Shown here piece by piece: positions 1-64,000 of a DNA stretch of 64,000 nucleotides. The stretch is taken from positions 124,001 through 188,000 of the forward strand of contig NZ_VORB01000001.1 in the NCBI RefSeq assembly GCF_007995015.1. The letters run 5' to 3'. The notes beneath the pieces are model-generated. The model ran no database searches. It saw only the letters and a program-made list of their open reading frames with translations, and was not told where the DNA came from. Source of the DNA: Luteibaculum oceani. Lineage in GTDB: Bacteria > Bacteroidota > Bacteroidia > Flavobacteriales_D > Luteibaculaceae. The stretch's first letter is position 1. Each line of letters starts with the position of its first letter. Made by a program: the position numbers and the translations under genes.

Positions 1-1
1 T

Positions 2-3000
2 AGTCTAGTGGTTTATGAAAATTTTGCTGCTCCACCTTGCTCGATTAACGAGATTGAATTTGAAATCGATAGTGTAACCTACGCTGGGTTGAGTGCCAGT
101 GTGTACCTAAAAAGCACGGAAGTTGGAGTAGACTATTACTTAACTGACAACCCAGAGACACTTGACCGTGTTGGCGGTAAATTTGGTGAGGGAGAGGGAA
201 TTGTACTTACCGTTGATTTCCTACCTGCTGGGCAAACTGAATATTTCATAGTTGCCGTTAAAAACGAATTCTGTGAGGTGGTTTTTGATCAAACAGCGGT
301 GTTTTTTGGAAATGAATATACTTTACCAACACCTATTTTTAGTGAAATCACCGCTTTGAGTATCCCATTCAATAATGTTGAGGCAGTGTACAGTGCCGAT
401 TTCAATAACGATGGGTTACAAGATATTTACGCCACTGGAAGAGATTTTGTAAAACTATACATTAATCAAGGTGGTTTGAATTTTGAACAGGTTATTGTAT
501 TCCAAGGGTTCTATCATGGCTTTGACGTAAAAGCAATCGATATAGATAAAGATGGTTTCTTGGATATCGTTGGTACCGAGTTACATTCTAAGTCCATGCA
601 TTTTTTCAAAAACAATGGAGATTTAACTTTTACCAAAAGCTTACTTATTCCTGAGGTACGAAATGTTCGCTATTTTGAGGTTGAAGACATGAATGGTGAC
701 GGGAATCTGGATGTAGTTCTTGCCTCAAGAGAAGGACATAATGATGTGAGATTATATTTAAACGATGGGAATTTGAATTTCACTGAGACAAAACTTGCAT
801 TGAATACAGAGCTTGCACACACTGTGAAGGTAGGCGACATCAATGGAGATGGCCTTAAAGATATTGTTTGGGGAAATTTTTCTGAGCTCAATCCTAAGTT
901 AGAGTGGTTAGAGCAAGACCAGAATGGAAATTACATTCCTCATCAAATTCAATCAACAATCAATGGATTTATAAGTGCAGATATTGCAGATCCAGATAAT
1001 GATGGAGATATGGATATCGTTTTGGCATCAGTGGTAGGAAATAGCATATTCCTATACATAAATGACGGTAATAATAATTTCAGCGAAAAGGAGTTTTCTC
1101 TGATGGAGCGTCCAGAATCCGTTGAATTTGTTGATCTTGATTTAGATGGAGATTTGGATATCTCAGCTGTTGGTTGGACGGGATTCGTAGGTTGGTTTGA
1201 AAATCTAGGAGGTAAAAACTTCTTCGAACATCCTATTGTTCAATCAGGAACCGGGGATGGTCCAACTTGGTCCTCTACTAGTGATTTAGATAACGATGGA
1301 GATCTTGAAATAGTTGTAGCCAATTACCTTATCGGGGTAAATATCTATGATAATACTGCGATCACATGCCAAATTGAAGAAGTAAACGTTCTTGCTCCTG
1401 AGCAAGCTTACTTTAGAACTTCTACCGAGGTAATTATCCCGCTTCCACAACAAGATGTTACCTACTTCCTAATCGACCCTATCACCTCCTCTTCTATCGA
1501 AGGAACCTTAAACAGCAATAACGAGGTAGTTTTCACTACTCCAGAAATGGAGCTTGGCACGAACGTTTTCGAAATTTATGCGGTACATCCAAATTGTGAA
1601 GGAACGCTTCAATCGCAAGTTATTATCGAAGGAATTGAAACTCCAATTTCTTTCTTCTTCCAAGATAACTACGCTGCAAATTCTGAAGACTTTATTGTAC
1701 CTGTACTAATCAATGCACACGACTCTATCTCTGGAATCAATGGTAAATTTAGTTACGATGTAAGTGCTTTCTCTAACGTATACCTAGACACAGCTAACGC
1801 TCCAGAAGGACACTACTGCGAAAGCAATACCGACACCATTAACGGAACTGTAAACTTTGTTTGGCAAGGTGCAGATTTCGTAGCGGGACATGGTGCTGAA
1901 GACACCACTGTTGCTTTCAACTTTGTTTTCGTTCCTAGAGATACCGTAGGTATTTTCGATATCAACCTTATCGACCATGCATACCACTGGACTGTTTCTC
2001 ATGTTGAGGGTTATGCTATTCCTTTTACCCTGTACAATGGTACTGTTGAGCTTGCTAGATTCTTTACTCTTCAGTCTGAATTCAGAACCATAAATGGAGA
2101 GATGGTACCCGATGTACATTTCGCATTCAATGGTAGAGGTGGTTTCGATACTACTTTTGTAGACCTTGCTTACTACAGAAATGAGCGTCTACTTCCTGGT
2201 GATTTCACTTTCAATATTGCTAAGGATGCAGACAACGATCCTACCAATGGTATTAACGTTGTAGATATCACTCTTCTTAGAAGACACATGCTTCAAATTA
2301 GCGAGCTTTCAGGTGCTCAACTTGTAGCAGCCGATGTAAACAACGATGGTAACCAAAACCTTTCGGATGTACTTAGCACCAAGTTAATTATTCTTGAAAT
2401 TCTTAACTCTTTTGGTGGCGAAGCGTGGAGATTTGCTCCTTGGAACCACAACTTAGAAGATCCTAACGCCCTTGGTTTTGAATTTACCACTTACTTACAA
2501 GAAGATGCTTTACTAGACTTTATGGCTATTAAACTAGGAGACATCGATGGGTCTTGGGACGGTCCTCTTAACAGTAGCAAAGCACCTATCGCTTTCGATC
2601 TAATCCTTGGCGAAAAAAATGCTGAAGGGCACATTCCAGTTTACCTTCCTTACGGTATGAACCTAACCGGTATCCAGTTTACACTTGAAACTACCAAAGG
2701 AGAAATCAACATCATCAACGGTGCTATGAATATCCAACAAGGAAACACTACCGAAGGTGTAGCTACAGGGCTTTGGGAAGATGCTAGTGCTCAGGGACAA
2801 GTTTTCTCTGAAAATGAGCCTATCTTCTACATCATGACTGAAGGCGAAGTAAACTTCAGCGACAGGTTTACTCCTTGTTTGGTAGCAACCGATGCGCTTG
2901 AAGTATCTAGATTTGGTGGAGCAGCTACTACTAGTATCAATGAAAACAATGGATTGAACCAATGTTTAGATGTATTCCCAGTACCTGCAACAAACCACAT

Positions 3001-3196
3001 CAATGTTAACCTTTGCAATGATGTAACAGTTACTGGTTACCAAATCATTACTACTGATGGTAAGGTAATTAGTACTAAGCAAGTAGATAGCAACTCAATT
3101 ACTATTGAAAACGCTGATCTACCAGCACCTGGAGTTTACCAACTTATAATCCAAACAACTAACGGAAAAGCTGTGAAGCCTATCGTTATTAAGTAA
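2..3196 (+). CDS. Secreted FG-GAP/VCBS-repeat protein with cohesin-like, dockerin-like and T9SS type A sorting domains (5' partial)
   Basis: The reading frame is open to the left edge, so the real start and the signal peptide lie outside the window; the GTG at 8 is only the first possible start codon. The visible part has seven FG-GAP/VCBS-type repeats (about residues 130-450) with D-x-[ND]-x-D-G calcium-binding loops. A cohesin-like beta region follows (about 550-670), then a pair of dockerin-like loops (about 740-795, motifs around DADNDPTNG and DVNNDGNQN). The last 75 residues form a typical type A C-terminal sorting domain (VFPVPATNHIN at its start, VIK at the end). These features indicate export by the type IX system to the cell surface. 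Binding or adhesion is plausible but no catalytic domain is visible. Codon choice changes near base 1385. Confident on export, unsure of role. Confidence 0.85.
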   Translation, partial: SLVVYENFAAPPCSINEIEFEIDSVTYAGLSASVYLKSTEVGVDYYLTDNPETLDRVGGKFGEGEGIVLTVDFLPAGQTEYFIVAVKNEFCEVVFDQTAVFFGNEYTLPTPIFSEITALSIPFNNVEAVYSADFNNDGLQDIYATGRDFVKLYINQGGLNFEQVIVFQGFYHGFDVKAIDIDKDGFLDIVGTELHSKSMHFFKNNGDLTFTKSLLIPEVRNVRYFEVEDMNGDGNLDVVLASREGHNDVRLYLNDGNLNFTETKLALNTELAHTVKVGDINGDGLKDIVWGNFSELNPKLEWLEQDQNGNYIPHQIQSTINGFISADIADPDNDGDMDIVLASVVGNSIFLYINDGNNNFSEKEFSLMERPESVEFVDLDLDGDLDISAVGWTGFVGWFENLGGKNFFEHPIVQSGTGDGPTWSSTSDLDNDGDLEIVVANYLIGVNIYDNTAITCQIEEVNVLAPEQAYFRTSTEVIIPLPQQDVTYFLIDPITSSSIEGTLNSNNEVVFTTPEMELGTNVFEIYAVHPNCEGTLQSQVIIEGIETPISFFFQDNYAANSEDFIVPVLINAHDSISGINGKFSYDVSAFSNVYLDTANAPEGHYCESNTDTINGTVNFVWQGADFVAGHGAEDTTVAFNFVFVPRDTVGIFDINLIDHAYHWTVSHVEGYAIPFTLYNGTVELARFFTLQSEFRTINGEMVPDVHFAFNGRGGFDTTFVDLAYYRNERLLPGDFTFNIAKDADNDPTNGINVVDITLLRRHMLQISELSGAQLVAADVNNDGNQNLSDVLSTKLIILEILNSFGGEAWRFAPWNHNLEDPNALGFEFTTYLQEDALLDFMAIKLGDIDGSWDGPLNSSKAPIAFDLILGEKNAEGHIPVYLPYGMNLTGIQFTLETTKGEINIINGAMNIQQGNTTEGVATGLWEDASAQGQVFSENEPIFYIMTEGEVNFSDRFTPCLVATDALEVSRFGGAATTSINENNGLNQCLDVFPVPATNHINVNLCNDVTVTGYQIITTDGKVISTKQVDSNSITIENADLPAPGVYQLIIQTTNGKAVKPIVIK

Positions 3197-3208
3197 TACA
3201 ACAAACCC

Positions 3209-3255
3209 AAACCTCAGGGCCCCTCCTTTTTGTGGAGGGGCTTTTGAGGTTTTTA
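3209..3255 (+). terminator. Rho-independent terminator
   Basis: A strong GC-rich hairpin with GCCCCTCC and GGAGGGGC arms sits inside an outer AACCTCA/TGAGGTT pairing and is followed by a T-run. It lies 13 bases after the preceding stop codon and should separate the two secreted-protein genes. Confidence 0.85.
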
Positions 3256-3285
3256 CACCTCCCTACCCTTACCAAGCATTTAACC

Positions 3286-6072
3286 ATGAAAAGATTAATA
3301 TTTACCACCTTAATTAGCCTTTTTAATCTCCTAGGTTTTGGTCAAAGGATTTACACCAATCCCATTCAAGGATATGTAGGAGAACAACAAACCATTACCC
3401 TTTTCGCAGAGGATTTCCCTAACGATTCAATCATAGGTTTTCAGTTGCGAATGGATTTTGATGAAACGCAAGTCAGTGTAGATAGTCTTGAGTTTCACCA
3501 AGGTGCATTTAACCAAAATACCGTTAACCTTTTACAGACGGAATCTAGCTTGAGTATCTACTTTTTAAATGAAGTAAACGGCGCTCAGACCCACTTTTTA
3601 ACCAGTACTATTGAAGATGGACCCATCTTAAGTTTTAATATTGCTTTTACCGGAAACAAACCCGGAAATAAAACACCACAAGCATCTGGGTTTAATGTTT
3701 TCACATACAAAACAGGAGAATTTTTTCAGTTCGAAACCGAAGTATACCAATACCAAATTGCACCGGTAACCTTGGTAAAAACCGAACTAGACCTTAACGT
3801 GAACAAAAGACTTTTTTGCTTTGGTGATACCCTAAATGCAGAATTTTTAACCAATAGAAACCCAATTCCGGCCAATACAAGTTTCGAACTGCAACTTTCA
3901 GATAATAAGGGAAACTTCAACCAGCCCACTACCATAGCAACCTTAACTGGCGATGATGGAGCTTTCGAACCCATTATTATGAATTTCGACAGCACTTTTA
4001 AAGATGGATTTTACACCCTACGAGTAAAAGGTAACAATCCAAGCTTTATCAGCCCAGAAGACACCGTAGTAATTGCAATTGGAAGAAATTACAATGACAC
4101 AATTCAAAAAAGCTTTTGTAATGGTAGAACCTATAGGCTTCCGTGGGGGCAGGAAGTTAGAACCTCCGGTACTTATTCCCACCTGTACAAATCTTTTGTT
4201 AACTGCGACAGTAATGTAACATATACCCTGTCGTTTAACGAAGCAACACTTAAACCAAAAGCGGTATTCTGCATTAACCAAGACACTGTTATTTTAAATG
4301 TTGGACAGCAGGGAGAGGGAACTTATTACATCGCGGGCCAGAAGTACTTTTCAGAATTTTACCCTTCCCAATTTAATCCAGGAACTTACCCTATAACTTA
4401 TCTAAAGAATTTCGAAGAATGCTTCGGACTGGCTAGAGACTCAATTATAATTGCGGATACTTCTCAAATAGAAGCAACTTTAGGAGAACTTTGTCAGGAT
4501 GCTGCTTTAGATCTAAATACATTAGTTTCTCATCAACCTGGAATTTTCTCGGGTGAGAACCTTTATGGAACCAACTTTATTTCCACCGGATTGGATCCTA
4601 AAAATTACCAAGTTAAATATCAATATACCAACCCATTAGGATGCACTTCAACCAGCTCTATTAACATTCTTGTTAACCCTACTCCACTATTTTCAGTGGA
4701 TTCCATACCCGACTTCTGTGTTATAGATAGCACCATAACTCTACTCGAGCCACAAATCAACGTACCTGGAAATGGTATTTTCTTAGTAAATCAAATCCAA
4801 ACACAGGAATTTAACCCAAACGAATTAGAAGCTGGAGAACATTGGGTGAAGTTTGATTTCACTTCCTTAAAAGGCTGTTTTAACTCCGACTCTGTATCTT
4901 TTAAAGTAAATCCTAACCCAGTTTTAACCCAAAATTCAGCAATAGACCCTATCTGTAATTCATCAGACGAAATTAAAATAGATACCACCATTTTACCACT
5001 TGGTGGAACCTATTCTGGATTTGCCGTATATGCAGATTCAACCGGATTTTTCTTTAATCCTCAAACAGCAGATTCGGGATCCTTTGCTATCGAATATGCT
5101 TATACGGATTCTTTGGGTTGCTCTTCAACTACCAGCTTCAATATTGAGGTGCGCAAACAGGTGTATCCTCGCATATTAAATTTAGATACCGCTATATGTA
5201 AAAATGGAAATGCCATATTACCCTTAGCAGATTTAGAAGGAGGGATTTTCACCCTTAATGGAAAGGAATTGGACAGCATTTTACCTCATTTATATATTGC
5301 GGATACAACATACGCAGTACATTACTACCTAACAGACGGTGTATGTGAAACCACCATTTCAGACTCCTTTTCTATAATAGCACCCCAAGAAGCAAATCTA
5401 GTCCAAGGTAATTTCCCAGTTTGTGATGGAGAAACCGTGCGATTTGAGCTAGACAACCCCAATGCATCAAACTTTAGATGGTTTCGATCCATAGATTTAA
5501 ATAAAGACTCTATTGAAATTGGGACAGAAAAAGCTATAGAATTTGGAGAGGCTGGAAACTACTTTGTACACTTTTTTGATGGCCAGTGTTATTCAAAGTC
5601 CGAACCCGTATCTGTTGAGTTTTTCCAAAATCCGCAGCCATTTATCTACCAGGAAGGCGAGGAAATTTATTTGGACAAAGAATACAAAAGCAACACATGG
5701 TTGTTCAGTGGAGATACTATTACTACAGATACAACTTATTTCTATCCGAACCATCCAGGAGACTATGAAGTGCTAGTAGTAGATGAGAATGGATGTAGCG
5801 CTTTTTCAAACTTAATTACAGTTGGTTTTTACAAAAGTGTCGTAACCCTTGGACCGAATCCCACCAATGGGCCTCTTAAGATATACTGGGAGCAACCCTA
5901 CACCGAAATAGATGTGCGGATTCAAGATATGTCTGGAAAAATTGTCATGGAAACCAACCTTAGTGGCGGGTTATTTGGAGAAATTAATGTTCCGGGCGAG
6001 CAGGGATACTTTATTATTACTATAACCAGCCAAGGAGAATTGCTCGACCGTTGGAAGGTTTTAAAATATTAG
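3286..6072 (+). CDS. Secreted T9SS type A sorting domain protein with cohesin-like N-terminal domain
   Basis: The ATG at 3286 is chosen over an in-frame upstream start at 3232 because it opens directly on a signal peptide (MKRLIFTTLISLFNLLGFGQ) and because 3232 lies inside the preceding terminator. The mature N-terminus (about residues 25-150) resembles a cohesin fold (GYVGEQQTITL, then MDFDETQVSVDSLEF). The middle is a chain of beta-rich, cysteine-containing modules similar to those of flavobacterial surface proteins. The C-terminus from GPNPTNGPLKIYW to RWKVLKY is a type A sorting domain. The product is 928 residues and has no visible catalytic motif. It follows another T9SS cargo gene but is separated from it by a terminator. 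Likely a surface or secreted structural or binding protein; the substrate is unknown. Confidence 0.85.
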   Translation: MKRLIFTTLISLFNLLGFGQRIYTNPIQGYVGEQQTITLFAEDFPNDSIIGFQLRMDFDETQVSVDSLEFHQGAFNQNTVNLLQTESSLSIYFLNEVNGAQTHFLTSTIEDGPILSFNIAFTGNKPGNKTPQASGFNVFTYKTGEFFQFETEVYQYQIAPVTLVKTELDLNVNKRLFCFGDTLNAEFLTNRNPIPANTSFELQLSDNKGNFNQPTTIATLTGDDGAFEPIIMNFDSTFKDGFYTLRVKGNNPSFISPEDTVVIAIGRNYNDTIQKSFCNGRTYRLPWGQEVRTSGTYSHLYKSFVNCDSNVTYTLSFNEATLKPKAVFCINQDTVILNVGQQGEGTYYIAGQKYFSEFYPSQFNPGTYPITYLKNFEECFGLARDSIIIADTSQIEATLGELCQDAALDLNTLVSHQPGIFSGENLYGTNFISTGLDPKNYQVKYQYTNPLGCTSTSSINILVNPTPLFSVDSIPDFCVIDSTITLLEPQINVPGNGIFLVNQIQTQEFNPNELEAGEHWVKFDFTSLKGCFNSDSVSFKVNPNPVLTQNSAIDPICNSSDEIKIDTTILPLGGTYSGFAVYADSTGFFFNPQTADSGSFAIEYAYTDSLGCSSTTSFNIEVRKQVYPRILNLDTAICKNGNAILPLADLEGGIFTLNGKELDSILPHLYIADTTYAVHYYLTDGVCETTISDSFSIIAPQEANLVQGNFPVCDGETVRFELDNPNASNFRWFRSIDLNKDSIEIGTEKAIEFGEAGNYFVHFFDGQCYSKSEPVSVEFFQNPQPFIYQEGEEIYLDKEYKSNTWLFSGDTITTDTTYFYPNHPGDYEVLVVDENGCSAFSNLITVGFYKSVVTLGPNPTNGPLKIYWEQPYTEIDVRIQDMSGKIVMETNLSGGLFGEINVPGEQGYFIITITSQGELLDRWKVLKY

Positions 6073-6183
6073 ATGTAATAGCACTTAAACCTTTCCTTTA
6101 ACCAAGGGGGAACACATTTCCCCCCTCTAGCAGTTGACAAGAATTTTTTTAAGCTTTTTCTTAAGCTAATCTACTATGCTTGT

Positions 6184-6191
6184 TACTTTTG
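6184..6191 (+). promoter_or_regulatory. Bacteroidota -7 element (TACTTTTG) for glyQS
   Basis: This matches the TAnnTTTG consensus of the Bacteroidota primary sigma factor. Its last G is only four bases before the glyQS ATG, so transcription would begin at or inside the start codon. No convincing -33 TTTG was found at the usual spacing. Confidence 0.5.
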
Positions 6192-6195
6192 CGCC

Positions 6196-7731
6196 ATGCA
6201 AGAGGATTTACTTAAGAACATTATATCGCACGCTAAGGAATACGGTTACGTTTTTCCATCTAGCGAAATCTACGACGGACTTTCTGCAACCTACGACTAC
6301 GGTCAGTATGGATCGGAGCTAAAGAACAACATCAAAAAGTATTGGTGGGATAGTATGGTGCGCCTTAACGAGAATATCGTAGGGATAGATGCCGCTATAT
6401 TTATGCATCCCAAAACGTGGAAAGCATCTGGTCACGTAGACGCATTTAATGATCCTCTTATAGATAACAAAGACTCTAAAAAGCGCTATAGAGCCGATGT
6501 TCTTATTGAAGAGCATGTTGAGAAAATCAACCAGAAAATCCAAAAGGATGTTGATAAGGCTGCGAAGCGTTTTGGCGATAGCTTCGACGAGGCTCAATTT
6601 CGCAGCACCAACGGTAGAATTATAGAACGTCAAGCAAAAATCGACGCCATTAACGCGCGATTTAAGAAAGCCATGGACGACGAAAATCTTGCCGATGTTA
6701 AAACGCTTATAGAAGAGGAAGGTATTACCTGCCCCGTTTCAGGATCTAAAAACTGGACCGAAGTTCGCCAGTTTAATCTGATGTTTAAAACAGAATTAGG
6801 TTCTGTTTCTGGTGATGCGGCAGATATATACTTGCGTCCTGAAACCGCGCAGGGAATCTTTGTAAACTTCTTGAACGTATTCAAAACCGGAAGGATGAAA
6901 ATTCCTTTTGGGATAGCCCAAATTGGTAAGGCATTTAGAAATGAGATTGTTGCCCGCCAGTTTATTTTCCGCATGCGCGAATTCGAGCAAATGGAAATGC
7001 AATTTTTCGTTAAGCCAGGCACCGAAATGGAGTGGTACGAACATTGGAAAAACCAGCGTATTAAATGGCATAAATCGCTAGGATTGGGCGAAGAAAATTA
7101 TCGATTCCACGATCATTTAAAGCTGGCACATTACGCGAACGCAGCTGCCGATATTGAGTTTAATTTCCCTATGGGCTTTAAAGAGCTTGAAGGTATCCAC
7201 TCCAGAACCGATTTCGACTTAAAACAACACGAAGAGTACAGTGGTAAAAAGCTTCGCTACTTCGACAACGAGGATAACGAATCGCTAGTTCCTTACGTAG
7301 TAGAGACTTCTATAGGCCTAGACCGTATGTTCCTGGCTGTACTTAGCTCGGCATTTAAAGAGGAAAAATTAGAAGATGGATCTTCGAGAACCGTTCTGGC
7401 CCTTCCTCCTGCTCTTGCACCTGTAAAAGTGGCGATCCTACCTCTTGTTAAGAAAGATGGATTACCCGAAAAGGCAAGAGAAATTTTCGACTTGTTAAAG
7501 CTAGATTTTGCGTTGCAATACGATGAAAAAGATGCCATTGGAAAGCGCTACAGACGCCAAGACGCCATTGGTACCCCATATTGTATTACGGTAGACCATG
7601 ATACCTTAGAAAACAATACCGTAACAATCAGAGAACGCGATAGCATGACCCAAGAGAGAGTTGAAATTTCTAAACTGTGGGATATAGTTGATGGCAAAGT
7701 GAATATGAAAAACTTGCTTAAACAACTATAA
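6196..7731 (+). CDS. glyQS: Glycyl-tRNA synthetase, single-chain alpha2 type
   Basis: This class II aminoacyl-tRNA synthetase charges tRNA-Gly with glycine in the cytoplasm. The 511-residue length and single chain fit the eukaryote/archaeal-like form used by Bacteroidota, not the alpha2beta2 GlyQ/GlyS form. The N-terminus (HAKEYGYVFPSSEIYDG) is the family signature. Motif 2 lies in the segment FRNEIVARQFIFRMREFEQ, and motif 3 around VVETSIGLDRMFLAVL with its conserved arginine. The C-terminal anticodon-binding domain starts at about residue 405 (LPPALAPVKVAILPL). The ATG start agrees with the conserved N-terminus. The gene is monocistronic, bounded by its own promoter element and a terminator. 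Confidence 0.97.
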   Translation: MQEDLLKNIISHAKEYGYVFPSSEIYDGLSATYDYGQYGSELKNNIKKYWWDSMVRLNENIVGIDAAIFMHPKTWKASGHVDAFNDPLIDNKDSKKRYRADVLIEEHVEKINQKIQKDVDKAAKRFGDSFDEAQFRSTNGRIIERQAKIDAINARFKKAMDDENLADVKTLIEEEGITCPVSGSKNWTEVRQFNLMFKTELGSVSGDAADIYLRPETAQGIFVNFLNVFKTGRMKIPFGIAQIGKAFRNEIVARQFIFRMREFEQMEMQFFVKPGTEMEWYEHWKNQRIKWHKSLGLGEENYRFHDHLKLAHYANAAADIEFNFPMGFKELEGIHSRTDFDLKQHEEYSGKKLRYFDNEDNESLVPYVVETSIGLDRMFLAVLSSAFKEEKLEDGSSRTVLALPPALAPVKVAILPLVKKDGLPEKAREIFDLLKLDFALQYDEKDAIGKRYRRQDAIGTPYCITVDHDTLENNTVTIRERDSMTQERVEISKLWDIVDGKVNMKNLLKQL

Positions 7732-7778
7732 AGTATTGATATAAAACGGTTTAACTTAAATAAACCACAAAATATATT

Positions 7779-7826
7779 GGTCCCGAGATTTCATGTTATA
7801 TCATGGATTTCGGGACCTTTTTTGTT
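7779..7826 (+). terminator. Rho-independent terminator after glyQS
   Basis: A long hairpin with arms GGTCCCGA and TCGGGACC, extended inward by ATTTCATG/CATGGAT pairing, is followed by a T-run. It lies 48 bases after the stop codon. Confidence 0.85.
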
Positions 7827-7902
7827 ATAAAGAGGAAGGAATTAAACTTACAATTCATCTAAAAAGGCCCAACATTTAGGCAACTTTATCTACTTTTCTC
7901 AT

Positions 7903-8439
7903 ATGAAATGGCTACTATTTGCTACCCTAATACTTTTTTCTGCAGGGCTTTGGGCGCAAGAAAGCGATAGCCTTAGCGATGAAGCCTTCATGGAAAATGA
8001 ACTTCTAGTTATTGCAGGAAAGGTTAAGTCGGAATATAAAAATGCACCCTTGGAAAATGCCGAGGTAATTGCAATTACTGGCTCCGATACCATTGCGAAA
8101 TTCATTACCAAAAAGGACGGTTTAGTAAACATGGAGTTGGATTATGGATCCATATATCAGATTCATTACAAGCACCCGAATTTTGTTCAGAAAATAATTA
8201 CCGTAGATACCAGAAAAGTACCCAGAGTAATAAGGGTTGAAGGAGTAGAGCTACGCATGGATGTTGCTCTTCCTCCGAAAATTGAAAACTTCGATTACAG
8301 TTTACTGGAGCGCCCAATCGGACTCGCGAAATACGATAGAAACGACATGAACTTCACTTTTGATAACAAGTTCACTCGCAGTAAATTACAGGAATATTTT
8401 AAGCTCAAAGGCAAATTATCTATTGCCCTAGAGCAGTGA
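7903..8439 (+). CDS. Exported protein with carboxypeptidase-regulatory-like fold, function unknown
   Basis: The 178-residue product begins with a clear signal peptide (MKWLLFATLILFSAGLWAQ). Residues 35-110 look like the carboxypeptidase-regulatory/CNA-B type beta sandwich seen in Bacteroidota envelope proteins (pattern VKSEYKNAPLENAEVIAI, followed by KKDGLVNMELDYGSIYQI). The C-terminal part (PIGLAKYDRNDMNFTFDN) matches a segment common in periplasmic proteins of this phylum. No enzyme motif is present. The gene stands between glyQS and an aminotransferase that has its own promoter, so no operon partner is evident. Probably periplasmic or anchored to the envelope through partners; the function is not known to me. 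Confidence 0.75.
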   Translation: MKWLLFATLILFSAGLWAQESDSLSDEAFMENELLVIAGKVKSEYKNAPLENAEVIAITGSDTIAKFITKKDGLVNMELDYGSIYQIHYKHPNFVQKIITVDTRKVPRVIRVEGVELRMDVALPPKIENFDYSLLERPIGLAKYDRNDMNFTFDNKFTRSKLQEYFKLKGKLSIALEQ

Positions 8440-8450
8440 GGCAAAATCCT

Positions 8451-8479
8451 TTTGGATCACAAAAAGAGTCCTACCTTTG
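8451..8479 (+). promoter_or_regulatory. Bacteroidota promoter (TTTG, 17 nt, TACCTTTG) for the aminotransferase
   Basis: A -33-like TTTG at 8451-8454 and a -7 TACCTTTG at 8472-8479 are spaced close to the Bacteroidota consensus. They lie 22 bases upstream of the aminotransferase ATG. Confidence 0.6.
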
Positions 8480-8501
8480 CCGCCGTTAAAACGGAAGCAA
8501 A

Positions 8502-9755
8502 ATGAGTGCATTATCGGCAATGGCGGAGAACCTTAAGGGCTCCGAAATCATAAAATTAGCAGGTGAAATCAAAGAGAAAATTGCCAATGGAGATACCATT
8601 TACAATTTTACAATTGGAGATTTCGATCCCAACATTTTCCCTATACCCTCAGCATACCAAGATGCAATTATAAACGCATATAAAGCCGGAGAAACCAATT
8701 ACCCTGCTGCTAACGGAATTGCTGAATTGCGTAAAGTTTTAGCTCAATTTATCGCAGAGGAACAAGGACTAAATTACTCGGCAGAAGAATTCTTAGTTGC
8801 CGGAGGTGCTCGTCCTCTCATTTACGCTGCTTACCAAGCGGTTGTAGATCGCGGCGAAAAAGTACTTTTCCCCGTTCCATCCTGGAACAACAACCATTAT
8901 ACCCACTTGGCTCATGGCCAACAAATTTTCTTGCAAACCACGCCAGAAAATAACTTTATGCCTACGGCCAACGAGATAAAACCCTACCTCTCTGAGATAG
9001 GATTATTGGCACTTTGTTCGCCTCTAAATCCTACCGGAACCGTATTTACAGCGGAGGACCTAAAGCCTATTTGTGAAGCCATTGTAGAGGAAAACAAAAG
9101 AAGAGGAGACCAAAAGCCCGTTTATTTATTGTACGACCAAATCTATTGGCAAATTACCCATGGATCGACAAAACACGTTGATCCGGTTTCGCTTTGTCCA
9201 GAAATTAAACCTTACACCATATATATCGACGGACTTTCAAAGTCACTTGCCGCAACGGGTGTTAGAGTAGGTTGGGCATTCGGTCCGAAAAAATTAATAA
9301 ATGCCATGAAGTCTATCCTTGGACATATTGGCGCATGGGCTCCAAAAGCAGAACAAGTTGCATCTGCTAAATACTTGGCTCAAAAGGAAGAGGTTAATGT
9401 ATTTCTCAATGCTTTTAAGCAAGAGATAAACAATAGATTGAAAGGATTCTACGAGGGAATGCAGGACCTTAAGGAGGCTGGCTACCCTGTAGATGCCATT
9501 GCGCCTCAAGCGGCTATTTACCTTACCATTAAATTCGATTTAGTGGGTAAATCTTTTAATGGTGAAAAGCTTAATGATATGAAGGATGTTACAAGCTTCT
9601 TACTAAATGAAGTGGGATTAGCCATCGTTCCATTCTACGCCTTTGGAGCACCAGATACATCTCCGTGGTTTAGGCTTTCGGTTGGTACTTCTACCATGGA
9701 CGACATAGATGCCTGCTTTAAAAAGCTCAATAGAGTTTTAGCGGAATTAAGCTAA
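8502..9755 (+). CDS. Class I/II pyridoxal-phosphate aminotransferase
   Basis: This 417-residue fold-type I PLP enzyme most resembles aspartate/aromatic aminotransferases. The PLP-binding lysine is K247 in GLSKSLAATGVRVGW. Upstream are the PLP-contact segments GGARPLIYAAYQAV, the CSPLNPTGTVF asparagine motif and the YDQIYW tyrosine/aspartate motif. The C-terminal arginine that binds the substrate carboxylate is in PWFRLSVG. It should transfer amino groups between an amino acid and a 2-oxoacid in the cytosol; the substrate cannot be fixed from sequence. It has its own promoter and terminator, so it is probably a single-gene unit. The ATG start fits the promoter position. Confidence 0.9.
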   Translation: MSALSAMAENLKGSEIIKLAGEIKEKIANGDTIYNFTIGDFDPNIFPIPSAYQDAIINAYKAGETNYPAANGIAELRKVLAQFIAEEQGLNYSAEEFLVAGGARPLIYAAYQAVVDRGEKVLFPVPSWNNNHYTHLAHGQQIFLQTTPENNFMPTANEIKPYLSEIGLLALCSPLNPTGTVFTAEDLKPICEAIVEENKRRGDQKPVYLLYDQIYWQITHGSTKHVDPVSLCPEIKPYTIYIDGLSKSLAATGVRVGWAFGPKKLINAMKSILGHIGAWAPKAEQVASAKYLAQKEEVNVFLNAFKQEINNRLKGFYEGMQDLKEAGYPVDAIAPQAAIYLTIKFDLVGKSFNGEKLNDMKDVTSFLLNEVGLAIVPFYAFGAPDTSPWFRLSVGTSTMDDIDACFKKLNRVLAELS

Positions 9756-9779
9756 AAGTCAAAAATCAAAATTTTACTA

Positions 9780-9816
9780 AAGCCCTGATAGCTTATCCGC
9801 TTTTCAGGGCTTTTTT
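9780..9816 (+). terminator. Rho-independent terminator
   Basis: Arms AAGCCCTGA and TCAGGGCTT enclose a 15-base loop and are followed by a run of six T. It sits 25 bases after the aminotransferase stop codon. Confidence 0.9.
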
Positions 9817-9983
9817 ATGCCTAAAGATGAGCTCCACATATCCCTCCAAAGCGGCTTACACCCATATGCTGAGCAATAAAATCCATTGATAACCAAGCCC
9901 TAGGGCCTTTTCAACTTTTTTGTAGGAGACTACAATAAATTCGGGAAGGAACTGTACTTTAATACCCAATAAAAGCCTGTGAA

Positions 9984-11447
9984 TTGAGAAAAATATTAGT
10001 AGTGGAAAATCCAGCGCAATGGCCGATAAATATTGAGCATTGTGAGATTATTTCCGCGAAAGAGTACCTAACAAATCCCGAATGGTCGCAAGTAAAAAAC
10101 GCCAGAGTTTTTAATCTGTCTACTGAATATAGATACCAGTCGAAAGGATACTATGTCTCTTTAATGGCCGAGGCCAGGGGCCATAGACCCATTCCCAACA
10201 TTAAAAACATACAAGATTTAAATACCTCCGGAATGATAAAAATCGTTTCGGAGAATTTAGATGAGCTTTTCCAAAAGAGTTTCAAAAATTTAAAGTCGGA
10301 AGATTTTATCCTGAGTATATATTTTGGTAAAAACCTCGCCAAACAATACGACAAACTTAGTTGGGAGCTTCATCGATTGTTTCGATCCCCCTTTATGCGT
10401 GCTAAATTCACCCATAATGGTAAAAAGTGGGTGATTCAGAGCCTAAAGACCATTCCATTTAAGGAAATACCCGAAAGTCATAAGGACTTTGTTTGGGAAG
10501 CTGCCAATCAATATTTTAAAAAGTCGCGTTTCGCCAATCAAAAAGAAAATGCTTTCCAATTCGATCTAGCTATTCTTGTCAACCCAGATGAAAAAGCGCC
10601 TCCCTCCAATAAAAAAGCGTTGCATAAATTTATTGAAGCAGGAGAAAAACAAGGATTGTGTGTTGAGCTAATTGATAAAAACGATTACGCGCGTCTCTTG
10701 GAATTCGACGCACTATTTATCAGAGAAACAACTGCGGTTAACCATTACACCTATCGCTTTGCTCGTAGAGCGCAACAGGAGGGAATGGTAGTTATCGATG
10801 ACCCTGAATCTATACTCAAATGTGCCAATAAGGTTTATCTCGCAGAATTTTTAAAACTGCATAAAATACCTACTCCGAAAACCATCGTAGTGCATCATGA
10901 AAATAAGCAAGACGTTCTGCATCAGTTGAATTTACCCGTGGTACTTAAATCACCCGATTCATCCTTTTCCCAGGGAGTTTCTAAAGCAAAAACAGAAGAG
11001 GAATACAGGGAAAAAATTGCCAAACTTCTCGCTCATTCCGACTTGGTAATTGCTCAAGAATACCTACCCAGCGATTTTGATTGGCGCATTGGCGTACTTG
11101 ATAACGAAATAATCTTTGCATGCAAGTACTACATGGCAAAAGGTCATTGGCAGATTTACAATTGGGACAGTAAGAATAAGCAAGATGTAGAAGGCGAATT
11201 CGATAGTGTCCCGATAGATCAAATTCCCGCGGAGGTTAAGAAAGTTGCCCTTAAATCTACCCAGCCAATTGGCAACGGCCTTTATGGAGTGGACATAAAG
11301 GAGAGTAACGGTAAGGTGGTAGTTATAGAGGTGAATGACAATCCCAATGTAGACCACGGCGTGGAAGATCACCTAGAGGGAAATGTGGTTTACAGCAAAA
11401 TAATTGCAAGTATTAAAAGGAGAATTCAAGCGCAAATAAAGCCATGA
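9984..11447 (+). CDS. RimK-like ATP-grasp ligase with RLAN-type N-terminal domain
   Basis: Residues 1-190 resemble the RLAN domain found fused to RimK-like ligases (FNLSTEYRYQSKGYYVSLMAEARGHRPIP is its hallmark region). Residues 200-480 form an ATP-grasp fold: the ATP-binding lysine strand VVLKSPDSSFSQGV, the adenine-hinge region VIAQEYLP, and the metal-binding end VVVIEVNDNPNVDHGVED. ATP-grasp enzymes of this group join a carboxylate to an amine through an acyl phosphate. The start is a TTG that places the conserved N-terminus MRKILVVENPAQWP; no better ATG lies upstream. The stop overlaps the next start (ATGA), so it is coupled to the GCS2-like gene. The substrate is unknown. Confidence 0.85.
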   Translation: MRKILVVENPAQWPINIEHCEIISAKEYLTNPEWSQVKNARVFNLSTEYRYQSKGYYVSLMAEARGHRPIPNIKNIQDLNTSGMIKIVSENLDELFQKSFKNLKSEDFILSIYFGKNLAKQYDKLSWELHRLFRSPFMRAKFTHNGKKWVIQSLKTIPFKEIPESHKDFVWEAANQYFKKSRFANQKENAFQFDLAILVNPDEKAPPSNKKALHKFIEAGEKQGLCVELIDKNDYARLLEFDALFIRETTAVNHYTYRFARRAQQEGMVVIDDPESILKCANKVYLAEFLKLHKIPTPKTIVVHHENKQDVLHQLNLPVVLKSPDSSFSQGVSKAKTEEEYREKIAKLLAHSDLVIAQEYLPSDFDWRIGVLDNEIIFACKYYMAKGHWQIYNWDSKNKQDVEGEFDSVPIDQIPAEVKKVALKSTQPIGNGLYGVDIKESNGKVVVIEVNDNPNVDHGVEDHLEGNVVYSKIIASIKRRIQAQIKP

Positions 11448-12667
11448 GTTATAAATTATTCGAAGTATTCGGTGTGGAGCTAGAATACATGATCGTAGAT
11501 AAAACCACCTTTAAAGTAAAACCCATAGCCGACCTAGTTTTTAAAGAATGTACAGGCTCCTTTACTTCAGATTATGAAAACGGAACCGTAGCCTGGAGTA
11601 ATGAATTGGTTTCGCACGTCATAGAAATAAAAACCAATGGCCCCGTAAAGGAAATGGGCCCCATGGCAGAGGCATTTCACAGTAATGTGACCGCTATTAA
11701 TAAACTTTTGGAAAAGCACAATGCCATTCTTATGCCAGGTGGTGCGCATCCTACCGTAGACCCTTTAACGGAGACTAAAATTTGGCCGCACGAATACAAT
11801 GAAATTTACGCCCTTTACGATAGGGTGTTTAACTGTAAAGGTCATGGATGGAGCAATTTACAAAGTACCCATATCAACCTACCCTTTCAAGGAGATGGTG
11901 AGTTCCGCAAATTGCATGCTGCGATCCGAGCAATTTTACCCTTCATCCCTGCCCTTACGGCAAGCACACCCATTTTAGATGGTGCGCTGAGTGGATTTAA
12001 AGACACTCGACTGGAATATTACCGGAAAAACCAGCAAAAGATCCCCATTATCGCTGGAAAAGTAATTCCTGAGCCAGTTTACAGTAAGGAAGCCTACCAT
12101 CAAAAAATCTTTAACCCAATTAAAGATGCTATCCGTCCCTTTGATTCTGAGGGTATTTTAGATCATCACTTCCTAAATTCTAGGGGAGCCATTGCACGCT
12201 TTGATAGAGGTGCCATTGAGATTCGAATAATCGACAATCAAGAAGCTCCAAAAGTGGATATCGCCATCTTATGCCTAATTGTGGCGGTTCTAAAAGATTT
12301 ATGCCAGCAGTCGGAGGCGGAAATATCAAAATTGGCTCTGTTGGATACCGATTTGCTTGCACAACAATTGTTAGCGGCAATAAAAGATGCAGAGAAGGCA
12401 AAAACGACTTACCCAGACTTGACAAAGCATTTGGGAATTGATGAAAAGGTGGAAAATCTCGGAGAGGTATGGAAACAACTGCTGAACAGATATAAGACAT
12501 CACTTACCGCAGACCAATTTAACACGCTAAGCTACATCGTTGAAAATGGAAGTCTTGCTAGCAGGATGGAATCTAGATTCAACGCCAACCCCAACGCACA
12601 GGGCATAGCTGAAATTAATAAAGAAATGATTCGCTGTTTGCAGCATAATGCACTATTTACCAAATGA
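11444..12667 (+). CDS. GCS2-family carboxylate-amine ligase (glutamate-cysteine ligase-like)
   Basis: The 407-residue product has the glutamine-synthetase-like fold of the GCS2/YbdK family. Signatures are FGVELEYMIVD at the N-terminus with the metal-binding glutamates, then HGWSNLQSTHINLPF, the segment TASTPILDGALSGFKDTRLEYY, and RGAIEIRIIDNQEAP. Family members ligate glutamate to an amine (cysteine in GshA, unknown in YbdK). It starts in an ATGA overlap with the ATP-grasp gene and ends in an ATGA overlap with the amidohydrolase-like gene, so the three are almost certainly made together. A role in glutathione synthesis is possible, but the partner here is RimK-like and no GshB-type protein is evident. 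Confidence 0.87.
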   Translation: MSYKLFEVFGVELEYMIVDKTTFKVKPIADLVFKECTGSFTSDYENGTVAWSNELVSHVIEIKTNGPVKEMGPMAEAFHSNVTAINKLLEKHNAILMPGGAHPTVDPLTETKIWPHEYNEIYALYDRVFNCKGHGWSNLQSTHINLPFQGDGEFRKLHAAIRAILPFIPALTASTPILDGALSGFKDTRLEYYRKNQQKIPIIAGKVIPEPVYSKEAYHQKIFNPIKDAIRPFDSEGILDHHFLNSRGAIARFDRGAIEIRIIDNQEAPKVDIAILCLIVAVLKDLCQQSEAEISKLALLDTDLLAQQLLAAIKDAEKAKTTYPDLTKHLGIDEKVENLGEVWKQLLNRYKTSLTADQFNTLSYIVENGSLASRMESRFNANPNAQGIAEINKEMIRCLQHNALFTK

Positions 12668-13335
12668 ATTTAATAATCAGTTGCGAACACTACAGCAATG
12701 AATTGCCCCATGAATTCAGCAATCTTTTTGCACAAAATGAGAAGGTTGCTGAAACGCATCGGGCGTACGACATAGGTGCAAAACTCATTTTTAGTGGACT
12801 ACAAAAGCTGGCTTTCGCAAGTTTTTATTATCCCTATTCTAGATTATTAATAGAAGTAAACCGGTCCTTACATCACCCCAAACTGTTTTCGGAGTTTTCT
12901 AAAAAGCTAGATAAGCAAACAAGAAAAAACCTAATTAACTCTTATTATTTACCCTACAGAAATAAAGTAGAAAAAGCCTGTTGGGGACAAATTGTTGAAG
13001 GGAAGGAATTCCTTCATCTTTCTGTCCATAGCTTTACACCAGTATTAGGAAATGAAATTCGGAATGCAGATATCGGATTATTGTACGACCCAAAAAACCC
13101 TATAGAAAGAGAGTTTGCGAAAAAATTTAAGGAGTCGATACGAGCTATAGATCCAAATTTGAAAGTGCGATTTAACTACCCCTATTTGGGAACTGCAGAT
13201 GGATTTACCACGTATTTGAGGAAAAAATTAGGCCCAAAATACGCAGGAATAGAATTGGAGGTTAAAAACGATGTAATTAATAATCAAATCATTGAAACGC
13301 TGTACAAAAGCTTGCAAAAGGTGATAAGAGAATAA
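12664..13335 (+). CDS. N-formylglutamate amidohydrolase-like protein
   Basis: The 223-residue protein carries the N-formylglutamate amidohydrolase family motifs: LIISCEHYSNELP at the start, then THRAYDIGA, the arginine/asparagine motif SRLLIEVNRSLHH, the VHSFTPV motif, and GLLYDP. The closing segment YAGIELEVKND fits the family's terminal glutamate motif. Known members hydrolyse N-formylglutamate in histidine breakdown, but no hut genes are nearby. Here it is the last gene of a coupled trio with two amide-forming ligases, so it more likely trims or releases an N-acyl or gamma-linked product (inference). No clear terminator follows; a heptamer repeat occupies the gap. Confidence 0.82.
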   Translation: MNLIISCEHYSNELPHEFSNLFAQNEKVAETHRAYDIGAKLIFSGLQKLAFASFYYPYSRLLIEVNRSLHHPKLFSEFSKKLDKQTRKNLINSYYLPYRNKVEKACWGQIVEGKEFLHLSVHSFTPVLGNEIRNADIGLLYDPKNPIEREFAKKFKESIRAIDPNLKVRFNYPYLGTADGFTTYLRKKLGPKYAGIELEVKNDVINNQIIETLYKSLQKVIRE

Positions 13336-13358
13336 AGCCATTTAGCCATTCCCACAAA

Positions 13359-13389
13359 CTACGAGCTACGAGCTACGAACTACGAGCTA
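13359..13389. repeat. 7-bp tandem repeat, CTACGAG, about 4.4 copies
   Basis: The unit CTACGAG occurs at 13359, 13366, 13373 (as CTACGAA) and 13380, with a partial copy after it. It lies in the short gap between the amide-ligase operon and the convergent pth gene. Confidence 0.9.
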
Positions 13390-13395
13390 AAAAAA

Positions 13396-13956
13396 CTAGC
13401 CATTAAATTTATTCATGGTATTCATTAACCCATGAAACGTAAAAGAGAAGGCAGCATCGGCCGACTTTTTAATCAGGTCGTCTATGGTTTTAGATTCTTC
13501 CTGATTCCATTCGCCTAGGACGTAATCTACTTGCTGTCCTTTTTGAAAATCGGCACCCACTCCAAATCTAAGACGGGCATATTTAGGGGTTCCAAGAACG
13601 CGCTGAATATCCTTTAGGCCATTGTGCCCACCATCACTCCCTTTTCCCCTTATACGAATGGTTCCGTATGGAAGAGCAAGATCATCGGTGATGATAAAAA
13701 TATTCTCAAGTTTAATTTTCTCCTGCTGCATCCAGTAAGCAACAGCTTTCCCGCTTAAGTTCATATAAGTATTAGGCTTAAGGAGAATAATTTGTCTGGA
13801 TTTAAATGAGGTTTGAGCCATCCAACCATGGCGGCATTCCTCAAAAAAAGAATTGGACGCTATTCCCATAGCGTCCAACACTTTAAAACCAATATTATGT
13901 CGAGTGTTTTCGTACTTGGCACCCGGATTCCCTAATCCTACGATCAGGTATTTCAT
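13396..13956 (-). CDS. pth: Peptidyl-tRNA hydrolase
   Basis: This 186-residue enzyme releases peptides from peptidyl-tRNAs that drop off the ribosome. The start MKYLIVGLGNPGAKYENTRHNIGF carries the family signature with the catalytic histidine and the preceding asparagine contacts. The other active-site segments are LLKPNTYMNLSG and ITDDLALPYG, the latter with the catalytic aspartate, then GSDGGHNGLKDI. Length and motifs are canonical. It is the last gene of a minus-strand run prs-rplY-pth, 23 bases after rplY, an order common in Bacteroidota. Cytoplasmic. Confidence 0.97.
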   Translation of the reverse strand: MKYLIVGLGNPGAKYENTRHNIGFKVLDAMGIASNSFFEECRHGWMAQTSFKSRQIILLKPNTYMNLSGKAVAYWMQQEKIKLENIFIITDDLALPYGTIRIRGKGSDGGHNGLKDIQRVLGTPKYARLRFGVGADFQKGQQVDYVLGEWNQEESKTIDDLIKKSADAAFSFTFHGLMNTMNKFNG

Positions 13957-13979
13957 AATACTAACAGATTGAGATGTTT

Positions 13980-14600
13980 TTACTCAGCAGCTTTTTCTTC
14001 AGTTGCTGCTGCTTCTCCTTCACCTTCTTCATCCTCTTCGTCGTCGGTATCTACCGCACCACGTGCAGTACGTACTTGAACTACCATTGCGTTAGGATTG
14101 TTTAAGAAAGTAAGACCTTCGGCAGAAAGCTCCTTAACACGGATAGAAGTACCAATTCTTAACTTGGTAATATCTACTTCGAATTCAGAAGGAATTGCTT
14201 CTGGAAGCCCTCTAACATCCAACTTACGGAACATTACCATAAGTTTACCCCCGTTTCTTACACCGATAGAGTTACCAACGATTTTCACAGGAAGCTTAAT
14301 CTTAACCTCTTTGTTAGGAATAAGCTCTAGGAAGTCGATGTGCACTATGGCATCAGTTACAGGGTGAAACTGTACATCTTTAACGATTGCATTGTAGCTT
14401 TCACCATTGATATCCAACTCCACATTATACACGTCTGGTGTATAAATCACTTTAGCTACGTCTAGGCGCGATACCGAAAAATGTACTTGTTTTTCGCCAC
14501 CGTAAAGCACAGCAGGTACATTACCTGCATTTCTTAACGCCACTGACTCTTTTTTCCCTACGTTCTCACGGGGAGAACCGCTCAATTTTACTTTTTTCAT
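13980..14600 (-). CDS. rplY: 50S ribosomal protein L25 (general stress protein Ctc type)
   Basis: This 206-residue long form of L25 binds 5S rRNA. The N-terminal L25 domain runs from SGSPRENVGKKESVALRNAGNVPAVLYGG to about residue 95. The C-terminal TL5-like beta domain follows (VKIKLPVKIVGNSIGVRNGG, then SIRVKELSAEG). The last 25 residues are strongly acidic (a run of D/E, then alternating A and E), a frequent feature of Bacteroidota L25. It lies between prs (26 bases upstream) and pth and is probably cotranscribed with both. Confidence 0.96.
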   Translation of the reverse strand: MKKVKLSGSPRENVGKKESVALRNAGNVPAVLYGGEKQVHFSVSRLDVAKVIYTPDVYNVELDINGESYNAIVKDVQFHPVTDAIVHIDFLELIPNKEVKIKLPVKIVGNSIGVRNGGKLMVMFRKLDVRGLPEAIPSEFEVDITKLRIGTSIRVKELSAEGLTFLNNPNAMVVQVRTARGAVDTDDEEDEEGEGEAAATEEKAAE

Positions 14601-14626
14601 CAGTTTGCTTTATGGTTGTTTATTAT

Positions 14627-15565
14627 TTACCCTTGAATAATGAAGTGAGAACTAATAGACTCGTAGTTCTGGATGCGCTTAATAACATCTGCAAATAAAT
14701 GCGCTACTTCAATCACTTTAATTTTGTTGGATTGTTGCTTTAATGGAATGGTATCAGTTACCACCAACTCCGTTAGAGAAGATTTTTCGATTCTCTCGTA
14801 AGCAGGTCCGCTTAAAACAGCGTGTGTACAAAGTGCTCTTACACTACTAGCTCCACGCTCCATCATGATATCTGCGGCTTTAGTGATGGTACCAGCAGTA
14901 TCAATAATATCATCAACAAGAATTACATCCTTGCCTTTAACGTCACCAATTAAAATCATTTCGGCTACTTGGTTCGCCACCTTGCGGTGCTTATAACAAA
15001 TCGCCATATCTAAATCCAAGTGCTTTGCATAGGCATTAGCTCTTTTGGTACCTCCAGTATCTGGAGCTGCCATAATTGGATTAGGTAGATTTAATTCCTT
15101 GATATAGTTGGTAAACAGTGTACTTGCAAAAAGGTGATCCACAGGAACCTCGAAAAAACCTTGAATTTGATCTGCGTGAAGATCCATGGTAACCAAACGA
15201 CTAATTCCAGCAGCTGTCAAAAGGTTAGCTACCAGTTTAGATCCAATTGCTACCCTTGGCTTGTCTTTTCTATCCTGACGTGCAAAACCGAAATAAGGAA
15301 CAACCGCAACAATTCTTTTTGCAGAAGCTCTTTTCGCCGCATCTACCAACATCAACAATTCCATTAGGTTGTCTGATGGTGCAAAGGTAGACTGCACTAT
15401 AAACACATCTTTTCCTCTAATAGACTCCTCGAAAGAAGGTTGAAATTCTCCGTCGCTAAAGCGGTTAAACACTACGTTTCCTAGCGGTTTTCCGTATGCC
15501 GTAGCTATTTTTTCTGCCAAGTATTTAGATGCCTGACCGTAAAAAATGCGAGAATTATCTTCCAT
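14627..15565 (-). CDS. prs: Ribose-phosphate pyrophosphokinase
   Basis: This enzyme makes PRPP from ribose 5-phosphate and ATP for purine, pyrimidine, histidine and NAD synthesis. The 312-residue length is usual. Motifs include RFSDGEFQPSFEESIRGKDVFIVQST, the conserved active-site region RQDRKDKPR, the divalent-cation site VTMDLHADQIQGFF, and the PRPP loop DVILVDDIIDTAGTI. It is the first gene of the prs-rplY-pth group and has a good -7 element just upstream. Confidence 0.97.
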   Translation of the reverse strand: MEDNSRIFYGQASKYLAEKIATAYGKPLGNVVFNRFSDGEFQPSFEESIRGKDVFIVQSTFAPSDNLMELLMLVDAAKRASAKRIVAVVPYFGFARQDRKDKPRVAIGSKLVANLLTAAGISRLVTMDLHADQIQGFFEVPVDHLFASTLFTNYIKELNLPNPIMAAPDTGGTKRANAYAKHLDLDMAICYKHRKVANQVAEMILIGDVKGKDVILVDDIIDTAGTITKAADIMMERGASSVRALCTHAVLSGPAYERIEKSSLTELVVTDTIPLKQQSNKIKVIEVAHLFADVIKRIQNYESISSHFIIQG

Positions 15566-15585
15566 GAGAAAAATTTTTGGAGGCG

Positions 15586-15593
15586 CAAAGGTA
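15586..15593 (-). promoter_or_regulatory. Bacteroidota -7 element (TACCTTTG) for prs
   Basis: Read on the minus strand this is TACCTTTG, 20 bases upstream of the prs ATG. It likely drives prs-rplY-pth. No consensus -33 was found at normal spacing. Confidence 0.5.
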
Positions 15594-15666
15594 AGCTTTT
15601 AGCAAAGTATTAAAAAGTTTATTTACAAGTAATTAAGATCACCTTAAGCGCGAATAGATATTTTTT

Positions 15667-15674
15667 TACTTTTG
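15667..15674 (+). promoter_or_regulatory. Bacteroidota -7 element (TACTTTTG) upstream of tRNA-Leu
   Basis: This TAnnTTTG match lies about 108 bases before the mature tRNA 5' end, so the transcript would carry a leader that includes the tRNA-like fragment near 15732. Confidence 0.45.
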
Positions 15675-15731
15675 TGCACCCTTAACCGAGGCAAAAATCT
15701 CAATTAATTTTGAGAAATCTTCAGTTAAGTT

Positions 15732-15780
15732 GCCAGGTGGCGGATCTCGGAAACAATCGAGTTAAAACGCACCTATTGGA
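15732..15780 (+). other. tRNA-like 5' fragment in the tRNA-Leu leader
   Basis: The stretch CCAGGTGGCGGA at about 15733-15744 nearly repeats the first bases of the tRNA-Leu that starts at 15783. It is followed by a CTCG/CGAG mini-hairpin and a CACCT that could pair with AGGTG. The rest does not fold as a full tRNA. It may be a tRNA remnant or a processing structure. Confidence 0.4.
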
Positions 15781-15782
15781 AT

Positions 15783-15864
15783 GCCCAGGTGGCGGAATTG
15801 GTAGACGCGCTGGTCTCAAACACCAGTTCTTTCGGGAGTGCCGGTTCGAGCCCGGCCCTGGGTA
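15783..15864 (+). tRNA. tRNA-Leu, anticodon CAA
   Basis: This class II tRNA of 82 bases has acceptor arms GCCCAGG and CCTGGGT with a terminal G-T pair and discriminator A at 15864. The D-arm region GGCGGAATTGGTAGACGC is typical of leucine tRNAs. The anticodon stem CTGGT/ACCAG holds the loop CTCAAAC, giving anticodon CAA for the UUG codon. A short variable arm and the T-arm GCCGG-TTCGAGC-CCGGC follow. CCA is not encoded. Confidence 0.96.
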
Positions 15865-15867
15865 CAT

Positions 15868-15894
15868 AGCCCCGCCTGTTTGGTGGGGCTTTTA
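15868..15894 (+). terminator. Rho-independent terminator after tRNA-Leu
   Basis: AGCCCCGCC and GGTGGGGCT arms with a five-base loop are followed by TTTT, three bases after the tRNA. It separates the tRNA from the dCMP deaminase gene at 15906. Confidence 0.85.
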
Positions 15895-15905
15895 TATTTA
15901 AAGCC

Positions 15906-16358
15906 ATGTCAGTACTAGATGGACTAACATACGACGACCCCAAGAAGCAAGATAGGTTCGATAGAGCTTATTTAAAAATGGCTCAAGAGTGGGGACAACT
16001 TTCACATTGCAATCGCAAAAAGGTGGGAGCACTTCTCGTTAAAGAAGGCATGATTATTTCCGATGGCTTTAACGGTACCCCATCTGGATTTCCTAATGAT
16101 TGTGAAGACGAAAACTACGAAACGCATTGGTACGTTCTCCATGCGGAAGCTAACGCAATTACCAAGGTTGCCAAGAGCGGAAATAGTGCTAAACATGCAA
16201 CGCTATACATCACTCTTTCTCCTTGTAAAGAATGCTCCAAATTAATTCTGCAAGCCGGAATTAAAAGAGTAGTTTTCCGAACAAAATATAAAGATAGCTC
16301 GGGTCTCGATTTTCTAGAAGAAGCGGGCATATTAATCAAGCAAATCGAAAATCCATAG
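15906..16358 (+). CDS. Deoxycytidylate (dCMP) deaminase family protein
   Basis: This 150-residue zinc-dependent deaminase most likely converts dCMP to dUMP for thymidylate synthesis. The zinc site is the HAE motif in VLHAEANAI (histidine ligand, catalytic glutamate) plus PCKEC in LSPCKECSKLI. The N-terminal SHCNRKKVGALLVKEGMIISDGFNGTP is characteristic of dCMP deaminase/ComEB proteins, with extra cysteine and histidine residues for a possible second zinc. Its TAG stop abuts the ATG of the S41 protease gene with no gap, so the two are probably cotranscribed. A cytidine or tRNA deaminase is less likely given the FNGTPSGFPNDCED insert. Confidence 0.9.
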   Translation: MSVLDGLTYDDPKKQDRFDRAYLKMAQEWGQLSHCNRKKVGALLVKEGMIISDGFNGTPSGFPNDCEDENYETHWYVLHAEANAITKVAKSGNSAKHATLYITLSPCKECSKLILQAGIKRVVFRTKYKDSSGLDFLEEAGILIKQIENP

Positions 16359-17957
16359 ATGAAATCGCTTCGTTTTTTCCTACCTCTAGTTTTTGCCGCA
16401 ACTCTAATTCTAGGTGTATGGATGGGGTTTTACTTGGCCAATAACATTGGATCTAAAAACATTGAATTCATAATCCCCACAGGAAGCAACAACAAACTTT
16501 CCCGGATTATAAACTACATAGACGAAAACTATGTAGATACCGTCGCGAAGGAGCGTCTTATTGATAAAGCCATTAAAACGGTTCTCGAAGAATTAGACCC
16601 ACACTCCTACTACATTAGCAAAGAAGATTTTAATGCCATTAATGAACCTCTTGAAGGAAATTTTGAAGGGATAGGGATAGAGTTTGTAGTAAATAAAGAC
16701 ACACTGCACGTAGTACACACCATAGCCGGAGGTCCATCGGAACAAGCTGGATTAATACCTGGAGACCAAATTATTGTGGTTGAAAATGACACCATAGCTG
16801 GTGTGGGAATTAAGAACTCCGAAGTGGTTAAACTTCTTCGCGGGAGAAAAGGCTCCATCGTTAACATTAAAGTAAGAAGGAAGGGCGAAGACAAACTGAT
16901 TCCCGTTGAAATTACTCGGGACGAAATTCCGATAAAAAGCGTAGACGCCGCGTTGGGCGTAAACGACACCACAGGATACATTAAAATCAGTCGATTTGCG
17001 AAAACGACCTACGAAGAGTTTATGGGTGCAATGGATTCTTTGTCCGCAAGCCATCCAAATATCCAACACCTAGTTATCGACCTTAGAAATAATGGAGGGG
17101 GGTATCTAGACGCTGCCATTAAAATTTGCGAACAACTCCTACCCAAGGGCAAACTAATTGTGTACACCCAAGGCAAAGGCAATAAACGAGAGTATTTTTC
17201 GAAGAAAGAAGGTAAGTATCAAAACATCCATCTAACAGTTCTTATCAATGAATTTTCCGCCTCAGCCTCAGAAATTGTTGCGGGAGCCATTCAGGATCAC
17301 GACCGTGGGACTATAGTAGGTAGAAGATCTTTTGGTAAAGGGTTGGTTCAAGAACAATTGAGTCTTAAAGATAATTCCGCCCTTAGACTTACCGTTGCTA
17401 GATATTACACTCCAACAGGGCGCTGTATACAAAAACCCTACGGGGGTAACATAGATTACGACGAAGATTATTACCTCCGCTACGAAAGTGGGGAACTCTT
17501 CCACAGAGATAGCATAAAGGTTACGGACTCGCTTAAATTCACCACACCAAAGGGTAAAATTGTTTACGGTGGAGGTGGTATAATTCCCGATGTTTTTGTC
17601 CCTTTAGACACTACAGGGAATTCAGAAATTCTATCTGGGTTTGTATACGTAGGGAATATGAATGCTTTCGGTTTCAACTACGCTAACAAACAACGTAAAG
17701 AATTAGAAGCTATGGGACTGGAGTCCTTCCTTAACGGTTTCACCATTCCAGACACAATAGTAGACCGCATGTTGAAAGAAATTTCTGCTTCAAAATCTCA
17801 GTATAAAAAACTAAGTGCTGACCAAAAGGAGCGAATAAACGAAAGATTTAGAGGTATCGTGGCGCGCCATATTTGGAATAGTAAAGGCTTCTACCTCAAC
17901 AGTCTTAGAAGAGATACTATGTTAACAAGTCTGGGGTTCTTTAACGAAGCACCGTAA
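16359..17957 (+). CDS. C-terminal processing peptidase, S41 family
   Basis: This 532-residue periplasmic serine protease has an N-terminal membrane anchor/signal segment (LRFFLPLVFAATLILGVWMG). A PDZ domain spans about residues 90-180 (GIGIEFVVNKDTLHVVHTIAGGPSEQAGL). The S41 core follows. The catalytic pair is predicted as S302 in FSASASEIV and K327 in RRSFGKGLVQ, 25 residues apart as in CtpA/Prc. Such enzymes trim C-termini of exported or damaged proteins. Its last 17 bases overlap the convergent end of the giant T9SS protein gene on the minus strand. The neighbour upstream is dCMP deaminase, with no functional link that I know of. Confidence 0.94.
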   Translation: MKSLRFFLPLVFAATLILGVWMGFYLANNIGSKNIEFIIPTGSNNKLSRIINYIDENYVDTVAKERLIDKAIKTVLEELDPHSYYISKEDFNAINEPLEGNFEGIGIEFVVNKDTLHVVHTIAGGPSEQAGLIPGDQIIVVENDTIAGVGIKNSEVVKLLRGRKGSIVNIKVRRKGEDKLIPVEITRDEIPIKSVDAALGVNDTTGYIKISRFAKTTYEEFMGAMDSLSASHPNIQHLVIDLRNNGGGYLDAAIKICEQLLPKGKLIVYTQGKGNKREYFSKKEGKYQNIHLTVLINEFSASASEIVAGAIQDHDRGTIVGRRSFGKGLVQEQLSLKDNSALRLTVARYYTPTGRCIQKPYGGNIDYDEDYYLRYESGELFHRDSIKVTDSLKFTTPKGKIVYGGGGIIPDVFVPLDTTGNSEILSGFVYVGNMNAFGFNYANKQRKELEAMGLESFLNGFTIPDTIVDRMLKEISASKSQYKKLSADQKERINERFRGIVARHIWNSKGFYLNSLRRDTMLTSLGFFNEAP

Positions 17958-20900
17958 CCATTCCATCCACGAAGCCTTTGGTTCCATCGGTTCGGATGTA
18001 AGTGAATTTAACCGGGTAAATGCCATTGTCTACCAGTTGGCCCAAATAGGTACCATCCCAAGGTTCGTCTGCATGGGTGAAACTGTACACAAGCTCTCCC
18101 CATCGATTGAAAATCTGCCCTTTCCAGCTTAAAATGTCTTCTGCAACAGGGTAATATCTATCGTTAATCCCATCTCCATCTGGAGAGAAGGAATTGGGAA
18201 GGAAAAATAAGTCTTGCTTATCTGCAATGGCCAATAGGGAAACTTCGTCTATGCATCCTCCAGAATGCTTGACTAATAATTTTATTAAAGTAGAATCACT
18301 CCTTAAGGTATGTCTTGGTAATTCTCCTTCTAAAGTATCGCCACCTATTACCCATAAATAGTTAGACCAGTCTTGTGGAAGACTGCTACTTAATATCACC
18401 TCGGATCCTACAACAGGTGGATCAGGAAGGGTATAAATTTTCCCTCCTAACAACTGGGTAATTTCCTCACCCAATTCGCCCGTCCAAGTATTAGAACACC
18501 CTCTGCTATCTGTTAATGTGTAGGAATAAGTACCTGCATTTAGGTTTAGGCGATAGTCCTGACTAAATACCTCACCGGTAATATTATTCTTGAAAAGATA
18601 AGGGTGATGGGAACTTTCGACCCAAGGATTAAATAGAATTTGACCATTATCTAATTGGCAATATTCAGGCACCACCACCGGACTCATTACTGGTCCATAG
18701 GTAAAAGGAATTGTATCTACAAATTCCCTAACACAGAACTGGTTGGTTGCGGTTACTCGTACCACCCCAGCGGTAAGGGTATTATTAACCGTTTGGTTGG
18801 ATATACCATTACTCCAAACAAATGAATTTACCCCAACCCTATTCACAAATTCAGCGCCTCCATCCTTTTGGTTACACGCCTCACTACGTAGCACATTAAT
18901 TTTCCCTTGTGGCGCCGCTCCGTTAATTAGGTTTACGGTGCGGGAATAGGAGCACAGTGAATCTGAAATGGTGAAACTGTGCGCCCCGGCTTTCAGACCA
19001 GTTCTTTGATAATCCTTATTACCATCATCCCATACGATATCCAACAAAGAAGAAAACTGAGTGGGTACCACTTCTATCTCTCCATCTTGTTGGTTACATT
19101 TTTCTGGAAAGGAGTAGATGGTGTATTTTAAATCGCTTCCAATTGGGATATTAAAACTTCCTTGAACCGCACACATTTCGTCGTAAACCGTATAGCTGTG
19201 ATTTCCCGGACCAAGATTTTTCAGCGTATCGAAAGAAGTTATAACCTCAGATCCCATGTCCAACTCCGCGCTTCCAGTGACATTGGATAAATTAAAAAGT
19301 ACCTGACCAGAATTTTCTCCGCAATCGGCATTTTTAATTACTTCTGTCTCGACTGTCAAGGGGGGTAAGTCCTTTATTACGAAGGGTACGGTTTCTTTAC
19401 AGATCGCTCCTGCCACGGTAAGAAAATAGACGCCGGGAGCCAAATTACTGTGCTCCAACTTATTCCCCATTTCTGGTTTATTCCATGAAATTAGGTAAGG
19501 CGCCTCCTCTCCACTTACTTCGATTTTGAGGTAACCATTATTCTCACCGCAAGTTGCATCTAGCTTAGATGTTTGCAAGATCAATGGACTCGTGGGTTTA
19601 TTTTCTAAAATCACTGTATCCAACATGGTACACCTGCCATCGGTAAAAGCATAGGGGTATACACCTGCTGAAAGGTTATACCTGTTAAATCCGTTGGAAA
19701 AATTATCGGCCCAAACAATGGAGAAAGGAGCTAACCCTGTAGGGCTGGCCTGAATAGATCCATTTCTATTTCCGCAAGACTCTGGAGTTAAGTCGGGATT
19801 TAATTTTGGTGCTTCAATTTCGTGCACCCTAAAAGTTCCCGATGTGGCACAATAACCATCGTTAATGGTAAAAGTATGCAAGCCAGGCCAAAGACCTTTA
19901 ACCGTGTCGCTTACAGTGCTGCCCGTGCTATCGGTAAAAGTAAATTGCCCGGTACTGCTGTTACCCGATAAAATAACCTGACCATTCGCCTCTTCGCAAG
20001 TAGCCTCATTGCTAACGGCGCTTATCTCTGGATTTGGAACTTTAGATACCAAAATGGAATCCTTGAAAATGCAGTTCTCATTTTCCACCTCAAAGGATAT
20101 CCATCCAGAATCCAATCCACCTATTTGATTGCTGGTGTTTTCAGGATTTCCAATCCATCGATAGATATAGCTTCCTTGAGGATTGGGAATAATCTCCGCT
20201 TCTCCAATATTTAAATCGCAGTGAGTTGGAGTAGATTGGGTGGATATACTAAAATCGTTAACCCGACCCACCGATATTTCTTTGTTTACCACACAGTATC
20301 CATCTGTATATCGCAAGTGGTAAGTTCCAGAATCTAAATTCTCGATGTAACCATCATTTATTTCAGGAAATTCCTCCCAATAAAAATTGTTGTTCCCAGA
20401 GCCACCCGCAATCGAAACTCTAATCCAGCCATTATCCGCATCGCAATGCGTTGGCTCTGTGTTTACAAATAACTTAGGACTGGTTTCCTTGGGAATAAAA
20501 ATGTTAAAGCTCTTGGTACAGAAAGTATCGCTAACCTGAATTTCATAGGACCCCGTTCTTTTTCCACCCAAATAATTTGAATCTACTCTTGGAGAGGTTT
20601 GCCATTGATAACTGTAGGATCCCTTCCCTCCCCTTGCAAAAACTTGTGCGCTTCCATTTGCTGTATCGCAACGCTCTGGCTCAATAATACTGTAATCTAT
20701 TTCCAGATCTGGTATGCGATTCACCTTAACCACGGTGTCCACCGAACAAAGGCTATCGGACACTTGCAGGTAATAGGTACCTGGAGTTAGATTATTCAAA
20801 CTATCCCCATCAAAGGGCTGCCCCAAAAAGGATTTTAGATTGTAGTAGGATGTATACTGAGTTACATCGAAAACAATTTTCCCATTGTTTAATCCACAGT

Positions 20901-23900
20901 GTGGTGGTGTTAAATCAAATGTGAATTCGGGATCTTTATAATCCGTTACTGTAAACTCAATCTGCTCCTTACAGTTTTGGTCTCTTGCAATTACAGTATA
21001 AACCCCTTCACCCAATCCAGAGATTTCATTTCCCGATAGGGTATCTCCATCCATTACCCATTCAGCATTGTAGGGCTCCGTACCTCCACTTCCCTGAAGA
21101 GTTGCTTCGCCCATTTTTTGGGAGCAGTGATCAGCTTGTATGGCAATTTCAAAATCGGGAATTGGAACCGTAGGCACATCAGCTACCTGATTGTAAAAAC
21201 ATCCATTTTCATCCCGGATGTACACGTCGTATTTACCCTTCTTTAAGCCGTTAAATATTGAATCCAGGCTATACCCTTGTTGCTCCAGGGCATATTGGTA
21301 ATCTCCTGTTCCGCCTTTTCCATTTAAAAACACCCTTCCTGTAGCGGCATCGTAACATCCGCTAGGCAGGGTATTAATATCCAGCGTTAAGCGCTCAGGC
21401 ATTATAATTTCTACGGTTGTATCTGCCGAACACCCTTTTTGATCTGTGATATGGATATCGTAAAAGCCCTCCTTTAAATTCCTATTTCCAGAGGGATTTC
21501 CCGACTCATCGAGAAAAATAATGTTATACGCTCCGTTTCCTCCAGATGGGTATAGATCTATTCTTCCATCCTGCTTACCAAAACAAGAAATTTGTTTCAC
21601 AACCGCATTAAAATAAAGCGGGTCGGGTTGTGGGATTAACACCGTATCCGCAGCTCTACAGCCCTCGGCATCTGAAACCTCATACCACAACAATTCGGAG
21701 GATAAATTTTCCAAAACCAGTGCCGTTTCACCAGTATTCCATCTCGGGTTGTTGTAAGGTTCTACCCCTCCCTTAATTACAGCCTCAGCCCTACCATCGG
21801 CCAAACCAAAACAGCTTATGGAGTCTGCCTTAGTGCTTACGATAAAAGTATCTGGTTGTAATATTACAATGGTATCGCGCTCGCTAAATCCATAATCATC
21901 TAGCATGGTAACCACATAGGTTCCCACATCTAAACTGTCTCTAGTGTCTCCAATAAAACCGTCATCCCAAATAAAAATATAGGGAGGGGTGCCCTCGGAG
22001 CCTACAGCGGTAATGCTTCCATCCTTATATCCAAAACAACTAACATCTTCCTTGCTCGTGGTGAGAACTGGAGGAGGGGTATTTACTGGTTTTAATTTTG
22101 CACCGCTACCGGGAAAGCCGTAGCCATCGTCCAAACCAAAGCCATACACAGAAACGGAGATGGTGGTATCACTTGTGACCATGTGAGTCCCTTCTGAAAC
22201 CCTAATTTTTGCAGCATAATAATCTGTATTCCCCACCTTTTTAAAAAGGCCTTGATTTATCATGTTACCATCAATGGCTACTCTTCCGACTTTGGCGCGT
22301 TTTACGACATTGATGTAATGTAGCGGGAAGGTTGGAGAAATTACTGTACTAAAGGTGTAATTCGATCCCCATTGTACATCTGGTAAAGCATTAATAAAAA
22401 AGGGATCGGTACTAGATCGCGGGGCACATTGCCCACCTGTACACATTTGTACTACCTGGATAGGGTTGGTTGCTAAAATTCTAAGCTCACCTTGAAATTT
22501 ATGATCGACATAATCGCCCGCTCCATTAAGCACATATACCGTTCCACCTACATTTACCGTAGTAGAAGGGTAATCGCCGCTTACAATTCTTACAATATCA
22601 TCGCCGGGTTTAAAGGCAAAATCGGTTAGGTAATAGCTATTTCCCCATGAGGTAGCCGGGGTTTGCTGTTCCATAATATGGTCGCAATACTGGCAAGCCC
22701 CCTGTTGGCCAAACCCAGGTACCGTAGCACATTGCGATCCGCCAATTACCCCTATTTTATGGTTTGAAGTAATTTTACTTCCCGTTAAATCGAAAGTGTT
22801 CGTGGGTATGCCAACCGTGCGCTCAACCTCTGCTTTAATAAGATAGGTCTCACCAGCATTGAGTAGGGTTGTTATGGTATCCCCTTTTTGTTTTCCATTT
22901 GCTGGAGCAGATAATACCACTTCCGCAACGGTACTATCCTCCGTTCCAATTAACAAGATTTCGGCCGGTAATTCTTCCTCCGTAGTTTCTCCCACCTCAG
23001 CGGCAAAGAAGGTTCCAACGGGAGCAATACTATAGTACTCTCGTCCCAGTGAGGGTGTTGGTATAGCGAGATATGCATCCGAGCTTTGGGGGGCGTTGGA
23101 TAACACGTAAACCGAAATCTCCTTATCGGAACTCACTCTAATTCCTATAGGCTGCCTTACCCCAACTTGGTCGCAGGCAATGGTGTAGCCACCATAGTTT
23201 ACCGGCACATCCACAGTTTTCACGTCGAAAGGCAGAACCGAAACCGTTTGGCTCCAACCTAAACTGGGCAGGCTAACGGTAACGTTTGCAGTATCGATAG
23301 AAGTGATAAATATTTTCTGCTCTAGCGAAGCTGGATTGCTGAAGTTCTGCATATATCCAACCCAAAAATCAGTACCTGTGTAATCCAGTCCTTCAAACTG
23401 ATCTTTCCTAACCCATATTAACCGAGTTATGGTGTCGTTATTTCGATTGATGTCGTTGGGATTGTTTACCCAGTATTTTATGATTTTAAACCCTGGTTTA
23501 TCTAGGGTAACCGGGTTTTGAAAAGTAAAACTCCTGGTTTCGTTTTTGGTCATGGTTATACCTGGATATTCCCGGTTGGCCTGTTGTCCCTCCACCTGGT
23601 AACCAATTTCATAACCAGAATAACTATTACAACTAAAGTTTCGGATCGTAATTTTTGGAATGTGCACCGAACCCACGAACTCCAATCCCGAGGGATTTTC
23701 TGCCTTCGTAGTAATAAAGTCATTCACACCAATGGGGTTGGCATAAAATGAAATAATGGGTCTATTAAGATAGCGCTGACCGTTGCTAGTTACCGTATCG
23801 CAGAGATAAACACTGTTATTAGACCAATCGTGCCACGAGTAATATTTTACCGAATCGGGAAAACTGGTGTTTACCCCCGCGTTTTGCGTCATTTCACCCT

Positions 23901-24423
23901 CTTGGTTTTGCACGCAAACCTGAATGAGCAGGTTTTTTCCGCTATCGTAACAATAGGGTTGTGAAAACTCGTGAACATTATTCCCATCATTTTCGGTAAA
24001 TGAGTTCCGGAAATAAACTTGCTTGAAATTTTCGTTTACACCTGTTGCTGGAATTTCATCGTAATCCACCTCGGCAATAGAAATAGTGAAATTTCTAAGA
24101 GGCGCTCCATTTCTGTTTATTACATCAAAGGAGATCCCATAGATTATTTTGCCTCCGGTTATAAAGGCATCGAGTTCTTCTTGAGTGTATAAATAAATAG
24201 AACGATAAGAAACCGCCTTGTTCGCATAGGGATTGGGATACTCGTAGAAAAAATTATCTGGAATATCTGGAGGCCCAGGCACTCCACCTCCACCACCGGG
24301 TACCCCAGGACCACCGATAGGTATCCCTGGTAACTGACCATAACAACTCCAACTCAGAATTGTAAAGACAACAATTCCAAGCAGTTTGTTGATCAAACTA
24401 CGCCGGGGTCGTGGGTAAAGCAT
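17941..24423 (-). CDS. Giant T9SS type B surface protein with IgGFc-binding-like region and SprB-like repeats
   Basis: The 2160-residue product starts with a signal/membrane segment (LLGIVVFTILSWSCYG) and then a glycine/proline-rich linker. Residues about 345-770 resemble the IgGFc-binding N-terminal domain (TDFWVGYMQNFSN, then GSQCATVPGFGQQGACQYCDHI). From about residue 785 to 1990 there are about 16 repeats of roughly 75 residues. The first three have the SprB pattern SCFG..DG; later ones have C...NG followed by a GG/Y/W segment. The C-terminus (FFLPNSFSPDGDGIND, then IFNRWGELVYSF) is the gliding-motility-associated type B sorting domain. SprB is the mobile adhesin of Flavobacterium gliding; this protein is likely a cell-surface adhesin. 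It overlaps ctpA by 17 bases at its 3' end. Confidence 0.9.
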   Translation of the reverse strand: MLYPRPRRSLINKLLGIVVFTILSWSCYGQLPGIPIGGPGVPGGGGGVPGPPDIPDNFFYEYPNPYANKAVSYRSIYLYTQEELDAFITGGKIIYGISFDVINRNGAPLRNFTISIAEVDYDEIPATGVNENFKQVYFRNSFTENDGNNVHEFSQPYCYDSGKNLLIQVCVQNQEGEMTQNAGVNTSFPDSVKYYSWHDWSNNSVYLCDTVTSNGQRYLNRPIISFYANPIGVNDFITTKAENPSGLEFVGSVHIPKITIRNFSCNSYSGYEIGYQVEGQQANREYPGITMTKNETRSFTFQNPVTLDKPGFKIIKYWVNNPNDINRNNDTITRLIWVRKDQFEGLDYTGTDFWVGYMQNFSNPASLEQKIFITSIDTANVTVSLPSLGWSQTVSVLPFDVKTVDVPVNYGGYTIACDQVGVRQPIGIRVSSDKEISVYVLSNAPQSSDAYLAIPTPSLGREYYSIAPVGTFFAAEVGETTEEELPAEILLIGTEDSTVAEVVLSAPANGKQKGDTITTLLNAGETYLIKAEVERTVGIPTNTFDLTGSKITSNHKIGVIGGSQCATVPGFGQQGACQYCDHIMEQQTPATSWGNSYYLTDFAFKPGDDIVRIVSGDYPSTTVNVGGTVYVLNGAGDYVDHKFQGELRILATNPIQVVQMCTGGQCAPRSSTDPFFINALPDVQWGSNYTFSTVISPTFPLHYINVVKRAKVGRVAIDGNMINQGLFKKVGNTDYYAAKIRVSEGTHMVTSDTTISVSVYGFGLDDGYGFPGSGAKLKPVNTPPPVLTTSKEDVSCFGYKDGSITAVGSEGTPPYIFIWDDGFIGDTRDSLDVGTYVVTMLDDYGFSERDTIVILQPDTFIVSTKADSISCFGLADGRAEAVIKGGVEPYNNPRWNTGETALVLENLSSELLWYEVSDAEGCRAADTVLIPQPDPLYFNAVVKQISCFGKQDGRIDLYPSGGNGAYNIIFLDESGNPSGNRNLKEGFYDIHITDQKGCSADTTVEIIMPERLTLDINTLPSGCYDAATGRVFLNGKGGTGDYQYALEQQGYSLDSIFNGLKKGKYDVYIRDENGCFYNQVADVPTVPIPDFEIAIQADHCSQKMGEATLQGSGGTEPYNAEWVMDGDTLSGNEISGLGEGVYTVIARDQNCKEQIEFTVTDYKDPEFTFDLTPPHCGLNNGKIVFDVTQYTSYYNLKSFLGQPFDGDSLNNLTPGTYYLQVSDSLCSVDTVVKVNRIPDLEIDYSIIEPERCDTANGSAQVFARGGKGSYSYQWQTSPRVDSNYLGGKRTGSYEIQVSDTFCTKSFNIFIPKETSPKLFVNTEPTHCDADNGWIRVSIAGGSGNNNFYWEEFPEINDGYIENLDSGTYHLRYTDGYCVVNKEISVGRVNDFSISTQSTPTHCDLNIGEAEIIPNPQGSYIYRWIGNPENTSNQIGGLDSGWISFEVENENCIFKDSILVSKVPNPEISAVSNEATCEEANGQVILSGNSSTGQFTFTDSTGSTVSDTVKGLWPGLHTFTINDGYCATSGTFRVHEIEAPKLNPDLTPESCGNRNGSIQASPTGLAPFSIVWADNFSNGFNRYNLSAGVYPYAFTDGRCTMLDTVILENKPTSPLILQTSKLDATCGENNGYLKIEVSGEEAPYLISWNKPEMGNKLEHSNLAPGVYFLTVAGAICKETVPFVIKDLPPLTVETEVIKNADCGENSGQVLFNLSNVTGSAELDMGSEVITSFDTLKNLGPGNHSYTVYDEMCAVQGSFNIPIGSDLKYTIYSFPEKCNQQDGEIEVVPTQFSSLLDIVWDDGNKDYQRTGLKAGAHSFTISDSLCSYSRTVNLINGAAPQGKINVLRSEACNQKDGGAEFVNRVGVNSFVWSNGISNQTVNNTLTAGVVRVTATNQFCVREFVDTIPFTYGPVMSPVVVPEYCQLDNGQILFNPWVESSHHPYLFKNNITGEVFSQDYRLNLNAGTYSYTLTDSRGCSNTWTGELGEEITQLLGGKIYTLPDPPVVGSEVILSSSLPQDWSNYLWVIGGDTLEGELPRHTLRSDSTLIKLLVKHSGGCIDEVSLLAIADKQDLFFLPNSFSPDGDGINDRYYPVAEDILSWKGQIFNRWGELVYSFTHADEPWDGTYLGQLVDNGIYPVKFTYIRTDGTKGFVDGMVTVLR

Positions 24424-24522
24424 TTGTTGGTTTTAAGCGCTGGACTTAAAATTAACATTTTCAAGCTATTAACCTTAAATCTTTCGCTATAAATACAGAC
24501 GCAAATTTGCTTCTTATGCTGC

Positions 24523-25509
24523 CTACTGGTGTTTTAAAATTACACGGCCGAAACTCTTTCCGGATAACATCCTTTCAATCTCAGTTTCAAGTTGATCCAA
24601 ACCAACCTCTCTTATCATGTGCTGAGGTAGGGAGAAATTCCATTTTCCAGACAAGTTTTCCCACAGTTTTTCTCTAACCCATCGCGGACAGGTTGCGGTT
24701 TCTATTCCCAGCAAATTATTCCCCTTGATGATAAACGGGTAAACTGTAGCAGAGAACTCTGGCGAAGCTACAAGTCCACATACCGCTACGTTAGCATTGG
24801 CCATAGCGGCTTTTAATATTGTAGTCAAGGTATTTCCTCCCACCGAATCGATGGCACCCGCCCATTTTGGACTTAAAAATGGCTTGTTCGATTGATCATC
24901 AACCGCTTCTCTAGAAATTATTTCATCGGCGCCCAAAACTTCGAGATCGCCATAGGCCGACTCTTTCCCAGAAGAAGCAATAACATTATATCCCGCTTTT
25001 TTCAACAAGGCAATAGAGGCCGTACCTAATGCCCCTGTGGCACCTGTAACCAAAATAGGACCCATATCTGGGTGCTGCCGGTTTTCTTCCATTTTATACA
25101 AGGCCAGCGCTGCCGTAAAGCCAGAAGTCCCCATTATCATGGCATCTCTGGTTGTCCAACCCGAAGGCAAACGAACGGGCCATTCGGCTGGAACTGAAAT
25201 TAACTCACCAAATCCACCTGCGGTGTTCATCCCGAAATCATAGCTGGTAACAATTACCTTATCACCCGCTTTCCATAGATCGGATTTTGATTCAATCACT
25301 TCGCCCGCGGCATCGATACCTGGGGTATGTGGGAAATTTCGCGTGATTCCTTTATGTCCCGAAGCGGAAAGAGCATCTTTATAGTTTAGAGCCGAATATT
25401 CAACCTTTATAAGCACCTCATTATCAGGGAGGTTTTTACGATTTAAAGTCTTGATCGTTTTTACAAAAGTACCGTCGATTTCGTCTACAACTAATGCCTG
25501 ATATTTCAT
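24523..25509 (-). CDS. YhdH/AcuI-type zinc-free MDR NADPH oxidoreductase (acryloyl-CoA reductase-like)
   Basis: This 328-residue medium-chain reductase has the start MKYQALVVDEIDGTFVKTI and the segment EYSALNYKDALSASGHKGI, both diagnostic of the YhdH/YhfP branch. The GroES-like half is followed by a Rossmann half with the nucleotide loop VTGATGALGTASI. It lacks the cysteine ligands of zinc alcohol dehydrogenases. AcuI/YhdH enzymes reduce acryloyl-CoA to propionyl-CoA with NADPH, a detoxification step in marine bacteria. Activity is inferred from family only. The ATG at 25509 is preferred to an in-frame GTG at 25530, because the conserved N-terminus begins there. It is divergent from galE. Confidence 0.87.
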   Translation of the reverse strand: MKYQALVVDEIDGTFVKTIKTLNRKNLPDNEVLIKVEYSALNYKDALSASGHKGITRNFPHTPGIDAAGEVIESKSDLWKAGDKVIVTSYDFGMNTAGGFGELISVPAEWPVRLPSGWTTRDAMIMGTSGFTAALALYKMEENRQHPDMGPILVTGATGALGTASIALLKKAGYNVIASSGKESAYGDLEVLGADEIISREAVDDQSNKPFLSPKWAGAIDSVGGNTLTTILKAAMANANVAVCGLVASPEFSATVYPFIIKGNNLLGIETATCPRWVREKLWENLSGKWNFSLPQHMIREVGLDQLETEIERMLSGKSFGRVILKHQ

Positions 25510-25593
25510 GATGTGTTTTTGCGTTGACACAAATCTATTTAAATCGATTGAGCCTGAAATACTTTATTAATTTGCGAGGCATTCTATTCTGGC

Positions 25594-26604
25594 ATGAGCA
25601 AAATTTTAGTCACAGGTGGATTGGGATTTATCGGTTCGCATACCGTAGTTTCATTGATTGAAGCTGGATACCAACCCATTATAATTGATAATCTTAATAA
25701 CTCAGAACTAAGGGTTCTAAGCGTTCTGGAGGAACTTTGTGAGCAAAGGCTCCCTTTTTACCTGGGCGACTGCACAAAAAAGGAAGACCTATCCCGTGTT
25801 TTTGAAGAAAATCCTGAAATAGCCGGAGTAATTCATTTTGCCGCATACAAGGCCGTTGGCGAATCAGTAGAAAAGCCGCTTATGTACTACCACAATAATG
25901 TTGGCGGACTTGTTACCTTGCTTCAAGTAATGCTCGAATTTGGGATAAACAACCTTGTTTTTTCATCGAGCTGCACGGTTTATGGGCAACCAGAAAAATT
26001 ACCAGTAAAGGAGGATACTCCAAGACAAAAGGCAGAATCGCCTTACGGTAATACCAAGATGATTTGCGAGGATATTATTCTAGACCATCAGAAAGCGAAT
26101 CCCAATTTCAGATCGGTTTTACTAAGATATTTCAACCCAATTGGGGCGCACCCTAGCGCAAAAATTGGAGAGCTCCCACTCGGTGTACCTAACAATCTTG
26201 TTCCATTTATTACGCAAACCGCTGCCGGAATAAGGGAGTGCCTAACCGTTTTTGGAGACAACTATAAAACTCCAGATGGATCGGCTATTAGAGATTACAT
26301 CCACGTAGTAGATTTGGCAGATGCCCACGTAAACGCTTTGGATTACAACAAAAAGCAAGATCTGGGTGTAGATGTTTTTAATGTCGGAACCGGACATGGA
26401 AATACGGTTCTTGAGGTGGTGAACTGCTTTAAAGAAGAATGCACCGATTTCAACTACAAAATTGGTCCACGCAGACCGGGAGATGTTGAATCTGTTTACG
26501 CAAACACCGAAAAAATTAATACGATCCTTGGCTGGAAGCCAAAATATAGTTTAGCCGAAGCCCTCAAGCACGCATGGAAATGGCAATTAAGCTTAAAGTC
26601 GTGA
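25594..26604 (+). CDS. galE: UDP-glucose 4-epimerase
   Basis: This 336-residue short-chain dehydrogenase-type epimerase interconverts UDP-glucose and UDP-galactose using bound NAD. The NAD motif is GGLGFIGSH at the start. The catalytic serine/tyrosine/lysine are in FSSSCTVYG and YGNTKMICED. The sugar-binding regions RYFNPIGAHPSAKIGE and GDNYKTPDGSAIRDYIHV are typical. It heads a three-gene operon; its TGA overlaps the GTG used by dgkA. No other exopolysaccharide genes sit beside it, so it may serve general envelope sugar supply. Confidence 0.96.
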   Translation: MSKILVTGGLGFIGSHTVVSLIEAGYQPIIIDNLNNSELRVLSVLEELCEQRLPFYLGDCTKKEDLSRVFEENPEIAGVIHFAAYKAVGESVEKPLMYYHNNVGGLVTLLQVMLEFGINNLVFSSSCTVYGQPEKLPVKEDTPRQKAESPYGNTKMICEDIILDHQKANPNFRSVLLRYFNPIGAHPSAKIGELPLGVPNNLVPFITQTAAGIRECLTVFGDNYKTPDGSAIRDYIHVVDLADAHVNALDYNKKQDLGVDVFNVGTGHGNTVLEVVNCFKEECTDFNYKIGPRRPGDVESVYANTEKINTILGWKPKYSLAEALKHAWKWQLSLKS

Positions 26605-26963
26605 GTTTTAAAGAAGAATATAAAAGCTTTGGTTATGCCGCAAAAGGGGCTTGGAAATCACTTATGGAAAGGCATGTTCGGTTTCATTTGATTTCTTTCC
26701 TATTGGTACTGGTGGTTAATTACTTACTCAATCTAAACACCATGGAATGGGCAGTTACCGTAGTTGCCGCCACTCTGGTATTATCTATGGAAGTAATGAA
26801 CACAGTAATTGAAGATCTAATGGACTTTGTTCATCCAGATCGTCATCCCTCGGTAGGAAGAATTAAAGACCTAGCTGCGGGAGCAGTTTTCTTCGCGGCA
26901 GGGGGAGCACTTATTGTTGCCGGATTGATTTATGGACCAAAAATTTGGGACCTCCTAGCATGA
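26601..26963 (+). CDS. dgkA: Prokaryotic diacylglycerol/undecaprenol kinase (DgkA family)
   Basis: This small inner-membrane lipid kinase of about 120 residues has three predicted membrane segments. The signature is the active-site helix MEVMNTVIEDLMDFVHPD with the conserved E-x-x-N-T-x-I-E. The GTG at 26601 gives a four-base GTGA overlap with galE. ATG codons at 26574 and 26580 are also in frame but would overlap galE by up to 31 bases. Family members phosphorylate diacylglycerol, or undecaprenol in Gram-positives. Its stop overlaps the following ATG (ATGA). Confidence 0.92.
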   Translation: MSFKEEYKSFGYAAKGAWKSLMERHVRFHLISFLLVLVVNYLLNLNTMEWAVTVVAATLVLSMEVMNTVIEDLMDFVHPDRHPSVGRIKDLAAGAVFFAAGGALIVAGLIYGPKIWDLLA

Positions 26964-27208
26964 AAAGAAACAGTAACCCTCCAGAAAAACAACCCAATAA
27001 CCCCCTTCACGGAGTTAAGTTAGCAGACATGCTTTCAGCCCTTCAGGAAAAGTATGGATGGGACGGGTTGGCATTGCGCTTGGATTTCAACTGCTTTAAG
27101 AGCAATCCAACAATGAAATCTAGCCTTAAGTTTATACGTACCACTCCCTGGGCAAGACAAAAAGTAGAAGATCTATACCTAAAGCTGGCAAAAGGAGAGT
27201 TACGCTAA
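26960..27208 (+). CDS. VF530 family (DUF2132) small protein
   Basis: The 82-residue protein matches the VF530/DUF2132 family: NNPLHGVKLADML, then LQEKYGWDGLALRLDFNCFKSNPTMKSSLKFIRTTPWAR, which is nearly the whole family consensus. The family is described as DNA-binding-like in structure, but its cellular role is not established. The ATG at 26960 overlaps the dgkA stop as ATGA; an in-frame TTG at 26945 is less likely. It closes the galE operon and ends four bases from the convergent barrel-like gene. Confidence 0.9.
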   Translation: MKRNSNPPEKQPNNPLHGVKLADMLSALQEKYGWDGLALRLDFNCFKSNPTMKSSLKFIRTTPWARQKVEDLYLKLAKGELR

Positions 27209-27211
27209 AAA

Positions 27212-28045
27212 TTAAAATCCAAAGGTTAACCCACCAGAAACGAAGGGACTTTGATCGGTATAGACACCATTATTAACGTAATCTATCATTTTAACCGAGG
27301 CCGATATTCCCACATAATACTTCTGGAAAATGGGGTACAGAACATTGATACCTATTTCCGGTATTACCATATTGTTTCTATTGAATTCCAGATTCTCCTG
27401 GACAGCATCACTATTACTAAGCGATGAGCTTTGACTACCGGAAGACCGATCATATTCCGTTTCATAGTCACTTACAAACTCGGTTAGGTTATTGGAGTGG
27501 CTTAACTCCATTCCAAAGGTGAAGTTGGCGAAAAGATAGGTTTGTAGTTTATTCTGAAACAAACCTAAAATTCTGGATTGAAAGCTAGCAGCCAAAGTCA
27601 GGTAGGTGGACTCGGCAGAAAAATCTGCATAAAAACTATTCGTTTTTAGTTGCAAATGCTGCAAGTTTCCACCATCATCATACTCCGCCTCCATTTTGGT
27701 ATATATTTCCTGGGTGGAATAGGAGAATCTTTTCCGTTGTAACCCCATTCCAAGGTAGATTACAGAATATTTTTCTTGATGAATTTTTTGAAAGATGGAA
27801 ATAGCTGAAAAATATTCTTCAATGCTCTGACCTTTACTTACAAAGTCAGGATCTTCATATTTTTCAAGCTTATCATAATGCTTGTAATACTTACTAAATG
27901 GAGTTTGGTCTGCTCCTCTACCATTTCCATTGAAAACTCGTCGCTCTAAATCGTAGTTTATAAGCGTACCTGGTCTGTTATTAATCTGCTGTGCTAAACC
28001 AAATAAACTGCCTAGCAAAAGGGGCAGGGTAAGGATGAATTTCAT
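27212..28045 (-). CDS. Outer-membrane beta-barrel-like protein
   Basis: The 277-residue product has a signal peptide (MKFILTLPLLLGSLFGLAQQ) and alternating amphipathic strands. It ends in SGGLTFGF, the terminal phenylalanine expected for barrel insertion by BAM. No family is recognised. It is the last of three consecutive minus-strand genes for exported proteins of 261-277 residues with similar organisation (polar N-terminal part, repeated Y/S-rich strands, G-rich last strand), which look like distant relatives. Role unknown. Confidence 0.7.
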   Translation of the reverse strand: MKFILTLPLLLGSLFGLAQQINNRPGTLINYDLERRVFNGNGRGADQTPFSKYYKHYDKLEKYEDPDFVSKGQSIEEYFSAISIFQKIHQEKYSVIYLGMGLQRKRFSYSTQEIYTKMEAEYDDGGNLQHLQLKTNSFYADFSAESTYLTLAASFQSRILGLFQNKLQTYLFANFTFGMELSHSNNLTEFVSDYETEYDRSSGSQSSSLSNSDAVQENLEFNRNNMVIPEIGINVLYPIFQKYYVGISASVKMIDYVNNGVYTDQSPFVSGGLTFGF

Positions 28046-28102
28046 GTCTTTTTCTAGCTGGTAATTTTATTTTTTTTAAGCCGAATAACTCAATTGAAGC
28101 TC

Positions 28103-28936
28103 CTATAGCTGCACCCCGAGACTAATACTATAATTGGTAAGATCTTTTGACGCAGGTTTTATATCACAACACGCATCTCCAGAATCATTTAAAGCATCGA
28201 GGTGTAAAATGCCCACCCCGAGATAAACAGATTTACCAGATTTAAAGTCGTAGTGAAACTCCAAATCTGCGCCCATCATAAAATTATCCAAACGGTAATC
28301 GTCAACCGCAACGGTTATTTGAGAACCAACATTCCCTGTATTGTTTTCGTTGGACTCCTCCGTTACCATTACATGGCTTTTGTTGAAGGCAATAGCGCTA
28401 TATTGAAATGAAGTTTCTCCGTAAACCGAAATTCTTTCTCCCATTTTCCCAATCAAATAAGAAAGCTCTATCCCTGGGTTTAACTGGGTAGAATAATAAT
28501 CGAAATCAAGATCTAAAGATTCTATTAGGTCATCGTTTGGATCTACTGTTCTTTCTTCGGTGTATTTAGAGAGAAGATAAAAACCCCTTTTAACCCTCAA
28601 CATACTTACAGTACCTCTTATTTGAAAATTGCAGATTTTATTCTCCCATACTTTGATTCCGACATTAAAGCCCTGAACATGAATAGGATCTTGACGGCCA
28701 CTAAATCTCAATCTTGCACCAGTTTCATCAGGTATTCTGAAATACTTTTTATAGTTGCTAGCACCCTCAAATCTTAGTGCATCCGCCCAGGATAATAAGG
28801 TGAAGGAATTACCAATCATAAAGGTTTGCTTACCCACTTGCCATTGCGATTCGAATGAAGCGCCAGATTGAGCCTGAACACCGAAACCCGCTATAAAAAC
28901 TGTTACTATTAAAAGAGAAATTGACCTTAAAGACAT
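28103..28936 (-). CDS. Outer-membrane beta-barrel-like protein
   Basis: The 277-residue exported protein has a signal peptide (ISLLIVTVFIAGFGVQAQSG) and a strand-rich body with FQYSAIAFN and YSISLGVQL at the end. A short CC pair (GDACCD) stands near the C-terminus, in a loop between the last strands. It is the middle gene of the three-gene barrel cluster, separated from its neighbours by 57 and 18 bases. No catalytic motif or known family recognised. Confidence 0.68.
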   Translation of the reverse strand: MSLRSISLLIVTVFIAGFGVQAQSGASFESQWQVGKQTFMIGNSFTLLSWADALRFEGASNYKKYFRIPDETGARLRFSGRQDPIHVQGFNVGIKVWENKICNFQIRGTVSMLRVKRGFYLLSKYTEERTVDPNDDLIESLDLDFDYYSTQLNPGIELSYLIGKMGERISVYGETSFQYSAIAFNKSHVMVTEESNENNTGNVGSQITVAVDDYRLDNFMMGADLEFHYDFKSGKSVYLGVGILHLDALNDSGDACCDIKPASKDLTNYSISLGVQL

Positions 28937-28954
28937 TTGTTTTTTTTAGAAGTG

Positions 28955-29740
28955 TTAAAATCCAAGCGCCAATCCACCGGTAAATCCAGATTGGCTATTA
29001 AAAATTCCAGGGTTGCTGTGTTGCGAGCTTAATCTGTATCCAGCATAAATCCCAAGTTCGTAATTTTTGTAGATGCTCCAGTTCACACGCATTCCCAGTT
29101 CAGGCAATACAAAAATGGGATCTGGCATATCGATATTTTTCAATTCGGAAATTTCCAATTCTGAATTTTCCAGTGTGGATTCCATAGGATAGTACATATA
29201 TTGTTCGTCCAACTCATTTTTATACTGTACTGGAATTCCTACCCGAAATGCAGCATAACCATTGAAGCTAATTTTGTTTTTGGCAATACGCATAAATTCT
29301 CCCTCAAATTCAGGACCAACATATATCACACGATGCATGGATCTGTAATGTGCCCAATAAGATTCATATCTCCCCTCGGAAGAAGAATTCTTTGGAATTG
29401 CCTTAATCTCCTGATACCTATAGTGACTATTTACCACACCCATTCCAGCACCTAGTTTTATTACCACCATTTCACCTCTAAAAATAGCAGCGGAAATAAG
29501 AATTGTAGGTTGGTGAATAGCACTCTTATCGATAACCCTATGATCCAATTCATACTCCTGTCCCTCTCGAATATTTTGAGCCAAGACTGTATAGGGAAGT
29601 AACCCATAATTGTTTACTGAAGCGACATTATATGTACTGGTACCGGAGCTTAAACCAAGATCTAGTTTTACTTCAAATTTCGATTGTGCCATAACAGCTC
29701 CCGCCAATATACAAGCGATAAGGGTAAGTATATTCTTCAT
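28955..29740 (-). CDS. Outer-membrane beta-barrel-like protein
   Basis: The start is placed at the ATG at 29740, where a clean signal peptide begins (MKNILTLIACILAGAVMAQ); the in-frame start at 29800 would add 20 residues that do not fit an export signal. The mature protein of about 240 residues is strand-rich and ends in TGGLALGF, much like the gene at 27212. It is first in the three-gene run. No function can be assigned. Confidence 0.7.
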   Translation of the reverse strand: MKNILTLIACILAGAVMAQSKFEVKLDLGLSSGTSTYNVASVNNYGLLPYTVLAQNIREGQEYELDHRVIDKSAIHQPTILISAAIFRGEMVVIKLGAGMGVVNSHYRYQEIKAIPKNSSSEGRYESYWAHYRSMHRVIYVGPEFEGEFMRIAKNKISFNGYAAFRVGIPVQYKNELDEQYMYYPMESTLENSELEISELKNIDMPDPIFVLPELGMRVNWSIYKNYELGIYAGYRLSSQHSNPGIFNSQSGFTGGLALGF

Positions 29741-29889
29741 TTCAAGGATAAGTTTGGTTGTAATGGTTTTGGCAAAACGCTCCAAATATATACTAACCAC
29801 AAGGATCTGTTAAAATTATTTAATGTTTTGAATAGGATTCCCGATATGAGCAAAGGTGGGGCCACTGTGGCTGAAATACTGGTAGAGCG

Positions 29890-30164
29890 CCTTGAGAAGG
29901 GTGTCACCCCTCCGGGGTTTTGGCTTCCCACTACTTGCTTGCTTATAGTACTGCTAGTCCTCCGGACTTGGCTACCGAACTTCCTTCCTTTTTTATGTCG
30001 CTCTTCTGGAGCTGGGGTTCACCGACTTCTACTGGGTTATAAATACATCGGTCCTAAGGACCTTTATAAGACTTTTCCAATCTGGGTGATGGGCCATTAG
30101 CCCTGCTAAGGGCGTTATTTCTATAACCATTATCACCCCCTTTTTTTTCAAGCCCCAGAGGGGC
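29890..30164. repeat. Cluster of six short palindromes with 3-4 nt loops (REP-like) upstream of a RAYT remnant
   Basis: This gap of about 480 bases holds no convincing gene. It carries CCTT-GAG-AAGG (29890), ACCCC-TCC-GGGGT (29906), AGTCC-TCC-GGACT (29956), GGTCC-TAA-GGACC (30050, with outer TTATAAA/TTTATAA arms), GCCCT-GCTA-AGGGC (30100) and GCCCC-AGA-GGGGC (30152). Five share the form CC-N3-GG in the centre or a close variant. Such palindromes next to IS200/IS605-like transposases resemble REP elements handled by RAYT proteins. Confidence 0.65.
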
Positions 30165-30226
30165 GGTACCTAGGAATACTTGCAACCAGATTTTTGTATC
30201 TTCTATTAACTCTCAACCATTAGAAC

Positions 30227-30624
30227 ATGGCCAATACATATACCAGGATTTATATACACATTGTTTTTGGCACAAAATATCGAAAGCCCTTGCTTAAAAA
30301 AGAATGGCGAATACAACTTTTCAAATACATGTCGGGAATAATTTCAGAAAAAGGCCAAAAGCCAATATCGCCATCTCAAAATTGGTTGGAGAAATTAAAA
30401 CAGGATCCTGCAATTGGATCAATAAATCTAGGTTCGTCAAGGAGAGATTTCAATGGCAAAATGGATTTGGTGCTTTCACCTATAGTCACTCCCACTTAAC
30501 TGGAGTTTATAACTACATTCTTAACCAAGAGAAACATCACCAAAAGAAAAGCTTCAAAGATGAATATGAGGATTTACTACGAAAATATGAAGTCAACTTT
30601 AACCCAGAATATTTGGTGGGTTAA
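30227..30624 (+). pseudogene. Broken IS200/IS605-like (RAYT-type) transposase
   Basis: The N-terminal part MANTYTRIYIHIVFGTKYRKPLL and the C-terminal part FNWQ-like GFGAFTYSHSHL, YNYILNQEKHHQKK match Y1/HUH transposases of about 150 residues. Here they lie in different frames: frame of 30227 to about 30360, then the frame of 30304 onward. The segment normally holding the metal-binding HUH motif (DHIHI) is missing between them. The tyrosine region NYILNQ is kept. So the gene has both a deletion of about 20 codons and a frame change and should be inactive. It ends five bases from the convergent rpoN stop codon. Confidence 0.8.
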
Positions 30625-30628
30625 CCCC

Positions 30629-32071
30629 CTATATCTCCTTCCTCAATCTTGCTACGGGGATATTAAGTTGTTCGCGGTATTTCGCAACGGTTCTACGGGC
30701 AATATTATATCCTTTTTCTTTTAGGATTTTAGCCAATTTCTCGTCGGTTAGGGGCTTTTTCTTATCCTCTGCATCAATAGCGTCTTGCAAGATTTTCTTT
30801 ACCTCAATGGTAGAAACTTCTTCACCATCATTTTTGGTTAAACTTTCAGAGAAGAATGACTTTAATAGAAAGGTTCCAAAGTCGGTTTGTACATACTTAC
30901 TATTCGCTACCCTAGAGATGGTGCTAATATCCAAACCTACTTTTTCAGCGATATCCTTTAAGATCATCGGCTTCATTTTGGTTTCATCACCAGTAAGGAA
31001 GAAATCGTGCTGTATCTCTAAAATTGCTGACATACAAAGCATAAGGGTCTGATTTCTTTGCTGTATTGCATCGATAAACCAACGGGCTGAATCTATTTTC
31101 TGCTTTATAAAAAGTGTGGCTTGCTTATCTCGCTTTGTTTCTGAGTAGCGTTGTAGCATCTCGCGGTAGGACTTAGAAACTCTTAAATCCGGTGCATTTT
31201 TACCGTTGAGCGAAAGCTGCAATTCTCCATCCTGTTCTGTGACCAAAAAGTCTGGAACTACGGTTTGATTTATTTTTACCGAATCCTGCATACTATTCCC
31301 TGGCCTTGGGTTTAGCTTGGTAATTTCATTAATCGCATCCTTCAAATCTTCCTCCTCAATTTCTAGGTCGGCCAAGATTTTTTTGTAATGCTTTTTGGTG
31401 AATTCTTCGAAATGATATTCAATAATGCGATGGGCAAAAATCAGGGGTTCGGTATCCAGGTTTTTCTTATCCAGCTGAATTTGAAGGCACTCTTGCAAGT
31501 TTCTCGCTCCAACACCATAGGGCTCCAAATCTTGGATAATCAAAAGAACATCCTCGAGTTCATCGATATCACACAGGATATTCTGCGTAAAGGCAAGATC
31601 ATCGACCAGCGCTTCCATTTCCCTACGCAGATATCCGTCGTCATCTAGGTTTCCGATTAGGTGTTCCCCAATTTTTCGTTGCTTTTCAGATAAAATTCTC
31701 AGATCCAGCTGAGCCTTTAAATTATCATGAAAAGTTGATCCCCCAGAAATTGGAATCCCTTTTTCCTCAACATCCTTTCCGTGATTAGAGGAGTATAGTT
31801 TATAATCGGGGATATCATCATCGTTGAGATAATCCTCAATATCTATTTCCTTTTCTGCCTCGGTGCGGGTATCTTCTTCCTCGTACTCGTTTTCGTATTC
31901 ATTATCGGTCTCAAGCTCTTCCCTACCCTCTTCTAGTACTGGATTTTCCTCTAGTTCCTGCTTAATGCGCTTCTCGAGCTCAACAGTAGGCACCTGCAAC
32001 AATTTCATTAACTGAATTTGCTGCGGAGATAGCTTTTGAAGTAGCTTTTGTTGAAGGGTTTGCTTGAGCAT
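30629..32071 (-). CDS. rpoN: RNA polymerase sigma-54 factor
   Basis: This 480-residue sigma-54 directs polymerase to -24/-12 promoters that need AAA+ activators. Region I is glutamine/leucine-rich at the N-terminus (LKQTLQQKLLQKLSPQQIQLMKLLQVP), followed by an acidic region II (about residues 55-90). The core-binding domain follows. The C-terminal RpoN box is present as ARRTVAKYREQLNIP. Length and layout are normal. It lies immediately downstream of asnS (43 bases) on the same strand. No sigma-54 activator is encoded in the window. Confidence 0.96.
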   Translation of the reverse strand: MLKQTLQQKLLQKLSPQQIQLMKLLQVPTVELEKRIKQELEENPVLEEGREELETDNEYENEYEEEDTRTEAEKEIDIEDYLNDDDIPDYKLYSSNHGKDVEEKGIPISGGSTFHDNLKAQLDLRILSEKQRKIGEHLIGNLDDDGYLRREMEALVDDLAFTQNILCDIDELEDVLLIIQDLEPYGVGARNLQECLQIQLDKKNLDTEPLIFAHRIIEYHFEEFTKKHYKKILADLEIEEEDLKDAINEITKLNPRPGNSMQDSVKINQTVVPDFLVTEQDGELQLSLNGKNAPDLRVSKSYREMLQRYSETKRDKQATLFIKQKIDSARWFIDAIQQRNQTLMLCMSAILEIQHDFFLTGDETKMKPMILKDIAEKVGLDISTISRVANSKYVQTDFGTFLLKSFFSESLTKNDGEEVSTIEVKKILQDAIDAEDKKKPLTDEKLAKILKEKGYNIARRTVAKYREQLNIPVARLRKEI

Positions 32072-32114
32072 GCCGAAAATTTACGCTTTGCAAAATTTTG
32101 GTACAAGCAAAAAA

Positions 32115-33551
32115 TTAAAATTCTGCATTTTTAGGAGTTCTCGGAAAAGGTATTACGTCTCTAATATTCCCCATTCCCGTTACAAACTGCACCAAACGCT
32201 CAAATCCTAAACCAAACCCAGAGTGCACACAGGTTCCAAATCTGCGGGTATCCAAATACCAGTACATTTCTTCAGCTGGAATATCGAATTCTTTCATTTT
32301 TTGCTCCAACACATCTAGCCTTTCCTCGCGCTGCGATCCTCCTACAATTTCTCCAATTCCAGAGAAAAGGATATCCATTGCTGCCACAGTTTGGCCATCT
32401 TCATTTAAGCGCATATAAAAAGCCTTGAAACTAGCGGGATAGTCGGTAATGATAACGGGCTTTCCAAAATGCTTCTCAACCAAATAACGCTCGTGTTCAG
32501 ATTGCAAGTCGGTCCCCCATTCTACTGGGTATTTAAACTTCTTCTTTTTGTATGGCTTAGAGTTCTGAAGCACGTTGATAGCTTCTGTATAGGTAATGCG
32601 CTCAAAGCTATTGCTAACAATTTCTTGCAAACGTTCTATCAAACCCTTTTCCGACCTTTCATTTGCTGGCTTTTGTTTTTCAAGATCCACAAAGCGCTTA
32701 TCCAAAAACTCAAGATCTTCTTGGCAATTATCCAAGCAGTATTGAACGCAATACTTGAGGAAGTCCTCAGCCAAATCCATGTTGTCTTTTAGATCGTTAA
32801 AGGCAACTTCAGGTTCTATCATCCAAAATTCTGCAAGGTGACGCGTAGTGTTTGAGTTTTCGGCTCTGAAAGTAGGTCCGAATGTGTACACTTTACCAAG
32901 CGCCAAAGCACCCAATTCGGCTTCAAGCTGTCCCGAAACGGTTAGGTTGGTTTCTTTTCCGAAAAAATCTTCAGCATAATTTACAGCACCCTCCTCGGTC
33001 TTAGGCGGATTGTCTGCGGGCAAAGTGGTTACCCTAAACATTTCACCTGCACCTTCAGCATCTGATCCAGTAATTATTGGAGTATGTAAATTGTAAAATC
33101 CTCTATCGTTAAAGAATTTATGAATAGCGAAGCTAAGGTTGTGACGGATTCTGAAAACGGCAGCCATGGTGTTGGTTCTAAAACGCAAATGGGCATGTTC
33201 GCGCAAGAATTCCATGCTGTGTTTTTTGGGCTGCATAGGGAAACTATCTGGATCGGCTTTACCCAATACTTTTAATTCCTCGGCGATTAGCTCCACTGCT
33301 TGTCCCGATCCTTGGGATGCCGCAAGTGCTCCGCTCACTTCGATACAAGCTCCAGTGGTAACGTCTTTTAAATCCTCTTCCGAGAAATGCTCCACAGCAG
33401 CAACTACTTGCAAATTTCCTAAACAAGATCCGTCGTTGAGTGCAATAAAACTCACGTTTTTGCTTCCCCTCTTGGTTCTAACCCATCCTTTAATAACGAG
33501 CTTCTCCCCTTCTTTTCCTTCGCTTAATATGGATTTAATGACTGTCGACAT
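32115..33551 (-). CDS. asnS: Asparaginyl-tRNA synthetase
   Basis: This 478-residue class IIb synthetase charges tRNA-Asn. The N-terminal OB-fold anticodon-binding domain ([24 protein letters not shown]) is followed by the catalytic core: motif 1 region [21 protein letters not shown], motif 2 [22 protein letters not shown], and motif 3 [21 protein letters not shown]. The [15 protein letters not shown] segment supports AsnRS over AspRS. It has direct asparagine charging, so no GatCAB route is required for Asn. It is upstream of rpoN on the minus strand. Confidence 0.97.
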
Positions 33552-33694
33552 AGATCTGTTTTTTCTCCCAGCAAAAAAACGGCAAAAATGTAGGTGTTAC
33601 AAGCATTTCTTATATCGAATAAAAAACTCTAGAAACTTTTAAGGTATTTTAAGTTTCCGACGACGTCTTTTTGTCTTTAATTTGTACCCAGATT

Positions 33695-34303
33695 ATGGAG
33701 AAAGAGACGGCAAACATTTTAGACGGTGCACACGAGTTGTTTCTAAAACGCGGCTTTAAAAGCGTTACCATGGACGACATCGCAAGCCATCTTAAGGTAT
33801 CTAAAAAGACCATTTACAAGTGGTTTTCAGACAAAGAAACCCTAATTACGAAAGTGGTACAAAGACATCTAGAACAAGTACAATCAATGGTTTGTGAAAT
33901 ATGCAGCGACCAAAAAAATGCAGTTGCCGAAATGCTTAGTATTGGAACATGTATTTCGAAAACTAAACAATCTGTTTCCCAGAACATTTTTTACGAATTA
34001 GAAAAATATTACCCAGACGCTTTTAAATTAATTGAAGATCATCGTGAGCATTTTGTAAAAAAACTCATTGTTAAAAACCTCAACCGCGGTATGGAAGAGG
34101 GAATATATCGAGATGATTTAGATGCAGACTTAATTGCATCATTGTACATTGCCTCAACAAACCATTTATTGGAGCACGGGTTGTTATTGGGTTCTCTTAC
34201 CGACAACCCTTTAAAGCAACTCTTTAACTACCACCTACGTGGGTGTTGTACACAAAAAGGAATTGAAATTTTAAAACAGAATAAACCCAAACCACAACTA
34301 TGA
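33695..34303 (+). CDS. TetR-family transcriptional regulator of an RND pump operon
   Basis: The 202-residue protein has a TetR N-terminal helix-turn-helix: LFLKRGFKSVTMDDIASHLKVSKKTIYKWFSDKETLI, the classic pattern with KKTIYKWF as recognition helix. The C-terminal ligand/dimer domain is divergent. The ATG at 33695 is used; an upstream in-frame start at 33671 adds eight residues not typical of the family. It is the first gene of a four-gene operon with TolC, adaptor and RND transporter genes, overlapping tolC-like by ATGA. It likely represses its own operon until a ligand binds (inference). Confidence 0.92.
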   Translation: MEKETANILDGAHELFLKRGFKSVTMDDIASHLKVSKKTIYKWFSDKETLITKVVQRHLEQVQSMVCEICSDQKNAVAEMLSIGTCISKTKQSVSQNIFYELEKYYPDAFKLIEDHREHFVKKLIVKNLNRGMEEGIYRDDLDADLIASLYIASTNHLLEHGLLLGSLTDNPLKQLFNYHLRGCCTQKGIEILKQNKPKPQL

Positions 34304-35631
34304 AACGCATATTAGCTCTTTGCCTCTTTATTGCAGGAGTGTCTGGAAATACTGGATACGCGCAAGGGCAGAGTTTTAGTTTGGCCGAGGCCCAAGATTA
34401 TGCTTTGGTTCACAACTACTCCTTGTTAGAAAGCAAAGAGGAAGTTGAGAAAGCCCAGGCAAGGGTAAACGAGGTAATTGCCTCTGGTTTACCTCAAGTA
34501 AATGGCTCGGCTGGATATCAAAACTTTATCAAGCAACCTGTTCAGTTAATACCGGCAGAATTTTTCGGGGGCGAACCTGGAACTTTCCAACCGGTAATTT
34601 TTGGTACTAAGCAGAACATGAATTTGGATGTAACTGCAAACCAGTTACTATTTGATGGTAGTTATATTATAGGATTAAAGGCCGCACGCGAGGTGGTTGA
34701 ACTAAGCAAATTACAGCGCAAATTATCCACCCAAGAAATTCGCAAAAAGGTGTACGATGCCTACGCAATGGCCGTAGCAGCTGAGGAAAACCTTAAGACA
34801 TTAGAAGCGTCGGCGAAAAACCTGGAGGAACTGGCTAATCAAACCGAGGCTCTTAAATCTGAGGGTTTAACAGACGACATAACAGTTTCTCAACTTCAGA
34901 TTAATCTTTCTAACCTACAATACGCGGTGGATAATGCCAAAACTCAAATTACAATGGCAAAAAATCTATTGAAGTTCACCCTTGGTTTCCCCATAGATAG
35001 AGAGGTGGTTTTAACCACGGGGATAGACGCTTTTACCGAGGTTGGAATCGATCAATTTGCTACAGACCAGTACAGTGCCTTGCGCACAACAGAGGCTAAG
35101 CTTGCAAGACAAAATTTGCTTCTAAAAGAGTACAGATACAAGGCAGATCGAGCCTCTTACCTTCCTACGCTTAGCGCTTATTTTAGTCACCAACAAAACG
35201 CTTTTGGACAGGAGTTTTCGGTTTTCACCAATAGCGACAACTACTTTACTACCAATTTGGTTGGAATAAATTTAAGTGTCCCAATTTTTTCCTCGCTGCG
35301 TAAGAAAAACGAAATCAAGCAAAGTAAAATTGAAGTGACCCTGGCCAAAATTAACGACCAGAAAGTGTCTGAAGCCATGCGATTAGAAATTAGCAACGCT
35401 CAAGCCACCCTAAAAAACCAAATCAACAATTACAAAACCCAACAGGCGAATTTAGATTTAAGTACAAAAATTCGGGAACAAACGCTGATTAAGTTTAAAG
35501 AAGGTTTAGCCTCTAGTTTCGACTTAAACCAATCGGAAAATCAATTTCTAGAGGCGCAAGCCAAATACGTAAACGCAGTCATTAATTTAAGTCAAGCCAA
35601 AAGTAATCTCGACAAACTTTTAAATAATTAA
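34300..35631 (+). CDS. TolC-like outer-membrane efflux protein
   Basis: The 443-residue product has a signal peptide (MKRILALCLFIAGVSGNTGYAQG) and two long helical-coil OEP repeats (SLAEAQDYALVHNYSLLESKEEVEKAQARV in the first; KIREQTLIKFKEGLASSFDLNQSENQFL in the second). OEP proteins trimerise into an outer-membrane channel with a periplasmic alpha barrel. It is coupled to the TetR gene by an ATGA overlap and precedes the adaptor gene by 14 bases, giving a complete tripartite pump. Confidence 0.93.
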   Translation: MKRILALCLFIAGVSGNTGYAQGQSFSLAEAQDYALVHNYSLLESKEEVEKAQARVNEVIASGLPQVNGSAGYQNFIKQPVQLIPAEFFGGEPGTFQPVIFGTKQNMNLDVTANQLLFDGSYIIGLKAAREVVELSKLQRKLSTQEIRKKVYDAYAMAVAAEENLKTLEASAKNLEELANQTEALKSEGLTDDITVSQLQINLSNLQYAVDNAKTQITMAKNLLKFTLGFPIDREVVLTTGIDAFTEVGIDQFATDQYSALRTTEAKLARQNLLLKEYRYKADRASYLPTLSAYFSHQQNAFGQEFSVFTNSDNYFTTNLVGINLSVPIFSSLRKKNEIKQSKIEVTLAKINDQKVSEAMRLEISNAQATLKNQINNYKTQQANLDLSTKIREQTLIKFKEGLASSFDLNQSENQFLEAQAKYVNAVINLSQAKSNLDKLLNN

Positions 35632-35645
35632 ACCCAGAAAATCCG

Positions 35646-36788
35646 ATGAAAGCTAAATATATATTACCCCTTATTGCTGGAATTTTCCTGGCATGTCAAC
35701 CTCAAGAAAGCGCCGAAACAAAAGGTGTGGAGGAACTAAAAAAACAGAAATCCGATTTACAGGCAGAATTCAAAATTCTGGGTGAAAAAATTCAGGAGAT
35801 CGACAACCAGATTAAAGCCATTACTGGAGAAAGCAATCAGCGCGTTTTTAAAGTAAAAACCGTGAAGGCTAACCCTCGACCTTTCAACCACTATTTTCAG
35901 GTGCAGGGTCAGGTTGAGGCTGAGCGCAATATTCTCTTAACTGCCGAGGTAAATGGAGTGGTTAAATCCATTCATGTTTCCGAAGGACAAAAGGTAGCTG
36001 CAGGTCAAAAAATTCTTTCTTTAGATACCGACATTTTAGACAAACAAATAGAAGAGGCAATGGCCGGATACGATCTTGCTTCGTTTGTTTACGAACGTCA
36101 AAAGCGACTTTGGGATCAAAACATCGGTTCTGAACTGGAGTTTAAGCAAGCCAAAAACAACAAGGTTACCTTAGAGGCAAGACTTAGTTCTTTAAATGCA
36201 CAAAAGGAAAAATCCATTATCAGAGCACCCTTTAGCGGGGTTATCGACGAAGTTTTACCTAAAACTGGAGAACTGGTTAACGTAGGTAGACCTATCGCCA
36301 GATTGGTGAACCTAGACAGACTAAAACTAGAGGCAGATGTTTCTGAGAAATACGTCGGTCAGATTGAAAATGGGACTGAGGTACTCATTAAATTTCCAGC
36401 AATAGGAACCGAGGTAAGCTCGGAGCTTTCTCAGGTAGGAAATTATATAGATCCAAACAACAGAACCATAAAGGTTGCTGCGAAATTGCCTAAGGCCAAC
36501 AACCTCATCCCAAACTTGGTAGCCGAGCTAAATGTTAGAGATTATAGCAATGACAACGCCATAGTTATTCCAACCAAAGCAATACAGCAAGATTTAAACA
36601 ACGAGAATTTTGTGTACGTGCTTAAAAACGAAGGCGACCTACAAACAGTGGAACGTGTTTTTATAAAAACTGGATATAGCTACCAAGGTGAAACTGAGGT
36701 AATTTCTGGACTTGCTGGAAACGAACAAGTTGTGGTTCAGGGTGCTAGAAATATTACCGAAGGATCTGTTGTAAAAGTTGAAAAATAA
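35646..36788 (+). CDS. RND efflux periplasmic adaptor (membrane-fusion lipoprotein)
   Basis: This 380-residue lipoprotein has the signal IAGIFLAC with lipidation cysteine at residue 17. A coiled coil at about residues 25-65 precedes the usual adaptor core: an N-terminal lipoyl half (VNGVVKSIHVSEGQKVAAGQKILSLD), an alpha-hairpin, the second lipoyl half (SIIRAPFSGVIDEVLPKTGELV), a beta-barrel, and a membrane-proximal domain. The extra coiled coil at the N-terminus is common in Bacteroidota adaptors. It links the RND transporter (11 bases downstream) to the TolC-like protein. Confidence 0.94.
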   Translation: MKAKYILPLIAGIFLACQPQESAETKGVEELKKQKSDLQAEFKILGEKIQEIDNQIKAITGESNQRVFKVKTVKANPRPFNHYFQVQGQVEAERNILLTAEVNGVVKSIHVSEGQKVAAGQKILSLDTDILDKQIEEAMAGYDLASFVYERQKRLWDQNIGSELEFKQAKNNKVTLEARLSSLNAQKEKSIIRAPFSGVIDEVLPKTGELVNVGRPIARLVNLDRLKLEADVSEKYVGQIENGTEVLIKFPAIGTEVSSELSQVGNYIDPNNRTIKVAAKLPKANNLIPNLVAELNVRDYSNDNAIVIPTKAIQQDLNNENFVYVLKNEGDLQTVERVFIKTGYSYQGETEVISGLAGNEQVVVQGARNITEGSVVKVEK

Positions 36789-36799
36789 GGGAAGATATC

Positions 36800-39700
36800 A
36801 TGACACAGGATTCATCCAACAAAAAGAATTTTAAGGAATTCGGCCTCTCTTCCCTTGCGGTTAACAACCGAAGGACCGTATTCTTACTAGCTATATTAAT
36901 TGCCTTTTCTGGACTTCTGGCCTACGTTGCCATGCCGAGTGAAAACTTTCCGGAGATTAAAATTCCAACCATTTACGTTGGAACCGCTTATCCAGGGAAC
37001 TCACCCAAGGTCATAGAAGATCAAATAACCCGAGCGCTCGAGCAAGAAATTTCTACCATAGAGGGGTTGGATAAACTAAGCTCTACCTCGGTTCAGGGTT
37101 ATTCCACGGTTATTGCCGAATTCGACTTCGATGTTAAATCTGAGGACGCGCTCATTAAAGTTAAAGACGCTGTAGACCGTGCGAAATCCGACAAAGATTT
37201 CCCCAACGATCTACCGGCAGATCCTAATGTATTTGAGCTGAACTTTTCAGATTTCCCAATTATGAACATCAACCTTTCAGGTGATTTCTCAATTGATCAG
37301 CTGAAAGAATTTGGAGAGTATTTACAAGAGGAAATCGAGAAACTACCTCAAATTAATGAGGTAAATATTCGTGGGGTTCAAGACAAAGAATTAGAAATCG
37401 CTATCGACCCTATGAAGGCTCAAGCGGTTAAGGTTTCACTGGGCGACATAGAAAACGCCATTGTCTCCGAAAACATCACCATGTCAGGTGGTGAGTTATT
37501 GGTGGACAACTACCGCCGAACCATTAGGGTAGAAGGCGAATTTAAAAGCCCGGCAGAAATTGAAGACATAATTGTAAAACAAGAGGGGGGCGATTTAGTT
37601 TACCTTAAAGATGTTGCCGTGGTGCGCTTTGGCGACGAAGAAGCAGAATCTTTTGCCCGAGAATTTAAAAACCCAGTGGTTATGCTCGACGTAACCAAGC
37701 GTTCGGGAAAAAACCTATTGGAAGCCTCGGAGGCCATCGGTGAAATTCTGGAAATAGCAAAGAAGGAATACCTTCCTGCCAGTTTAAATATTACCATTAC
37801 CAACGACCAAAGTGATGCCACCAGAGAACAGGTTTCCAACCTAGAAAACAGCATCATTTTTGGGGTAATGCTAGTAGTACTTGTACTGCTTTTCTTCTTG
37901 GGTCTTCGCAATGCAATTTTTGTGGGGGTGGCCATTCCGCTATCCATGATGATGTCATTTTTAATTCTAAATGCCTTTGGTGTTACCCTGAATACCATGG
38001 TTCTTTTCTCACTGGTACTCGCCCTGGGTATGCTGGTGGATAATGGAATTGTAGTGGTGGAGAATATTTACCGCCTCATGGACGAAGGTATGGGCCGGAT
38101 AGAGGCTGCTAAAAAGGGAATTGGAGAAGTTGCGGTACCTATTATCGCATCTACAGCAACCACTCTTGCGGCATTTTTCCCCCTTGCCATTTGGCCGGGC
38201 CTAATTGGGGAGTTTATGAAATTCCTTCCCCTTACACTTATTGTGGTACTTGGATCATCGCTTTTTGTTGCGTTGGTAATTAACCCAGTTCTTACCGCCA
38301 CTTACATGCGAGTAGAAACCGATAAACTCGACAAGAAAAAAGCAACCAAAGTCGGGTTATTGCTTACGGCTATTGGAGCTGGTTTCGACCTTCTGTTTTT
38401 ATACGTATTGAATATTAACACCCTATGGTTTGGAAACCTGTTTTTACTAATAGGGTTGTTGATTTTGGTTAACGCCCACTTCTTAAATCCAGGATCCATC
38501 AAGTTCCAGAAAAACTTCTTACCCAAACTTGAAAAAGGTTATCGCAAGTTTTTAGATTTCGCACTAGAAGGTAAACGCCCGAGAAAATTCCTTTTCGGTT
38601 CTTTTGGATTGTTGTTACTATCCTTTGTTTTACTTGGCGTTTTCACTCCCAAAGTACTTTTCTTCCCCATTAACGAGCCACACTACGTAAACGTATTTGT
38701 GTCTATGCCTATTGGAACGGATATCCAGAAAACCAATGAGGTAACCAAGGAAGTTGAAACCCGTGTTTTAGAGTACATCAAAAAATACGAAGAAGAGGTT
38801 CCATCTGAATTAGAGGGAATAAACAAAAAGCAAAACTGGTTGGTAAAATCAGTAATTGCCCAGGTGGGGCAAGGGGCTTCAGACCCTAACGAAGGACCTT
38901 CCATGAACACAACTCCCCACAAGGGAAGGGTAACCGTGTCTTTCGTGGAGTTTCCGTACCGAAGGGGAATAGAAACCTCTAATGTTATGGAAGAAATTCG
39001 CGAAGTGGTGCAAGGGTTCGATGCCGATGTGCAAATTTCGGTGGACAAAGATCCTGCCGGACCACCTCTAGATCCACCTATTTACATTGAGGTGGAAGGA
39101 AAAGAATACAACGAAATTCTTGCTACAGCTTACCGTATTAAAAACCACATCTACAACTCTGGAGTAAAAGGTTTCGATGAAATAAAATTGGATGTAGACC
39201 TTGGTAAACCTGAATTGCCAATTGAAATTGACCGAGAGAAGGCAAGGGCTTTCAATTTATCCACCTACACCATAGCCTCTCAAATTAGAACAGCGCTTTT
39301 TGGAAAAGAAATCAGCACCTTTAAACAAGGCGAAGATGACTACCCCATTAACCTTCGCTATTTAGCAGAAGATCGCTACAATTTAGAGAACCTCTTAAAC
39401 CAGAAAATAACCTTTAGAGACCAGACTACTGGAAAAATCAACCAGGTACCTATTTCTGCGGTAATCAAGGAACCTAAGCGCACCTCTACCTACTCTTCTA
39501 TCAAAAGGAAGGAGCAAAAAAGGGTGGTGAGTTTGTTTTCTACCGTTCAAGATGGCTATAATCCTAACGAGGTGGTAGCATCGATTCAAGCGGCTATGGA
39601 AAACTTTAGCGACATCAAACCAGGCTACAGTTTCAAATTCGCGGGTCAGCAAGAGGAGCAGGCCAAAGAAATGGCCTTCTTACTAAGAGCACTTATTATA

Positions 39701-40279
39701 GCAGTATTCCTGATATTCATGATTATGGTGGCGCAATTTAACTCCACCCTAACGCCTGCGGTAATCATTACTGCGGTGGTGCTGAGTTTAATTGGTGTGC
39801 TTCTTGGATTAGTGGCTTTCCAAATGGACTTTGTGATTATCATGACCATGATTGGAATAATTTCTCTTGCAGGGGTAGTAGTAAACAATGCTATTGTATT
39901 GATAGACTACACCAACCTAATTATGGATAGAAAACGCAAGGAAATGGGATTAAAAGAAGATGAAAAACTACCCATGAGCGTGGTTATAGAAAGTATATCC
40001 GAAGGAGGTCAAACCCGTTTGCGTCCGGTATTGCTAACGGCCATTACTACGGTACTTGGACTTATTCCGCTAGCAATTGGTTTAAACATAGACTTTGTGG
40101 GATTATTTACGCACTTCGACCCAGCAGTTTACATGGGTGGAGATAACGTAATTTTCTTCGGACCTATGTCATGGGCCATCATTTTTGGTTTGAGTTTCGC
40201 AACCTTCTTAACGCTGGTAATTGTACCAGTAATGTACCTTATCCTAAACAAGGTGAAATACCGTTACAACATCGATTAA
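36800..40279 (+). CDS. RND-family efflux transporter permease (AcrB/HAE1-like)
   Basis: The 1159-residue inner-membrane proton-driven exporter has two repeats of transmembrane plus porter regions. The proton-relay aspartate is in TM4 (LVLALGMLVDNGIVVVEN). The second-repeat equivalent is GVVVNNAIVLIDYTNL. It is about 100 residues longer than AcrB. The extra part lies around residues 510-590 between the two repeats and contains two predicted membrane helices (LLLTAIGAGFDLLFLYVL, then LFLLIGLLILVNAHFL). Substrate probably drugs, fatty acids, lipids or dyes; not determinable. It is last in the tetR-tolC-adaptor-RND operon and is followed by a terminator. Confidence 0.95.
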   Translation: MTQDSSNKKNFKEFGLSSLAVNNRRTVFLLAILIAFSGLLAYVAMPSENFPEIKIPTIYVGTAYPGNSPKVIEDQITRALEQEISTIEGLDKLSSTSVQGYSTVIAEFDFDVKSEDALIKVKDAVDRAKSDKDFPNDLPADPNVFELNFSDFPIMNINLSGDFSIDQLKEFGEYLQEEIEKLPQINEVNIRGVQDKELEIAIDPMKAQAVKVSLGDIENAIVSENITMSGGELLVDNYRRTIRVEGEFKSPAEIEDIIVKQEGGDLVYLKDVAVVRFGDEEAESFAREFKNPVVMLDVTKRSGKNLLEASEAIGEILEIAKKEYLPASLNITITNDQSDATREQVSNLENSIIFGVMLVVLVLLFFLGLRNAIFVGVAIPLSMMMSFLILNAFGVTLNTMVLFSLVLALGMLVDNGIVVVENIYRLMDEGMGRIEAAKKGIGEVAVPIIASTATTLAAFFPLAIWPGLIGEFMKFLPLTLIVVLGSSLFVALVINPVLTATYMRVETDKLDKKKATKVGLLLTAIGAGFDLLFLYVLNINTLWFGNLFLLIGLLILVNAHFLNPGSIKFQKNFLPKLEKGYRKFLDFALEGKRPRKFLFGSFGLLLLSFVLLGVFTPKVLFFPINEPHYVNVFVSMPIGTDIQKTNEVTKEVETRVLEYIKKYEEEVPSELEGINKKQNWLVKSVIAQVGQGASDPNEGPSMNTTPHKGRVTVSFVEFPYRRGIETSNVMEEIREVVQGFDADVQISVDKDPAGPPLDPPIYIEVEGKEYNEILATAYRIKNHIYNSGVKGFDEIKLDVDLGKPELPIEIDREKARAFNLSTYTIASQIRTALFGKEISTFKQGEDDYPINLRYLAEDRYNLENLLNQKITFRDQTTGKINQVPISAVIKEPKRTSTYSSIKRKEQKRVVSLFSTVQDGYNPNEVVASIQAAMENFSDIKPGYSFKFAGQQEEQAKEMAFLLRALIIAVFLIFMIMVAQFNSTLTPAVIITAVVLSLIGVLLGLVAFQMDFVIIMTMIGIISLAGVVVNNAIVLIDYTNLIMDRKRKEMGLKEDEKLPMSVVIESISEGGQTRLRPVLLTAITTVLGLIPLAIGLNIDFVGLFTHFDPAVYMGGDNVIFFGPMSWAIIFGLSFATFLTLVIVPVMYLILNKVKYRYNID

Positions 40280-40298
40280 AATCTAATTATATGCATGC

Positions 40299-40336
40299 AA
40301 AAGCCCGTTTAATTCTTATTAAGCGGGCTTTTTTAT
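40299..40336 (+). terminator. Rho-independent terminator of the RND operon
   Basis: Arms AAAGCCCG and CGGGCTTT, extended inward by AT-rich pairing, are followed by six T residues. It lies 20 bases after the RND stop codon. Confidence 0.88.
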
Positions 40337-40446
40337 TTTCCATCCACGCTTTAAGAAACTAAAAAGTCCGGTTTTATGCTTTCATAACATCCAGAACCAA
40401 GGGGTTTCTACTTTTACCGCGAGGAATACCTTAGCTTTACAACAGA

Positions 40447-40989
40447 ATGAAAAACCCAATAGCAGCCACTCCCAGATTTTTCCTAAGCACCATTGCTCAA
40501 ACCGATATAGAATTTGTTTTTGAGGGATTATCAGACCCAGATGTTACCCGCTACTATGATGTTCATTTCAATAGCCTACGAAGCACCCAGGAACAAATGG
40601 ATTGGTATGATAATTTATTAGAAACCAAAACTGGAAAATGGTGGTGTATAATAGAAAAGGGGAGCAACAAATTTGTGGGTGCTGGTGGGTTCAACAACGT
40701 AGATTACGAGAATAAAAAAGCTGAAATAGGTTTTTGGGTCCTTAAGAAATACTGGGGAAAAGGCATTATGAAAGAGGTGATGCCGCTTATTCTAAAAATG
40801 GGTTTCACCGAATTCAATCTCAATCGGATCGAAGGTTATGTGGACTGCTTAAACGCGGCTTGCAAAAACGCCATTTCAAAAGTTGGTTTTCACCACGAAG
40901 GCACGCTGCGGTCTGCAGAAATAAAAGAGGGACGCGATATTGACATAGACATCTACAGCATTTTACGCGAGGAGTTTATGAAAGATTAA
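40447..40989 (+). CDS. GNAT-family N-acetyltransferase (RimJ/RimL-like)
   Basis: The 180-residue protein has the acetyl-CoA fold of the GNAT group: NKFVGAGGFNNVDYENKKAEIGFWVLKKYWGKGI (strand 4 and the pyrophosphate loop) followed by FTEFNLNRIEGYVDCLNAACKNAISKVGF, which is typical of RimJ/RimL-like enzymes. These acetylate N-termini of ribosomal proteins, or other small or protein targets; the target here is unknown. Stand-alone gene between the RND operon terminator and the NYN gene. Confidence 0.9.
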   Translation: MKNPIAATPRFFLSTIAQTDIEFVFEGLSDPDVTRYYDVHFNSLRSTQEQMDWYDNLLETKTGKWWCIIEKGSNKFVGAGGFNNVDYENKKAEIGFWVLKKYWGKGIMKEVMPLILKMGFTEFNLNRIEGYVDCLNAACKNAISKVGFHHEGTLRSAEIKEGRDIDIDIYSILREEFMKD

Positions 40990-41065
40990 ATTTCCATTTC
41001 GTCTTTTAAACTTATCTTTTACGCCCACAAGCGCCTATTTATCAGGCTACAACATCCTATTTAAT

Positions 41066-41812
41066 ATGAAAGATGAAAATCTTGCGGTGTTAATTGATGC
41101 CGACAATGTTCCTCACGCCCACATAAAAGAAATGCTGGATGAAATTGCCAAATACGGTAATCCCACCATAAAAAGAATTTATGCAGATTGGACCCAACCC
41201 CAATCCAACGGATGGAAAAATGTGTTGTTAGAAAATGCCATCACTCCTATACAGCAATACAGCTACACCAAAGGAAAAAACTCTAGCGACAGTGCATTAA
41301 TAATTGATGCCATGGATCTTTTGTACTCCAACAAGGTGAGTGGATTTTGCATTATCTCTAGCGATAGCGACTTTACTCGGTTGGCAACACGCCTGCGCGA
41401 GGCTTCTATGTTTGTTATTGGTATTGGGGAGAAGAAAACCCCGAAACCCTTTATTACGGCCTGCGACAAGTTTATCTACATAGAAATTCTTAGAAAGGAA
41501 AGGAACGACGAAAGGGATCCAAAACAGGATAAATCTAAAAGCACCAAACCCAACACCAAAGATGTTGATCCCAAATTGAAAAAGCTGATTTCTGAAAGCA
41601 TAGAAGAGATTTCTGATGAGAGTGGTTGGGCATTTTTAGGTTCGCTGGGTAACTATATCCTGAAAAAAAGCCGAGACTTCGACCCAAGAAATTACGGATT
41701 TAGCAAGCTGTTCCCACTAGTTAAAAGCCTAAATGACATAGAAATAGAGGAAAGAGAAACTGGTGAGAAAAATATAAAACACATTTACGTTAGAAATAAA
41801 GTACGCGGATAG
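41066..41812 (+). CDS. NYN-domain (PIN-like) nuclease with OST-HTH/LOTUS domain
   Basis: The 248-residue product has an N-terminal NYN domain (about 1-140): LAVLIDADNVPHAHIKEML, DSALIIDAMDLLYS and IISSDSDFTRLATRLREASM. These carry the acidic residues of the metal-dependent PIN-like active site. A lysine-rich linker (about 145-170) leads to an OST-HTH/LOTUS domain (about 170-245, KKLISESIEEISDESGWAFLGSLGNYILKK), which in related proteins binds RNA, notably G-rich structures. This LabA/limkain-like architecture suggests an RNA endonuclease. Its neighbours give no firm clue. Confidence 0.88.
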   Translation: MKDENLAVLIDADNVPHAHIKEMLDEIAKYGNPTIKRIYADWTQPQSNGWKNVLLENAITPIQQYSYTKGKNSSDSALIIDAMDLLYSNKVSGFCIISSDSDFTRLATRLREASMFVIGIGEKKTPKPFITACDKFIYIEILRKERNDERDPKQDKSKSTKPNTKDVDPKLKKLISESIEEISDESGWAFLGSLGNYILKKSRDFDPRNYGFSKLFPLVKSLNDIEIEERETGEKNIKHIYVRNKVRG

Positions 41813-41903
41813 AAATATCCTTTTTACCCAGTATTTTGCCAAAAAGCACCAGCCCCTTTTGAAACTATATTTTCTTATTTTGCCCTAGCATACCACGCAA
41901 TAC

Positions 41904-42908
41904 ATGAGCATTTTTCTCAGTAAGCTTTTAGGCCGATGTATACAAACAGGAATAATTGGGGTTTTAATTAGCCTTGTTTGTCTATTGATAGCGTGGAACA
42001 CCTACCGGCACGAACACATTATCTATGGTTTTATACTAGGTTTTTGTATTGGACTTGTAGAACTATATGTGCTGCGCCGATTTAAGCTAAAGGCAAATTT
42101 GCTGAAGCTCTTTGCCAGACTACTGCTTTACTCGCTCACCATTCTGGTTATTGTCATCTTTTTTGGAACCGTTTTGCTTTGGTTTAAAGGAAACGACTAC
42201 AACCTTGAGGCCACCGAAAAAGATGTTATGCTTACCGTTGTACAATCGGTGGTGGTGGCATTTAGCATTGGGTTGTTTCTTCAGCTTGAGGCCATAGTGG
42301 GGGTAAGAATTCTTAGCCAATACCTTTTGGGAAGATACATCCGCCCTAAGGAAGAACGCCGATTTTTTATGTTTATCGACCTCAACGATAGTACCAGCAT
42401 AAATGAGCGCATTGGAAATCGAGCCTACTACAAATTGCTCAACGACTTTTTTAGAGATTTATCTCTTCCCGTTTTTGAGAGCGATGCACAGATTTACAAG
42501 TATGTAGGAGACGAAATTATACTATCCTGGCCCTTTAAAAAAGGGGTAAAAAATAGCAACTGCCTTAAGCTCTACTTCAATTTCCTATTTAACATTTACA
42601 AGAACAGACACCTCTACGTAGAAAAATATGGGTTTATGCCAACCTTTAAGGCCGCTTTACACGTAGGTGAGGTAATTGTTGCTCAGGTGGGTGACTTAAA
42701 AAAAGAAATAGCGTTCAACGGCGATGCCTTAAATACTTGTGCCAAAATAATGGAACACTGTAAGCCATTTGGTCAGGGATTTTTAATTTCCGAAGAATGT
42801 TTTTTAACCTTAGATCACATTAGTAGTTACAATTTTCAACTGTATCCCAACGTTAAGCTGTCTGGGAAAGAAGACGAGTACAATCTGTATGCCGTTTTAC
42901 GGAAATAG
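41904..42908 (+). CDS. Membrane-anchored class III adenylate/guanylate cyclase
   Basis: Residues 1-140 hold about four membrane helices (GIIGVLISLVCLLIAWN, GFILGFCIGLVELYVL, LLLYSLTILVIVIFFGTVLL, SVVVAFSIGLFLQLEAI). A class III cyclase domain follows from about 152: the first metal aspartate is in FFMFIDLNDSTSIN, the second in KYVGDEIILSW, with the dimer-arm region ALHVGEVIVAQVGDLKKEIAFNGDALNTCAKI. Both metal aspartates are kept, so an active enzyme is likely. Product cAMP or cGMP cannot be decided by eye. It lies between the NYN gene and dxs, which has its own promoter. Confidence 0.88.
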   Translation: MSIFLSKLLGRCIQTGIIGVLISLVCLLIAWNTYRHEHIIYGFILGFCIGLVELYVLRRFKLKANLLKLFARLLLYSLTILVIVIFFGTVLLWFKGNDYNLEATEKDVMLTVVQSVVVAFSIGLFLQLEAIVGVRILSQYLLGRYIRPKEERRFFMFIDLNDSTSINERIGNRAYYKLLNDFFRDLSLPVFESDAQIYKYVGDEIILSWPFKKGVKNSNCLKLYFNFLFNIYKNRHLYVEKYGFMPTFKAALHVGEVIVAQVGDLKKEIAFNGDALNTCAKIMEHCKPFGQGFLISEECFLTLDHISSYNFQLYPNVKLSGKEDEYNLYAVLRK

Positions 42909-42960
42909 CAAAACAATTGAACCCATCTTTCAGTTTAATACACAATTGCATAGCTAATGC

Positions 42961-42968
42961 TATCTTTG
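42961..42968 (+). promoter_or_regulatory. Bacteroidota -7 element (TATCTTTG) for dxs
   Basis: An exact TAnnTTTG element lies 16 bases before the dxs ATG and 52 bases after the cyclase stop codon. It suggests dxs is transcribed independently. Confidence 0.55.
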
Positions 42969-42984
42969 CACCTTATAATCCGTT

Positions 42985-44925
42985 ATGAAAGAATTTGTTG
43001 CAGGTCCACTTCTTAGTAAAGTCATCACCCCAGAAGACTTAAGAAAGATACCCAAGGAGAAAATGGCTCAGATGTGTCAGGAACTCCGCGATTACATCGT
43101 GGATATGGTTTCCGTAAAAGGAGGTCACTTTGGTGCAAGTCTTGGGGTTGTGGAACTTACCGTTGCGCTGCATCGTATTTTTAACACACCCTACGATCAG
43201 CTTGTATGGGATGTTGGACATCAAGCATACGGACACAAAATCTTAACCGGTAGAAGAGATCAATTTCACACAAATCGCCAGTATAAAGGGATAAGCGGAT
43301 TTCCCAAGCGCAGCGAAAGTGAATACGACACTTTTGGAGTAGGACACTCCTCTACATCGGTTTCTGCAGCTTTGGGGATGGCTGTGGCAAGCAAATTGCA
43401 AAAACTACAAGACAAACAACATATTGCGGTTATTGGCGACGGTGCCATGACAGCTGGTTTGGCCTTTGAAGGATTAAACCATGCAGGAGTTGAGAATTCT
43501 AACATGTTGGTGATCCTTAACGATAACTGCATGTCTATTGACCCTAACGTTGGGGCCCTAAAAGAATATCTAACCGACATTACCACCTCGTCTACCTATA
43601 ACAAGGTAAAGGATGATGTTTGGCATTTACTAGGGAAAATCTCAAAATTCGGTCCCAATGCACAGGCCATTGCTCAAAAAGTGGAGAACGCTGTAAAAAC
43701 GTCCTTACTAAACCAGAGCAACTTATTTGAGAGTTTAAAGTTCCGCTATTTCGGTCCTATCGATGGGCACGATGTAATGCGCCTGATGGATGTGCTTGAA
43801 GACCTTAAGAATATCCCAGGTCCGAAATTATTACACGTACTAACCAAAAAAGGGAAAGGGTACCACTATTCAGAAACGGGAAATCCAACCCAATGGCATG
43901 CCCCAGGTTTGTTTAATAAAGAAACCGGTGAGATTGTTAAGGTAGTACCTAAAAGTCCAGAGCCTCCAAAGTACCAAGATGTATTTGGACACACCATAGT
44001 AGAGCTTGCGGAGAAAAACGAGAAGATAGTTGGGGTAACTCCAGCGATGCCATCTGGATCATCTTTAAACATAATGATGAAGGCCATGCCAGATAGAGCC
44101 TTCGACGTGGGAATTGCAGAACAACATGCAGTTACCTTCTCGGCAGGAATGGCAACGCAAGGACTCATTCCTTTTTGCAATATTTACTCCTCCTTTATGC
44201 AACGCGCCTACGATCAGGTTATACACGACGTGGCCCTGCAAGACCTACCAGTAGTATTCTGTTTAGATAGAGGTGGACTGGTTGGGGCCGATGGACCAAC
44301 TCACCATGGAGCTTACGATTTAGCATATTTCCGTTGCATTCCTAAGATGGTGGTTTCTGCGCCTATGAACGAGGAAGAGTTAAGAAACTTAATGTACACC
44401 GCACAAACTGGGAAGTATGGACCCTTTTCTATTCGCTACCCAAGAGGAAAAGGCGTAATGCAAAACTGGAAGACCCCATTCAAGGAGATCCCAGTTGGAA
44501 AAGGAAGGAAAGTAAAGCATGGAGAAGAAATTGCTATACTTGGAATAGGACACATAGGTAACCTAGCTTTAAAAGCAGCTGAGATCTTGGAGCAAGAAGG
44601 CATAAGCGCCGCTATGTACGACATGCGCTTTGTAAAACCCATAGACGAAACATTACTACACGAAGTATTCAGCAAGTTCGACAAGGTAATTACCGTTGAA
44701 GATGGGTGCATACAGGGCGGAATGGGCTCGGCAGTACTAGAGTTTATGGCGGACAACGATTATCAGGCCACCGTAAAAAGACTGGGCGTACCAGACCGTT
44801 ACATTGAGCACGGAACCCAAAACGAGCTTTATAAAGAATGCGGCTACGATGTAGATGGCATTGCTGAAACAGCAAGAAAAATGGCCCAAAAAGCGGGAGC
44901 CAAAGGCGAATTAAGTTACTCCTAA
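42985..44925 (+). CDS. dxs: 1-deoxy-D-xylulose-5-phosphate synthase
   Basis: This 646-residue thiamine-diphosphate enzyme condenses pyruvate and glyceraldehyde 3-phosphate in the first step of the MEP isoprenoid pathway. The ThDP motif is GDGAMTAGLAFEGLNHAG, ending at ILNDN. The HSSTSVSAALGMA and WDVGHQAYGHKIL segments carry active-site histidines, and GIAEQHAVTFSAGMA carries the catalytic glutamate region. The C-terminal transketolase domain is complete (FDKVITVEDGCIQGGMGSAV). Length is normal. Monocistronic, ending with a strong terminator. Confidence 0.97.
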   Translation: MKEFVAGPLLSKVITPEDLRKIPKEKMAQMCQELRDYIVDMVSVKGGHFGASLGVVELTVALHRIFNTPYDQLVWDVGHQAYGHKILTGRRDQFHTNRQYKGISGFPKRSESEYDTFGVGHSSTSVSAALGMAVASKLQKLQDKQHIAVIGDGAMTAGLAFEGLNHAGVENSNMLVILNDNCMSIDPNVGALKEYLTDITTSSTYNKVKDDVWHLLGKISKFGPNAQAIAQKVENAVKTSLLNQSNLFESLKFRYFGPIDGHDVMRLMDVLEDLKNIPGPKLLHVLTKKGKGYHYSETGNPTQWHAPGLFNKETGEIVKVVPKSPEPPKYQDVFGHTIVELAEKNEKIVGVTPAMPSGSSLNIMMKAMPDRAFDVGIAEQHAVTFSAGMATQGLIPFCNIYSSFMQRAYDQVIHDVALQDLPVVFCLDRGGLVGADGPTHHGAYDLAYFRCIPKMVVSAPMNEEELRNLMYTAQTGKYGPFSIRYPRGKGVMQNWKTPFKEIPVGKGRKVKHGEEIAILGIGHIGNLALKAAEILEQEGISAAMYDMRFVKPIDETLLHEVFSKFDKVITVEDGCIQGGMGSAVLEFMADNDYQATVKRLGVPDRYIEHGTQNELYKECGYDVDGIAETARKMAQKAGAKGELSYS

Positions 44926-44951
44926 TAGAGAAAAAATACCGATTGTAAAAG

Positions 44952-44982
44952 AGTCCCGGCCCGCTAGGCGCCGGGACTTTTT
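44952..44982 (+). terminator. Rho-independent terminator after dxs
   Basis: AGTCCCGGC and GCCGGGACT arms are followed by five T. It marks the border between core dxs and the accessory Fic/MazG-helicase stretch. Confidence 0.9.
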
Positions 44983-45089
44983 GTTTGGGGGAATGGATGG
45001 ATATTTACAAAAACACTTTCTTTAGGCGGATTCTTTGCAACCCACATCTCAGAAATACATGAGACAAAAAGTCCCACGTTTTTATAACG

Positions 45090-45116
45090 TGTACCTTTTT
45101 TGGTATTTTTGGTACA
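45090..45116 (+). promoter_or_regulatory. Inverted repeat around a promoter upstream of the Fic gene
   Basis: Arms TGTACC (45090) and GGTACA (45111), with a third GGTA between, flank and overlap a TATTTTTG -7 element at 45104-45111. The palindrome lies 23 bases upstream of the Fic ATG. This arrangement suits autoregulation, for example by the HTH-like C-terminus of the Fic protein (inference). Confidence 0.5.
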
Positions 45117-45138
45117 TGTGTAAATAATACGCGACTGA

Positions 45139-46212
45139 ATGCACCAGATCCCAAAACTTGAGAAACTACCGCCAAAAAAGGAGCAAGTGGAAACAATTGA
45201 AATCCTTAGGCAGCTTGCTAAGTCGGCTCAGTCATTGGGTGAATTAAAAGGCATTGCCCAAACGATGCCTAATCAAGAAATGTTAGTTAATGCGGTTGTA
45301 ATTCAAGAAGCCAAGGATAGTTCTGAAATTGAAAACATCATAACTACCCAAGATGAATTATATAAAGCTCTTTCTACAAAATCCAGGCAAGATCCTCAGG
45401 TTAAAGAAGTAATAAACTACCGTAAAGCAATTCTGCAGGGATATGATCTAATTAAGCAGCAAGGTTTCCTAAAACAAAAAGACCTAGAATTCATCCAACA
45501 CACCCTCTTAGAAAATAATGCAGGTATAAGAAGTGTCCCGGGAACCGTTCTGAAAAATGATAAAACGGGTGAAGTAGTTTATACACCACCGCAAAACAAG
45601 GCAGAGATTTTAGAATTGCTGAGTAATTTTCTGGAACATTTTAACGTAAACCTAGAGCAAACACATCCATTAATTAATTTGGCAATACTTCATTATCAAT
45701 TTGAAAGTATCCACCCATTTTATGACGGAAACGGTCGCACTGGCCGCATACTCAACATATTATATCTAATAATAAATGATCTCCTAGATGTTCCAATCCT
45801 ATATCTCAGTTCTTACATTAATAAAACCAAAGCTGATTATTACAAACTACTAAACGGAGTAAACAACAAAGCTGAATGGGAACCATACATTCTGTATATA
45901 CTTAAGGGAATAGAGTTAACATCCTTAAGAACCATTTCCAAAATTCAATCCATAAATCAGCTTCTTTCCGATACTATCTTGGCTGTACAGCAACAGGAAC
46001 CAAAAATTTATAGAAAGGAACTTGTGGAGTTACTCTTTGAGCATCCTTATTCTAAAATTGAAAATGTGGTTGATAAACTTAATGTAGAAAGAAAAGCAGC
46101 CTCTAGATACCTAAACGCCTTGGAGAAAATCGGCATTCTTAAATCGGAAAAAGTAGGACGGGAAATTATCTACGTTAACACCAAGCTTATCGAAATATTG
46201 AAAACGAACTAA
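45139..46212 (+). CDS. Fic-domain AMPylase-like protein, SoFic-like class II with C-terminal winged helix
   Basis: The 357-residue protein has an N-terminal Fic_N region with the inhibitory motif S61-x-x-x-E65-N66 (SSEIEN), which places it in class II. The Fic motif is complete: H192-P-F-Y-D-G-N-G-R-T-G-R. The C-terminal 90 residues look like a winged helix-turn-helix (YSKIENVVDKLNVERKAASRYLNALEKIGILK). Fic enzymes transfer AMP to target hydroxyls; the inhibitory glutamate blocks ATP binding until released. The architecture equals that of Shewanella SoFic, and relatives are reported among anti-phage proteins. It opens the accessory island. Target unknown. Confidence 0.92.
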   Translation: MHQIPKLEKLPPKKEQVETIEILRQLAKSAQSLGELKGIAQTMPNQEMLVNAVVIQEAKDSSEIENIITTQDELYKALSTKSRQDPQVKEVINYRKAILQGYDLIKQQGFLKQKDLEFIQHTLLENNAGIRSVPGTVLKNDKTGEVVYTPPQNKAEILELLSNFLEHFNVNLEQTHPLINLAILHYQFESIHPFYDGNGRTGRILNILYLIINDLLDVPILYLSSYINKTKADYYKLLNGVNNKAEWEPYILYILKGIELTSLRTISKIQSINQLLSDTILAVQQQEPKIYRKELVELLFEHPYSKIENVVDKLNVERKAASRYLNALEKIGILKSEKVGREIIYVNTKLIEILKTN

Positions 46213-46256
46213 ACGCCCCCTTTGAAGTGTTTTTTTGCTGTGATACAGCTCTAGAT

Positions 46257-46285
46257 AGTTCGGTTTAATTCCGAACTTATTTTTA
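46257..46285 (+). terminator. Weak terminator-like hairpin after the Fic gene
   Basis: AGTTCGG and CCGAACT arms with a seven-base loop are followed by TATTTTTA. It is 45 bases after the Fic stop codon. The U-tract is interrupted, so strength is doubtful. Confidence 0.45.
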
Positions 46286-46319
46286 ATGGTTTTGTGTTAC
46301 ACACAGGTTGGATGTGAAC

Positions 46320-46878
46320 ATGAAAACTGATTTTGACATAAAAAACTGATTGAATGAGGGCAAATCTTAAACGAATTGGAGTTAGAACGCGCTTACATTG
46401 CCGAACGAAAACTCCGTGTTTTAGCTAAGGAGCATCCCGCTCTTAGAAAAGAGAGACTTGCCTTACACGATCTAATAGAAAAATACGAAGCTGAAAATTG
46501 GTCTATTGAAGCTCAAATTTCCTCCAAAAGCTAGCAGATGCAGATTTGGCAGAGCGCCTGGCAGAAACCGAAAGAATATTTTTAAAACGGAGGATAGACC
46601 TAATAAAGAAAAGGCTTAAGAGCTATGGATTAACCCAACAGGATCTTGGTTTGGTTTTAGGTCATCCTAGTAAAAGTTATATATCAGAGCTTGTGAATGG
46701 CGTTAGTCCCTTTACCATTAAAGACCTGATCATCCTTCATCATGTATTAAAAATAGATTTAGCCGATTTAATTCCCACGGTACTTCCTATGGAGAACCGC
46801 AAAAAAATACAAGAATCCCTATCCCAACTAAAAAGCAAAAACCCAAAGTTAAAGGCTGCTGATTTTGAGGCGATATAG
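46320..46878 (+). pseudogene. Decayed HTH (antitoxin/XRE-like) gene with several lesions
   Basis: Three reading frames join into one plausible protein. MKTDFDIKN from the ATG at 46320 meets a TGA at 46347. LNELELERAYIAERKLRV to NWSIEAQISSKS runs in frame from about 46358 to the TAG at 46532. LADADLAERLAETERIF onward runs in a third frame to 46878. The last part (110 residues if read from a TTG at 46546) is an intact helix-turn-helix domain (LTQQDLGLVLGHPSKSYISELVNG). Fused, this gives about 185 residues, similar to Bacteroidota HigA/XRE-type regulators. No toxin gene is adjacent. The C-terminal part may still be made, but the whole gene looks broken. Confidence 0.65.
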
Positions 46879-47012
46879 CACAAGATTATAGTTGGTATCC
46901 CATGAGGATAAGAAAGATAATATTATTAAATCATGAATAACTTACCTTTCCTATAACTTAAATTTCAAGTTCATTTTGAAAAAAAAATTGATTTCCATTT
47001 TTTGGCCACTCT

Positions 47013-47020
47013 TATCTTTG
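47013..47020 (+). promoter_or_regulatory. Bacteroidota -7 element (TATCTTTG) for the MazG-helicase pair
   Basis: An exact TAnnTTTG element lies 76 bases before the MazG-like ATG, with a TTG 22 bases further upstream. The leader of about 70 bases is rich in TTAATT. The preceding pseudogene ends 134 bases before the element, so the pair is likely an independent operon. Confidence 0.5.
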
Positions 47021-47095
47021 AGTCACTTTCACTAATTTACCGGTCAATTAATTCCTTAATTTCTTTGGCCCCCTGGTCACAAAGTCCACAGCCCA

Positions 47096-47428
47096 ATGAG
47101 TGAAATAGACGACATTACCCAAGCACTGATTAAATTCCGTAATGAGCGAGATTGGGAACAATTCCATAACCCCAAAGATCTTGCCGTTGCCCTGAGTATT
47201 GAAGCAGGGGAGCTGCTTGAAAACTTTCTATGGAAACCATCGGAAGACGCTAAATCTGAAAAGGTAAAAGAGGAGCTTGCAGATGTTTTGGCCTATGCCT
47301 TTCTCCTAGCCGAGAAATACGACTTTGATGTTAAGGAAATAGTACTTCAAAAGATTAAAAAGAACGCCGAGAAATACCCTGTAGATAAAGCAAAAGGCAC
47401 AGCTAAAAAATATAATGAACTTAAATGA
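47096..47428 (+). CDS. MazG-like nucleotide pyrophosphohydrolase (RS21-C6/dCTPase type)
   Basis: The 110-residue all-helical NTP pyrophosphatase has the metal-binding motif: the EAGELLE region supplies the first glutamates and the EELADVLAYAFLLAEKY helix supplies E-x-x-D. NERDWEQFHNPKDLAVALSIEAGELLENFLW is typical of the RS21-C6/MazG-like branch, which cleaves dCTP and modified nucleotides to monophosphates. Its stop overlaps the start of the large helicase gene (ATGA), so the two are translationally coupled. In this pairing it may deplete or sense nucleotides rather than do housekeeping cleaning (inference). There is no second MazG in the window. Confidence 0.9.
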   Translation: MSEIDDITQALIKFRNERDWEQFHNPKDLAVALSIEAGELLENFLWKPSEDAKSEKVKEELADVLAYAFLLAEKYDFDVKEIVLQKIKKNAEKYPVDKAKGTAKKYNELK

Positions 47429-49635
47429 GTGCAGCTGAGGTAAGGATTGACCAGTACGATTTTGATCAAAGCCTTTTTCAGGACTTTAATAGCAACCGAT
47501 TCGCCAAAGACCTGTGGCCATTGGTGTATATCTTAAGTGATGGAAATACCAAAACAGCCTACGTTGGAGAAACTACAGATGCCTTTAATCGAATGAGTGC
47601 GCATTTAAAGCACAACGCAAAAAGTAAACTCACTTCAGTACACCTAATTACCAGTGATAAATTCAATAAGTCAGCAACCCTTGATATAGAGTCCAACCTG
47701 ATTAAATACATGTCGGGGGACAATAAGTACACCCTTCTCAATGGCAATTTGGGGTTAGCTAACCATAATTATTATCAGAAACAAGAAGTTTATTGGGCAG
47801 TTTTTAATGCGATTTGGAATCAACTTCGATCTAAGGGAATTGCAGATCACTCGATAGACCACATCGATAATTCTGATCTATTTAAATACTCTCCATATAA
47901 ATCGCTAACCAAGGAACAAAGTGAAGGGTTATTTAAAATCCTTGAATCTATTGCAACTGGCAAATTCAAAAACATCGTTGTTGAAGGTGGAGCCGGTACT
48001 GGAAAAACCATTCTAGCTATCTTTTTATTTAAGATGCTATCTACCGATTTGATGGATTTTAACTTCAGAGAATTTGGTTCCGAAGAACAAAAGTTCATAG
48101 AACTAATTAACCAAATTAGGAATAAATTCAGCAAGCCTAAAATGGCCTTAGTTGTGCCGATGTCCTCTTTCAGGAGCACCCTAAAGAAAGTATTTAAGAA
48201 CATAAAGGGACTTAGTGCAAGCATGGTAATTGGTCCCGCGGAGGTGAGTAAAAATCAATACGATTTTTTAGTTGTAGACGAGTCTCATAGATTAAGAAGA
48301 CGTGTAAATCTTGGTGCTTATTTTGGGGCGTTCGACAAAGCTTGCGCCGCCTTAAAGTTAGACAAACATACTTGCAGCGAACTAGATTGGGTTACAATGC
48401 AAGCCAAGCATACCATCCTATTCTACGACGAGGGGCAGTCCATAAAACCTTCCGATGCGAGGAAAGAAGATTTTGATACGCTTAAGGCAGCAAAAAACAC
48501 ATGCATTCAGAGGTTAAAATCTCAATTTCGGGTAAGGGGTGGTAACGCTTACGTTCAATACATCAGTACATTATTAAACGGCAAATTAGATTCCTCAACA
48601 AAAGCCATAAACAAAACGGATTACGAGTTTTTACTTTTTGACTCACTAGGTGAGATGGTCAAACAAATCAAAAAGAAAGATCAAGAGTATGGACTATCGC
48701 GTTTAATTGCGGGCTACTCATGGGAATGGAAATCAAATAAAAATTCTAACCTGTACGATATTGAAGAAGACGGGGTAAAATTAAGATGGAATGGAACCCC
48801 TACAGACTGGATAAACTCTAAAAATTCTGTAGACGAGGTAGGATGCATTCATACCACCCAGGGGTATGATCTCAATTATTCAGGGGTGATTTTCGGGCAT
48901 GAGATATCCTACGACCCAAAAAAGCAAGAGATAATAATAAAGGAGGAGAATTATTATGACAAAAATGGGAAGCAATCGGTACGTAGTCCAGAGGAGTTAA
49001 AATCCTTTATTCTCAATATTTATAGAACCATTTTGCTCAGAGGTATCCGAGGCACCTACGTTTATGTATGTGACCCAGAATTAAGAAAATATTTATCCCA
49101 GCACATCCCCAAGTTCTCGATTGCCCCAGAAAACCCTTCTATTCCAATAAAATCTGAACCACTGATACCCTATGAAAATGCAGTGCCTCTTTTTGATTTA
49201 AAAGCAGCCGCTGGTGCTTTCAGCGAAGAACAATTAGTTGAAGAGGAAAACCTTGAGTGGATTAAAGTTCCAAATCACTTGAAGGCTAGCAAAGACCTTT
49301 TTGCCTGCAGAGTAGTTGGAGAGTCCATGAACAAGGTTATAAAGGATGGACAAATTTGCATTTTCAGAAAATATTCTGGTGGTTCAAGGCAGGGAAAAAT
49401 AGTACTGGTTGAAAGCACTTCAATTCAGGATCAAGACAGTGGCTCTTGTTATACGGTCAAAGAATACCATAGTAAGAAAACTGAAGCGGAAGGTGGATGG
49501 AGACATGCAAGTATAATTTTAAAGCCCCATTCTAAAAATCCCTTTTACCAGGAAATCGAATTGGGCCCAGCAGAGCTAAATGACTTTAAAGTACTAGGAA
49601 TTTTTGAGTGTGCTTTGGAAAATGATGTTCATTAA
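47425..49635 (+). CDS. GIY-YIG nuclease / DUF2075 helicase / LexA-like S24 peptidase fusion
   Basis: The 736-residue protein has three parts. Residues 30-110 are GIY-YIG-like: LVYILSD, YVGETTDAFNRMSAHL, and a conserved glutamate in DIESNLIKYM. Residues 165-580 are a DUF2075-type SF1 helicase, with Walker A GGAGTGKT (K194), Walker B LVVDESHRL (D285, E286), the QFRVRGG motif and a late VGCIHTTQGYDLNYSGVIFG motif. Residues 620-735 match S24/LexA-like peptidases, with S634 in VVGESMNKVIKDG and K679 in CYTVKEYHSKK as the likely catalytic dyad. A damage- or DNA-sensing self-cleaving nuclease-helicase is a reasonable guess; nothing is proven. Coupled to MazG by ATGA. Confidence 0.88.
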   Translation: MSAAEVRIDQYDFDQSLFQDFNSNRFAKDLWPLVYILSDGNTKTAYVGETTDAFNRMSAHLKHNAKSKLTSVHLITSDKFNKSATLDIESNLIKYMSGDNKYTLLNGNLGLANHNYYQKQEVYWAVFNAIWNQLRSKGIADHSIDHIDNSDLFKYSPYKSLTKEQSEGLFKILESIATGKFKNIVVEGGAGTGKTILAIFLFKMLSTDLMDFNFREFGSEEQKFIELINQIRNKFSKPKMALVVPMSSFRSTLKKVFKNIKGLSASMVIGPAEVSKNQYDFLVVDESHRLRRRVNLGAYFGAFDKACAALKLDKHTCSELDWVTMQAKHTILFYDEGQSIKPSDARKEDFDTLKAAKNTCIQRLKSQFRVRGGNAYVQYISTLLNGKLDSSTKAINKTDYEFLLFDSLGEMVKQIKKKDQEYGLSRLIAGYSWEWKSNKNSNLYDIEEDGVKLRWNGTPTDWINSKNSVDEVGCIHTTQGYDLNYSGVIFGHEISYDPKKQEIIIKEENYYDKNGKQSVRSPEELKSFILNIYRTILLRGIRGTYVYVCDPELRKYLSQHIPKFSIAPENPSIPIKSEPLIPYENAVPLFDLKAAAGAFSEEQLVEEENLEWIKVPNHLKASKDLFACRVVGESMNKVIKDGQICIFRKYSGGSRQGKIVLVESTSIQDQDSGSCYTVKEYHSKKTEAEGGWRHASIILKPHSKNPFYQEIELGPAELNDFKVLGIFECALENDVH

Positions 49636-49761
49636 AACCCAATCACCCACAATTTAAACTTTAATTTTTGAGCTTTTATTTGTCATATACGGATCCCGCT
49701 CTATAGTTAAATCAGATATTTTCTAATAATTTAATCACCCATTTGCTAACCTTACCCAACT

Positions 49762-50451
49762 ATGAAATTTAAGTTCCCACTTTTCACCCATCGATTATTA
49801 TTCACTCTTTTAATTTGCATTTTAACTGGGTCCTCCATAAAAGCCCAGGATACAGTTGTATCATTCTTCCGCGACTTAAAAATGGAGTACAAAGTTTCTG
49901 AAAAAAGGGGGCGAATTAAGGTCTTACAGATTAATGATGGAAACACAAAAACCACCCAAATCTACAATGTAAAACTGCAGTGCCTAGTTTACCAAGAACA
50001 ACATTCAAATGGAATTCCAACTGGAAAATGGGTGAATAACACGGAAAACTGCGAAAAAATAAATGCCTGGGATTTCTCTAAGCTGGTGTACGAAACAATT
50101 TCATTGGGGGACAGCCTATTCAGTAATCTAGAACCGGAAAGTAAATACGAGAATTACGAAAAAGCTTTTTTCGGGAAAGACAGCACTGGGATTTTCCATT
50201 ACATAGCAAGAAATTTAAGGTATCCCAATCAGGCAAGAAATTTGGGAGTTTCAGGTGAAGTATATGTCCAATTCATCATAAAAGCATCTGGAAAAGCGCA
50301 AATGGCATCAATAATACAGGGCGCTCATCCTTTTCTGGACCTTGAGTGTTGGAATTTGATAGAAAACATGCCCAATTGGACCCCCGCAAAAAAGGACGGC
50401 ATTCCTGTAGACTCCTACTCTGTGGTTTCCATGAATTTCGATCTTAGGTAA
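49762..50451 (+). CDS. Exported protein with TonB C-terminal-like domain
   Basis: The 229-residue product has a signal segment (LLFTLLICILTGSSIKAQ). The C-terminal 85 residues match the TonB_C fold: LRYPNQARNLGVSGEVYVQFIIKASGKAQMASII, with ending WTPAKKDGIPVDSYSVVSMNFDLR. In Bacteroidota this domain is often found in periplasmic proteins with no TonB role in iron transport. There is no proline-rich linker or ExbB/ExbD partner here, so it is unlikely to be a classical energy-coupling TonB. Monocistronic and AT-rich upstream. Confidence 0.85.
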   Translation: MKFKFPLFTHRLLFTLLICILTGSSIKAQDTVVSFFRDLKMEYKVSEKRGRIKVLQINDGNTKTTQIYNVKLQCLVYQEQHSNGIPTGKWVNNTENCEKINAWDFSKLVYETISLGDSLFSNLEPESKYENYEKAFFGKDSTGIFHYIARNLRYPNQARNLGVSGEVYVQFIIKASGKAQMASIIQGAHPFLDLECWNLIENMPNWTPAKKDGIPVDSYSVVSMNFDLR

Positions 50452-50618
50452 AATTGTCCCAACTCCCCCCACTTTCTATACTCCAAGACAAGCTTTTGTT
50501 AAACTGTGCAAAGAAATAGCTCCTTCTTTCTTATTAAATGACTAACAGTACTATCATTGTCTCACCAACCTTTCTTAACTGCCAATTACCGAACATTTTC
50601 TAACCAAAAACAAAGAGT

Positions 50619-51350
50619 ATGAAAAAGCTAAAAGTAGTTTTTCCGGTATTGCTTGCACTGGTCCTTTCGTCTGCGGTGGTAAGCTGTAAAAAAGATGAAG
50701 CAACAGAGCCAAATAGTCAACCCCAAGTTGCCATGAAGTTTAAGTCGAACACGGAACCCTTTCCAGTGGCATCCGCTCAGGAATTTCAGGCGCTGTCGTT
50801 TGACTCCATCAACACACTTGCTTTTGATTCAGGATACATCACCCTGGTCGAAGTAGAATTTCAGGTACAAACCGGTGACGATTCCGTTTTGGTAGACTTT
50901 AACCTGGAACAAAACATCGTAATTGATTTTGCAACGGGCCAAACTAGCCCAGACATAAGTGCTGTTGAAATTCCAGCAGGCATATACAGCGAAGTGGAGG
51001 TTGAACTTGAATTACAAGACGAAGGAGATGAACCTGGAATGGTTTTATTCGGTTCTTTCGTTGATACCAGCGGTACCAGTCATAAAGTCCGCTTTGAATT
51101 TAACTCTGGTGAAACTTTTGAAGTAGAAAAAGAGGGAAACGTTGTTTTCGCAGTTAACCAAAGTGTTCTAACAACTGTAACTTTCGACCCTTCGGCCTGG
51201 TTTGCTGGTGTTAAAAGAGAGCAGCTGATTCGTGCTACCAGAGATGGAAATGGAGTAATAGTAATTAGCGAAACCCGAAACAGCGAAATTTTTGACATCG
51301 TTGCGGATGGACTAGATCTAGCCACCGAAGTAGAAGTTGAAGTGGATTAA
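50619..51350 (+). CDS. Putative lipoprotein, function unknown
   Basis: The 243-residue product has a lipoprotein signal (VLLALVLSSAVVSC, cysteine at about residue 23, followed by KKDEATEP). The body is beta-strand rich, with segments such as SGYITLVEVEFQVQTGDDSVLVDFNLEQNIVIDF and IPAGIYSEVEVELELQD. It ends in an acidic tail with repeated EV pairs (ATEVEVEVD). The DFATG and YSEVEVE pattern recalls DUF4382-type lipoproteins, but I cannot confirm this. It has its own terminator. Likely anchored to the outer membrane; role unknown. Confidence 0.75.
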   Translation: MKKLKVVFPVLLALVLSSAVVSCKKDEATEPNSQPQVAMKFKSNTEPFPVASAQEFQALSFDSINTLAFDSGYITLVEVEFQVQTGDDSVLVDFNLEQNIVIDFATGQTSPDISAVEIPAGIYSEVEVELELQDEGDEPGMVLFGSFVDTSGTSHKVRFEFNSGETFEVEKEGNVVFAVNQSVLTTVTFDPSAWFAGVKREQLIRATRDGNGVIVISETRNSEIFDIVADGLDLATEVEVEVD

Positions 51351-51376
51351 TTTTAACTCAACTATATAGTCTATTA

Positions 51377-51410
51377 ATGCCCTGCTAACCAATTAGCAGG
51401 GCATTTTTTA
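51377..51410 (+). terminator. Rho-independent terminator after the lipoprotein gene
   Basis: Arms ATGCCCTGCTAA and TTAGCAGGGCAT with a four-base loop are followed by six T, 26 bases after the stop codon. Confidence 0.92.
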
Positions 51411-51470
51411 TTTGCCCAAACGTTGCAGAGTATCTAATTTCCCAGGCTAATTCATAAAAACGCGCGAGCA

Positions 51471-51848
51471 ATGGCAAAAGTAACCCCTGAAAAAAACGAG
51501 CAAGTCGCCAAAATGAATTTTGGATCTATATATCCTCATTATCTTAAAAGGATAGAAAAACACGGTCGCACTAAGGAGGAGCTAGATCACGTAATCAAGT
51601 GGTTAACGGGATACGAACAAAAAGTGTTAGACCAATACATTGCCGGTCAGGGTACTTTTGGCAACTTTTTCCAAGGCGCAAAAATACATGAGAACTCGCA
51701 TTTGATAAAAGGTGTTGTTTGCGGATATCGCATTGAAGAAATAGAGGAAGAATTTGCCATTTACCGCGATTGTCGTCGAATGGAGAAGTTAATTGACGAA
51801 CTGGCTAAAGGGAGAAAAATGGAGAAGGTATTACGGGAGGCGAAGTAG
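51471..51848 (+). CDS. DUF2200 family protein
   Basis: The 125-residue protein matches DUF2200. It has MNFGSIYPHYLKRIEKHGRTKEELDHVIKWLTGYEQ at the N-terminus, GTFGNFFQGAKIHENSHLIKGVVCGYRIEEIE in the middle and LIDELAKGRKMEKVLRE at the end. The family is a small cytoplasmic protein of unknown function, widespread in bacteria and related by sequence to MmcQ/YjbR-like or DUF1801-type folds only in general size. The stop codon directly abuts that of the convergent 51849 gene. Role unknown. Confidence 0.9.
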   Translation: MAKVTPEKNEQVAKMNFGSIYPHYLKRIEKHGRTKEELDHVIKWLTGYEQKVLDQYIAGQGTFGNFFQGAKIHENSHLIKGVVCGYRIEEIEEEFAIYRDCRRMEKLIDELAKGRKMEKVLREAK

Positions 51849-52178
51849 CTAAAGAATCCAAGGCAAATACAATACCACTCCCAGAAGATTAACCAGCAAG
51901 AAAATCCAAGCCAAAGTCTTTTTCTTTTTGCGTTTTAACCTATCCCAGGCATAAACACCATTGAAAATAAGTGCGGCGACCATAATCAATCCAAAAAACC
52001 ACCAGAATGGGTGATCCTTTTCTAACCAGGAAGCGGGCGGAAACCACTGGGTAAAGGCTCTAGCCGCTTCGGCATGGATGTTCGAAGTAAGTTTTAAAAG
52101 CAACCAAACCACTCCTGGATATAACAACACAGAGGTGGTTATTAACTCGCGTAATCCAAATTTGCCAAGTCGTTTCAT
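51849..52178 (-). CDS. Small integral membrane protein, unknown
   Basis: The 109-residue protein has three predicted membrane helices (TSVLLYPGVVWLLLKL; WWFFGLIMVAALIFNGVYAW; TLAWIFLLVNLLGVVLYLPWI) with a lysine-rich loop before the third (RLKRKKKK). I recognise no family. It lies just downstream of the DUF898 gene on the same strand (44 bases apart) and could be cotranscribed with it. No catalytic or binding motif is visible. Confidence 0.6.
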   Translation of the reverse strand: MKRLGKFGLRELITTSVLLYPGVVWLLLKLTSNIHAEAARAFTQWFPPASWLEKDHPFWWFFGLIMVAALIFNGVYAWDRLKRKKKKTLAWIFLLVNLLGVVLYLPWIL

Positions 52179-52221
52179 AGGTTTAAGGTAGAAAAAATTG
52201 TCCTCCTAGAGGATTTCCCTC

Positions 52222-53163
52222 TTAAAACAACGCAATGTCAAACCAGTCTCCCAAGTCTTCACCCAAAGCCTCATTGTACTCGGCTTCGGACTGGGTAACG
52301 GCATTTTCATCTATCATTTCATCGATGGTGGCATGCTGGAAATAATACTTTAAAGTGCGCTGCAATGCCCAAGGATAGCCCAAACCAAAAGTAAATGCTA
52401 CCAAAAACCAATTCACCACATGTAGTTCTATAAAGGTCATGGCATCTACTTTAGAACTCAGGGTATGTTCTTTTCCATTAAGTTCTATGCGGGTGTTGTT
52501 AACGATAAAGCGATAAGCATCTCTGGCAAACCAGAAATAATAAATGCCCAGCGTTAATACGCCTAGCAATAGCCCCTTAAAGCAAATCCAGAAATAATCT
52601 GTTCCTCTTCCCACAAACTTTAGCTTAATGCTACCCATTCGCAGGTTGTTGATTAGATACGACCTTAAATCGGTTAAAAACCATGGACTGTATATTCCAA
52701 GGGTTAAAACACTTAATAGCACTCCAAAAACGCAAATCTTTATGAGTTCCATTCTATCGCCACGGTAGCCCCCTCTTATGCCTTTCCACTCTGTTTTAGC
52801 CATGCGGTACTTTACCGACCCATGAATGGCCAAGGGTATTAGGATGGCAAAAAATACCATCAATGAAATGCTAGCAAGGAGAGATAATTCTGGATCTTGA
52901 GAATCTACCGCTAAAAAATAGAGTGCGTATACAATTAGGATGAGAACAAATGCCTTGATATATCCTTTAAATAATTCAGATCCCTTACCCACAAATTGCA
53001 GCTTGTGTCCAAAGAATTCGGTTTCACCATATAGGTAATTCAGTAACCTTATTTTGGCCCAAGGATAATAGATGTTTAGGGTAAATAGGCAGAGGAAAAA
53101 GTTTACAAGTTTTATTTCGAAAATATTCCAACCATTACCTTTAAAGGAGATAAATTTTAGCAT
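52222..53163 (-). CDS. DUF898 (YjgN-like) membrane protein
   Basis: The 313-residue protein is built of the DUF898 repeat: FFLCLFTLNIYYPWAKIRLLNYLYGETEFFGHKLQFVGKGSELF is characteristic, followed by related units FLTDLRSYLINNLRMGSIKLKFVGRGTDYF and WFARDAYRFIVNNTRIELNGKEH. There are several membrane helices. The pattern of FxG/GTxxF after each helix pair indicates internal duplication (about three copies). The family function is unknown. It is divergent from the DUF2007-like gene at 53209 (45 bases between starts). Confidence 0.9.
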   Translation of the reverse strand: MLKFISFKGNGWNIFEIKLVNFFLCLFTLNIYYPWAKIRLLNYLYGETEFFGHKLQFVGKGSELFKGYIKAFVLILIVYALYFLAVDSQDPELSLLASISLMVFFAILIPLAIHGSVKYRMAKTEWKGIRGGYRGDRMELIKICVFGVLLSVLTLGIYSPWFLTDLRSYLINNLRMGSIKLKFVGRGTDYFWICFKGLLLGVLTLGIYYFWFARDAYRFIVNNTRIELNGKEHTLSSKVDAMTFIELHVVNWFLVAFTFGLGYPWALQRTLKYYFQHATIDEMIDENAVTQSEAEYNEALGEDLGDWFDIALF

Positions 53164-53208
53164 GGGATTAAAAATTTCCCTTAAAATGCACTTTTATTTT
53201 CAACCTCT

Positions 53209-53637
53209 ATGGAGTTTGCTACATTAAAAACCTTCGATAAATCTCACGAGGCCTATTTGCTTAAGACAAAATTGGAAAGCGAAGGCCTTACGGTTATTAT
53301 CGAAGACGAACATATGGTTACCCTTGATCCTTTAATGAGCAACCTATTGGGTGGAATTAAATTAAAGGTTCCAAGAGATCAATTGATTCGCGCTCAAACT
53401 ATTATTGGCATTGTAGAGGCTAAGCCCTTTTTAGATCAGAACAATGAAGTAGTTAAGTGCATAAAATGCGGTTCTGAAAAGCTGCAGAAGGAAAGAAAAG
53501 GGTTAGACAGTTTTAAGGATTACATAAATTTTGCCATTGCTGCGTTGTTTTTTGTTTATCCATTAAACAAACAAAAGTTCCACTACAAATGCCTTAAATG
53601 TGGTGCCATTACAGAAAACCCCGATGCCCAGAATTAG
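53209..53637 (+). CDS. DUF2007-like protein with a C-terminal two-CxxC zinc ribbon
   Basis: The 142-residue product begins with a DUF2007 domain (ATLKTFDKSHEAYLLKTKLESEGLTVIIEDEHMVTLDPLMSNLLGGIKLKVP), a ferredoxin-like fold seen in putative signal-transducing proteins. Residues 85-140 contain two CxxC knuckles, CIKCGSEK and CLKCGAIT, with a hydrophobic stretch between (YINFAIAALFFVYPL). The knuckles probably bind zinc. Its last four bases overlap the convergent barrel-like gene. No pathway link seen. Confidence 0.82.
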   Translation: MEFATLKTFDKSHEAYLLKTKLESEGLTVIIEDEHMVTLDPLMSNLLGGIKLKVPRDQLIRAQTIIGIVEAKPFLDQNNEVVKCIKCGSEKLQKERKGLDSFKDYINFAIAALFFVYPLNKQKFHYKCLKCGAITENPDAQN

Positions 53638-54443
53638 CGAAGAGGAAATATCCATGAGAAAGAGAAATTATACTCCAAAAACCTAATGCTTTGCTTGGCT
53701 CTAATATCCTCGGAAAGCAAAATATCCCACAAATTTAAATAGCCCAAACGAATGGGGGCAATAATCTGAAAGCGTTTACCAATTTGCACACCCACCTGGG
53801 TTTTAAGATTTACCCCCCAGCCCGCAAAATGTATGGATGGATTACGATAATGCTTACCAAAAAGGTAGCTATCGCTCCAGGGCATCATAGGCCCAGTGCC
53901 CAATCCATAATTTAAATGCAATTGTATATGCTCCTCCCAAATTGGTATAGCCAGATACTGCTCTAACTCAAAATTTAAATAGTTGAGACCGTCGGTATGC
54001 TCAGTGTAAAAAAAGCGCCTTGTTATCCGGTAATCGTCGTCTTGTATGGACTCATTAGAAGGATAATATCCATTGAAATATTCGTCTCCTATATAACCTG
54101 AAAGTTTGGCCTTAGAATTAAACTTGGTCATGTATTTCATATGCTCCCAGCCCCACGAAAGGATTAGGTTATTGGGAAGCTTCACCCCTATTCTAAAATC
54201 GAATTGCGGGATAGTAAACCTGTCGAGACGGTAGTAATTTTCAGAAAAGGGTTCGGGGTCATCCACCGCGATAACATCCTCAAAAAGTAGATTTAAATTG
54301 GGGCCTTTTACCGAGATATTCGATTTATCGTAGAAGGCTCTGTTATAGCCCCACGAAACAAAAATAGATTGGGGATCCCACCTAAAAAATTGGGCTTGTG
54401 CACCCAACTGGAAAAACACAAAAATTAAAATGGTGAGCCGCAT
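53634..54443 (-). CDS. Outer-membrane beta-barrel-like protein
   Basis: The 269-residue product has a short signal peptide (MRLTILIFVFFQLGAQAQF). The body is rich in aromatic amphipathic strands (LILSWGWEHMKYMTKF, FEQYLAIPIW-like LEQYLAIPIWEEHIQLHLNYG) and ends in FLEYNFSFSWIFPLR. It is a likely outer-membrane barrel but lacks a terminal aromatic. The start codon lies directly at the 3' end of the accC terminator hairpin, so its own promoter must be within that region or the gene relies on read-through. No relative recognised. Confidence 0.68.
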   Translation of the reverse strand: MRLTILIFVFFQLGAQAQFFRWDPQSIFVSWGYNRAFYDKSNISVKGPNLNLLFEDVIAVDDPEPFSENYYRLDRFTIPQFDFRIGVKLPNNLILSWGWEHMKYMTKFNSKAKLSGYIGDEYFNGYYPSNESIQDDDYRITRRFFYTEHTDGLNYLNFELEQYLAIPIWEEHIQLHLNYGLGTGPMMPWSDSYLFGKHYRNPSIHFAGWGVNLKTQVGVQIGKRFQIIAPIRLGYLNLWDILLSEDIRAKQSIRFLEYNFSFSWIFPLR

Positions 54444-54447
54444 AAAA

Positions 54448-54484
54448 AAGAAAAGGCTGTCGAAAGATACGACAGCCTTTTAAT
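54448..54484 (-). terminator. Rho-independent terminator after accC
   Basis: On the minus strand AAAAGGCTGTCG and CGACAGCCTTTT arms with a seven-base loop are followed by CTTTTTT. This tract ends against the ATG of the next minus-strand gene at 54443. The symmetric A/T flanks could also work on the plus strand. Confidence 0.88.
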
Positions 54485-54513
54485 ATCGGTTTGAAAACTG
54501 GATTAAATCAATT

Positions 54514-55851
54514 TTACTTTAACTCGAAGCCTTCCAAGAATTTTGTAGTAAAGTTTCCTTCTCTAAAGCTCTCATTTTTCATAAGCTGCTGATGGAAAGG
54601 AATGGTGGTTTTAACCCCCTCAATTACATACTCAGAAAGTGCTCTTTCCATTTTTGTAATGGCCTCTTCTCTTGTTTGAGCAACGGTAATAAGCTTAGAA
54701 ATCATCGAATCGTAATTCGGTGGAATTCTATATCCAGCGTACACATGTGTATCTACTCTTACCCCATGGCCACCAGGTTGGTGATAGGTAGTAATTCCAC
54801 CTGGATGTGGGCGGAAATCATGGTAAGGATCCTCGGCATTAATTCTACACTGAATTGCATGCATTTGAGGATAGTAGTTTTTACCGGAGATTTTTTCTCC
54901 GTAGGCAATTTTAATTTGCTCTTTAATCAGGTCGTAGTTCACTACCTCTTCGGTAATGGTGTGCTCTACCTGAATACGGGTATTCATTTCCATAAAGTAG
55001 AAGTCGCGGTGCGCATCTACAAGGAATTCCACGGTTCCAACACCTTCGTAATTTACTGCAGCAGCGGCTTTAATAGCAGCCTGCCCCATCTTCTCACGAA
55101 GTTCGTCAGTCATGAATGGAGAAGGTGTTTCTTCTACCAATTTTTGGTGACGACGTTGGATGGAACAATCTCTTTCTGAAAGGTGACAGAAGTTACCGTA
55201 TTGGTCACCTGCAATTTGGATTTCGATGTGGCGAGGTTCTTCGATGAACTTCTCCATGTACATACCATCGTTTCCAAAAGCAGCTCCTGCTTCTCTTCTA
55301 GTATTTTCCCAAGCTGTTTTAAGGTCTTCTTCCTTCCAAACAACTTTCATTCCTTTACCACCACCACCGGCAGTAGCTTTAAGAATAACTGGGTACTTAA
55401 TTTTCTTTGCAATTTTCTTGGCCTCATCGAGGTCTTTAAGCAGACCATCAGAACCAGGAATGGTAGGCACTCCTGCTTTTTTCATGGTTGCTTTTGCAGC
55501 GGACTTGTCTCCCATTCCGTCGATTTGCTCTGGAGTAGCACCAATAAACTTGATACCATTCTCCTTACAAACTCTAGAAAACTTAGCGTTTTCGGAAAGG
55601 AATCCATATCCTGGATGGATTGCATCGGCGTTGGTAATTTCGGCTGCTGCAATAATGTTAGGAATCTTAAGATAAGACTCAGAACTTGGTGCAGGCCCAA
55701 TACAAACCGCCTCATCGGCAAACCTTACATGCAAGCTATCGCGGTCTGCGTTAGAGTAAACCGCAACAGTTTTAATGCCCATTTCGCGACAGGTACGCAA
55801 TACACGTAAAGCGATTTCCCCACGATTGGCTATCAATACTTTTTTAAACAT
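54514..55851 (-). CDS. accC: Biotin carboxylase subunit of acetyl-CoA carboxylase
   Basis: This 445-residue ATP-grasp enzyme carboxylates biotin on the carrier protein AccB. The start [24 protein letters not shown] is the family signature. The ATP-grasp glycine loop is [14 protein letters not shown], and catalytic segments are [39 protein letters not shown] and [15 protein letters not shown]. The ATG at 55851 is preferred to an in-frame start at 55875, which would add eight atypical residues. It follows accB by 42 bases and lies in the fabH-accB-accC group. A strong terminator follows. Confidence 0.97.
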
Positions 55852-55893
55852 AGCTCCGGAAGATTTTATCGGCAAATGCCGGTTACAAATACC

Positions 55894-56424
55894 TTAAGAA
55901 GGATCTACCAAGAACAATGGCTGATCGTATTCTACCGGGGATGAATCGTCTGCAAGAATTTTCACGATCGTACCAGAAACTTCCGATTCGATTTCATTGA
56001 AAAGCTTCATTGCTTCGATAATACAAACTACATCACCTGGCTTAATCGTATCTCCTACGTTTACAAAAAGATCTTTGTCTGGCGAAGGTCTACGATAGAA
56101 AGTTCCAATCATTGGAGACTTTATCGTGATGTACTTAGAATCGTCTTCCGCCGCTTCCTTACTACCACCACCAGAAGCTGCTGGAGCTGGAGCTGGTGCA
56201 GGTGCTGCCGCCGGAGCTGGAGCTGCTGCTGGCATAGCCTGAGGCATTTGAGGAATAGCGTGGATAGGCATAATTGAAGGAACCGCTTCCTGGTTTCCGT
56301 CTTTCGCCTTTTTCTTAGGCTCTGCCTTAATGGTTATTTTAAAATCCTTTTGTTCTATCTCAACTTCATTCACTGAAGAACGAGAAACCAATTTTATAAG
56401 GTCTTGAATCTCCTGATAGTTCAT
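55894..56424 (-). CDS. accB: Biotin carboxyl carrier protein of acetyl-CoA carboxylase
   Basis: The 176-residue carrier is biotinylated at a lysine near residue 140 in the EAMK motif ([19 protein letters not shown]). The N-terminal domain ([32 protein letters not shown]) is typical. A long alanine/proline linker (about residues 60-85) supplies flexibility for carboxyl transfer. The C-terminal biotinyl domain starts near residue 97 ([22 protein letters not shown]). It lies between fabH and accC on the minus strand and is cotranscribed with accC. Confidence 0.97.
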
Positions 56425-56451
56425 CTTACAGAATTTGCTTTGGGTACAAGG

Positions 56452-57483
56452 TTATAAATTATTTTCATATCCTGAGCCATCATAAGCCCATTTCAGATAA
56501 ATCGCTCCCCAGGTAAATCCACCTCCAAAAGCAGCAAGTACAAGATTGTCTCCTTTTTTCAACTTGTTTTCCCACTCTACCAAGCAAAGCGGAATAGTTC
56601 CGGAGGTTGTATTTCCATACTTTTGGATGTTGATCATCACCTTGCTATCATGGAGTCCCATTCGATTAGCGGTAGCATCAATAATCCGAAGATTGGCCTG
56701 ATGAGGCACCAGCCAATCGATATCTTCTGACTTCAAATTATTTCGTTCCATAACCTCAGCCGATACATCAGCCATGTTAGAAACGGCAAACTTAAATACT
56801 TGCTTTCCTTCTTGATAAACATAGTGCTCCTTAGCATCAACCGTTGCATGAGACGCTGGCTTTACCGACCCCCCTGCCTTTTGATGTAAGTAGCTGCGTC
56901 CAGATCCATCCACTCTAAGAATGGAGTCCATAACCCCAACTTCTTCTTCGGTTGGTTCTAGCAGAACTGCTCCGCATCCATCTCCAAAAATGATACACGT
57001 AGCACGGTCTTCGTAATCGATGATGGACGACATTTTATCCACCCCAACAACAACTACCTTCTTGTTTCTACCTGTTTCAATGAATTGAGATCCGGTAACC
57101 ACTCCGTTTAAAAATCCAGAACAAGCAGCCCCTAAATCGTAACTAAATGCATTGGTTGCCCCTACCTTATCGGTAATTATATTGGCAGTTGCAGGGAATT
57201 GCATGTCGGGAGTAACTGTGCAACAAATAAGCATGTCGATTTCCTTTGGAGAAATCCCACGCTTTTCGCACAATCTTTTAACCGCTTCGGCGCCCATATC
57301 AGAGCTACCCAAACCTTCTCCTTTTAAAATCCTTCGCTCCTTAATACCGGTTCTGGTGGTGATCCACTCGTCGTTGGTGTCAACCATTTTTTCCAGTTCA
57401 GCATTAGTTAGAACGTAGTCTGGAACGTATCCGGCTACGGCGGTAATAGCTGCACGAAGTTTTTTAGAATTCCCGTTTGCCAT
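56452..57483 (-). CDS. fabH: 3-oxoacyl-ACP synthase III
   Basis: This 343-residue thiolase-fold enzyme starts fatty-acid synthesis by condensing acetyl-CoA (or a branched acyl-CoA) with malonyl-ACP. The catalytic triad is present: cysteine in GAACSGFLN (about residue 120), histidine in [11 protein letters not shown] (about 258) and asparagine in [10 protein letters not shown] (about 289). The N-terminus [20 protein letters not shown] and TGIKERRI are normal. It is followed by accB after 27 bases and preceded by a terminator-like hairpin behind rpmF. Priming with branched acyl groups is common in this phylum but cannot be read here. Confidence 0.97.
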
Positions 57484-57516
57484 ATTTGGACTGCTTTTTT
57501 AGTACGATGAGGCTAG

Positions 57517-57545
57517 ATAAAAAAAACCCAACTCGCGTTGGGTTT
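57517..57545 (-). terminator. Terminator-like hairpin between rpmF and fabH
   Basis: Read on the minus strand, AACCCAAC and GTTGGGTT arms with a four-base loop are followed by eight T. It would reduce or end transcription of the yceD-rpmF unit before fabH. Confidence 0.8.
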
Positions 57546-57565
57546 ACATATTAAGAAAAATAAAA

Positions 57566-57763
57566 TTAAGCCTCAGTTGCAGCTTCTTTCTCTAATACCA
57601 CCTGTCCACGGTAGTATAATTTCCCCTCGTACCAGTAAGCACGATGTCTTTTGTGTACCTGACCGTTAGTTGGACAAGTTGTAAGAGTTGGCATTGCTGC
57701 TTTGTAATGCGTTCTTCTCTTATCTCTTCTGGTCTTCGAGGTTTTTCTCTTAGGATGTGCCAT
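57566..57763 (-). CDS. rpmF: 50S ribosomal protein L32
   Basis: The 65-residue L32 begins [21 protein letters not shown], the family signature. It has one cysteine (TTCPTNGQ) instead of the four that form a zinc ribbon in C+ L32, so it is a C-minus form that does not need zinc. This form is usual in flavobacteria. It is located directly after yceD (12 bases) in the conserved yceD-rpmF-fab neighbourhood. Confidence 0.97.
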
Positions 57764-57775
57764 TTTTCTTTCCTT

Positions 57776-58282
57776 TTATTCGCTTTTCAACTTCAACAAT
57801 TCTTCCCACTGGGGATTATTATTCACCTTGGGTTTTAAATCCTTCAATTTTTCAATAACGTCTTGATTGCATTCCGAAATATCTTCGTGAACTACCCGCA
57901 ATGGGAAATTTACGACCATAATTTCATAGGCCTGAGGAGATAAATCTATTTCACCTAAATGCGGTGGAACAAAAACGATGGTTTCATCATCGATATCCTC
58001 CTCACCATGAAATTTGTACACAATACGCTCCGATCCTTCAACCGATGTGTGCACATTTTCCATGCATCTCGCACAAGGCATCTCTACCTTTCCGCGAAAT
58101 TTAAAATCTGCAACCACCATGGTGGTCTTTTTATCTAACTCTATAACAAGCTCAATATCAGCAGATTCTACCTCTAAATTATCAAATGCAACAAAGAACG
58201 CTTTACCAATTTTAAACTCGAACTGATGCAGACCATCTTTGAGTCCCAAATAGGGCACTTTAAATTCTGTCAGTACATCCAT
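57776..58282 (-). CDS. yceD: YceD family (DUF177) protein
   Basis: The 168-residue protein matches DUF177/YceD, which is linked to 23S rRNA/ribosome accumulation and nearly always sits in front of rpmF. It contains the family's CxxC pair in VEMPCARCMENVHTSVEG. The acidic second half (GEEDIDDETIVFVPPHLGEIDLSPQAYEIMV) is typical. The start at the ATG 58282 is chosen because the -7 element at 58301-58308 would overlap an alternative start at 58303. It is cotranscribed with rpmF. Confidence 0.92.
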   Translation of the reverse strand: MDVLTEFKVPYLGLKDGLHQFEFKIGKAFFVAFDNLEVESADIELVIELDKKTTMVVADFKFRGKVEMPCARCMENVHTSVEGSERIVYKFHGEEDIDDETIVFVPPHLGEIDLSPQAYEIMVVNFPLRVVHEDISECNQDVIEKLKDLKPKVNNNPQWEELLKLKSE

Positions 58283-58300
58283 CCTACAAAAATTGGGCAG

Positions 58301-58308
58301 CAAAGATA
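58301..58308 (-). promoter_or_regulatory. Bacteroidota -7 element (TATCTTTG) for yceD-rpmF
   Basis: On the minus strand this reads TATCTTTG, 18 bases upstream of the yceD ATG at 58282. No standard -33 was identified. Confidence 0.5.
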
Positions 58309-58350
58309 CATTTTTTTTAATCGCAAGAAAGTCAATTACTTAAAATCGAA

Positions 58351-59430
58351 TTATTTATCCTCATTTCCACGAGAAATTCGCTGTTTCTGCAATGGGTTTG
58401 CCCCCCATTCCTTCATTTGTTTCCTTGTATTAAATATATCTATAGCCATATATATTGCCGACAACATACTCTGCGCTTCGGCTTCGTTTTTACCTGCAAT
58501 GTCATAGGCGGTACCGTGCGCTGGCGATGTTCTTACAATCGGTAACCCCGCTGTAAAATTAACTCCAGAATCAAAAGTAATGGCTTTAAATGGGGTTAAA
58601 CCCTGGTCGTGATACATGGCCAAAACCGCATCGAAAGCATGGTGCTGACCGCTTCCAAAAAACCCATCTGCTCCGTAGGGGCCAAAAGCTAAAATTCCTT
58701 TTTCGTTGGCCCCAGCTATAGCTGGTTTAATGATATCAGCCTCCTCGGTACCCATTACTCCTTCATCTCCCGCATGTGGGTTTAATCCCAATACCGCAAT
58801 TTTTGGTCGATGAATTCCAAAATCGCTTTGAAGTGACTTTTGAATGAGCTCTAACTTGTGAACAATTTTGTCCTTACTGATATCGCTAACCACATCCTTA
58901 AGCGCTACATGACCAGATACCACACCTATTTTTAGGTTGTCGCTAACCATAAACATTAGCGCATCCTTGGTATGGCTGTAATCCATTAAATATTCGGTAT
59001 GACCAGGAAATTTAAATCCCGCATCCTGGATGGATTTTTTATTAATTGGAGCCGTAACCAAAACATCAATATGCCCCTCGGCTAGATCTTTAGTGGCAGC
59101 CTCCAACGACTGAAAAGCAAAAGCACCTGTATCCACACTAGGTTTACCCAAGGTGATTTTTATTTCATCATTATTAATGGCTACCAAATTCGGCTTACGT
59201 GGATTAATTTGATCGGCAGACTTGGTAATATTAAAATGTACATCAACCCCTTTTAGCGCCTTTTTATGGAAAGTTGTAGCCTTTGGGTTTCCGTATAATA
59301 CAGGTGTACAAATGCTAAATAATCTTGGATCGGAAAGAGCCTTTAAAACAATTTCCATTCCAATACCATTGAGATCCCCACTGGTTATCCCAACTCTTAT
59401 TTGCGAGTTATTTCCCTTTCTTCTCTGCAT
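58351..59430 (-). CDS. pdxA: 4-hydroxythreonine-4-phosphate dehydrogenase
   Basis: This 359-residue zinc/NAD-dependent enzyme oxidises 4-phosphohydroxy-L-threonine for pyridoxal phosphate synthesis. Metal and substrate motifs are FPGHTEYLM, SGHVALKDV, GLNPHAGDEGVMGTEE and MYHDQGLTPFK. The start VGITSGDLNGIGMEI is the typical N-terminus and the length is normal. The stop codon of the upstream aminopeptidase and this start overlap by one base, suggesting cotranscription. The vitamin B6 pathway here would be the DXP-dependent one, consistent with dxs elsewhere in the window. Confidence 0.96.
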   Translation of the reverse strand: MQRRKGNNSQIRVGITSGDLNGIGMEIVLKALSDPRLFSICTPVLYGNPKATTFHKKALKGVDVHFNITKSADQINPRKPNLVAINNDEIKITLGKPSVDTGAFAFQSLEAATKDLAEGHIDVLVTAPINKKSIQDAGFKFPGHTEYLMDYSHTKDALMFMVSDNLKIGVVSGHVALKDVVSDISKDKIVHKLELIQKSLQSDFGIHRPKIAVLGLNPHAGDEGVMGTEEADIIKPAIAGANEKGILAFGPYGADGFFGSGQHHAFDAVLAMYHDQGLTPFKAITFDSGVNFTAGLPIVRTSPAHGTAYDIAGKNEAEAQSMLSAIYMAIDIFNTRKQMKEWGANPLQKQRISRGNEDK

Positions 59431-60869
59431 TAATCGCTAATGTTTTTAATGTATTGGTACAACAATCTCACCCCGGCGCCAGTACCTCCTTTTGGAGTGT
59501 AATCTTTTTTACTGCTCACAAAAGCTGGCCCCGCAATATCGATGTGAATGTAAGGCTTTGGCGCAAAGTGCTCTAAAAATTTACCCGCAGTAATCATTCC
59601 CGCGGTGCCTCCACCAATATTTTTTAAATCGGCTATGTCAGATTTCATTTCCTCTAGGTACTCATCCCAGAATGGAAATAACACCACTCTATCAAACATT
59701 TCCTTTCCTGCATCCTCCAGAGCCTTTAATTCCTTTGGTTTGGCATTCCCCATGGCTATGGATGCATGACTGCCTATGGCTCGCTCTGCTGCTCCGGTTA
59801 AAGTTGCTGCATCGATAGTGATTTTTGGATCCAACTGCTTCGCATAAGCCAAAGCATCGGCCATAATCATTCTTCCCTCCGCATCGGTATTTAAAACTTC
59901 TACAGTAGTGCCATCATACATGGTTATAACATCTCCAGGCGCATAAGCATCCTTACCAGGGCGGTTATCTGTAAGCGGTATTAGCGTGATAACATGTTTA
60001 TCCACTTTATTGGCAGCCAAAGCCAAAGTAGTTCCTACCATAGCAGCTGCACCACCCATATCGCATTTCATGATATCCATGGAATTGGCAGTAGGTTTTA
60101 AACTCAAACCTCCAGTATCATAAACTACACCTTTCCCCACCAAAACAATAGGGTTTTTGTTTACTGCTTTTTTGGGTTGGTACTTTAATATCACAAAAAG
60201 AGGTGGAATTTCAGACCCGCGATTCACTGCGAGCAATCCTCCCATTTTCTCTTTTTCTATTTTGTCTTTGGTCCAAACTTCTACCTCAACGCCAAGTTTC
60301 TCGGCTTCTTCCCTAATCTCTTTGGCAAACTGAGTAGCATTTAAATGACTCTGTGGCTCATTTACCCAAGTTCTTGCAGTACAAACCGCCTTGGACAAAT
60401 TGTAGATCTCTTCCAACTTAACTTCGCTAACCACACCCTGTTCTGCATGTATACGCTTTAAATAGGTGGATTTTTTATTGCTACCCGTAAAGTATTTGTA
60501 GAACCTGTAAGAGGATAGCAATATCCCCTCGGTTAAGGCTAAAACGGCAGTTTCGTCCTGAAGGGCCAAGCCAACCGTATCTAATTGCTCCTCTTGGCAT
60601 TTCGCCTCTATTTTGGCTCCCATTCTACGGAACCACTCTTTGGTATCGGGCTTTTGCTTTTCTGGAACAAGAAGGACAAACAAAAATCGATGCCATTGGT
60701 TTAATACAACCAATTCGCTTTTGTTTTTCTGTTTCTCCTTGATATAGTCGATTTCTTCTTTACTTAATCCTAACTTGCCGAAGCTTTCGTTATTAGGTTG
60801 GAAAGGAACAACTAATGATGTAGTACCTTTAAACTGTTTAACCAGTTTTGCTTCTGGAAAATTGGTCAT
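59430..60869 (-). CDS. pepA: Leucyl aminopeptidase (M17 family)
   Basis: This 479-residue two-metal aminopeptidase removes N-terminal residues from peptides in the cytoplasm. The metal-binding core is VGKGVVYDTGGLSLKP, MKCDMGGAAAMVGT and NTDAEGRMIMADALAYA, all with the conserved lysine, aspartates and glutamate. The N-terminal domain is divergent, as usual. It is the first gene of pepA-pdxA and is divergent from the T9SS type B gene at 60893. Symbol by family; exact specificity unknown. Confidence 0.94.
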   Translation of the reverse strand: MTNFPEAKLVKQFKGTTSLVVPFQPNNESFGKLGLSKEEIDYIKEKQKNKSELVVLNQWHRFLFVLLVPEKQKPDTKEWFRRMGAKIEAKCQEEQLDTVGLALQDETAVLALTEGILLSSYRFYKYFTGSNKKSTYLKRIHAEQGVVSEVKLEEIYNLSKAVCTARTWVNEPQSHLNATQFAKEIREEAEKLGVEVEVWTKDKIEKEKMGGLLAVNRGSEIPPLFVILKYQPKKAVNKNPIVLVGKGVVYDTGGLSLKPTANSMDIMKCDMGGAAAMVGTTLALAANKVDKHVITLIPLTDNRPGKDAYAPGDVITMYDGTTVEVLNTDAEGRMIMADALAYAKQLDPKITIDAATLTGAAERAIGSHASIAMGNAKPKELKALEDAGKEMFDRVVLFPFWDEYLEEMKSDIADLKNIGGGTAGMITAGKFLEHFAPKPYIHIDIAGPAFVSSKKDYTPKGGTGAGVRLLYQYIKNISD

Positions 60870-60892
60870 ATGGGATGAATATTTGATTTACT

Positions 60893-63565
60893 TTGAAAGC
60901 TGTGCAAACAAAAATAAATAAAGCGACATACAAAGCGAATAAGCGCCGAACCTTAAGCTTTTTTATAGGCTTGATGGCCCTGTTCATTTCTTCGAGTTTA
61001 TTTGGAACCCATAACAGAGCCGGTGAGATTATCTACAAAAGAGTAAGTGGTTTCACTTATGAGGTAACCATTATTACCTACACCAAGATTAGCGCTCCTG
61101 TAGATCGGCAACTGCTACTATTAGATTGGGGAGATAATACAGGCCTCGACACCCTTGCACGAAGTGCAAAAGATGAAACCACACTATCCTCTAAAGACGT
61201 TAGAATTTCAAGATACAAAGGGCGCCATACCTACGCGGGTCCTGGAAAATTCACCCTTTCGGTGGAAGACCCCAATAGAAACAACAACATTTTAAACCTC
61301 AAACCGCCGAATGGACAGAGCGATCAGGTAGTTTTTTACATAGAAAGTACCCTGATAATTAACCCTTTTGCCTCCACCCAAAAAGGGCCACACAACAACT
61401 CTGCGGTATTACTAAACCCTCCGATAGACCAGGCTTGCATTGGACAACCCTTTGAGCATAACCCGGGAGCCTTCGACCCAGATGGTGACTCTTTAGTTTT
61501 TAGTCTGGTGCCTAACCGCGTGGAAGGTGGAATAGTACCACCTTATTATGTTTCCCCAGACAAAATTTCACCTGGGCCTAACAATCAAATCGCTATTAAC
61601 TCCCAAACTGGAGACCTAGTTTGGGACGCCCCCCAGCAGGCTGGACAGTACAATATCGCCATATTGGTAGAGGAATTTAGGGGAGGAAGATTGATTGGAT
61701 CTGTGCTGCGCGATATGCAAATTACAGTAGAAACTTGCGATAATATTAAACCCAAGCTCAGCATAGCCACAATTGATACGTGTGTAATTGCCGGACAAAC
61801 AATTCAAGTTCCGGTTACCGCCACAGACCCCAATGGAGACAACATAGAATTATCGGCTACTGGTTTACCCTTCGAGGTTGAAGATCCAGCAGAGTTTGGC
61901 CAAGTGAACGGTACCAATAATGGCTCCTTCCTTTGGAACACCACCTGTGCCCATGTTCGGAGAAGCGCCTATCAGGTAGTTGTTAAAGCAGAAGATGACA
62001 ACGCAGGGACTCCTTTGGTAGATTACAGCAGTTTCTTTGTTACGGTCATTGCTCCACCACCAGTTCTGACTTCCGTAAACCAATCGCTAACGCAGATTAC
62101 TTTGAATTGGAACAGTTACAACCTTAACTGTTTGGACGCCAAAGAAATTAAGGTTTACCGAAGAAAGGGTAACACCAGTTACAATGTCCCCCATTGTACC
62201 ACGGGTATGCCACCCGAACTGGATTTCGAATTAATTGCAACGGTAGATGCCGCCGAAACTCAATACATCGACACAGACATAGATGCTGATGCCGAATATT
62301 GTTACCGACTGGTAGCCTGCTTTACCGATGGCTCAGAATCTGTTGTGTCTAACGAACTTTGTTCTGAAATAGACCTTAGCAAGCCTATTATAACGCATGC
62401 CAGTGTTGGTGTAACCGATTTCAATTCGGGAGTGGATACCATTCGATGGGCCAATCCCCGCGATATTGATACCCTAAATACATACACCGGGCCGTATCAA
62501 TACAAAATTTACTTTGCGACTGGAGCGGGCAATGCAAACAATGAAATCGCTACTACTCCATTGTCTAACGAATTGAGCAACACGCAACAATCCTTTATTC
62601 ACCAGAATATAAATACCCGAGACACTACCTTGGTCTATCGGGTAGAATTGTATAGCGGAAGCGATTTGGTGGGAAGTTCGGGAGTTTCCTCTACCATACA
62701 TCTAAACATTAAACCTGGAGACAACACCAACACCCTTACTTGGTTCGAAGATGTAGCGTGGGGGAATTACGAATACCGAGTGGAGCGAGAGAACAAGCAA
62801 ACAGGACAATTTGAGGAAGTGGCTACCGTCTTTAATCGCAGATATGTAGACAGAAATGTAATAAACGACTCTACCTATTGTTACCGAATAAAGGCCCTAG
62901 GTAGATATGCTAATGGCTTTTTTAATCCACCCTTTGTAAACTATTCGCAGGAAACCTGCGGAATGCCTTTCGATAACATTCCACCTTGCCCACCAGTTCT
63001 TTCCGCTACGGCCGATTGTGAACTGGAAGAGGTTTTATTAAACTGGGCGGACACCAACCTAAGCTGTGCCGGAGACATAGAGAAATATAGCTTGTATTAC
63101 AAACAAACTAGAGATGGTGATTACCAACGCATAGAGGAGTTCTTGGTTGGAATTAATGAAGGCGTTTTTCTCGGGGAAAACTCCATTGCCGGATGTTTTT
63201 ACATCACGGCCACCGATGAAAACAACAATGAGAGCGAGCCTTCTAATATCATTTGTACAGAAAATTGCCCTGCCTACCAACTTCCTGATGTATTTACTCC
63301 GAACCAAGATGGATTTAACGACGTGTTCAAACCTTTTTCGCGAAAGTTTGTAACGGGTGTTGACATTCAAATTTTTAATAGGTGGGGGAAATTAGTTTTT
63401 GAAACCGACGATCCGGATATTAACTGGAATGGAAATTACCGAAACAGCAATCAAGAGTTGGCAGATGGCACCTATTTTTACGTGATTAAGTACAGCGTAA
63501 ATAGCTTGGATGGCATTGTGCAAAACACTGTAAGTGGATACATAACCTTACTAAGAAACCCTTAA
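60893..63565 (+). CDS. T9SS type B surface protein with PKD/Ig- and fibronectin-like modules
   Basis: The 890-residue exported protein has a long charged N-region and then a membrane segment (LSFFIGLMALFISSSLFGTHNRAGEI). The start is uncertain: a TTG at 60893, or a GTG at 60902, since a promoter-like TACTTTG overlaps the first. Residues 45-290 look like the THNRAGEI/WGDNTG domain common in gliding-associated proteins. Fibronectin-like segments follow at about 400-790 (YCYRLVACF, YCYRIKALG patterns). The C-terminus from QLPDVFTPNQDGFNDVF, with QIFNRWGKLVFET, is a type B sorting domain. Likely surface-exposed or secreted by T9SS. Its last base overlaps the start of riboflavin synthase (TAATG). 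Confidence 0.9.
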   Translation: MKAVQTKINKATYKANKRRTLSFFIGLMALFISSSLFGTHNRAGEIIYKRVSGFTYEVTIITYTKISAPVDRQLLLLDWGDNTGLDTLARSAKDETTLSSKDVRISRYKGRHTYAGPGKFTLSVEDPNRNNNILNLKPPNGQSDQVVFYIESTLIINPFASTQKGPHNNSAVLLNPPIDQACIGQPFEHNPGAFDPDGDSLVFSLVPNRVEGGIVPPYYVSPDKISPGPNNQIAINSQTGDLVWDAPQQAGQYNIAILVEEFRGGRLIGSVLRDMQITVETCDNIKPKLSIATIDTCVIAGQTIQVPVTATDPNGDNIELSATGLPFEVEDPAEFGQVNGTNNGSFLWNTTCAHVRRSAYQVVVKAEDDNAGTPLVDYSSFFVTVIAPPPVLTSVNQSLTQITLNWNSYNLNCLDAKEIKVYRRKGNTSYNVPHCTTGMPPELDFELIATVDAAETQYIDTDIDADAEYCYRLVACFTDGSESVVSNELCSEIDLSKPIITHASVGVTDFNSGVDTIRWANPRDIDTLNTYTGPYQYKIYFATGAGNANNEIATTPLSNELSNTQQSFIHQNINTRDTTLVYRVELYSGSDLVGSSGVSSTIHLNIKPGDNTNTLTWFEDVAWGNYEYRVERENKQTGQFEEVATVFNRRYVDRNVINDSTYCYRIKALGRYANGFFNPPFVNYSQETCGMPFDNIPPCPPVLSATADCELEEVLLNWADTNLSCAGDIEKYSLYYKQTRDGDYQRIEEFLVGINEGVFLGENSIAGCFYITATDENNNESEPSNIICTENCPAYQLPDVFTPNQDGFNDVFKPFSRKFVTGVDIQIFNRWGKLVFETDDPDINWNGNYRNSNQELADGTYFYVIKYSVNSLDGIVQNTVSGYITLLRNP

Positions 63566-64000
63566 TGTTTACTGGAATTATTGAAACGCTTGGCCGCGTT
63601 AAAAGCATAGAGAAGTCTGGAAGCAATTTATCTTTTTGGATAGCGAGCAACCTGTATAACGAGTTAAAAATAGATCAAAGTGTAGCCCATAATGGCGTGT
63701 GCTTAACGGTGGATCAATTGAATAGCGCCGATGAATGTTATCGCGTTACTGCAGTGGATGAAACGCTTAAAAAAACCAATCTGGGCAATTTAAAAGAAGG
63801 TAGCCTGGTGAATTTAGAGCGCTGCATGATTATGAACGGAAGGCTAGATGGACATATCGTGCAGGGACATGTGGACACCACGGCAAGCGTAAAAAAAATA
63901 GAGGCTTTAGAAGGTTCTTGGCTTTTTGAATTCGCTTTCGATAAACCGGAAAAACTGATGGTAGAAAAAGGCTCTGTTTGTATAAATGGAGTTAGTTTAA
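63565..64000 (+). CDS. ribE: Riboflavin synthase alpha chain (3' partial)
   Basis: The gene starts at ATG 63565 in a TAATG overlap and runs off the right edge with 145 codons visible. It encodes the trimeric enzyme that dismutates 6,7-dimethyl-8-ribityllumazine to riboflavin. The N-terminal MFTGIIETLGRV, then NGVCLTV and GRLDGHIVQGHVD belong to the first lumazine-binding domain. The second domain begins at the edge (KGSVCINGVSL). The length expected is about 195-215 residues, so about 50-70 are missing. It is coupled to a surface-protein gene, which is unusual and probably reflects chance packing. Confidence 0.95.
   Translation, partial: MFTGIIETLGRVKSIEKSGSNLSFWIASNLYNELKIDQSVAHNGVCLTVDQLNSADECYRVTAVDETLKKTNLGNLKEGSLVNLERCMIMNGRLDGHIVQGHVDTTASVKKIEALEGSWLFEFAFDKPEKLMVEKGSVCINGVSL

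Follow-up and report, generated by a model that had tools for sequence, protein, structure and literature searches.

The three genes at positions 9984 to 13335 of the window (the 64,000-nucleotide stretch of Luteibaculum oceani DNA that we analyzed) are genuinely coupled, and their arrangement is not due to chance. The fixed core of the operon is a pair of ligases, one combining an RLAN domain with a RimK-like ATP-grasp domain and the other of the GCS2 type, while each of the two hydrolases associated with them is individually dispensable. As for function, we put at about even the chance that the operon makes and turns over a small, cytosolic, non-ribosomal peptide, probably one with a gamma-glutamyl cap.

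This class of operon had reportedly been proposed before. Iyer, Abhiman, Burroughs and Aravind reportedly described, in 2009, RLAN-ATP-grasp operons with amidoligase and hydrolase partners, which is the combination found here, and predicted an uncharacterized peptide product. To this class we add several points, parts of which may overlap with the 2009 proposal: a count of the RLAN-GCS2 linkage, the recognition of the C39-like peptidase and the N-formylglutamate amidohydrolase-like hydrolase (FGase) as separately lost accessories, the mutual exclusion of GNAT and GCS2, an independent loss of C39 in the window, and the exclusion of a glutathione or RiPP context. A literature search, which did not cover the 2009 study, found no paper on RLAN domains or on the RLAN-GCS2 operon.

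Gene order and enzyme families at the locus

The locus comprises three plus-strand ORFs, predicted to encode two ligases and a hydrolase, and the genes overlap by ATGA at both joints, just as the first-pass annotation had read them. The features are as follows:

about 9780..9817, plus strand: intrinsic-terminator-like hairpin 3' of the upstream aminotransferase gene, read directly
9984..11447, plus strand: predicted RLAN and RimK-like ATP-grasp ligase, 487 aa, TTG start (PF14401 and PF08443)
11444..11447, plus strand: ATGA start/stop overlap of ligase 1 and ligase 2, read from the sequence
11444..12667, plus strand: predicted divergent GCS2-type (glutamine-synthetase-like) ATP-dependent carboxylate-amine ligase, 407 aa (PF04107)
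12664..12667, plus strand: ATGA start/stop overlap of ligase 2 and hydrolase, read from the sequence
12664..13335, plus strand: predicted N-formylglutamate-amidohydrolase-like Zn-dependent hydrolase, 223 aa (PF05013)

The hairpin spans AAGCCCTGA...TCAGGGCTTTTTTT and contains a perfect 9-bp inverted repeat (AAGCCCTGA and TCAGGGCTT) followed by TTTTT. With a loop of 15 nt, it exceeded the limit of our pattern scan and was found by direct reading. Because it separates the aminotransferase gene from position 9984, we rejected the aminotransferase as a member of the operon, which begins at 9984. On the other side, a pth gene lies downstream on the opposite strand.

The first protein matched the RLAN domain at residues 25 to 172 (PF14401, 160.4 bits; Pfam cutoff, 25) and, C-terminal to it, RimK at about residues 193 to 485 (PF08443, 52.6 bits; cutoff, 21). 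Its AF2 model (pLDDT 85.6) matched ArgX, LysX, and RimK, with the PDB match limited to the ATP-grasp half and the RLAN domain outside it; for this half, LysX/ArgX gave the best Foldseek match. Residues K283, K322, E359, D437, E449, and N451 either did not vary among 30 family members or could be aligned to RimK. By domain content and intact predicted catalytic residues, the protein belongs to the RLAN-ATP-grasp family. It nevertheless differs from its named relatives. Compared with RimK, it has the additional N-terminal domain, carries GHWQIYNW in place of the substrate loop FRSNLHRGG, and scores below the RimK equivalogs (NF007764, 32.5 versus 331; TIGR00768, 82 versus 143.4). It is also below the cutoff for LysX/ArgX (TIGR02144, 73.7 versus 275.6).

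Score, fold, and metal/ATP motifs place the second protein in the GCS2 superfamily of ligases. Like all 33 members of its subfamily, it matched PF04107 (85.3 bits; cutoff, 21). The AF2 model (pLDDT 91.6) found its best fold matches in YbdK and plant GCL, and the ExE, GxHP, and ExR-D motifs aligned with those of Escherichia coli YbdK. Despite this likeness to YbdK, GshA, and EgtA in fold and catalytic motifs, the protein falls far short of every named equivalog cutoff, those for GshA and YbdK included (best GshA-named model, 39.3 versus 409). Because sequence search detected no solved relative of the GCS2 subfamily, and because the ATP-grasp loop differs from those of RimK and LysX, the substrates of the two ligases cannot be read from sequence.

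The third protein, the only Pfam FGase in the genome (PF05013, 72.3 bits; cutoff, 28.9), aligned with the solved structure of Atu2144 (2odf) and kept the CEH, SRL..NR, HSFTP, and ExE positions. We therefore predict an FGase in which Zn-binding and catalytic residues are conserved.

Linkage of the genes across genomes

To characterize linkage, we used a genome-level co-occurrence test on 395 Bacteroidota genomes, which does not presuppose an association between RLAN and GCS2. Matches to the GCS2 protein in these genomes were split by a clean gap (E < 1e-89 versus E > 1e-7). The GCS2 subfamily and the non-GNAT RLAN ligase occurred in an identical set of 30 genomes, where the two genes were always adjacent. 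The same was true of the best 80 GCS2 matches in named genomes, which an RLAN ligase adjoined in every case (80/80), and of all 112 loci with GCS2-linked RLAN ligases. Judged by sequence, this GCS2 subfamily is distinct, and in the sampled Bacteroidota it was found only beside RLAN ligases. The first-pass annotation had supposed that the genes are coupled, a view at odds with rare co-occurrence elsewhere, and that they serve a dedicated pathway of two ATP-dependent amide-forming enzymes with an associated amide hydrolase; the nearly obligate linkage supports both ideas. At least 570 confirmed matches indicate that hundreds of sequenced bacterial species, mainly Bacteroidota, carry two dedicated amide ligases.

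Only the two-ligase part of the supposed three-gene unit proved to be fixed. With C39 and FGase genes masked by antisense ORFs included in the counts, FGase follows the RLAN-GCS2 pair in 92 of the 112 loci and is lacking in 20. Of nine whole genomes with an FGase-less operon, eight truly lacked the hydrolase. A C39-like cysteine peptidase with conserved catalytic residues is encoded upstream of the RLAN ligase in 55 operons and is absent from 57. At least one of the two hydrolases is kept in 109 operons, and three have neither. Because FGase and C39 are missing from so many operons, neither hydrolase step is essential. The trio recurs with its order unchanged in Legionella adelaidensis, and 4-nt overlaps are also present between the RLAN ligase and GCS2 genes in 32/112 loci and between the GCS2 and FGase genes in 32/92.

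The C39-like peptidase is thus a frequent fourth component of the operon that was lost in the window's lineage. The window operon departs from the four-gene C39-RLAN-GCS2-FGase form in lacking this gene, and a search for a C39-like gene or remnant at 9700 to 10100, in the rest of the window, and elsewhere in the genome found none. The tree carried corrected gene-content labels and left out long branches; the tree test pointed to an independent absence of C39 in this lineage (AU, P = 0.007).

GNAT-linked relatives and a proposed pathway

A GNAT domain is fused to RLAN-ATP-grasp in 13 loci, and a GNAT-C39 protein adjoins RLAN-ATP-grasp in Azospirillum and in one further locus (L076). All of these lack GCS2, and across the RLAN loci examined GNAT and GCS2 were mutually exclusive. 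Because the RLAN ligase never occurs with both, this pattern suggests that GCS2 and GNAT perform equivalent capping steps. In addition, GCS2-linked and most GNAT-linked RLAN forms have one substrate-loop motif in common, C[KRQ]Y.M..HWQI, which suggests that the ligases may have related substrates. In this survey of the trio and its fused forms, the core pair was conserved, with GNAT standing in for GCS2 in related systems and C39 joining as an additional component.

In the pathway that we propose, the GCS2-type enzyme would activate a carboxylate and cap an amine to yield gamma-Glu-X; by analogy with its relatives, the carboxylate is most likely the one at the gamma position of glutamate. The RLAN-ATP-grasp ligase would then convert a carboxylate of the capped compound to an acyl-phosphate and join a second amino acid to it, in the manner of RimK, LysX, and ArgX. 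The FGase-like Zn hydrolase would cut an N-acyl-amino-acid amide; in the simplest case, this is the bond made by the ATP-grasp enzyme, and the role is one of turnover or editing. RimK, which is among the closest solved ATP-grasp relatives, and RimB follow a similar logic of ligase and opposing hydrolase: RimB is a retropepsin that undoes the work of RimK, the S6/poly-glutamate ligase (PMC12239564). In other species, the C39-like cysteine peptidase may carry out a related trimming step, and in related systems the GNAT acyltransferase would replace GCS2 as the capping enzyme. We infer the order of steps and the role of the hydrolase, and glutamate is a putative substrate and product constituent because of family precedent only. 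Taking this further, and with slightly less confidence than an even chance, we suggest that the RLAN-GCS2 core makes a small gamma-glutamyl-capped peptide of an undescribed type, which many Bacteroidota would keep as a standing metabolite to serve as an osmolyte, a redox buffer, or a store of nitrogen, and that other lineages have GNAT-capped members of this peptide family.

Alternative readings of the product

As a special case of a peptide pathway, the product could be a short N-capped peptide that serves as a compatible solute, like N-acetylglutaminylglutamine amide (NAGGN), but we consider this unlikely. NAGGN synthesis relies on AsnO and on Ngg, a GNAT-ATP-grasp fusion with which the GNAT-RLAN-ATP-grasp fusions share the one-chain logic of acyltransferase capping and ATP-grasp ligation. 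Many named hosts are also marine, saline, or haloalkaline to judge by their names (Salegentibacter, Polaribacter, Natronoflexus, and Alkalitalea), a pattern confounded by taxonomy. However, no protein in six RLAN genomes reached the Ngg cutoff (TIGR03103, 569 bits), on which basis NAGGN synthesis itself was rejected, and no AsnO-like gene recurred. The best TIGR03103 score was 157.6, in genome G354 and not at the RLAN gene, compared with 21 in the L. oceani genome. Some hosts, Rufibacter among them, have no specific tie to the sea, and no regulatory or transport gene was among the neighbors recurring with the operon across families.

Similarly improbable is a modifying system in which the RLAN ligase would extend a protein C terminus or a ribosomal peptide with amino acids and the peptidases would then trim it. 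The ATP-grasp fold is nearest to RimK, LysX, and ArgX, which modify carrier or ribosomal proteins, and C39 peptidases commonly cleave leader peptides. Yet the RimK loop is replaced, the genome has its own canonical RimK beside RimB elsewhere, and no LysW-like small carrier gene was found among recurrent operon neighbors. Nor did any conserved short ORF adjoin the operon across genera, on which basis we rejected a RiPP or graspetide cluster.

We regard as decidedly doubtful a glutathione analogue, in which GCS2 would make gamma-glutamylcysteine and the RLAN ligase would add glycine or another residue to give a thiol. This would match the enzyme logic of GshA plus GshB, and C39-like peptidases have the papain-like fold of phytochelatin synthase. 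But the GCS2 protein misses the GshA and YbdK cutoffs widely, and RLAN forms without any GCS2 exist. The genome encodes the bacillithiol enzyme BshC and no GshB, its sole GSH-S_ATP match being the canonical RimK. These observations give no hint of glutathione synthesis, which the first-pass annotation had named as a finding that would speak against its reading. With BshC and RimK/RimB present and GshB and a RiPP precursor absent, both glutathione synthesis and protein-tail modification are unlikely.

Very improbable is a role in the breakdown of histidine or N-formylglutamate, in which the hydrolase would act as HutG and the ligases would be there only by coincidence: the hydrolase is the genome's sole Pfam FGase, but it matched no NCBIfam model at E <= 0.01, including any named HutG-type equivalog, no hut genes were noted near the operon, the two-ligase core also occurs without the hydrolase, and another genome (G203) has a strong, canonical-looking FGase (216 bits) away from its FGase-less RLAN operon. 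We also rejected a phage or defense origin; there was no PADLOC match, and PHROGs gave only a generic S6-ligase match.

The inseparability of RLAN and GCS2 and the absence of GCS2 from the GNAT forms narrow the question of the product to a two-enzyme reconstitution and a two-gene deletion. Genera that carry the operon and have cultured members include Polaribacter, Salegentibacter, Pontibacter, and Rufibacter.

Architecture and setting of the operon

The three open reading frames lie on the plus strand exactly where the first-pass annotation placed them, and the ATGA overlaps that it described are present at both joints (11444-11447 and 12664-12667). Every domain was assigned by Pfam above its cut-off:

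9984-11447, plus strand: ligase with RLAN and RimK-like ATP-grasp domains
11444-12667, plus strand: GCS2-type ligase
12664-13335, plus strand: N-formylglutamate-amidohydrolase-like Zn hydrolase (FGase)

A TTG codon opens the first gene, at a position that matches the start of its relatives. Upstream, a perfect hairpin with a T-run (~9780-9817) terminates a class I/II aminotransferase gene, which therefore probably lies outside the operon; downstream, pth-rplY-prs occupy the opposite strand. GC content is ordinary for the window in the first two genes and slightly lower in the FGase gene (0.356 versus 0.406). PADLOC gave no match, and an Rfam search near the operon returned only a tRNA. Between the FGase and pth genes lies a tandem repeat (13359-13389; unit CTACGAG, 4.4 copies). 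Farther along, a 2,160-aa open reading frame (17941-24423, minus strand) has no NCBIfam match at E ≤ 1e-10.

The genome encodes one GCS2, one FGase, and BshC. Its sole glutathione-synthetase-type ATP-grasp match is a canonical RimK beside a RimB-like aspartic protease (G000:C4, L167:2589-4081). When operons were compared across genera, no conserved short peptide gene was found beside them.

Coupling of the two ligases

Two independent searches covered the same 395 genomes of the phylum, one using RLAN and the other a profile of this operon's GCS2. RLAN was found in 44 genomes. Strong GCS2 matches (E < 1e-89) were found in 30, exactly the 30 whose RLAN ligase is not fused to a GNAT acyltransferase domain; the next-best matches were weak (E > 1e-7) and, at ~370 to 420 aa, of the size of YbdK-type proteins. 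A wider scan of 84,980 species genomes recovered at least 570 GCS2 relatives, and all of the best 80 adjoin an RLAN-ATP-grasp gene. For the two ligase genes, these results bear out the coupling proposed earlier. Named hosts among the listed matches were mostly Flavobacteriaceae, Hymenobacteraceae, Cesiribacteraceae, and Marinilabiliaceae, and included single metagenome-assembled genomes labelled Desulfobulbaceae and Gammaproteobacteria. A Legionella adelaidensis entry, catalogued as a 9-kb plasmid, also has the trio in this order.

AF2 gave a good model of each ligase. In that of the RLAN ligase (pLDDT 85.6), the half formed by the ATP-grasp domain resembles ArgX, RimK, and LysX. The enzyme retains RimK-type ATP and metal residues but has a conserved HWQI segment in place of the RimK loop FRSNLHRGG. 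Sequence searches, profile included, found no solved structure for the operon's GCS2 family, so far has it diverged. The GCS2 model (pLDDT 91.6) matches YbdK, plant GCL, GshF, and GshA, followed by PafA/Dop and glutamine synthetase, and the ExE, GxHP, and ExR-D motifs of YbdK align with it.

RLAN operons were reportedly proposed by Iyer et al. in 2009 as makers of uncharacterised peptides. Our literature search found no paper describing or characterising the RLAN-GCS2-FGase operon, which belongs to that already proposed, uncharacterised class. To it we add counts showing the two-ligase core to be obligate and both hydrolases (FGase and a C39-like cysteine peptidase) to be accessory, the independent absence of C39 in the window, and the mutual exclusion of GNAT and GCS2 in the loci seen.

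A general model has, in our estimate, about an even chance of being correct. GCS2 would attach a gamma-glutamyl cap to an amine, the RLAN ligase would extend a carboxylate of the capped compound, and FGase would reverse one amide bond, a job that C39 would perform similarly in other species' operons. Gene content, linkage, and catalytic-residue conservation were observed; the order of steps, the substrates, and the product are inferred.

Variable hydrolases and proposed alternative capping enzymes

A six-frame recount over all loci showed that both hydrolases vary, making the two ligases the invariant core. At least one hydrolase is kept in 109 of 112 operons.

Architectures of operons with a non-fused RLAN ligase and GCS2
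C39-RLAN-GCS2-FGase: 38 loci
RLAN-GCS2-FGase: 54 loci, three of them truncated where a contig or record stops
C39-RLAN-GCS2: 17 loci
RLAN-GCS2: 3 loci

The window's FGase can be aligned with Atu2144 from end to end, and its metal and catalytic positions are conserved. Among nine whole genomes checked that have FGase-less operons, FGase is truly absent from eight; the ninth (G203) has a strong FGase elsewhere. The C39 family conserves Cys15, His171, and Asp189. Its proteins begin no more than ~10 to 30 residues before the catalytic Cys, leaving little room for a signal peptide, which suggests that they are cytosolic.

C39 is missing from the window, from its genome, and from three other C39-less genomes checked. 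The closest RLAN ligases to the window's are from Nafulsella (63% identity) and Cesiribacter, whose operons carry C39. Constraining the window's ligase to group with the C39-less Flavobacteriaceae clade was rejected (AU P = 0.0075), so repeated loss of C39 is the simplest reading. The tree holds four C39 changes, a count that by itself does not distinguish gain from loss. Few genomes of the window's order have the operon (2 of 60, its own and G003), so gain and loss, or transfer, is frequent.

GNAT is fused in front of RLAN-ATP-grasp at 13 loci, all without GCS2 or FGase (one GNAT domain matched Pfam; the remainder were assigned by length and homology), and no locus seen combined GNAT with GCS2. 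GCS2-linked and most GNAT-linked forms have the substrate-loop motif C[KRQ]Y.M..HWQI in common. GNAT and GCS2 are probably alternative capping enzymes that supply one type of ATP-grasp step. In Azospirillum, the RLAN ligase comes after a GNAT-C39 (DUF3335) fusion, and a solo RLAN ligase lies on a Pseudomonas aeruginosa plasmid. In the Bacteroidota locus L076, a GNAT-C39 fusion sits beside a split ligase (L076:5568-8189), with RLAN and ATP-grasp on separate open reading frames of 207 and 298 aa, by natural split or frameshift; this suggests that the two are separable modules.

At one C39-RLAN-GCS2 locus, a SAM methyltransferase gene directly follows GCS2 at the usual FGase place (L042:10070-10747). 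A GNAT-nitrilase (CN_hydrolase) fusion of ~508 aa, which may be functionally linked to the trio, lies near it in six Flavobacteriaceae-type loci (four upstream, two downstream):

L087:3906-5432, GNAT-nitrilase fusion
L091:8950-10473, GNAT-nitrilase fusion
L111:3926-5455, GNAT-nitrilase fusion
L125:2365-3894, GNAT-nitrilase fusion
L141:8951-10474, GNAT-nitrilase fusion
L148:3674-5212, GNAT-nitrilase fusion
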